A DNA stretch of 32,716 nt from NCBI GenBank assembly GCA_003561815.1, contig PWVP01000202.1, forward strand, positions 1-32,716, read 5' to 3'. The stretch's first letter is position 1. Each line of letters opens with the position of its first letter. A model generated the notes under the pieces. It was not told the DNA's origin, did no database searches, and saw only the letters and a list, made by a program, of their open reading frames with translations. Positions 1 through 32,716 of this stretch are shown piece by piece. This DNA is from Campylobacterota bacterium. Lineage in GTDB: Bacteria > Campylobacterota > Campylobacteria > Campylobacterales > SZUA-545. Position numbers and translations under genes: made by a program.

Positions 1-367
1 GCACACGGGTGTTGCCGCTATAGTGCAGCCCCGCCTCGGCGAGCTTCTCATTGACCCGCTCTAAAAGGGCGGGATCGCTCTGCAAGCGATCGTTGGCCTT
101 GGAGAGCACCAGTTGGCAGGTGTTGCACACGGTCATCATCTCGCCGCCGTTTTTCTCGGCGTAGGCGAGGTTTCGGGCGTTAATCACCAGCGCCAAAAAG
201 TCATCAAAGTCCTGCAGGTGGGTGGCGCCACAACAGGTGGCCTCTTTAAGCTCGACCACCTCCATACCGAGCTTTTCGATCACCGCCTCCAGTGAGACGC
301 GCAGCTCCGGTGTGGCGCCATCGGGGGTGCAGCCCATAAAGAGTGCGTATTTTTGTGTGCTCATCAT
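1..367 (-). CDS. sdhE: Succinate dehydrogenase / methylmenaquinol:fumarate reductase subunit E-like (CCG domain, HdrB-like), C-terminus beyond window
   Basis: Manual minus-strand translation MMSTQKYALFMGCTPDGATPELRVSLEAVIEKLGMEVVELKEATCCGATHLQDFDDFLALVINARNLAYAEKNGGEMMTVCNTCQLVLSKAND..., with CCG-type cysteine motifs (TCCGA, CNTC); AAGGGG SD just upstream; directly after sdhB. Start could be 364 or 367. Confidence 0.85.
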   Translation of the reverse strand, partial: MMSTQKYALFMGCTPDGATPELRVSLEAVIEKLGMEVVELKEATCCGATHLQDFDDFLALVINARNLAYAEKNGGEMMTVCNTCQLVLSKANDRLQSDPALLERVNEKLAEAGLHYSGNTRV

Positions 368-373
368 GGCCCC

Positions 374-1351
374 TTAAAACTTATTTTTTGAGGCGGACTG
401 GATGAGTGTCTTCACCTCACTGTGGTTGTGGCTTTTGTGTACACGCCCTGGCAGCGGCAGCTTGCCCCGGCGCAGCATTGCAAAGGCTTCACGCATATGG
501 CGAAGCGCCCCCAGGCTCCCCTCGGAGTAGCGGACATTCTCCGCCTCATCGAGCGGGCCGTGTTTTTCGATGCTGCGCTTAAAGACCACCGCATGGCGGG
601 TGGCGACATTGCGTTTATGTACCCCCGCTTCGAAGGTTTGATTGTGCAGCGCAAAGATCTTGCTCAGCGGCTCTACACCCTTTGGGCAGGTTTCGCTACA
701 CTCCACACACTTTACGCAGTCCCAGATGCCGCTTCCGGGTTCATTAACCGCCCGCAGACGATTAGCGTGGGACTTATCGCGCACATCGGTGCTAAAGCGG
801 TAGGCCAGCGCCAGCGCCGCCGGTCCGAGATAGGCCTCATTCACCGCTGCGGCCGGGCAGCTATAAAAGCACGATCCGCACTGGATGCAGTGATCCGCCT
901 CATCGATCTGCTCCGCGTAGTTCGGTTCGATGAGGTGCTCCTTTTGGGGTTTCTCCTCAACGGGCCCCTCCAGCCAGGGGGTCACCGCGCGGTAGCTCTC
1001 CCAGAAGCGGCTTTTGTCGATAATGAGATCTTTATAGGCCAGCCGGGTATCCTGCGGCTCAATCACCATCTCCTCGCCGTAGAGTTCGGCAAGCTGCCAC
1101 ACATTCTCCTTACAGGCGACGATGGCGCGGCCGTTGACCTTGATGCCGCAGCTGCCGCAGATGCCGTGACGGCAGCTTCGTCGGTAGCTCAGGGTCGGAT
1201 CCTGCTCCCACTTGATGCGGTTGAGCACATCGAGCATCACCTCCTCTTTGGAGACCGTCAGGTCGTAGCGCTTGTAGGCGGGAAGGTAGTCGCTCTGGGC
1301 GTTAAATCGAAAGACCCGGAAGGTCATCTCTCGTTTTTCATACATGGCCAC
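374..1351 (-). CDS. sdhB: Succinate dehydrogenase/fumarate reductase iron-sulfur subunit
   Basis: [2Fe-2S] motif SCRHGICGSCGIKVNG plus two ferredoxin motifs CIQCGSCFYSCP and CVKCVECSETCPKGV. Confidence 0.95.
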   Translation of the reverse strand: MAMYEKREMTFRVFRFNAQSDYLPAYKRYDLTVSKEEVMLDVLNRIKWEQDPTLSYRRSCRHGICGSCGIKVNGRAIVACKENVWQLAELYGEEMVIEPQDTRLAYKDLIIDKSRFWESYRAVTPWLEGPVEEKPQKEHLIEPNYAEQIDEADHCIQCGSCFYSCPAAAVNEAYLGPAALALAYRFSTDVRDKSHANRLRAVNEPGSGIWDCVKCVECSETCPKGVEPLSKIFALHNQTFEAGVHKRNVATRHAVVFKRSIEKHGPLDEAENVRYSEGSLGALRHMREAFAMLRRGKLPLPGRVHKSHNHSEVKTLIQSASKNKF

Positions 1352-1353
1352 TC

Positions 1354-3075
1354 CTAGTAGGTGCGCGCCTGGGGCGTATGCCGCCCCAGCGTGACAGGTG
1401 TATACTCCAGCGCAATTTTCCCTGACGGGTCCATTGTGCCAAAGGTGTGCTGCAAGAAGCGCTCGTCGTTGCGCTCGGGGAAATCCTCCCGGTAGTGCGC
1501 CCCGCGCGACTCTTCGCGGGCCAGTGCCCCCTCGACGATAAAGGCGCTAAAGTCGAGCATGTGCCCAAGCTCAAGCGCCTCTTGCAGATCGGTGTTGTAG
1601 AGTTTGGACTTATCCCCCACGCGCATCTGGCTAAAGCGATCGCGTAGGGTGGCAAGATACGCTTTCTGCTCCAGAAGCGACGCGCGGGTGCGGAAGACAC
1701 CGGCGTTTCGGGTCATGCTCTGCTGCAGATCGGTTCGGATGGCGTGGACGGTATCGGGGCCGTTGTTGCGAAGCAGAGCGCTCACCTCGCCGCTGAGGCG
1801 ATCCGATTCGGTACCGATCGCCTCACGAAGCTCCAGCTGCCCGATATCCTGGACAATCGCCTCGCCCGCACGGCGGCCAAAGAAGATCGCCTCCAGCAGG
1901 CTGTTGGCCCCCAGGCGGTTGGCACCGTGGATGCTGACACAGGCACACTCCCCGGCGGCATAGAGCCCGGAGACTTTGCGCTCGGCACCACTGCGCACCC
2001 GCCCGTCGATATCGGTCGGGATGCCCCCCATGCTGTAGTGGGCGGTGGCGCGGATCAGGATCCGCTCTTTGGCCATATCGCGCCCTAAAAAGGTGATGGC
2101 CAGATCGCGCAGCTCGGGCAGGCGGGTTTCGATAATCTCCTCGGGCAGGTGGGTCAGATCCAGCCAGACCGAGTCTTTATTCGGCCCCACGCCGCGCCCT
2201 TCGAGGATCTCCTTTTCGATCGCACGGCTGACCACATCGCGCGGAGCGAGCTCCATCTTGCTGGGCGCATACTTCTCCATAAAGCGCTCATTTTCGCTGT
2301 TATAGAGGTGGCCGCCCTCGCCCCGGGCCGCTTCTGAGATGAGAATACCGCTACCGGCCAGTCCGGTGGGGTGAAACTGCACAAACTCCATATCCTCCAG
2401 CGGCAGACCGTGGCGCGCCAGAATCGAGAGGCCGTCGCCGGTGTTGGCGTGGGCGTTGGAGTTGATCCCAAAGGCGCGGGCGTAGCCACCGGTGGCAAAC
2501 ATCACCGCTTTGGCGTTAAAGATGGCAAACTCCGTCTCTTTAAGGGAGTAGGCGACCACACCGTAGGCTTGATCGCTGCTTTTATCGTAGAGCAGATCGC
2601 CCACATACCACTCATCAAGAAACTGCACCCCCGCACGGTGGGCCTGTTCGTAGATGGTCTGCAGACAGGTGAGTCCGGTGCGATCTTTGGCGTAGCAGGC
2701 GCGCGGGTGGCTCTGGCCCCCGAAGGGGCGCTGGGCGATCGTGCCATCGTCGTTGCGCGAGAAGACCGCCCCCATGTGCTCGAGCCAGCGGATGGTCTGG
2801 GGCGCTTCGCGGGTCATCAGCTCGATCGCATCCTGATCACCCAGGTAGTCACTGCCTTTAACGGTGTCAAACTCGTGGCTGGCGGTGTCCGATTCGCTTA
2901 AAGCGGCATTGATACCGCCCTGGGCGGCACCGGAGTGGCTGCGAAGGGGGTGGAGCTTGGTCAGAACGACGGTTTTTAGCCCCGCCTCCTGAGCCGTTTT
3001 AGCAGCGGCGCAGCCTGCCAGACCGGCACCGACAATCACCACATCAAACTTGTGTACGGGTGTTCCCATGGGCAA
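1354..3075 (-). CDS. sdhA: Succinate dehydrogenase/fumarate reductase flavoprotein subunit
   Basis: FAD-binding [29 protein letters not shown] (histidine for covalent FAD), [32 protein letters not shown]. Confidence 0.95.
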
Positions 3076-3100
3076 GGTCCCTTAGGTGTGAGATAAAGCG

Positions 3101-3106
3101 ATTGTA
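3101..3106 (-). promoter_or_regulatory. Candidate -10 element (TACAAT) for the sdhABE transcript
   Basis: Minus strand GCGGTACAATCGC about 26 nt upstream of sdhA; no convincing -35 seen. Confidence 0.35.
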
Positions 3107-3131
3107 CCGCAGGTTGAATTTAAGGGGTTTG

Positions 3132-3156
3132 AAAGCAGGGGCTGGCGCCCCTGTTT
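3132..3156 (-). terminator. Candidate (possibly bidirectional) terminator hairpin between the SdhB-like paralog and sdhA
   Basis: CAGGGGC-TGGC-GCCCCTG perfect 7-bp stem (3136-3153) flanked by AAA/TTT; the T-tract is short. Confidence 0.5.
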
Positions 3157-3219
3157 GTGTGTATAAAAGTAACTAATCAGCCAGAAGCGGCAGCTGTAGT
3201 GTTACTGGTAGTAACAAAT

Positions 3220-4248
3220 CTAGGCAGCCGCCTGTTGGGTGGCTTCGAGGGAGAGTACCTCCAGATCCAGAGGCTGTCCGGCTGCGCGGGTGATGGCCCG
3301 CTTCTGGGTGATGAGGAAGTCGGCACTCTCTTTATGCGCACAGCAGAGTAGCTCCGCGCCCGCATCCATAGCCGCGCGCATCACGCTCGCCGCCATCGCA
3401 AAGGCGACCTCGGGGTTGAGATCGGCCAGGTGGCTACCGGTGGGGGCAAAGGGGTGCTCGCCCACCACCCGCGCACCCGCCTGTGACAAAGCCGCACTAT
3501 AGAGGGTGGCATCAGCCGCCGTGCCGAAGGGGCCGCCATCGAGGCAGAGGGCGACGCGCCGATCGCTAAAGCGCTCAAGACCCTCGGCCTGCAAGGGGGT
3601 GTAGCCACACGCCATCGGTGCCCCTTTAGGCCGCCAATCGCTCGCGGCCAGCTGCAGCCTCTCGATCGCCGCATCGATCGGCTCATACCCCTCCAGGAGT
3701 GTGCCGCGCACGCCGCAGTAGTACCAGACGCCCCCTTCCGGGCAGGCGATGGTCTTTAGGATCCGATCGCGCGCCTGTGGGTGGCGCTCAAGCAGCGCCT
3801 CGGCCACCATAAAAAAGGCCTCCCCCTGATAGTGGGGATTAAAGCGGCGCACGGGGGAGCTGTAGTAGGCGATCAGATGCTGGTGATAGAGGTCGCGATC
3901 GCTTTGGGTGATGAGATCGGGCAGCAGAGCCAGTGGCCGCTCAAAGTCGCGCGTATCGATCAGCAGATCCTGTGTGGCCAGCCGGGTATCAAGCAGCTCG
4001 ATCACCAGATCGGTGCCCATCTGCTGGACGATTTTCTCCAGAGGCGTTGTGAGCGTAAGCCCTGTGCCGTTTACCCGAACGCCCGGTACGCAAGCCAGAT
4101 CGCACAAGAAGAGCGGGTTGCTGTTCTGGTGGTCGATGAGCAGATCTAAAAGAGTCTGCCCGCTTTGGGGGCGATAGTGAAAGGGGGGGTAGGCGGGTAG
4201 ATAGTCACGCTCTTTGTTAAATCGAAACAGACGCACTTCCAGCTTCAC
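3220..4248 (-). CDS. SdhB-like N-terminal domain fused to an HdrB/SdhE-like C-terminal domain, degenerate cysteine motifs (possibly the DUF5644-type family)
   Basis: VRLFRFNKERDYLPAYPPF...IELLDTRLATQDLLIDTRDFE aligns by eye with SdhB FRVFRFNAQSDYLPAYKRY...IEPQDTRLAYKDLIIDKSRFWE from the same window; the 2Fe-2S Cys set is not intact and no 4Fe-4S ferredoxin motifs are present. Confidence 0.75.
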   Translation of the reverse strand: MKLEVRLFRFNKERDYLPAYPPFHYRPQSGQTLLDLLIDHQNSNPLFLCDLACVPGVRVNGTGLTLTTPLEKIVQQMGTDLVIELLDTRLATQDLLIDTRDFERPLALLPDLITQSDRDLYHQHLIAYYSSPVRRFNPHYQGEAFFMVAEALLERHPQARDRILKTIACPEGGVWYYCGVRGTLLEGYEPIDAAIERLQLAASDWRPKGAPMACGYTPLQAEGLERFSDRRVALCLDGGPFGTAADATLYSAALSQAGARVVGEHPFAPTGSHLADLNPEVAFAMAASVMRAAMDAGAELLCCAHKESADFLITQKRAITRAAGQPLDLEVLSLEATQQAAA

Positions 4249-4305
4249 GGCGGCTCCTTGGATAGGGTTGCGGCCATTATATAAGAGCGAAACTTTGAGC
4301 GCCCC

Positions 4306-5160
4306 TTAGGCGATCTCGGCTAGAAGCCTGCTAGCGCCAATCAGATTGGCCTCATCACCTAGCGTGCTTAGACACACCTCTGCGTGGCTGGCGGGCCCAA
4401 AAGCCCCTTGGGTAGCCTCTTGAGCAGTGGCCAGCAGCCAAGGGTTGTGCGCGATCACGCCACCACCGAGCACCACCCTATCGGGGTTAAAGAGTGGAAG
4501 CAGGGTGGCAATCGCGTGCTTAAGCCCGCGCTCAAAGCGCTTGCAGATCGCCTCTGCCTGGGGGGTGTGCTGCGCTTTTAGTTCTGAAAGGGGCGCTGGC
4601 TTTAATCCCAGGGCGGCACACCAGCACTCAACACCGCTTCCCGATGCGGCAAGCTCCAGACAGCTCTCGCCACCGCATCCGCAGCGAAAGGGGGCGGGCT
4701 CGAAGGGGATATGCCCGATCTCGCCTGCCTGGTTGCCGCTGCCGCAAATGAGCTGCCCCTTCTCAATCAGTGCGCCGCCAAAGCCGGTGCCGATGTAGAG
4801 CACCGCTAGCGCCTGCGCATCTGGATAACACGCCGCCTCGGCCCGGGCTGCGCACTTGAGGTCGTTGTCAATCGCGGCTAGAAGGCCAAAGTTCTCCTCA
4901 AACCACGCCGGTATCGATCGCCCCTGGAGTTCACCGGTGTCGATATTGGGTGCTGAGCAGATGGCGCCGTTTTGGATCTGTCCGGCGAAGCTGATAGCGA
5001 CCCCTTTTAGGGCGGGGTGGCGCTCAAGGCTCTCGGCGGTGAGCCGGTAGAGGGTGGCAGCAAGATCGCGACTGGGGTGGCGGTCAAGATGGTGCGCGCA
5101 CCCCTTTTGGATCACCGCCCGCCGGATATGGGTGCCGCCGATATCGAAGGCTAGCACCAA
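4306..5160 (-). CDS. ROK-family sugar kinase (probable glucokinase)
   Basis: N-terminal VLAFDIGGTHIRRAVI phosphate-binding motif, GTGFGGALI, ROK zinc motif FRCGCGGESCLELAASG. Confidence 0.9.
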   Translation of the reverse strand: MVLAFDIGGTHIRRAVIQKGCAHHLDRHPSRDLAATLYRLTAESLERHPALKGVAISFAGQIQNGAICSAPNIDTGELQGRSIPAWFEENFGLLAAIDNDLKCAARAEAACYPDAQALAVLYIGTGFGGALIEKGQLICGSGNQAGEIGHIPFEPAPFRCGCGGESCLELAASGSGVECWCAALGLKPAPLSELKAQHTPQAEAICKRFERGLKHAIATLLPLFNPDRVVLGGGVIAHNPWLLATAQEATQGAFGPASHAEVCLSTLGDEANLIGASRLLAEIA

Positions 5161-6734
5161 AGCGTAAACTCCTCCCCCTCAAAGAGCGAGTGGCGCTGCT
5201 CCAGCCAGTTTAAGAACCCCTCATCGATCGTCTCCTCTTTGAGCATCTGCTCCAGGCGCAAAAAGTGGCTGATGTGCTCTTTGGTCCGTTTGGTGGCGTA
5301 GTGGGTGGCGGTGGCGGGGGTGATGAGAAAGGCCCAGTCGCTCGATTGGGCCAGCAGAAGCTCCCGGCTCATCTGGTTTAAAAGGCGTCGCTTGGGGCCA
5401 TCGGGCTCGTTTTGGTGGTGGCAGGCGAGTGCGCTGAGCCGATCGGCCATGCGGTGCAGGTGGCGGTAGATCCAGTCGTTGTCGCGGTTGAGCCACACCT
5501 CGTAGTAGCCGTTTTTGCCCCAGCTGGAGGGGGAGGGGTGGATCATCTGGTTGGTCGGATAGCGCTCCAGATAGCCAGCAGGGGTGATCGCCTCCAGGTG
5601 CGGACTCTGGCTGAGGGCGCGAAAGAGGTGGTAGAGAAACTCCGGCCCCTCAAACCACCAGTGGCCAAAGAGCTCCGCATCATAAGGCGAGGTGATCAGC
5701 GGTGGCCGATCCATGTAGTGGCTTAGATGCTCCACCTGCTTTTCGCGGTTGAAGATAAAGTTGTAGGCGTGCTCCTGCGCCCTTGAAAGGGCGGTAGCGG
5801 GGTTGTAGACCGCTTTATCCTCCCCCTCGCCGGTGATACGGTGGTACTTTAGGCCGGTAAAGACACGGGTGCCATCGGGGCAGATGTAGGGCGCGATATA
5901 CGCCATCTCCCGCTCGTAGCCGATGTCGCGGTAGAAGTCGCGGTAGTCAAAGTCGCCGGGGTAGCCCACGATAGAGCTCCACACCTGACGACTGCTCTCC
6001 GGATCGCGCGCAAAGGCGGCCACCCCTTTAGGGGTAAAGATCGGTGCATAGAGCCCAAAGCGGGGCGTGGGGCGTCCGTAGGCCAGGGCGTGTGATTCGA
6101 GGAAGAAGAACTCAATACCCACATCACTAAGCGCCTCATCGAGCCCCTCATAGTAGGCGCACTCGGGCAGCCAGATTCCTCTGGGCGGCACACCGAAGTG
6201 CTTTTTGTGGGTGCGCACCGCAATCTCAAGCTGCACCTGGATGCTTTTGGGGTTGACCGAGAGCAGCGGCAAAAAGCCGTGGGTCGCACCACAGGTGAGA
6301 ATCTCCAGATGTCCGCTTCTGTGCAGCGCGCGGTAGCCATCGAGCACTGAGCAGTTCAGCTCCTGTTCAAAAAACCGCTTGAGCTGCCCAAGCCGCTCTT
6401 GATAGAAGCGGGCGACGGTGTGCAGCTCCCTGTTTTCAGCCAGCCGCTCGCACTCCTTATCGGCCAGCTCGATGAGTTTGTTCAGGTGGCGATCGAACTT
6501 CTCCATCAGGTGGGTGTCCGAAAGCATCTCGCAGAGCGTAGGGGTGAGTGAGACGCTCAGGCAGAAGGGGGTTCCTTCGCGCTTAAGGGCGTTGAGGTTA
6601 ATCAAAAGGGGTAGGTAGCTCTCTAAAATCGCCTCAAAGAGCCAGTGCTCCTCTAAAAAGTAGTCGTGCTCGGGGTGCTTCACGAAGGGCAGGTGGGAGT
6701 GGAGCACCAGCGAGAGATAGCCTTTAGGTTGCAC
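5151..6734 (-). CDS. GH57 1,4-alpha-glucan branching enzyme-like (TK1436/DUF1957 type)
   Basis: LVLHSHLPFVKHPEHDYFLEEHWLFEAI N-terminus, GIWLPECAYYEGLDEAL (nucleophile Glu), ITSPYDAELFGHWWFEGPEFL (acid/base Asp). Confidence 0.9.
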   Translation of the reverse strand: MQPKGYLSLVLHSHLPFVKHPEHDYFLEEHWLFEAILESYLPLLINLNALKREGTPFCLSVSLTPTLCEMLSDTHLMEKFDRHLNKLIELADKECERLAENRELHTVARFYQERLGQLKRFFEQELNCSVLDGYRALHRSGHLEILTCGATHGFLPLLSVNPKSIQVQLEIAVRTHKKHFGVPPRGIWLPECAYYEGLDEALSDVGIEFFFLESHALAYGRPTPRFGLYAPIFTPKGVAAFARDPESSRQVWSSIVGYPGDFDYRDFYRDIGYEREMAYIAPYICPDGTRVFTGLKYHRITGEGEDKAVYNPATALSRAQEHAYNFIFNREKQVEHLSHYMDRPPLITSPYDAELFGHWWFEGPEFLYHLFRALSQSPHLEAITPAGYLERYPTNQMIHPSPSSWGKNGYYEVWLNRDNDWIYRHLHRMADRLSALACHHQNEPDGPKRRLLNQMSRELLLAQSSDWAFLITPATATHYATKRTKEHISHFLRLEQMLKEETIDEGFLNWLEQRHSLFEGEEFTLWC

Positions 6735-7399
6735 TACTTCTCCCGCTTTTTATGCAGCGCTTCACTGCTGAAGTGATCCGGGCTGCCGTGATCGCTCGAG
6801 GGGTTGCTCAGCCCCAATCGAGCGGCGCGCATCTGCTGTTGTTGACGATCGAGACTCTGATCGAGACTGCTGGGCGCTCCCAGGCTCTCTGGTGGGGGCC
6901 CTTGCTGCTCCTTCTGGGTTCGGGTGAGCCCCTCCTGGCCTTTGGTGATCCAGATCTCCCACGGGCTGCTGTGGGTGGTGCCTGAGGGGGTGGTGATGAT
7001 GGCGGACTCCAGCAGAACGCACCGCTTGCCCTCCTGGGTGCCAATCAGCCGTGCCTGGAGCTTTTGGAAGTTGAGATCGTGGTAGGTGTAGGTGCTGCCG
7101 CTTAAGTGGCTGATCTCAACCGCCTCAATCACCCGCTCACCGGGCTCTGGCAGCAGAAGCTCCAGTTGCAGATGCACAGAGCTATCATTAAAGTGGCGGC
7201 GGATCTCGTCGCGCTCGATGTGCCAGTAAAGGTGCTGGGTGCGGGGATTCACCGGCAGTAGGACCAGCCGGTTTTGGTTGTAGCTCTCCGGTAGCGCGAT
7301 CTGATCGCCGGCGATATCGGGGGCCGGTTCGTGGGGGGTCAGCCCCTCATCGGAGGAGCCGCCGGGCTCTTGTTGGGGTATGAGCGGATCGTAAGGCAT
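6734..7399 (-). CDS. DUF4912 domain-containing protein
   Basis: LPESYNQNRLVLLPVNPRTQHLYWHIERDEIRRHF and PSGTTHSSPWEIWI resemble DUF4912 proteins; lies inside the GH57 operon. Confidence 0.75.
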   Translation of the reverse strand: MPYDPLIPQQEPGGSSDEGLTPHEPAPDIAGDQIALPESYNQNRLVLLPVNPRTQHLYWHIERDEIRRHFNDSSVHLQLELLLPEPGERVIEAVEISHLSGSTYTYHDLNFQKLQARLIGTQEGKRCVLLESAIITTPSGTTHSSPWEIWITKGQEGLTRTQKEQQGPPPESLGAPSSLDQSLDRQQQQMRAARLGLSNPSSDHGSPDHFSSEALHKKREK

Positions 7400-7402
7400 C
7401 GC

Positions 7403-8434
7403 TTATCCTTTCTCCGGGGGTGCCGGAAGTTCGCGCAAGAAGTGTGCATACTCTTCAGGCGGTGTGGGGTTAATATAACAACCACTGGAGAGCTCAAACC
7501 CATCACGCGCCTCAAAGCGGGGCACGATCGCCACATGCCAGTGGAAAAAGTGCTCGAGGTGGTGAAAGTAGTTTGGCTTCGGATGGGGCCGTTTGGGTGG
7601 GGCGCTGACGAGGGTGAGGTTGAGATCGGGATCCTCAAGTGCCAGAGCCAGACGGCCGAGAATCCACTCGCTCGCCTCGGCCAGATCACCTAGCGCGTCG
7701 CTGCTAAGCTGTTCAAAGTGGCTCTCATGGCTCAAAGGCACAATCCACACCTCAAACTCAAAGCGGGGGGCAAAGGGGGCAAAAACCAGAAAGTGGCGGT
7801 TGCGATAGAGGATGCGGCTCTGATCGGCCTCTTCGCTCTCGAGCATGTCGCACACCAGGCACCGCTCATGGTGGTTATAGTGGCGCCTGGAGGCGTCGAT
7901 AATCCGCTCGGTCGCCGGGGGGATAAAGGGGAGCGCGACAATCTGCGAGTGGCTGTGCGGGATGGTGTTGCCCGCCTTCATCCCCTGATTTTTAAAGGCG
8001 TGGATGTGGGCGATCCGTCCATCTTTGCTCAGCGCTTCGATCCGATCGCGAAAGCTCTGATAGAGCGCGCGCAGATTTTTTTGGTCGAAGTGGCAGAGGT
8101 GGGTGGTCGCTTTGGGGTGATCGATCACCATCTCATGGGCCCCAAACCCGCCAATAATGGAGTAAAACCCCCGCTTGGCCCGCTTAAGGGGCGCCTCTAG
8201 TTTTAGTAGCGGAAAACGGTTGGCAAAGACGCGCGTGAGCCAGGAGGCGGTGATGCGGGGATTTTCGCGAACGGCGTAGATCTCAGGCGGTGTGCGCTGC
8301 TCCTGGCCGTGGATAAAGGGATCGTTAATCGCCGCCGGTGGTGGAGAGCCGGGCGAAAAGGCGGGGCGCTTGGCCCGGTTGGGGGCGATAATCACCCAGG
8401 TGTCATAGAGCATCTGGTGGCGAAACTCGTTCAT
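7403..8434 (-). CDS. GalT-like nucleotidyltransferase (HIT superfamily; galactose-1-phosphate uridylyltransferase or ADP-glucose phosphorylase-like)
   Basis: RHQMLYDTWVIIAPNRAKRP N-terminus; active-site NTIPHSHSQIVALP; C-terminal HIT-like region FAPFAPRFEFEVWIVPLSHESHF and NYFHHLEHFFHWHVAIVPR. Confidence 0.85.
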   Translation of the reverse strand: MNEFRHQMLYDTWVIIAPNRAKRPAFSPGSPPPAAINDPFIHGQEQRTPPEIYAVRENPRITASWLTRVFANRFPLLKLEAPLKRAKRGFYSIIGGFGAHEMVIDHPKATTHLCHFDQKNLRALYQSFRDRIEALSKDGRIAHIHAFKNQGMKAGNTIPHSHSQIVALPFIPPATERIIDASRRHYNHHERCLVCDMLESEEADQSRILYRNRHFLVFAPFAPRFEFEVWIVPLSHESHFEQLSSDALGDLAEASEWILGRLALALEDPDLNLTLVSAPPKRPHPKPNYFHHLEHFFHWHVAIVPRFEARDGFELSSGCYINPTPPEEYAHFLRELPAPPEKG

Positions 8435-10428
8435 TCTCCCTCCTTGATGCCAAGCTCAACCGTGACGCGGTGGCGCGTCTTGGGCTTAAAGAGCAGATAG
8501 AGTGCTATCTGCTGGCAGGTGCGCTCCAGTCCCGCCTCACTCTGGCTGATGGTGTAGATGGGGTGGCTATAGAGCCCAAAATCCAGATCGGCATCCAGGC
8601 AGATGGTTTGATTCAGCCACGGGCAGTAGAGGCGCACCTGACGGGTGGCTGCGATCGCGATCGGCTCAAGCGCACCCTGGCCGTTAAGGGTAAGCCGATC
8701 GGGGTTGGCGAAGTGAAAGTTGTGCGCCTGCAGGTAGGCCGACGCTTCGGGCAGATCCAAAGCGGTCTCCACCCGCAGACGATCCCCTTTAAGGGCGACT
8801 CGCTTCTGGCAGGTGAGGGCATCGGCTTTGGCTTTAAAGGTGGCTTTTGCCTCCATCAGTGCCCCCTCTTGTGTGGCCTGGAGGCTAAACGAGCGCTCAC
8901 AGAGATCGCTATAATCCTCAAAACTCTGAGCAAAGAGCGTGTCGCTATCGACGCTCTCGACCAGGTGATCGATAAAGCTGTGGCGCGGGTAGCGATCGTA
9001 GATGAGGTGCTTGAGCGCCTCCTGATCGGCGCTGAGTGCCGTATCGTGGATGGTGGCGGGCTGCTCACCCTGCTGGGTATCGTGCCCGGCAGTGATCTGG
9101 GCGTGGTACGCCTCTTCGCGCCGCATCAGGGTGTTGAGCAGATTGAACCGCTTAGAGAGGATGTGCAGCTCACTAAGGCTTCCACCCTTTTCGGGCTCAA
9201 AACCGGCGATGAGCTTCCGGCTGCGCAGACGAAGCTGCTTCGCGCCGTTCATCTGCCAGTCCCTTATCTCACACGGCGTCTGCTTGAGCGCCATCTCCGC
9301 TTCGATCAGGTAGCGCCAGGCGGTATCGCGCAGACTGGGCAGATAGAGCCCCCCGAAAACGCCGTGCCAGAGGACATCATTGCACTGCGCTTTGGCGATG
9401 GCCGACTCGAAGGCGGGATTTTTGCGTTTGGGGCGCTGGTTACACAGATCGAGCATCCGGCGGTGGATGCGCCCGCTCTCGGAGTAGCGCACCAGGAAGT
9501 TTTTCCAGGTGGCCCCACGGGTGAAGCGCTCCGCCTCATCCTCCAGCCCCATCTCGCCAAGCGCGTGCTTGAGGTGTGCCAGTCGCTGGTGCTCGGCCGG
9601 ACGCAGGCTCCACTCCCCCATCTCATAGTAGGAGACATCGGGCGGGTAGAGCATCCCCAGCGGGCGGTGCTGATCGAAGTAGTCGCAATAGAGCCCCGCT
9701 TCGATCGCCGGATGGGCCAGAGTCGCTTCGATAAAGGCGCGCAGCCACCCCTTCTCATAAACCCATTCATGGGTTCCCGGCCACACCCCAAACTTCTCGC
9801 CATCATCAAAGATTACCGCCGCGCCGCTTTGGCGGGTGAGGGTCTCTATCACCTCTTCGTGCTTCCAGAAGGGAACCTGGTAGCGCAGCGGCTTGCTGAT
9901 GGGAAAGAGCCCCAGCGATCGACCACCGCTTTCGGTGAGGTAGTAGCCGTTGAGCGCTTCGCGGGCTAAACCGGTACAGAGCAGGTGGTAGTCGTCGACA
10001 ATCACATACTCGATGCCCGCCTCGACCAGATCGGTGATAATCGATCCGTCATAGACCCGCTCGGTCAGCCAGAGCCCCCGGGGGCGCTGATCGAAGTGGG
10101 TCTGGATAAAATCACTCAACATCGCAATCTGCTTTTGGCGATCGGCGGGGGGGATAGCGGCTAGAATCGGCTCATAAAACCCCCCGGTAAACCACTCGAT
10201 CTGCCCGCGGCGGCTCATCTGCGCCATGAGTGAAAAGAGCTCAGGATCGTGCTGCTGGATAAACTCCAGCAGCCAGCCGCTGTAGTGGGCGCTAAAGCGA
10301 AACTCAGGGTACTCAAAGGCCACCTCAAAAAAGGGGCGATAGGAGCGTGCCGTCGCCTCTAAGACCACATGATCGAAGTTGTCAATCGGCTGGTGGGAGT
10401 GAACCCCCAAAAGGAGTGTTGTGTTCAT
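8431..10428 (-). CDS. GH57 alpha-amylase / 4-alpha-glucanotransferase-like, with DUF1925/DUF1926-type C-terminal domains
   Basis: LLLGVHSHQPIDNFDHV; GLWLTERVYDGSI (nucleophile Glu); IFDDGEKFGVWPGTHEWVYEKGWL (Asp); long C-terminal beta-rich region. Confidence 0.9.
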   Translation of the reverse strand: MNTTLLLGVHSHQPIDNFDHVVLEATARSYRPFFEVAFEYPEFRFSAHYSGWLLEFIQQHDPELFSLMAQMSRRGQIEWFTGGFYEPILAAIPPADRQKQIAMLSDFIQTHFDQRPRGLWLTERVYDGSIITDLVEAGIEYVIVDDYHLLCTGLAREALNGYYLTESGGRSLGLFPISKPLRYQVPFWKHEEVIETLTRQSGAAVIFDDGEKFGVWPGTHEWVYEKGWLRAFIEATLAHPAIEAGLYCDYFDQHRPLGMLYPPDVSYYEMGEWSLRPAEHQRLAHLKHALGEMGLEDEAERFTRGATWKNFLVRYSESGRIHRRMLDLCNQRPKRKNPAFESAIAKAQCNDVLWHGVFGGLYLPSLRDTAWRYLIEAEMALKQTPCEIRDWQMNGAKQLRLRSRKLIAGFEPEKGGSLSELHILSKRFNLLNTLMRREEAYHAQITAGHDTQQGEQPATIHDTALSADQEALKHLIYDRYPRHSFIDHLVESVDSDTLFAQSFEDYSDLCERSFSLQATQEGALMEAKATFKAKADALTCQKRVALKGDRLRVETALDLPEASAYLQAHNFHFANPDRLTLNGQGALEPIAIAATRQVRLYCPWLNQTICLDADLDFGLYSHPIYTISQSEAGLERTCQQIALYLLFKPKTRHRVTVELGIKEGE

Positions 10429-10429
10429 T

Positions 10430-12532
10430 TTATATGTACCATAGGGCGTTAAACTCCGGCATCTTTAGACTTAGGGCGCGATAGAGCGGGATGCGCTGGA
10501 TCAAGGTCTCCTGCCGGTAGAGCATAAAGGCGACATCGGGGGTCTCCTGCGGATCGTCGATCGGATCGAGCAGTTTAATCTCCAGACAGCTCCGCATGGC
10601 CGCCTCCAGATGATCGCTGCATTGGGCGGTGGCGAGCTTTTTAGGATCGAGCTTGAGCCGCCGCTGGCTTTTGTGGCGTCCGCCCAGCTCGATCTCGAGC
10701 AGATAGTCACCGCTTTCGAGGCGATCGATATTGCCCTGTAGCTGGAAAAAGAAGTGGCGTCCGTCGGTGCCATAAAGCAGTGTCTCAAAGATCGCCCCCG
10801 AGCTGTCCATCGCCGAAAAGGCGCGGGTGAGATCGAGTCGGCCCGCACCCATCCACTCAAAGTAGCTGCTCTGATAGCCGTCGATACGCGGGGAGATGGG
10901 GGCTGAGGGGGCGATGAGGTCGCTTGTCTGGGGGTCGACCTGCTTGATCGCCTCATCAAGCACTTTGGGCGGTTTTTTGCCAAGCAGGTGAAAGACCTGG
11001 CGCAGATGGCTTCGAAAGAGGGCATCAAACTCAGAGGCCAGCGGCGTGTAGTGATCGTCGCCAAACCACCAGAACCAGTCGCTGCCTTCAGCGATGAGGA
11101 GCGCCTCCTGGATCGCTTCGGCCTTTTGGGTATCGAGCGACTCGGCCGCCTGGGTGGCCGCCTCTTTGGTCATGGCCAGCAGCTCCCAGGCGCGGTTTTT
11201 CTCCGCGTGGCCCATCCAGGTGGAGAGTGAGCCGTAGATCCAGCTGCCCGGCTGCAGACTCTGCAGACTCCGGGGGTGGAGCTGTTCTTGCTCAAACGCC
11301 TCGGGTACGGTGATGGCCTGACACCAGGGTGCCTTTTCGATCCGCTCATACAGGGCGTTGAAAAACTCAAAGCCGTTGTTCTGATAAAACTCCCACGCAT
11401 TCTCCCCATCTAAAAAGACCGAGACCAGCGGGTTAAAATCGCAGCTCTCATGGATCGCTTTGAGTTTGGCCATAAAGTCATCGGCAGCGTGCTGGGGATC
11501 GAACGAGGCGTAGTTAAAGCCGATCAGATCGCTTAGCGCCTTATCCCGAAAGAGCATCCCGATGGGGCCTTCGGGGGTTTCGAGTCGATAGGGGCGGTAG
11601 AGATCGCTTCGCTGGTGGGGCCCATCCAGGCTCTTAAAGAGAATATCCTCATCGGTGCAGGCGTAGGGGATGGATCGGCTGGCCAGCAGCGCCATCGCCT
11701 TTTCGCTCACTGCCCCCTCTGCTGGCCAGAAGCCCGGCGGCGGAGCGTCAAACTGCTCACGATACCACGAAGCGGCGCGGTCGACCTGGGTGGCCGCATC
11801 GTCGCTGAAATCGCACCAGCGCTTCGGAGTCTCAATCTGGCCATCGGAGGCTTTGGCCGCTTTGAGATCGAGCAGAAGTGGTAAAATCGGGTGATAAAAG
11901 GGGGTGGTAAAGATGGCGATCTGACCCATCTTCTGCGCCTCTTTGTAGCGCTTGGGGATGCTGGCACAGAACGCCACCAGCACCTCAATCAGCCGCTTTT
12001 TCTCCTCCTGGGTAAAACGCGAACCCTTCTTGATCAGCGATTTGACGGTGGGCTCTTCGCGGCGAAGCAGATTGCCGCACCAGGCGAGCAGGAAGAGTAC
12101 CGCCAGATCGGTGAGCTCCTGATCGTCAAAGTGGCGCACCGCCTCCTCGGCACTCTCAAATCGGCTTCGCTTCTCATAGAGCGCCTGATAGCCCCAAAGG
12201 GGCGCAATCATGGTCTGGGGATTGGCAAAAAACCCCTTCTCCAGCAGCGCAGCCTTCTCCTTCTCATCAAGGCTCTGCGCCTCTTTAGCCAGAAGGTTCA
12301 GGAGCCGATCGTGCTGCCACCCTTTGGGGTAGGCCTCAAGCTGCACCATCAAAGAGGGGACCAGATTGTAGGTGGCCTTTAGGCCGGGAAAGTGGCTCTG
12401 GATCCAGGGCAGCTCGGCGTAATCTTTGATGGCGTGGAGAAAGACCCACGGCATGAGACTCTCCTGGCTGCCCCCCTCACGGTACCAGGGTTGGTGCATG
12501 TGCCACAGCAGGGTCAGATAGAGGGTTTTCAT
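10430..12532 (-). CDS. GH57 amylopullulanase-like glycoside hydrolase
   Basis: LYLTLLWHMHQPWYREGGSQESLMPWVFLHAIKDY; GFWPAEGAVSEKAMALL; VFLDGENAWEFYQNNG. Start moved from 12556 to internal ATG 12532, which overlaps the upstream stop as ATGA. Confidence 0.9.
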   Translation of the reverse strand: MKTLYLTLLWHMHQPWYREGGSQESLMPWVFLHAIKDYAELPWIQSHFPGLKATYNLVPSLMVQLEAYPKGWQHDRLLNLLAKEAQSLDEKEKAALLEKGFFANPQTMIAPLWGYQALYEKRSRFESAEEAVRHFDDQELTDLAVLFLLAWCGNLLRREEPTVKSLIKKGSRFTQEEKKRLIEVLVAFCASIPKRYKEAQKMGQIAIFTTPFYHPILPLLLDLKAAKASDGQIETPKRWCDFSDDAATQVDRAASWYREQFDAPPPGFWPAEGAVSEKAMALLASRSIPYACTDEDILFKSLDGPHQRSDLYRPYRLETPEGPIGMLFRDKALSDLIGFNYASFDPQHAADDFMAKLKAIHESCDFNPLVSVFLDGENAWEFYQNNGFEFFNALYERIEKAPWCQAITVPEAFEQEQLHPRSLQSLQPGSWIYGSLSTWMGHAEKNRAWELLAMTKEAATQAAESLDTQKAEAIQEALLIAEGSDWFWWFGDDHYTPLASEFDALFRSHLRQVFHLLGKKPPKVLDEAIKQVDPQTSDLIAPSAPISPRIDGYQSSYFEWMGAGRLDLTRAFSAMDSSGAIFETLLYGTDGRHFFFQLQGNIDRLESGDYLLEIELGGRHKSQRRLKLDPKKLATAQCSDHLEAAMRSCLEIKLLDPIDDPQETPDVAFMLYRQETLIQRIPLYRALSLKMPEFNALWYI

Positions 12533-15033
12533 GCCTCTTCGGTTCCCTGTTTCCACTGGGCGATTTTGGTCGCATACTCGATAAGCAGCCGGTTGCCGCT
12601 CTCCTCATCGGCCGACTGGATATAGAGGTGGATCATCTCCTCGTACTGATCGGGCACCATCACCACGAAGCCGCCACTATGTATGATCTTCACCCCATCG
12701 GCGAAGCTCACCTCTTTACCCATCGCCTCTTCGCTAAAGCGGCGCATCATGGTGCCCTTCATCGACAGATCGCACGGGATCTGCTGGTGGGCGAAGTGGT
12801 AACGCCCGCTTGCGGTGAGCAGATCGTCCAGGCGGCTGGCATGGCACGAGAGCATCTCGACAATCTTCACCGCTGCAAACATCGCATCGAAGTTGAGCCC
12901 GAAGCGGGTGAAGGCAAACTGGTTATCCAGTGTCGCCACCAGATCGTACTCGGCGATATCCTTAGCTGAGAGGTTGTGCATTTTGCCCCGGGTGATGGTG
13001 AGGTTTTTGAGTTTGCTATCACACACATCCGGTGCGCTGACGGGCAGGTAGACACGGCACCCCTTCGGGTGGCACTGATCGAGCAGCTGCAGGACAATCA
13101 AAAGCGCCTCGTGCCCCTCCAGTCGCCGCCCGGTTTCGGTGATAATCTCGAGCCGCTGACCGTGGGGGTAGATCAAAAAGCCCGCGCTCATGTGCAGCGT
13201 GCGAACAATCTGGCTGATATTGATCCGCGCCTGATCGAGGTGGCTGGGCAGCTTAGAGAGCTTCTTGTCATCAAAGTAGGCGTTTAGGATCACATTCTCC
13301 ACGCCAAGGCTGTTAAGCAGGGTGGGAAAGACCATGGTGGTGTTGCCATAGAGCAGATCGACGGCGATCTTGGGCTTGGCAGCGACCAGCTTCTCGCCAT
13401 CGATCTGCTCGGTAAAGCCGGCGATATACTCTGCTCCCAGTGTGTGCGCTTCGTAGATGCTGCCGAGATCCTCTCCGCCTACGCGGCGGAAGTTTTCGCG
13501 AAAGAAGATCCGCTCACAGCTCTTTTCTACCGAGCTGTTAACCGCCAGCCCGTGCTCATCATAAAAGAGGATCTCCGTCTGCTGGGCGCAGCTCTCTGAC
13601 TGGCGGAAGTGGACACCGGCCAGCACCTCGGGGCGTTGACTCAAAGAGTGGCGCAGCACCGCTGAGGGGACGAAGTGGGGGTTGAGAATATCCACCCCCG
13701 CGCTCATCAGGCCACTCATAAAGGCGCGCTTGAGCATCCGGGAGGCTTTGTGGTAGTCGCGGCTGACATAGACTTTGGCCCCCACTGGCAGGTTGCTGGC
13801 AAAGGCGGCAGCCAGCTTGGTGGCCATCTCGCAGGAGAGCTCGATGTTGGTGCGTCCTTTGACCTGTCCGCCTTCGAAGAGGCTCTTTTTATACTTATCG
13901 CCCCAGATGACATTGCTGCTCACCACAGCGGCATCCTCGATCGCCTTTTTAGGCCAGATGATCACATCTTTTTCGATCAAAACCCCTTTGCCCAGCTCGC
14001 ACGCTTCGGCGACGATCGCCCCTTCGCGCACCATACACTTCTTTTCCAGGGTGTTGTCGTTGCACAGCAGGGTGTTGTTCAGCTCAGACTGCTCGCCGAT
14101 GCGTACCCGCTCCCAGAGGGTGCACTCTTCGAGTTTGACCCGCCGATCGATCACCGAGTGATCGCCAATCACGCTGTTTTTCAGCGTGACGGCTTTGCCC
14201 AGTTTGACGCTCTGTCCGATGACGGCGGTCCCTTCGATGCTCAGATCCTTCGGCAGGGTGGTCTCACTCTGGACATAGGCGACCCCTTCGCCCACTTTGA
14301 CCCGTTTGCCCGGCAGGGTGACGCCGGTTTTGAGGTTGAGAATATCGTTGATCGCCTCACGGTAGCTCTGCGGATTGCCCACATCCCGCCAGTACCCTTT
14401 GGCGTTATGGCCCCAGAGGGTGATCCCCTCTGCCATCAGCTTAGGGAAGAGATCTTTGGAGAAGTCGTAGTTGCTGTTTTCGGGGATGTGCGAGAGGATT
14501 TCCGGCTCGCACACATAGATGCCGGTATTGATGGTGTCGCTAAAGACCTCCCCCCAGCCGGGCTTCTCTAAAAAGCGCTGGATCTCGCCGCGCTTATCGG
14601 CGATCACCACCCCAAACTGCAGCGGGTCGGCCACCGAGGTGAGGGTGATGGTGAGTTTTGATTTGCGCTCTTCGTGAAAGGCGATAATCTTCTCAAAATC
14701 AAAATCGGTGATCAGATCGCCGCTGACAATCACAAAGGGCTCATCCAAAAGCCCCTCCGCCTTTTTAACCGCTCCGGCGGTGCCGTAGTCATCATCGGGC
14801 AGCACATAGTCGATCTTGATCCCCAGTCGGCTGCCGTCACCAAAGTGCTCTTTGACCACTTCGGGTTTGAAGTAGAGCAGCACCACAAACTCCTGAATAC
14901 CGACCGCTTTGAGTTGGAGCATGATATGCTCCATCATTGGGCGGCCCACCACCGGGAGCATCGGTTTGGGGAGTGAGTTGGTTAATGGTTGGATGCGGGT
15001 GCCAAATCCCCCCGCCATAACGACTGCCTTCAT
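12529..15033 (-). CDS. Sugar-nucleotidyltransferase (mannose-1-P guanylyltransferase/NTP_transferase) - left-handed beta-helix - phosphoglucomutase/phosphomannomutase-like fusion
   Basis: N-terminal MKAVVMAGGFGTRIQPLTNSLPKPMLPVVGRPMMEHI; hexapeptide-like repeats around residues 240-390; C-terminal alpha-PGM-like region with degenerate motifs. Confidence 0.88.
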   Translation of the reverse strand: MKAVVMAGGFGTRIQPLTNSLPKPMLPVVGRPMMEHIMLQLKAVGIQEFVVLLYFKPEVVKEHFGDGSRLGIKIDYVLPDDDYGTAGAVKKAEGLLDEPFVIVSGDLITDFDFEKIIAFHEERKSKLTITLTSVADPLQFGVVIADKRGEIQRFLEKPGWGEVFSDTINTGIYVCEPEILSHIPENSNYDFSKDLFPKLMAEGITLWGHNAKGYWRDVGNPQSYREAINDILNLKTGVTLPGKRVKVGEGVAYVQSETTLPKDLSIEGTAVIGQSVKLGKAVTLKNSVIGDHSVIDRRVKLEECTLWERVRIGEQSELNNTLLCNDNTLEKKCMVREGAIVAEACELGKGVLIEKDVIIWPKKAIEDAAVVSSNVIWGDKYKKSLFEGGQVKGRTNIELSCEMATKLAAAFASNLPVGAKVYVSRDYHKASRMLKRAFMSGLMSAGVDILNPHFVPSAVLRHSLSQRPEVLAGVHFRQSESCAQQTEILFYDEHGLAVNSSVEKSCERIFFRENFRRVGGEDLGSIYEAHTLGAEYIAGFTEQIDGEKLVAAKPKIAVDLLYGNTTMVFPTLLNSLGVENVILNAYFDDKKLSKLPSHLDQARINISQIVRTLHMSAGFLIYPHGQRLEIITETGRRLEGHEALLIVLQLLDQCHPKGCRVYLPVSAPDVCDSKLKNLTITRGKMHNLSAKDIAEYDLVATLDNQFAFTRFGLNFDAMFAAVKIVEMLSCHASRLDDLLTASGRYHFAHQQIPCDLSMKGTMMRRFSEEAMGKEVSFADGVKIIHSGGFVVMVPDQYEEMIHLYIQSADEESGNRLLIEYATKIAQWKQGTEEA

Positions 15034-15109
15034 ACTTCATGATCCTTTCGCGCTCTGCGCTGATTGTAGGGCGTTAATCTAAAAATTCTATTACGGTGCT
15101 ATCGGGTGT

Positions 15110-16756
15110 CTACTCATCATCGTTGTAAAGTTTTACATAGTACTCGTTGGCCATCCGCCCGGAGTCAAAGGCGGGGATGAGGTCGCTAATACACCGCTTC
15201 ATCATATCCACCCATTTTTGGGGCTGATCGTAGTAGATGGGGATAATCTCATCTTCGATCATCTCCATCAGATTCTGGTTATCGATGTAGTCCTGCTCTT
15301 CGGTGGGCAGATCGGGGCTGACAGCCGGTAGCGTAAAGGCGTTTTCGCCGTGTTGGGCAAACTCCGGGTGCCACCCATCGGGAACCGAGAGGTGCAGCGC
15401 GCCGTTCATCCCCGCGGTCATGCCACTGGTCCCGCTCGCTTCGCGGGTAATACGCGGCGTATTGAGCCAGATATCGGCCCCCTTTTTCAGCATCCGCGAA
15501 AGGGAGAGCTCGTGACCCACCATCACAGCGCACCGCTTCATGTCGCGGGTGAGGTGAACCATCTCGTTAAAGAGGTTGATCGAGGCAGAGTCAGCCGGGT
15601 GGGGCTTGCCCGCCCAGATCACCTGGATGGGCCGTTCGCTGCGCTCGACCAGATTGCAGAAACGCTCAAAGTCGTGCACAATCAGCCGTGCGCGCTTGTA
15701 CTCCACAAACCGCCGCGCCCAGACGATGGTGAGAACATTGGGATCAAAGAGCTTACCGGTCTGATCGGCCACCTCATCAAAGAGCAGCCGTTTAAGGTGC
15801 TTTTTGCGGGCGATAACGGCGAAATCCTCCCCCTCCTCAAAGGCGCGCAAAATCCCCTTATCAGCCCAGTAGCGGCGATTTTGGGCGTTGGTGATCGACA
15901 GGATCTGATCGGGGCGATCGAGGTGCTCTTGCCACATCTCGTTGGCCACACGGGCGTGGATCTTCGAAACGGCGTTGGTCTTTTTAGCCAGATGGATCGC
16001 TCCGACGGTGAGGCTGAAGCGATTGCTCTCCTGGCGGGTGATGGACTTGACCTCTTCGATCGGTGTGTCGCAGAAGAAGCCCATTCGCGATAGGAGGTTG
16101 ATATCGTGCTCCTCGTTGCCCGCCATCTCGGGGGTGTGGGTGGTAAAGACCACCTGCTTGCGAACCGCCTCGACACTTTTATGCTTCTGATAGAGGTGAA
16201 ACGCCATCGGCAGGGCGTGCCCCTCGTTCATGTGGTAGATGTCCGGGCTCTCACCGGCAGCCTCTAGCACCCGTGCGCCACCGATACCGAGTACAATCTC
16301 CTGGGCAATCCGCGTCTCCTCGCCCGCATCGTAGAGCTTGTGGGTGATGGTGCGGGTCAGAAAGTCGTTTTCGGGCAGATCGGTGGTGAGCAGATAGATG
16401 GGGGCTGACTGGAAGGTCTCCGGGCGCAGCAGCAGCGCTTTGACCAGAATCGGTGCTTTATTGATGGTGATCTGTACGGTGATGCCGGTCTCCTCTAAAA
16501 AGGAGTAGTGCTTGCGCCGAAAGTGCACACCCATCGTCCGATCTTCGCGCCGCTCCTGATTGTAGTAGCCGTAGCTCCAGAGGATGCCGACACCGATCAG
16601 GTTCTGTTTTAGATCAAAGGCGCTGCGCATATGGCTGCCCGCCAAAAAGCCCAGTCCGCCGGAGTAGATTTTGAGCGCCTGATGGATACCAAACTCCATA
16701 GAGAAGTAGGCCACCTTGGTTTGGTATTTGGGATCGATTGCGTAGGGAAACTGCAC
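15110..16756 (-). CDS. glgP: Alpha-glucan (glycogen) phosphorylase family protein, GT35-like
   Basis: KVAYFSMEFGIHQALKIYSGGLGFLAGSHMRSAFDL, HMNEGHALP, FTTHTPEMAGNE, EASGTSGMTAGMNGALHLSVPDGWHPEFA. GTG start with AGGAGG SD. Confidence 0.88.
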   Translation of the reverse strand: MQFPYAIDPKYQTKVAYFSMEFGIHQALKIYSGGLGFLAGSHMRSAFDLKQNLIGVGILWSYGYYNQERREDRTMGVHFRRKHYSFLEETGITVQITINKAPILVKALLLRPETFQSAPIYLLTTDLPENDFLTRTITHKLYDAGEETRIAQEIVLGIGGARVLEAAGESPDIYHMNEGHALPMAFHLYQKHKSVEAVRKQVVFTTHTPEMAGNEEHDINLLSRMGFFCDTPIEEVKSITRQESNRFSLTVGAIHLAKKTNAVSKIHARVANEMWQEHLDRPDQILSITNAQNRRYWADKGILRAFEEGEDFAVIARKKHLKRLLFDEVADQTGKLFDPNVLTIVWARRFVEYKRARLIVHDFERFCNLVERSERPIQVIWAGKPHPADSASINLFNEMVHLTRDMKRCAVMVGHELSLSRMLKKGADIWLNTPRITREASGTSGMTAGMNGALHLSVPDGWHPEFAQHGENAFTLPAVSPDLPTEEQDYIDNQNLMEMIEDEIIPIYYDQPQKWVDMMKRCISDLIPAFDSGRMANEYYVKLYNDDE

Positions 16757-16803
16757 GGGAAAGAACCTCCTAAGATAGTTTATTAAGTGGGGCGAAGCTG
16801 ACG

Positions 16804-17139
16804 CTACTGGCCGATTTTGCGACCCAGATCGCTTAGGATATTCTCCAGATCTGTCTCAAGCCGTCCGAGTGCGTCGCCTAAGCGAGCGGTCTCGAAAAGG
16901 ACATAGCCGTGGCGATCGTTGCTGCGCGCAGAGCGTTTGATGTAGCTTTTAAGCCCATTCTCCTCATATCCCTCTGAGAGGAAGTGGCGGCAGCCATCCT
17001 CGACCACACGGTAGCGCCCACTACTTTCACCGCTCTTTTTGAGGGTAAACTCCACCACGACCGACTGGTGTGCGCCGCTCTCTAGAAACTGTGTGATCGC
17101 CTCAAGTACGCTTTTTCTAGCCCGGTTATCCAGCGCCAT
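16804..17139 (-). CDS. Hypothetical protein (~111 aa from internal start MALDNRARKS)
   Basis: ORF 16804..17178; the internal ATG at 17139 gives the more natural start. No family recognised. Confidence 0.6.
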   Translation of the reverse strand: MALDNRARKSVLEAITQFLESGAHQSVVVEFTLKKSGESSGRYRVVEDGCRHFLSEGYEENGLKSYIKRSARSNDRHGYVLFETARLGDALGRLETDLENILSDLGRKIGQ

Positions 17140-17275
17140 CTCCTGCCCTTTTGCTAAGATGGGGTCATTATAGCCCAAATAGCGGCGGTTACAAGGGGTT
17201 GGCGGTCTAAAAGTGTAAAAATAACAGAGCGGTTTCTAAATGGATGGGTTCAGGGGGAAAAAGAGCAGAAAAAGA

Positions 17276-17360
17276 TGGTGCGGCCGGCGAGACTCGAACT
17301 CGCACGGGTTGCCCCACTACCCCCTCAAGATAGCGTGTCTACCAGTTTCACCACGGCCGC
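17276..17360 (-). tRNA. tRNA-Leu (anticodon GAG), CCA encoded
   Basis: Minus strand GCGGCCGTGGTGAAACTGGTAGACACGCTATCTTGAGGGGGTAGTGGGGCAACCCGTGCGAGTTCGAGTCTCGCCGGCCGC-A-CCA; perfect 7-bp acceptor stem, anticodon loop TTGAGGG, type II variable arm, T-loop GTTCGAGTC. Confidence 0.97.
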
Positions 17361-17367
17361 AGAAGTT

Positions 17368-17399
17368 AAAAAAGAGGGCCGGGAGCCCAAGGCCCCCGG
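17368..17399 (-). terminator. Rho-independent terminator downstream of atpE
   Basis: Minus strand CCGGGGGCC-TTG-GGCTCCCGG (9-bp stem including one G-U) followed by CCTCTTTTTT. Confidence 0.9.
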
Positions 17400-17407
17400 A
17401 AAAGCCC

Positions 17408-17719
17408 TTACATAAAGGGGTTAGCGTACAGCGCGATAATCGCGAATACGAGGGTATAGATCACCTGTGCTTCGATCATCGCAATCGCAATGAACATGGT
17501 GGTCATCAGTTTGCCACCCATGCCCGGATTGCGAGCGGTGCCAGCGATAGTGGCAGCAGCGGTGCTACCCATACCAACCGCGCCACCCAGAGCAGCGATG
17601 CCCAGACCGACTACGGCAGCCAGTACTGAGTAGGATTGAAGCATCTCACCGGCAGCAGCGCCCGCATCGGCGAAAGCGGCTGTGGCAAGAGCGGCGAAGA
17701 GAAAGAGAATCTTTTTCAT
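17408..17719 (-). CDS. atpE: F0F1 ATP synthase subunit c
   Basis: AAVVGLGIAALGGAVGMGSTAAATIAGTARNPGMGGKLMTTMFIAIAMIEAQVIYTLVFAIIALYANPF; hairpin-type c subunit with an N-terminal leader-like segment. Confidence 0.95.
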   Translation of the reverse strand: MKKILFLFAALATAAFADAGAAAGEMLQSYSVLAAVVGLGIAALGGAVGMGSTAAATIAGTARNPGMGGKLMTTMFIAIAMIEAQVIYTLVFAIIALYANPFM

Positions 17720-17791
17720 CGTAGGACTCCTAAAAATGTGTCAAAGCCCCGTTCGGCTTGCGTATCCCTACTTAACGGCTTTGCGGACGAG

Positions 17792-17800
17792 ATTGTACCA
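17792..17800 (-). promoter_or_regulatory. Candidate extended -10 promoter element (TGGTACAAT) for atpE
   Basis: Minus strand CTTTGGTACAATCTCG in the pnp-atpE intergenic region; no good -35. Confidence 0.4.
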
Positions 17801-17820
17801 AAGCGGCCTTAAAAAAAGCC

Positions 17821-19986
17821 TTACTGAACCTTCTCTTTAATGTTGAGTGCAATCTTCTTGCGATCGTCCTGACCCTCAAAGATGGCGGTGATCGCATCGC
17901 CTTCGCTGAAGTGATCGCTGAGGGTGCGAATGCGCCGTCCATCGGCACCGATTTTAGAGATGTGTACCAGGCCGCTACTGCCATCGGGCAGCTCCGCAAA
18001 GAGGCCAAAATCGGCCACCTTGACCACCTTGGCCGGCAGCTCCTGGCCGGGCTGGTAGCTGCTAATGGTGTTCTCGCGCCGTCTTTGACCCCCGCCACTC
18101 GCGGCGATGCGCTGGATCTCACTGACCGCATCGGCGAGCCGATCGGCATCGGTGCCGCGCACCTTCACGCCACCGCTCTCGCGCTCGAGATCGATGGTCA
18201 CATCGAAGCGCTCGATCAGGTCGCGAATCGTTGCGCCCGCTTTTCCGATCACATCCACGACGCTTTTGGGGTCGATTTTGAAAAACTCCACCACCGGTAG
18301 GCCCTTGCGGTTGATGACGATGTGCTCACACGCCGCCTCCATCTGCCCTAGGATGTTCAGCCGCGCGGCTTTGGCCTTCTCTAAAGCGCTTTTAAGCAGG
18401 CTCAGCTCGATGCCACCGAGTTTGATATCCATCTGCAAAGCGGTGATACCCGCGCTGCTGCCAGCAACCTTAAAGTCCATATCCCCGTCGTGATCCTCTA
18501 AGCCGGTAATATCGGTCAAAACCGCATGGCGATCGCCCTCTAAAACCAGCCCCATCGCCACACCGGCTACCAGCCTTCGCATCGGTACCGCCGCCCCCTT
18601 TAGCGCCATGCTGGCACCGCAGACAGTGGCCATGGAGGAGGAGCCGTTGGACTCCAGAATCTCGCTGACGATACGGATGCTGTTCTCATAGGCGGGATCG
18701 ACCATCGCCTCGATCGCCCGCTTGGCCAGGTTACCGTGTCCGAGCTCGCGGCGCCCTGGGGGGCCGATCCGCCTGGCCTCGCCAACGCTGTAGCCGGGGA
18801 AGTTGTAGTGCAGCATTAGCCGCTCCTGGGTCTGGTTCTTATCGGTCAGCCGCTCCTGGCTCTGGCGATCGTTATCCCCCCCCAGGGTGGTCACCACCAG
18901 CGCCTGGGTTTCGCCACGGGTAAAGAGACAGGCGCCGTGTGCGCAGGGCAGGGGGTTGGTCTCGATACTGATGGGGCGAATCTCATCGAGGCTTCGCCCA
19001 TCGGCCCGCTTGGCCTGATCAAGAATCTGGCGGCGCACCCGATCGCGTTTAATGCGTTCAATCGCCTCTTTGAGCGCTTTAGGATCGACCTGATCTTCGC
19101 CACCGTACGCCTCAAGCGCCTTTGCGGCGATCGCTTTTAGTGCGCCACCGCGCTCGCTTTTAGCCATCTGCTCCAGGGTCGCTTCGATCGCCGCGCCGTA
19201 GTCGCGCTCAACCCGCTCGATGAGCTCGCCCTGTAGCGCTTCGTCTTTGAGTGCCCAGTCGGTGCGGGTTTTGCTCAGGGGTTTAAAGGCGTCGCCATAG
19301 CGGCCAGCCGCTTCGGTGATGTGTCTTTGGGCCAGGCCGATATACTCGAGCAGATCCGCTTCATCGATCTCGCTTTGGGGGTCTTTTTGCGCCTGACCTT
19401 TGGTGGGCCAGAGCCCCTGCATCTCGATCATCAAAAGCTCTTCGTGCGTACCGCAGACAAAGAGATCCAGCGTGCTTCTCTCCAGCTGGCTGAGGGTGGG
19501 ATTGAGAATCGGCTCATCGGCCAGCAGGGCAACGCGGGCAGCGCAGACCGGCTTCTCAACCGGCAGACTGCTGACCGTCAGAGCCGCCTGGGCAGCCAAA
19601 ACCGCCAACCGCTGCAGATCCGCCTCCTCATCACAACTTAAGACGGTGACCGCCACCAGTACCGGATAGTAAAACCCTTTAGGAAAGAGGGGGCGAATGG
19701 TGCGATCGACAATGCGGGAGGTGAGGGTCTCAAAATCAGAGGGCTTCGCTTCGCGCTTAAAAAAGCCGCCGGGGATTTTACCCGCCGCGTAGCTCTTCTC
19801 CATATACTGCACCGTCAGGGGCAGGAAATCTTCGCTGACCGGTTCGTGATCGCAGGTGACGGTTGCGAGCAGGATGGTCTCGCCCTCCTGGAGCCAGACG
19901 GCACCGTCGCTCTGTCTGGCGTGTTTATTAAAAGTGTAGTGTTCGGTGCGCCCGGCCAGGGCGATATCGAGGGTGGTTGGATTCAT
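17821..19986 (-). CDS. pnp: Polyribonucleotide nucleotidyltransferase
   Basis: Two RNase PH domains (KIPGGFFKREAKPSDFETLTSRIVDRTIRPLFP; FTRGETQALVVTTLG), KH domain (VIGKAGATIRDL), C-terminal S1 domain. Confidence 0.97.
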   Translation of the reverse strand: MNPTTLDIALAGRTEHYTFNKHARQSDGAVWLQEGETILLATVTCDHEPVSEDFLPLTVQYMEKSYAAGKIPGGFFKREAKPSDFETLTSRIVDRTIRPLFPKGFYYPVLVAVTVLSCDEEADLQRLAVLAAQAALTVSSLPVEKPVCAARVALLADEPILNPTLSQLERSTLDLFVCGTHEELLMIEMQGLWPTKGQAQKDPQSEIDEADLLEYIGLAQRHITEAAGRYGDAFKPLSKTRTDWALKDEALQGELIERVERDYGAAIEATLEQMAKSERGGALKAIAAKALEAYGGEDQVDPKALKEAIERIKRDRVRRQILDQAKRADGRSLDEIRPISIETNPLPCAHGACLFTRGETQALVVTTLGGDNDRQSQERLTDKNQTQERLMLHYNFPGYSVGEARRIGPPGRRELGHGNLAKRAIEAMVDPAYENSIRIVSEILESNGSSSMATVCGASMALKGAAVPMRRLVAGVAMGLVLEGDRHAVLTDITGLEDHDGDMDFKVAGSSAGITALQMDIKLGGIELSLLKSALEKAKAARLNILGQMEAACEHIVINRKGLPVVEFFKIDPKSVVDVIGKAGATIRDLIERFDVTIDLERESGGVKVRGTDADRLADAVSEIQRIAASGGGQRRRENTISSYQPGQELPAKVVKVADFGLFAELPDGSSGLVHISKIGADGRRIRTLSDHFSEGDAITAIFEGQDDRKKIALNIKEKVQ

Positions 19987-20645
19987 GTGTTTCCTTTGGG
20001 TATATCGTTATCTGAGGGCTCGATCGAGCAGGTGGTGGCATCGAAGGGTTCGATATGGGCAAAGTAGGCGCGACTCTCGACAAGGTTGGCCATCTGGTGG
20101 ACAAAAAAGGCGTCATCGACCAGACTGAAGAGCTCAGCCGCCAGACTCTCAGGCACCACCGGCAGCGCCACAGCCACCCTCGTCGGATTCATGGCAAAGA
20201 CCGTCTTGAGGGCGACCATCATCGTCAGCCCGGTATCGGCCCCCTCATCTACGAGCAGCACATTTTTGTTGTGTAGATTGGTGATGAGCTCGCCTTTGCG
20301 GTATTTGTAGAGGTAGGTGAGAATCTTCTCCTCATACTGGCGGGTCGCTTCGCCGTAAACGTAGTCGATGCTGATATCAAAGGCGTTGACCAGGTTTTGG
20401 TTGATCACAATCTCTTCGGTTTCGCTGACAACGGCGATCCAGCACTCTTTATTGTTGGGTGCGGGAACCGGCTCGGTAAAGAGGAAATCGAGATGTCCAC
20501 CGATTGCCCGGGCGATCCCTTCGGCGAAAATCACGCCGTTTTCGCTCAGTGCCAGCACCTCCCACCGCTCTTTGCGCATCTGGGCGATCGGCATGGTTGC
20601 CAGGAGTTTGGATAGCGCATCGGGCTGATCGTCAAACAGTACCAT
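19983..20645 (-). CDS. Phosphoribosyltransferase family protein
   Basis: PRPP-binding-type loop KNVLLVDEGADTGLTMMVAL; core order RKERWEVLALSENGVIFAEGIARAIG. Confidence 0.8.
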   Translation of the reverse strand: MVLFDDQPDALSKLLATMPIAQMRKERWEVLALSENGVIFAEGIARAIGGHLDFLFTEPVPAPNNKECWIAVVSETEEIVINQNLVNAFDISIDYVYGEATRQYEEKILTYLYKYRKGELITNLHNKNVLLVDEGADTGLTMMVALKTVFAMNPTRVAVALPVVPESLAAELFSLVDDAFFVHQMANLVESRAYFAHIEPFDATTCSIEPSDNDIPKGNT

Positions 20646-20659
20646 ATCTGCCTCCTTGG

Positions 20660-22000
20660 CTAGGGAACCGCACCAGCGGTATTGATGAGCAGATGCTTGA
20701 GGTCATCATCCACGAAGTGGACCCCCGCGCCTACGAAAAAGTCGGCCGCATCACTGTTGAGGATGTTATCGTAACCGGCATAAAGGCCGACATGGCGCCA
20801 GGGCAGGTAGCGGGCCGTGAAGCGCAGGTGGGGGTTGCTACCCCGGATATCGTTGACCGCATTAAAGTCGTAGAGATCCATGGAGAGTTTAAGCCGATCG
20901 GCCTCTAAGAAGCGATCAAGCCCCACCCCGCCGGTGCTCTCGATAATCCCGGCGCGCAGGAGCCAGTCGCTGTAGCGTTTGCCCATCTGTGCGGAGATGA
21001 GGGTGGTGCCCTTCTCGTGTGTCTGGGGCAAAATCACCTCCCCATCGGCATCGGTGCGGCTTAGATCGGCGGTGCTGGTGAGATCGAGCATGTAGTAGTT
21101 GGAGGGGTTGGGCAGATAGGCCACCCCAAAGCGGGAGCGGCCGTACCCGTCGCCGAGCTGACGCTGATAGCTCAGCTCCACCTGCAGCTCCGCCTGATCG
21201 ACCTTGCTCACCATCTCGTCGATACTATCGAGAGTCTCGCTCCCCTTTTTAAAGAAGGTGTCCACACTGGCGAGCGTCTCATTAATCGGCCCCCGGTTCT
21301 CTTGTAAAATCGCCAGAAGCTCATCTTCGATCGCCTCAAACTTGGCCACCATATCCGGCAGACGCTCATTGACCGTGCTGCCCATCTGGGCAAACTCCCG
21401 GCTGAGATCATCAATCTGCGCCATAATGGTCGGAAGCCGCTCGTTGATCAGGTGAGCGGTGTGGCGAAACTCTGCGGCGGTGGCGTTAATCCCCTCGGCC
21501 ATCAGGCGAAACTCGGTGATGGTCTGTTGCAGCTCTTTTTGGGTCTTCTCATCAAAGGTGCGGTTGAGGTTGGCCGCAAACCGCTGCACCTCATCGACCG
21601 CCTCATCCAAAGTGGCGTGCAGCTTCACCTCACTGATGCGCCCGCCATCACCCAGGAGCGTGGGGCTGTTTCCGTAGAGAATGTTGATGTAGTTTCCACC
21701 CAGTAGCGACTCCTGGGCAACCACCAGAAGGGAGTCCTCGGCAATTTCGTTCTCGGCATAGATAAAGAGGGTGAGCTCCACCTGGCCACGCCGGATGCTC
21801 ATCCGCTCGATGTAACCTGCTTCCACACCGTTGATACGAACCAGTGTGTTGGGCTCCAGACCATTGGCCACGGGGATCTGTGCGTGGATACGGTAGCCAT
21901 CCTTGCCGAAGTTGATCACACTCTGTACGCGGGTGGAGAGCGCAAAGAGCGCAAAGAGGCCCAAAAGCACAAAGAGACAAACTTTTGCCTCTGCTCGCAT
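20660..22000 (-). CDS. MCE/MlaD-family protein with extended C-terminal (beta-rich) domain
   Basis: N-terminal TM anchor, MCE domain IHAQIPVANGLEPNTLVRINGVEAGYIERM, helical coiled-coil middle, beta-rich C-terminus (LRAGIIESTGGVGLDRFLEADRLKLSMDLYDFN). Confidence 0.88.
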   Translation of the reverse strand: MRAEAKVCLFVLLGLFALFALSTRVQSVINFGKDGYRIHAQIPVANGLEPNTLVRINGVEAGYIERMSIRRGQVELTLFIYAENEIAEDSLLVVAQESLLGGNYINILYGNSPTLLGDGGRISEVKLHATLDEAVDEVQRFAANLNRTFDEKTQKELQQTITEFRLMAEGINATAAEFRHTAHLINERLPTIMAQIDDLSREFAQMGSTVNERLPDMVAKFEAIEDELLAILQENRGPINETLASVDTFFKKGSETLDSIDEMVSKVDQAELQVELSYQRQLGDGYGRSRFGVAYLPNPSNYYMLDLTSTADLSRTDADGEVILPQTHEKGTTLISAQMGKRYSDWLLRAGIIESTGGVGLDRFLEADRLKLSMDLYDFNAVNDIRGSNPHLRFTARYLPWRHVGLYAGYDNILNSDAADFFVGAGVHFVDDDLKHLLINTAGAVP

Positions 22001-24084
22001 TAACCGCGTTCCTCTTCATATAGCTGCTGGATAACTTCGCCCAGTGGGTTGAAGGTCAACCGAAGAAAGATTATATCATGGATTCTTGAATCGGTTTCGC
22101 CGCCACTTGTGGTGTAGGGGGTGAGGGTGCGTGCCAGACTCAGTTCGCTTTGCCAGCAGCCGCGGTTGTACTGGTAGGCCATCCGGTAGCGCCGCGTCTC
22201 ATCGGTCATGAGATCCCGCTCGATCGCCCCTTCGATTCGGTGCGCGACATTGAAGCGGTGATGAGCACTCGCCTGCAGGTAGCGCTGATCCACGCCATCC
22301 CCGTCTGGATTGCGATACAGGTGGGTGAGGCTGTAGCCGGTATCGCCGCTTAGCTCAATGCTGCTGCTGGCACGCACCAGCGTGTGGTGCTCGTGGGAGT
22401 AGCGGCTGAGATTGCGCAGACTCAGGCGGCTGGTGGGGCGCCAGATCAGCTCATTTTCCAGCTCCAGCAGTGTGTTGTTGCGATCCATCTGTATCACCTG
22501 ATTGGCGCGGTGGGTCAAAACCGCTGTGCCCCGCCGGTTATACAGATACTGATTAAGCCCCAGCGAGAGGCTCGCATCGGAGAGTTCACCGGCCTGACGA
22601 TCGCGTGAGAAGTCGTTAAAAAACTCCCCGCGGCGCGTGTGCTCCAGCGGCTCGTGGTAGGTGGCACTGAGTCCCAGGGTGTGAAAGTGGGCCTTAAAGT
22701 CTCGTGCCAGCATCGTTGCGACACTGAGGCTGAGACTCTCGCGGCTATCGACCCCCCGGGTGGTCTCATCGTCGTAGTCGATCTGGTAGCGATCGATCTG
22801 GTAGACACCGCTTAGCTGCAGGTAGTCATTGAGTACAGAGGTGTGATAGCCCACCGGCAAAACCGCCCGCAGCTCCTGAGCCTCCAGCCCCTCCTCGCGG
22901 CTGTAGTTGCGGTAGCGCAGATCCAGTGAGTAGAGCAGGTTTCTATGAAAGAGGGGGCGGCTAAAGAGGTGACCATGCCCCTCGGGCTGAATCTGCACCA
23001 GATCCTTTCGGTTGCTATCGCGCAGATCCTTAAAGTGGCGCAGATAGAGACCCCCATAGCCGGCATCGACTTTGTAGAAGTAGTCCAGCTCATCGGTGAG
23101 GATGTGCCCCACGGAGCGATCGCGCTTATCCGGGTCGATCGACTCCACCTGTAGATAGTCCACATCGCTATACTCCTGATAGCGCAGGCGCAGCCCCTCC
23201 TGGTGGTGGCTGCGCGGTGACGAAAAGAGGCGGGTGCGCTCATAGTCCAGCTCGACACCGTAGTGGCGGCGATTTTCGATCTCATACTCCTCTTGAAAAC
23301 TGGAGCGCTCTTTAAACTCCCCGGCGCTTAGCTGCCCTTTAGAGTGGGGCGAATCGACAAACCGCAGCGTTGCGGCCACCCCTTCGCCCCGGCGGGTTCG
23401 CGTCTGGTGCCACAGCTCCAGATCCCACCAGTCGTGCGGCGCAAGATAGAGCGGCTGCTCAAAGAGCGTCCCCTCACGGCGGGAGTAGCCAAACCGGGGA
23501 AAGAGCAGACCGCTTCGGCGGGTCATATCGGTCGAGTGGCCAAAGTAGGGGGTGTATAAGACCGGCACATGGCCGGCGTAGAGCCGGGCGTTGTAGAGAT
23601 TGAGCCACTGCGCCTCCTGGTGGTGCGTCGCCCGTGAGAAGCGGATCGACCAGTCCGGGCCGTGGGGGGTGCAGCTTGAGAGGGTGCCGGAGTAGACATG
23701 AAGCACCCCCTCTTCGTGGTACGCCTCATCCCCCGAGAGCCAGAGACCGCTTTCGTTGAAGTGGGCATAGAGGTTATCGCTCCACCCCTCCGGGTGTGCG
23801 CCCCCTTGCAGGCGCAGATAGTCGGTGATAAAGGTGGTTTTCGCTTCGGCATCGTCGAAATAGACATTGCCGAAGAGCTCCGCGCTCTCCGCCTGCTGGC
23901 AAAGAATCAGGCGGTTGGCCCTTAAAAAGCGGCTCTCATCGCGCAGCAGCACATCCCCGCTTGCGCGGGTGGTGTTTGCCTCCTGTTGAACCCGATCGGC
24001 GTAGAGCTCATAGCGCTGCTGCCCAAAGAGCAGCGAAGCGCTGAGAAGAAAGAGTGCCAGCGCACCCTTAGGGCTGCACGACAA
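22000..24084 (-). CDS. lptD: LPS-assembly protein LptD-like outer-membrane protein
   Basis: Signal peptide, YELYADRVQQEANTTRASGDVLLRDESRFLRANRLILCQQAESAELFGNVYF (OstA-like), then a long beta-barrel region. Start placed at candidate TTG 24084, just before a good signal peptide; the ORF-track start at 24168 would extend into the RDD gene. Confidence 0.85.
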   Translation of the reverse strand: MSCSPKGALALFLLSASLLFGQQRYELYADRVQQEANTTRASGDVLLRDESRFLRANRLILCQQAESAELFGNVYFDDAEAKTTFITDYLRLQGGAHPEGWSDNLYAHFNESGLWLSGDEAYHEEGVLHVYSGTLSSCTPHGPDWSIRFSRATHHQEAQWLNLYNARLYAGHVPVLYTPYFGHSTDMTRRSGLLFPRFGYSRREGTLFEQPLYLAPHDWWDLELWHQTRTRRGEGVAATLRFVDSPHSKGQLSAGEFKERSSFQEEYEIENRRHYGVELDYERTRLFSSPRSHHQEGLRLRYQEYSDVDYLQVESIDPDKRDRSVGHILTDELDYFYKVDAGYGGLYLRHFKDLRDSNRKDLVQIQPEGHGHLFSRPLFHRNLLYSLDLRYRNYSREEGLEAQELRAVLPVGYHTSVLNDYLQLSGVYQIDRYQIDYDDETTRGVDSRESLSLSVATMLARDFKAHFHTLGLSATYHEPLEHTRRGEFFNDFSRDRQAGELSDASLSLGLNQYLYNRRGTAVLTHRANQVIQMDRNNTLLELENELIWRPTSRLSLRNLSRYSHEHHTLVRASSSIELSGDTGYSLTHLYRNPDGDGVDQRYLQASAHHRFNVAHRIEGAIERDLMTDETRRYRMAYQYNRGCWQSELSLARTLTPYTTSGGETDSRIHDIIFLRLTFNPLGEVIQQLYEEERG

Positions 24085-24517
24085 TGGTGCGCCCAATCTT
24101 ATCCTGCCAGGTCTGGCGGTTGGGGTTGATCCAGGCCCAGATAAAGCCCAGATAGAAGAGCCACTCACTGATGGCGCGCATCGAACCCCTGGCCAGCGCC
24201 GCCATAAAGGGGGGCTTGCCCAGATCGTCGATGGTGATCACATAGATCTTCTGCCACAGTTTGCCCAGTGTCGCGCCATAGAGGGTGACAAAGATCGCGT
24301 GGTAGGCGATTTTGAGCGCCACAATCCACATCACCACCTCATTAAGCGACTCCAGACTCTGGGTGACCGTGCTAGCCGAGGCGATCCGATCCCAAAAGGC
24401 GACAAAGACCAGCAGGCTGATAATCAGCTCATCCACAATAAACGCCTTCACCCGCTTGGGCATCGGGGCTAAAGAGAGCCCCTCGCGCACCAGATCCCGC
24501 TCGAGCCGCTCATCCAT
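24068..24517 (-). CDS. RDD family membrane protein
   Basis: PKRVKAFIVDELIISLLVFVAFWDRI ... YHAIFVTLYGATLGKLWQKIYVIT; start refined to MDERLERDL at 24517. Confidence 0.85.
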   Translation of the reverse strand: MDERLERDLVREGLSLAPMPKRVKAFIVDELIISLLVFVAFWDRIASASTVTQSLESLNEVVMWIVALKIAYHAIFVTLYGATLGKLWQKIYVITIDDLGKPPFMAALARGSMRAISEWLFYLGFIWAWINPNRQTWQDKIGRTIVVQP

Positions 24518-25781
24518 CCTGCTCTCCTGTAACCTGCCAGGCGATATCCCGGCGGTGCTGTTTGCCCTCGAAGTGGACACGATCCATCAGGCGGTAGGCG
24601 GCATCGCGCGCTGTGCGGACATTTTCGCCCAGCCCGACGCAGACGAGTACCCGCCCACCGGTGGCCATCAGCTTCTCGCCTTCGCGCTTCACCCCGGCGT
24701 AGGCGATATGGGCCTGTTCGCTCTGGGCACCCGCTTCGACGGTGATGGCGGCCGGTGGCGTGCTTTTATAGGGGTAGTGGGCACTCGCGGCCACGACGCC
24801 CACCGCGCAGAGGGGCTTAAAGCGCAGCTCAATCCCCTTCAGATCGCCGGTGGCCGCTTTGTAAAAGAGCTCGGTTGCCGGGGTTTGTAGTAGCGGCATC
24901 AGCGCCTCACACTCCGGGTCGCCAAAGCGGACATTAAACTCCAGCGTATAGGGCTCATTATCAACCACCATAATCCCACAGAAGAGCACCCCCTCAAAGG
25001 GGTGGCCATCCTTTTTCATCCCCGCTACCGTGGGGGCGATGATGCGGGTTTGGATCTTCTCCATCAGCTCCGGTGTGGCCAGGGGGGTGGGGCCATAGGC
25101 CCCCATGCCGCCGGTATTGGGCCCCTCGTCGCCATCAAGCAGCCGCTTGTGGTCCTGGCAGGCGGGCAGCACCACGAAATCTTCGCCATCACACAGCGCG
25201 AAGACCGAGAGCTCAAACCCGTCTAAAAACGCCTCAACCACGACGCGATTGCCCGCCTGGCCGAAGAGGTTGCCGCTGAGCATATCCCGCGCGGTCGCTT
25301 TGGCCTCGGCGTGATCGCGGGCGATAATCACCCCTTTGCCCGCACAGAGCCCATCGGCCTTAACGACGATCGGCGCGCTTAGGGTGTCGATAAACCGCTC
25401 GGCCGCCTCGATCGATTCGGTTTCGATGTAGGGGGCGGTGGGGATCTGGTGGCGTGCAAGAAAGTTTTTCATAAAGGCCTTCGAGCCCTCCAGCTGCGCC
25501 GCGGCGGCGGTGGGGCCGAAGATGTTCAGTCCGCGATCGCGGAAGCGATCGACGATGCCGCCGGTGAGGGGATCTTCAGGTCCGACGACGGTGAGGTCGA
25601 TCCCCTCAGCCTGGGCGAAGTCGGCCAGCGCTTCGTGATCGCTGATGGCCAGATTGGTTCCCAGATCGGCTGTGGCGCCGTTTCCGGGGGCGAAATAGAG
25701 CTTTTGGCAAGCCGGATCGGCTTTAAAGATGCGTCCAATGGCGTACTCGCGTCCGCCGCTTCCGATAATCAGTACATTCAT
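24510..25781 (-). CDS. purD: Phosphoribosylamine-glycine ligase
   Basis: MNVLIIGSGGREYAIGRIF, VVKADGLCAGKGVIIA, HKRLLDGDEGPNTGGMGAYGPTP, YTLEFNVRFGDPECEALMPLL. Confidence 0.97.
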   Translation of the reverse strand: MNVLIIGSGGREYAIGRIFKADPACQKLYFAPGNGATADLGTNLAISDHEALADFAQAEGIDLTVVGPEDPLTGGIVDRFRDRGLNIFGPTAAAAQLEGSKAFMKNFLARHQIPTAPYIETESIEAAERFIDTLSAPIVVKADGLCAGKGVIIARDHAEAKATARDMLSGNLFGQAGNRVVVEAFLDGFELSVFALCDGEDFVVLPACQDHKRLLDGDEGPNTGGMGAYGPTPLATPELMEKIQTRIIAPTVAGMKKDGHPFEGVLFCGIMVVDNEPYTLEFNVRFGDPECEALMPLLQTPATELFYKAATGDLKGIELRFKPLCAVGVVAASAHYPYKSTPPAAITVEAGAQSEQAHIAYAGVKREGEKLMATGGRVLVCVGLGENVRTARDAAYRLMDRVHFEGKQHRRDIAWQVTGEQDG

Positions 25782-25799
25782 AGGAGAGTTGCCTCAATT

Positions 25800-26002
25800 G
25801 TTAAACACCGAACGGACGTTCACGCCAGTGATTTTGGTCATTCGTCACATAAGAAAGGGGGCGGCTGGTCCCTTTAGGCGGCAACTTCATCGTCTGCAGC
25901 AGACTCAAGCGAAGCCACCGACACACCGTTTCCAAACGGGCCCCCGAAACGAACAACTTGTCGACCCAAATAGATAGCGGGTAGCGTTCCGTTCAGCTTG
26001 AT
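25800..26002 (-). ncRNA. Candidate ~200-nt structured RNA, 6S RNA (ssrS)-like
   Basis: nadB-like/purD intergenic gap on the minus strand; 9-bp long-range closing stem CUGAACGGA (25996-25988) / UCCGUUCGG (25816-25808), inner pairings ACGC/GCGU and GGGGGC/GCCCCC, local hairpins CCGUUUGGAAACGG and GUCUGCUGCAGAC, and an extended -10 just upstream. 6S identity is inferred from size, shape and purD neighbourhood. Confidence 0.55.
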
Positions 26003-26005
26003 CGC

Positions 26006-26014
26006 ATTCTAGCA
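26006..26014 (-). promoter_or_regulatory. Extended -10 promoter (TGCTAGAAT) for the candidate structured RNA
   Basis: Minus strand CCCCTGCTAGAATGCGATCAAGCTGAACGG; the predicted start falls directly before the closing stem. Confidence 0.5.
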
Positions 26015-26034
26015 GGGGCTGAATCAATCACCGC

Positions 26035-27684
26035 TTAGTTTGTGAGATAGCGCCGCAGGGTGTGGAGCCACCGTTTGGGTCCCTTTAGGGGGAGCAGCTC
26101 CACCTGCAGGTGGTGGCCCGATGCGCGCCGAAGCAGACTGATAAGCGGCTCGTGGCGATCGGGGTAGTCGGTGCGGGTGTGGCTGCCGCGCGATTCGTGC
26201 CGGTGCAGTGCCGAAAAGACCATCGCTTCGGCGATATGCAGCGCGTTTTTCAGCTCCAAAATCGCCGTCAGCTCGACATTGCCCTCGGGGGTTTTATCGA
26301 TGCAGTGCAGCCCGCCGGTGAGCCCCTGAAGGTACTCGATATACTCCAGTGCATCTAAAAGCCCCGCCTCATGGCGAAAGATCCCCGCTTTATCCATCAG
26401 GGCGCGCCCCAGGCTTTTTCGGATGGCGCCGGTGTTGAAACGGTTTTCGCCCTCCAGATGGTAGGCAACCAGCGCGCGATCGGCGCGCAGATCCTCATCG
26501 GCAATCGTCTCGGGGGCTTTGGGCCGCCCCGAGGCGGCACGGGTGCCAATCAGGCGACCAAAGGCGACCGCCTCGAGCAGGCTGTTGCCCCCCAGGCGGT
26601 TGGCCCCGTGTACGCCGCTGCAGGCGCACTCACCGCAGGCGTAGAGCCCTTTGATGCCAGTCTGCCCCTGGGCGTTGACGACGATACCTCCCATGGTGTA
26701 GTGGGCTGCCGGGGCGATCTCTACCAGTTCGCGGGTGACATCGACCCCTTTTTTGATGGAGGCGGCACGCATAAAGGCGGGCAGACGGCGCTCAATCACC
26801 GCCGGATCGAGGTGGCGCACATCGATATAGACCGGACTGTTGGCCAAGATGCGCTTAGCAATCGCTCGCGAAAGGCGATCGCGGGTCTGAAGCTCGTCGG
26901 TAAAGCGTTGCCCCTCGCCATCGACCAGATAGCCCCCTTCGCCCCGTACCGCCTCTGAGACCAGCTCGCCTGAACCGGCCAGTGTGGTGGGGTGAAACTG
27001 CACAAACTCCAGATTGCTCAGCTCCAGACCCGCTTTGAGTGCCGCAGCCAGCAGATCGCCGGTGGTGCTAAGAGGGTTGGTGGTGTAGCCGGCGTAGATA
27101 CCCCCAAACCCGCCGCCAGCGAGCACTACCTCTCTGGCGGCAATCGCTTCGACGCTGCTTTTTTGTTGATTGAGCAGCGTGACGCCGGTGATGGCGCCGC
27201 GCCGGTGTGAGAGGCTCAATAAAAAACGCTGGGTTAAAAAGACCACCCCCGCTTCGCGGCAGGCGCGCATCAGGGCCTGTGTCAGCGCTGCGCCGGTTCG
27301 ATCGGCGACAAAACAGGTTCGCTTTTTGCCGGTGCCGCCGAAGCTGCGCTGGGCAATGCGACCCTCTTTATCGCGATCGAATCCGGCACCGAGCTTCTCC
27401 AGCCACTCGATGGTGCGCGCCCCTTCGGCACAGAGGGTGTGTGCCAGCGTCTCATCCGCCAGGCCGTCGGCCCCTTTTATGGTGTCTGCGGCGTGCTCTT
27501 TAGGGGAGTCCTCTTCGGTGTGGGCCAAAGCGGCGTTGATGCCGCCACTGGCCATGGCGCTGTTGCTCCGAAGGGGGTTGCCTTTGGTGATGACCACCAC
27601 CGATCGCTTCGCATCACGGGCGGCCAGAGCGGCACTCAGCCCGGCCAGACCGGTGCCGACAACCAGCACATCGCAGCTCTGCAC
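26035..27684 (-). CDS. FAD-dependent L-aspartate oxidase / fumarate reductase-succinate dehydrogenase flavoprotein family protein
   Basis: CDVLVVGTGLAGLSAALAA, LRSNSAMASGGINAAL (Asn in place of the flavinylating His), FHPTTLAGSGELVSEAVRGEGGYLV, HYTMGGIVV, GANRLGGNSLLEAVAFG. Confidence 0.85.
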   Translation of the reverse strand: MQSCDVLVVGTGLAGLSAALAARDAKRSVVVITKGNPLRSNSAMASGGINAALAHTEEDSPKEHAADTIKGADGLADETLAHTLCAEGARTIEWLEKLGAGFDRDKEGRIAQRSFGGTGKKRTCFVADRTGAALTQALMRACREAGVVFLTQRFLLSLSHRRGAITGVTLLNQQKSSVEAIAAREVVLAGGGFGGIYAGYTTNPLSTTGDLLAAALKAGLELSNLEFVQFHPTTLAGSGELVSEAVRGEGGYLVDGEGQRFTDELQTRDRLSRAIAKRILANSPVYIDVRHLDPAVIERRLPAFMRAASIKKGVDVTRELVEIAPAAHYTMGGIVVNAQGQTGIKGLYACGECACSGVHGANRLGGNSLLEAVAFGRLIGTRAASGRPKAPETIADEDLRADRALVAYHLEGENRFNTGAIRKSLGRALMDKAGIFRHEAGLLDALEYIEYLQGLTGGLHCIDKTPEGNVELTAILELKNALHIAEAMVFSALHRHESRGSHTRTDYPDRHEPLISLLRRASGHHLQVELLPLKGPKRWLHTLRRYLTN

Positions 27685-27688
27685 GGTT

Positions 27689-27979
27689 TTAGTACTTCAG
27701 GCGTACAAGGCCGTCGTGCTTTTGGACCTTCATCTGACAGACCAGACGCGCATTTTCGCCCACATCGGGGAAAGCGGCGAGCACCTTCACCTCTTTTTCG
27801 GTTTTGGGGGTGAGGTACTCCATACCGTTCATTACCTCTACGATACAGGTTCCGCATTCACCGTCACGGCACCCAAAAGGCAGGCCGCTGCCCATCTTCT
27901 CCATGATATCCTGCAGGGTTTCGCCCGGTTTGACATTGGCTGCCAGAAAGTCGTTGACGACTTCGATTCGTGTGGTCAT
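27689..27979 (-). CDS. [2Fe-2S] ferredoxin
   Basis: LPFGCRDGECGTCIVEVMNG ... RLVCQM plant-type 2Fe-2S motif. Start may be MTTRIEVV (about 27979) rather than the ORF-track start 27994. Confidence 0.88.
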   Translation of the reverse strand: MTTRIEVVNDFLAANVKPGETLQDIMEKMGSGLPFGCRDGECGTCIVEVMNGMEYLTPKTEKEVKVLAAFPDVGENARLVCQMKVQKHDGLVRLKY

Positions 27980-28070
27980 GATGACTCCAATCAAGGTGTA
28001 GTTGCTGCCGAGTCGGCATGGGAGTATGTTAGTGATTTTTTGGGCTTAGAGCTGCACAAAATCTAGGCAG

Positions 28071-28361
28071 TCAGCTCTGCAGGGTGGGTTGGTCACTGCT
28101 GAGCTGATCGAGCAATAGACCAAGGGTGCTACTCTCTAGATCCATCAGTCGGGCCACCTCGGCTAGATCGATTCGGCCAAATTCGACCATATCAAAGAGC
28201 CGCATCAAAGGGCGACGGCAGCAGCTTTTGTTGCATCCGGTCACCAGTTTTTTGGCTTTAGGGTAGGGCAGGGAGGTGTTTTGAAAGAGCGTGATCGCCT
28301 CGGCGACGCTCTTTTCGCCGCAGGCGCAGATGGTGGTGCTGAGCAGATCGGCTTGGGACAT
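28071..28361 (-). CDS. Small Cys-rich protein, BFD-like [2Fe-2S]-binding domain candidate
   Basis: TTICACGEKSVAEAI ... KLVTGCNKSCCRRPLMRLF; CxC ... CxxxCC arrangement. Confidence 0.55.
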   Translation of the reverse strand: MSQADLLSTTICACGEKSVAEAITLFQNTSLPYPKAKKLVTGCNKSCCRRPLMRLFDMVEFGRIDLAEVARLMDLESSTLGLLLDQLSSDQPTLQS

Positions 28362-28427
28362 ACTGGCTCCTTGGGTGGCCGTTAGTCTTTATAGTAGCCC
28401 GTTCGATCGAGGATGATTGATTAATTT

Positions 28428-29726
28428 TTATTCAGGTAGAGCCAGTCGCAGGATGAGGCGCACCAGCCGTTCGCGTGCCAGAAGCGGGGTGATGTCGCTC
28501 GCCTCAGAAACCTGCAGGGTTAGATGGCTCTCCGGTGAAAAGTAGCTTTGCAGATGGAGGGTGTGTTCGCGGGTGTGCTGGGTGGTGCCCGGGGCGAAGC
28601 CGTTTTGCGATCCGATCTGGTAGTCGATCACCCCGGCAGCGGCGACTAGCGGCACGCCAAAGGGGTCAAAACGGCTACCCGCCACCAGACGCACACTGTC
28701 GGTATCGGCGATATTGGCGTGGTTGGTGGTTAGCCCTGTGATCTCGCTGGCGGTGACCGATAGGGGGCTAATGAGTGTGCCGTTTAAGACCGTGCCGGGA
28801 TTGGCTGGAACGCGGCTGGCGGTCAGATGGGCAAAGGATCCCGCCTCTTTCCATCCTAGCCGTGCTTGATACAGGCGGCTGTCGATCCTCTCTGCATGGT
28901 GCCGTTCGCCGTAGAGATTGGCCCCCATATCCTGCTGCCAAAGCACACCCGCATCTAGCGCAAAGGCCCCGTATCGGCTTGGGATCTGCTCTTGCCAGCG
29001 TAGATCGGCGACCCAGAAAAGATCCTCAAAGGCGTAGCCCCATCCGCCGATCGTGCGCCGATCGGTAGTGTGGTGCAGGCCGATCGCGGCGGCTTTGAGA
29101 TCCGGCGCGTTGCTGCCTAGGATATGGGTGCCGATCGGCACAAACCGCCCCACTTGATAGCCGCGCCCATAACCGAGTGCGCCATAGGGGTGATCGGGCG
29201 GGGCGCTGTTGGAGGCGCTGGAGGCGGCGATGCGGTGCAGGTAGATCGCTTCACTTGTCCAGTCGCCACTTCGCCAGCTAAGGCGGAGCGCTTCGTAGCT
29301 GCTAGGCAACATACGCTGGTTGGCCCCGATAAAGCCGGTATCGATCAGCTGCCGTCCGGTGGTGAGGGTGAGGCGATCGGTCTGAAAACCCGCCGAAGCT
29401 TCGGCCAGATAGGCAAAACTCTCACCGTGGTGATCGAGCAGACCGATGTCGTTTTGGTGCGGGTTGGTTGAGAGGGTGTTGAGCCGGGTGCTGCTGTGCG
29501 CCACGGCCCGAAAGCGCCATCGATCCGGCTGCCACTGCGCTCCAGCCTGCAAACCCAGCGCCGTGCTGCGGGCGGCAAGTGCGCTGCTGCCGTAAACTTG
29601 CTCGCCATCTAGAGTGTGGCGCAGATCCCGCTGCAGGGAAAAAAGCTGCATATCTATGATCGGCGTGAGTGCCGCCTCGGCCCATAAGAGATTGACACAT
29701 AAAAACCACAGCCCGACACCCCGCAC
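28428..29726 (-). CDS. Outer-membrane porin-like protein
   Basis: N-terminal signal peptide (GLWFLCVNLLWAEA), Epsilon-porin/OprD-like beta-barrel pattern (LTTGRQLIDTGFIGANQRMLPSSYEALRLSWRSGDW), terminal aromatic-rich strands. Confidence 0.75.
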   Translation of the reverse strand: MRGVGLWFLCVNLLWAEAALTPIIDMQLFSLQRDLRHTLDGEQVYGSSALAARSTALGLQAGAQWQPDRWRFRAVAHSSTRLNTLSTNPHQNDIGLLDHHGESFAYLAEASAGFQTDRLTLTTGRQLIDTGFIGANQRMLPSSYEALRLSWRSGDWTSEAIYLHRIAASSASNSAPPDHPYGALGYGRGYQVGRFVPIGTHILGSNAPDLKAAAIGLHHTTDRRTIGGWGYAFEDLFWVADLRWQEQIPSRYGAFALDAGVLWQQDMGANLYGERHHAERIDSRLYQARLGWKEAGSFAHLTASRVPANPGTVLNGTLISPLSVTASEITGLTTNHANIADTDSVRLVAGSRFDPFGVPLVAAAGVIDYQIGSQNGFAPGTTQHTREHTLHLQSYFSPESHLTLQVSEASDITPLLARERLVRLILRLALPE

Positions 29727-29759
29727 ATCTACCCCCTTAGTCTGAAGGGCGGATTCTAG

Positions 29760-31667
29760 CTAAATGGCTTTAAGAGTTTGGGGTAGAGAGGGGATGCGTA
29801 GGGTGAAGCGCGCGCCTTTGGCGGTGTTGGCTGCCTCGAGGGTGCCATGAAGCCGCTCTTTGGTCATCATCATGGCGATCGCTAGCCCCATGCCGGAGGT
29901 GCGGCTGAGCTTTTGGCTGACAAAGGGATCAAAAATCGCACCAATCGGCTCTAGGCGGATGCCGCCGCCATTGTCTTCGACGGTGACGGTTAGCCACTCC
30001 TCTGTTAGTGTCAAGTCGATATGGATGGTGCCGTTTTCGGTCTGACGCTCTTTGAAGATATCTAGAGCGTTGTCGATCAAGATGATCATCACATGGCCAA
30101 AGGCGTTGGCGAAGTTGGTGATGCGGATGGACTCGTGGGAGGTGCTGATGCGGATTGTTGCCATGCCCGAGGCGATCTTACCACTGAGCAGGTTTTCGAT
30201 CTCGATGATGTGTTCGATGGGGCAAAAGGGCGCACGGGCGTGATCGTTGGTGTAAAAGCCCTGAAAATCCTCTGTCACCTGATGGATATAAGAGAGGCTA
30301 GAGTGCAGGGACGGCAGGAGTTCATAGATCGCCTCTTTGGCCTCTTGGGGGCTTTTGTGTTCTAGATGGGCCTCCATCTCGGTAAGGAGTGTACCGAGCC
30401 GTACGACGGGGACTTTCCACTGGTGGGTGATGTTGCCCACCGTTTGACCGATGGCGGCAAAGCGCGACTGTAAAAGCAGCAGGCGGCGATCCATCTCACG
30501 CTCCTCTTTGATGCGACGAATGCGCAGCCCCATCGCCAAAGAGAGCAGTACCAGATCAAGCAACACCCCAAAAGGAGCCACCGCCCTAAAGAGCTCCCCC
30601 AAAGTCAAGAGTCCGACAGTCGCCATCAGGGTCACACACAGACTCAAGGCCAAAATCGCCTGACCGATAAGATAATAACCCGATCCTGGGATATGGTGAC
30701 GCATACCGATGAGGGCCACCGGCAGGGTCAAAAAAACAACCACTAGCATCATTAAGCTCACCGCTGGACTAAGCGCGATGAGCCACTCTGGCCACCGATC
30801 TGCCCCTAGTGTGAGCAAAAAGACCCCCGTCAAAAAGAGCAAAAACCCCTGCAGTACACGATGGTAGCGCGGTGCGATCTCTCGGGTTTGGAAAAAGAGC
30901 ATAGCAAAGGCAACCATCCCGATCAGGATCAGAGGTGGCATCATCACCGTGAGCAGCATCCAAGGCGTAGGCGAAAGCCAGGGCAGCAGGATAAAAATGA
31001 AACCGTTTAAGGTGTAATAAAAGATCAAAAACCCCGCCCCCACCACCACATAGGGGAGAAAGATCCAGATGCGCAGCTGAAAAAAGATCATTGTGTTGTA
31101 GATGATCAGCCCTAGCAGCAACCCGCCCATCAGCCCCCAGAGAACCGATTCGACCAAAGTAGCCAGGGAAAACTGCGTTGGGGTGCTGAGGATAAAGTGC
31201 GCTTCGGTTGGCCCGAAATTGACGATGCGGGCATAGAGCGTGAGCCTCTCGTCCGCTTCGAGGATGAGGCCAGCGGCGGGGTAGTTGTGCATCAGCGGTT
31301 TGGCCTCTTTTGGCTGCAAAAGTCCGATGGCGTAGTGTTCGATCGACTGATCTGTGCGGATGAGGTAGAGATCGAGGTAGTTGGTGTTGGCTCTTGGGCT
31401 GTGCAGGATGAAGCGTTGTGTCTCGTTGCTTGGGTTGTGTAGCGTGAAGCGTATCCAGACGGGGTGATCGAGATAGCCAAGATTGTGCCGTGATAGGGGC
31501 TGGTACTCAGCCTCTAGGGCCCCTAAAAGATCGAGTGTGCCCGTGTGATCGTGGTGGACTTGCGAAAAGGGCAGGGTGCTGTTTGGTTTGCTCAGGCTGC
31601 TGAGATCAAACACACTTTGGGCCCAGAGCAGACCCGCAGATAAGAGCACCAGCCAGAGGCTCTTCAA
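29760..31667 (-). CDS. Sensor histidine kinase with 7TMR-DISM extracellular and 7TM domains
   Basis: Signal peptide, 7TMR-DISMED2-like region (HPVWIRFTLHNPSNETQRFILHSP...YLDLYLI), seven-TM block, dimerisation motif NITHQWKVPVVRL, HATPase motifs (LIDNALDIF, VEDNGGGI, GMGLAIAMMM). Confidence 0.92.
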   Translation of the reverse strand: MKSLWLVLLSAGLLWAQSVFDLSSLSKPNSTLPFSQVHHDHTGTLDLLGALEAEYQPLSRHNLGYLDHPVWIRFTLHNPSNETQRFILHSPRANTNYLDLYLIRTDQSIEHYAIGLLQPKEAKPLMHNYPAAGLILEADERLTLYARIVNFGPTEAHFILSTPTQFSLATLVESVLWGLMGGLLLGLIIYNTMIFFQLRIWIFLPYVVVGAGFLIFYYTLNGFIFILLPWLSPTPWMLLTVMMPPLILIGMVAFAMLFFQTREIAPRYHRVLQGFLLFLTGVFLLTLGADRWPEWLIALSPAVSLMMLVVVFLTLPVALIGMRHHIPGSGYYLIGQAILALSLCVTLMATVGLLTLGELFRAVAPFGVLLDLVLLSLAMGLRIRRIKEEREMDRRLLLLQSRFAAIGQTVGNITHQWKVPVVRLGTLLTEMEAHLEHKSPQEAKEAIYELLPSLHSSLSYIHQVTEDFQGFYTNDHARAPFCPIEHIIEIENLLSGKIASGMATIRISTSHESIRITNFANAFGHVMIILIDNALDIFKERQTENGTIHIDLTLTEEWLTVTVEDNGGGIRLEPIGAIFDPFVSQKLSRTSGMGLAIAMMMTKERLHGTLEAANTAKGARFTLRIPSLPQTLKAI

Positions 31668-32341
31668 GGCAGCAGATACCCCATCTCTTTGACACAGCTA
31701 AAGCTATCTTTGCCTATCTTCTTGCGCAGGCGCAAAACGAGGTTTCGCAGTGCCTGATTGCTGGCCTGTTCGTTGGGATAGACCCAAGCGGTGATCGCCT
31801 CAAAGCTGACTAGTTTGCCCCGCTGGGACAGTAGCAGCTCTAAGAAGGCCACCTCTTTTCGGCTGAGACTCACCTCGCCCTCTAGGGTGAGAAGTGTTTT
31901 TTGGGTGCGATTGTAGTGGATGGTGTCGGTGATGGGGGTTTGTAGTGCGTCGATCTCGTGAAGGTTGGTGGCGATTTTGCCCAGAGCGGCTTTGAGTTTG
32001 TAGAGCATGACCGGCTTGACCATATAGTCGATGAGGTGCAGCCTGACCGCCTCCATCAGATCGGGTATATCCTGATAGCTACTAATGATCATGATCGGCA
32101 AGGTGCGATCTTGACTGCGTATCCGGGCGGCAAGACTCAGGCCATTTAGCCGGGCCATACGAATATCAAGCAGCACCACATGCACCTCTTCGCGTTCATA
32201 CAGCTCCCATGCGCTTTGCCCATCTTCTGCCACCAGCACACGGCCAAAAAAATACTCCAGCGTTTTGGTCATGGAGCCACGCAGCTGCGCATCATCCTCG
32301 GCATAGAGCACAGTGACTTGCTTTAGATCCTGAATTGACAT
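31664..32341 (-). CDS. Response regulator, receiver domain plus winged-helix DNA-binding domain
   Basis: TVLYAEDDAQLRGSM, VVLLDIRMARLNGLSLAARI (phospho-Asp), YMVKPVML, C-terminal SRKEVAFLELLLSQRGKLVSFEAITAWVY...LVLRLRKKIGKDSFSCVKEMGYLL. Confidence 0.93.
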   Translation of the reverse strand: MSIQDLKQVTVLYAEDDAQLRGSMTKTLEYFFGRVLVAEDGQSAWELYEREEVHVVLLDIRMARLNGLSLAARIRSQDRTLPIMIISSYQDIPDLMEAVRLHLIDYMVKPVMLYKLKAALGKIATNLHEIDALQTPITDTIHYNRTQKTLLTLEGEVSLSRKEVAFLELLLSQRGKLVSFEAITAWVYPNEQASNQALRNLVLRLRKKIGKDSFSCVKEMGYLLP

Positions 32342-32385
32342 GGTTTGATCCCCCCTCTCTTTGGTCCTAATTATTGGGGAGTTAG

Positions 32386-32403
32386 GTTGCTTCCAAGTTG
32401 CTT
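32386..32403. repeat. Direct repeat pair GTTGCTT-N4-GTTGCTT (11-bp period)
   Basis: Sequence GTTGCTTCCAAGTTGCTT in the intergenic region upstream of the response-regulator gene. Confidence 0.8.
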
Positions 32404-32454
32404 GTTTCTAGCTTTTTTGAAAAATCGCGTCAGTGTGCGCAGAAATTGCAGCTT

Positions 32455-32472
32455 TGAGACACGGGTGAGACA
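32455..32472. repeat. Direct repeat pair TGAGACA-N4-TGAGACA (11-bp period)
   Basis: Sequence TGAGACACGGGTGAGACA, immediately before a TTGACT hexamer. Confidence 0.8.
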
Positions 32473-32518
32473 TTGACTCTGTAAGATGGGCGGCAAAATC
32501 CAAACCAAGGAGCAGAAG

Positions 32519-32569
32519 ATGGGACAAGAAGGTTTAAGTTTGCGCATGTTGTGTTATCTAAAGTCATAG
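32519..32569 (+). CDS. Short 16-aa ORF with strong SD (MGQEGLSLRMLCYLKS)
   Basis: AAGGAG at 32507-32512, 6 nt before ATG 32519; stop TAG 32567-32569. Could be a leader peptide or a truncated gene start. Confidence 0.4.
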   Translation: MGQEGLSLRMLCYLKS

Positions 32570-32583
32570 ACTGTGATAGTTAC

Positions 32584-32611
32584 AAGATTTGAAGTTAGTA
32601 CTTCTAATCTT
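32584..32611. repeat. Imperfect inverted repeat / hairpin
   Basis: AAGATT-T-GAAGT-TAGT-ACTTC-T-AATCTT: 12-nt arms with one T/T mismatch and a 4-nt loop. Confidence 0.75.
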
Positions 32612-32679
32612 AAAAGAATATATTTTTTAGCTAAAAGCTAGGTTATATATTCATAAATTTATTATACGAAGGAGAAGGA

Positions 32680-32716
32680 ATGAAACAGGCATTCATAAAG
32701 TTTTTAGCAATATTGA
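32680..32716 (+). CDS. Start of a plus-strand CDS (hydrophobic, signal-peptide-like N-terminus), truncated by window end
   Basis: AAGGAGAAGGA SD followed by ATG AAA CAG GCA TTC ATA AAG TTT TTA GCA ATA TTG (MKQAFIKFLAIL...). Confidence 0.55.
   Translation, partial: MKQAFIKFLAIL

Follow-up and report, generated by a model that had tools for sequence, protein, structure and literature searches.

The window, the whole analysed stretch of 32,716 nucleotides from a Campylobacterota bacterium, encodes on its minus strand (open reading frame 15110-16756) a GT35-type protein of 548 aa (NCBIfam TIGR02094) that lacks the lysine to which PLP is attached. Judged by its sequence and its gene neighbourhood, this protein has an even chance of being an active glycogen enzyme of a monophyletic Lys-less GT35 subfamily, which would occupy the phosphorylase position of the pathway and operate without the canonical PLP aldimine. 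The motif, the clade, its conservation, the genome content, and the gene order are shown directly, whereas the activity, the direction of the reaction, and the state of the cofactor are inferred. In approximately one-sixth of the genomes sampled from this phylum, the encoded "glycogen phosphorylase" lacks the residue defining PLP attachment, and where the Lys-less protein is the sole GT35, the assigned activity is putative. If active, the enzyme would show the GT-B frame working without a PLP aldimine, or with a nucleotide replacing PLP—and the idea that phosphorylases arose from NDP-sugar enzymes would become testable.

Family assignment and the missing lysine

The window protein belongs to GT35 by its match to TIGR02094, "alpha-glucan family phosphorylase" (454.2 bits; cut-off 191.7), and is likewise a member of Pfam Phosphorylase PF00343 (57.3 bits; cut-off 27). 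It falls outside GT5, scoring 39.3 bits against the glgA family TIGR02095 at a cut-off of 328. The gene and the codon in question are as follows:

15110-16756, minus strand: CDS of the Lys-less GT35 protein, 548 aa, GTG start, TIGR02094 match
15416-15418, minus strand: codon ACC of Thr447 at the PLP-lysine position (E. coli MalP K646), from translation and alignment

The translation contains NTPRITREASGTSGMTAGMNGALHLSVPDGWHPEFA, and Thr447 is the eighth residue past Glu439 in the motif EASGTSGMTAGMNG. In the multiple alignment, residue 447 stands opposite K646 of E. coli MalP, the lysine carrying PLP (review PMC11046441). The original prediction of a Thr in place of the PLP lysine, at about residue 447 and 15416-15418, is hence borne out by both translation and alignment. 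The aldimine lysine of EASGTxxMK, which marks PLP-dependent phosphorylases, is missing from the window protein and from all 70 clade members, which feature Ser, Thr, or Ala.

The probability that a sequencing, assembly, or alignment artefact explains the missing lysine is practically nil. The assembly of the window is fragmented into 268 contigs, as such an artefact would have it, but the same state occurs in 68 distinct homologues of the phylum—many of them in single-contig assemblies—and on two annotated plasmids, a recurrence that refutes this explanation. A single sequencing error is excluded because no fewer than two bases would have to differ between ACC and AAA or AAG, Thr (codons ACC or ACG) is likewise found at 447 in the four nearest orthologues, and Lys is absent from 70/70 clade members; the earlier suggestion that no sequencing error is involved stands.

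Distribution, phylogeny, and selection

The genome sample consists of 398 genomes of the window's phylum, and counts are raw, with related genomes each counted. A GT35 protein of either type occurs in 74 of the 398; genome G053, with only a broken remnant of a long-type GT35, lies outside the 74. The short Lys-less type of approximately 545 aa is present in 69 genomes and the Lys-bearing paralogue of approximately 710 aa in 17, the two being about 33-43% identical across matched segments. The window protein itself shares about 32-34% identity with Lys-bearing TIGR02094 members. Position 447 is Ser in 37, Thr in 29, and Ala in 2 of the 68 distinct short sequences from the phylum, and Lys in 17/17 long sequences.

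Spread beyond the phylum was assessed on plasmids. This search yielded two further short-type proteins, from the Bacteroidota Runella rosea and Pontibacter actiniarum (52-56% identity, Thr in each case), together with 13 relatives that bear Lys and come from other lineages, which brings the Lys-less state to 70/70 short-type proteins (Ser 37, Thr 31, Ala 2) versus Lys in 30/30 other TIGR02094 proteins compared. Viral contigs gave no match when scanned with the single window protein and one distant relative (29% identity) when scanned with the alignment; a search of the accessible literature found no paper on a Lys-less GT35. Plasmid-borne Lys-bearing GT35 genes encoding 560-620 aa (L101, L103, L104, L106, L108, and L112) occur in Chlamydiota, Cyanobacteriota, and Pseudomonadota, and their neighbours are mostly phosphoketolase, type II GAPDH, DUF1622, MerR, and metal-transport genes rather than glycogen genes. 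In Runella rosea, a pyridoxamine-5'-phosphate oxidase family protein (PF12900; L099:13642-14082) lies 31 bases past the Lys-less gene; this neighbour is probably incidental, though notable given the PLP question.

The Lys-less proteins form a single clade with a support of 100/100 and a long stem. This monophyly, together with the lack of Lys in 70/70 members, strongly supports the original proposal of a real subfamily. Comparison with three same-family orthologues gives a dN of about 0.16-0.17 and a dS of >2.7 (saturated), which indicates that the Lys-less gene is under strong purifying selection.

Active-site residues

Invariant in Lys-less and Lys-bearing proteins are G33-G34-L35-G36; N177-E178-G179-H180; H207-T208; N290; W297; R348-R349; Y353-K354-R355; E439-A440; G442-T443; and N451. 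Among them are the likely counterparts of the glycine loop, His377, Asn484, Trp491, Lys568/Arg569, Lys574, Glu672, and Thr676 of glycogen phosphorylase (GP; rabbit numbering), presumably the contacts of glucose, substrate phosphate, and PLP phosphate. The phosphate and glucose sites—GGLG, the Arg/Lys pair, H377, N484, and E672-ASG-T676 in GP numbering—are therefore all present and invariant. The positions of interest, placed by alignment, are the following:

15401-15442, minus strand: motif EASGTSGMTAGMNG, residues 439-452, with glucose-contact E439-ASG and PLP-phosphate T443 kept
15485-15487, minus strand: Lys424 codon; Lys in 70/70 of the clade, with V/I/T/L/F at this position in the 30 Lys-bearing relatives; candidate for a substitute lysine in the pocket
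15497-15499, minus strand: Ser420, Ser in 70/70 of the clade and Ala in 28/30 Lys-bearing relatives; one turn ahead of K424
15509-15520, minus strand: loop V413-G414-H415-E416; [VI]GYE in the clade, IGY/VGY in GlgA, [EP][DN]Y in Lys-bearing GT35
15692-15715, minus strand: phosphate-binding motif R348-R-F-V-E-Y-K354-R355 (MalP K534/R535/K540), with R349 and K354 invariant
15866-15868, minus strand: Trp297 (GP Trp491 equivalent), invariant in all GT35 compared
16130-16144, minus strand: TTHTP with His207 (GP His377 equivalent), invariant
16217-16228, minus strand: NEGH, residues 177-180
16649-16660, minus strand: GGLG, residues 33-36, glycine loop of the phosphate site

MalP K534 and K540, which are PLP-phosphate ligands (PMC11046441), align with R348 and K354 of the window protein. 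In the clade, position 447 has S/T/A in place of K646, residues 413-415 read [VI]GY rather than [EP][DN]Y, 420 has S for A, and 424 has K for V/I/T/L/F. With the phosphate contacts kept, the changes thus cluster around the ring side of the cofactor pocket, and the phosphate side is preserved. His415 of the window protein (15512-15514, minus strand) is Tyr in 69/70 clade members and in all Lys-bearing GT35 compared (GP Tyr648 equivalent).

The nearest solved proteins, 9l6i and 20yr, are TIGR02094 phosphorylases of GT35 and share the fold family and the glucose and phosphate motifs with the window protein. However, they read EASGTSGEKAEMNG with Lys where the clade has S/T/A, and most of their N-terminal DUF3417 region is missing from the clade, whose pocket is rebuilt on the ring side. 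E. coli MalP/GlgP and animal GP (TIGR02093/PF00343) are very distant in sequence but share the GT-B fold and conserve H207, N290, R349, K354, E439, and T443; MalP has PLP on K646, where the window protein has Thr447.

One sub-case of the active-enzyme reading would be a PLP phosphorylase of the usual kind whose anchor has shifted: the aldimine would form on K424, which lies on the helix opposite the lost lysine. The invariance of K424 in the clade, opposite V/I/T/L/F in the 30 Lys-bearing relatives (I623 in MalP), fits such a move, as do its position four residues past S420—presumably the equivalent of GP Ala653, which lines the PLP ring—and the kept pocket residues W297 and Y415. Yet K424 lies approximately two helical turns in and may fall short of PLP C4', and it is not uniquely coupled to the loss, since K82, R69, K318, E210, Q292, and W346 are further clade-specific invariants. 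A relocated anchor is, hence, distinctly unlikely. Another lysine in the PLP site, which the original prediction itself named as a finding that would refute it, could conceivably be K424: invariant in the clade and hydrophobic or Thr elsewhere, this residue is placed on the helix beside the ring pocket.

For an active glycogen enzyme without the canonical aldimine, the terminal glucose would be bound by the kept GT-B groups E439-ASG, H207, and N290, and the phosphates by G33-G34, R348/R349, K354, and T443. A canonical PLP aldimine would be impossible with Ser, Thr, or Ala at residue 447. The likeliest mechanism would be a retaining glucosyl transfer between glycogen and phosphate, in which the function of the second phosphate may come from PLP held without K646, from PLP on K424, or from a free anion. 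Phosphorylase with a reduced Schiff base keeps its activity, and pyridoxal-reconstituted phosphorylase is activated by free anions; the aldimine itself is therefore not the catalytic group. GT4 trehalose phosphorylases are also retaining GT-B phosphorylases and are not known to require PLP. They belong to another family and use another substrate than the window protein, and hence serve as precedent only; in their case, phosphate itself is described as the proton donor (PMC8950772).

Operon and genome content

The genes around the Lys-less gene are the following:

12529-15033, minus strand: fusion of sugar-1-phosphate nucleotidyltransferase and phosphogluco/mannomutase, directly downstream of the GT35 gene; conserved neighbour
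10430-12556, minus strand: GH57 family protein
8431-10428, minus strand: GH57 alpha-amylase/4-alpha-glucanotransferase type protein
7403-8434, minus strand: GalT-like uridylyltransferase
6734-7399, minus strand: DUF4912 protein
5151-6734, minus strand: GH57 1,4-alpha-glucan branching enzyme
4306-5160, minus strand: ROK-family sugar kinase

The window also holds two SdhA/FrdA-like flavoproteins, at 26035-27684 and 1354-3075 (minus strand), the former scoring 493 bits against TIGR01812 and so remaining under the cut-off of 567.

The fusion protein (NTasePGM) has 834 aa, with NTP_transferase/left-handed-helix and phosphogluco/mannomutase domains, and is a core member of the operon. A common gene order is SHORT-NTasePGM-GH57-GH57(4-alpha-glucanotransferase type)-GalT, where SHORT is the Lys-less and LONG the Lys-bearing gene; PGI-SHORT, PGM-PGI-SHORT, and PGI-SHORT-NTasePGM are seen as well. 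Four genomes have LONG-PGM-PGI-SHORT-NTasePGM-GH57, loci L090 and L091 read LONG-PGM-PGI-NTasePGM without SHORT, and at loci L092 and L093 NTasePGM directly follows LONG. The Lys-bearing and Lys-less genes can therefore each stand upstream of one shared cluster, and PGM and PGI, the mutase and isomerase using glucose-1-phosphate and its product, accompany both. That a normal Lys-bearing paralogue can take its place in the operon speaks for a phosphorylase-type role of the Lys-less protein, although a shared operon position is not proof of the same reaction for both GT35 types. Hydrolytic use of glycogen by the GH57 enzymes and the ROK kinase could make a phosphorylase unnecessary.

GlgA is present in 69/69 genomes with the Lys-less gene and in 74/74 with either GT35 of the phylum sample, compared with 1/324 genomes without GT35. 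Many glycogen-storing genomes of the phylum have two GlgA genes, often adjacent, with a ROK kinase or GlgB nearby. Classical GlgC was found in none of the 60 genomes checked at E 1e-60 or better, and NDP-glucose for GlgA therefore probably comes from another nucleotidyltransferase, such as the NTasePGM of the operon.

The Lys-less protein is the only GT35 in 57 genomes: a TIGR02093 search of these gave nothing above the family cut-off, and its weak matches coincide with the Lys-less genes (coordinates compared by eye). Twelve genomes keep both types, which are therefore probably not fully redundant. These pairings—four of them in one operon—and the lost cofactor lysine are what a non-catalytic glycogen-binding or regulatory homologue would lead one to expect. 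However, none of the residues contacting glucose or phosphate varies among the 70 sequences, and in the 57 genomes there is no other GT35 to regulate, so that a pseudoenzyme is highly doubtful and the purely regulatory role entertained in the original prediction is disfavoured.

Relation to GlgA and polarity of the lysine

The protein might instead be a nucleotide-dependent alpha-glucan glucosyltransferase, glycogen-synthase-like on a GT35 frame, in which the PLP site would hold the NMP moiety of NDP-glucose or, for the reverse reaction, NDP; this is possible, though not probable. The PLP-independent transferase and the synthase-like activity of the original prediction are likewise conceivable but unproven. 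The phosphate-site residues are kept while the ring side is rebuilt (S/T/A at 447; at 413-415 the [VI]GY also seen in GlgA; Ser for Ala at 420). The [VI]GY loop and the neighbouring NTase could be a sign that nucleotide sugars are used; the NTasePGM fusion commonly adjoins the Lys-less gene, and classical GlgC is absent from the 60 genomes. It would also fit the proposal that, in a proto-GT35 enzyme, PLP replaced a nucleoside monophosphate (PMC11046441). Against it, every Lys-less genome already has GlgA, many in two copies, and in some genomes it is the Lys-bearing paralogue that this NTase follows.

Bacterial GlgA (GT5) shares with the clade the GT-B frame, the conserved Arg/Lys pair and Glu, and the [VI]GY loop, but T443 and R348 of the window protein are phosphorylase-like and unlike GlgA, which is encoded by a separate gene. 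Diagnostic columns that resemble GlgA in the clade alone number 4, against 12 that do so in Lys-bearing GT35 alone, and the GlgA profile similarity of the clade (E 2e-6) is weaker than that of Lys-bearing GT35 (E 3e-11). A general closeness of the Lys-less clade to GlgA is rejected on these comparisons, and the presence of GlgA rejects the Lys-less protein as the only glycogen synthase.

A nucleotide-dependent Lys-less GT35 might have arisen by reversion or be left over from the proposed NDP-sugar-using GT35 ancestor. That the clade is a PLP-free, nucleotide-using GT35 branch, perhaps a survivor of the NDP-sugar-dependent ancestor of PLP phosphorylases, is rather unlikely. The test does not reject a rooting on the Lys-less branch (p-AU 0.09), and the program issued a warning that long branches meet. 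When GlgA serves as the outgroup, the root of GT35 falls on the E. coli MalP/GlgP branch in the best tree, which would place the loss of the lysine within the Lys-less clade; lysine loss within GT35 appears as the simpler reading and is the one preferred by the rooted tree.
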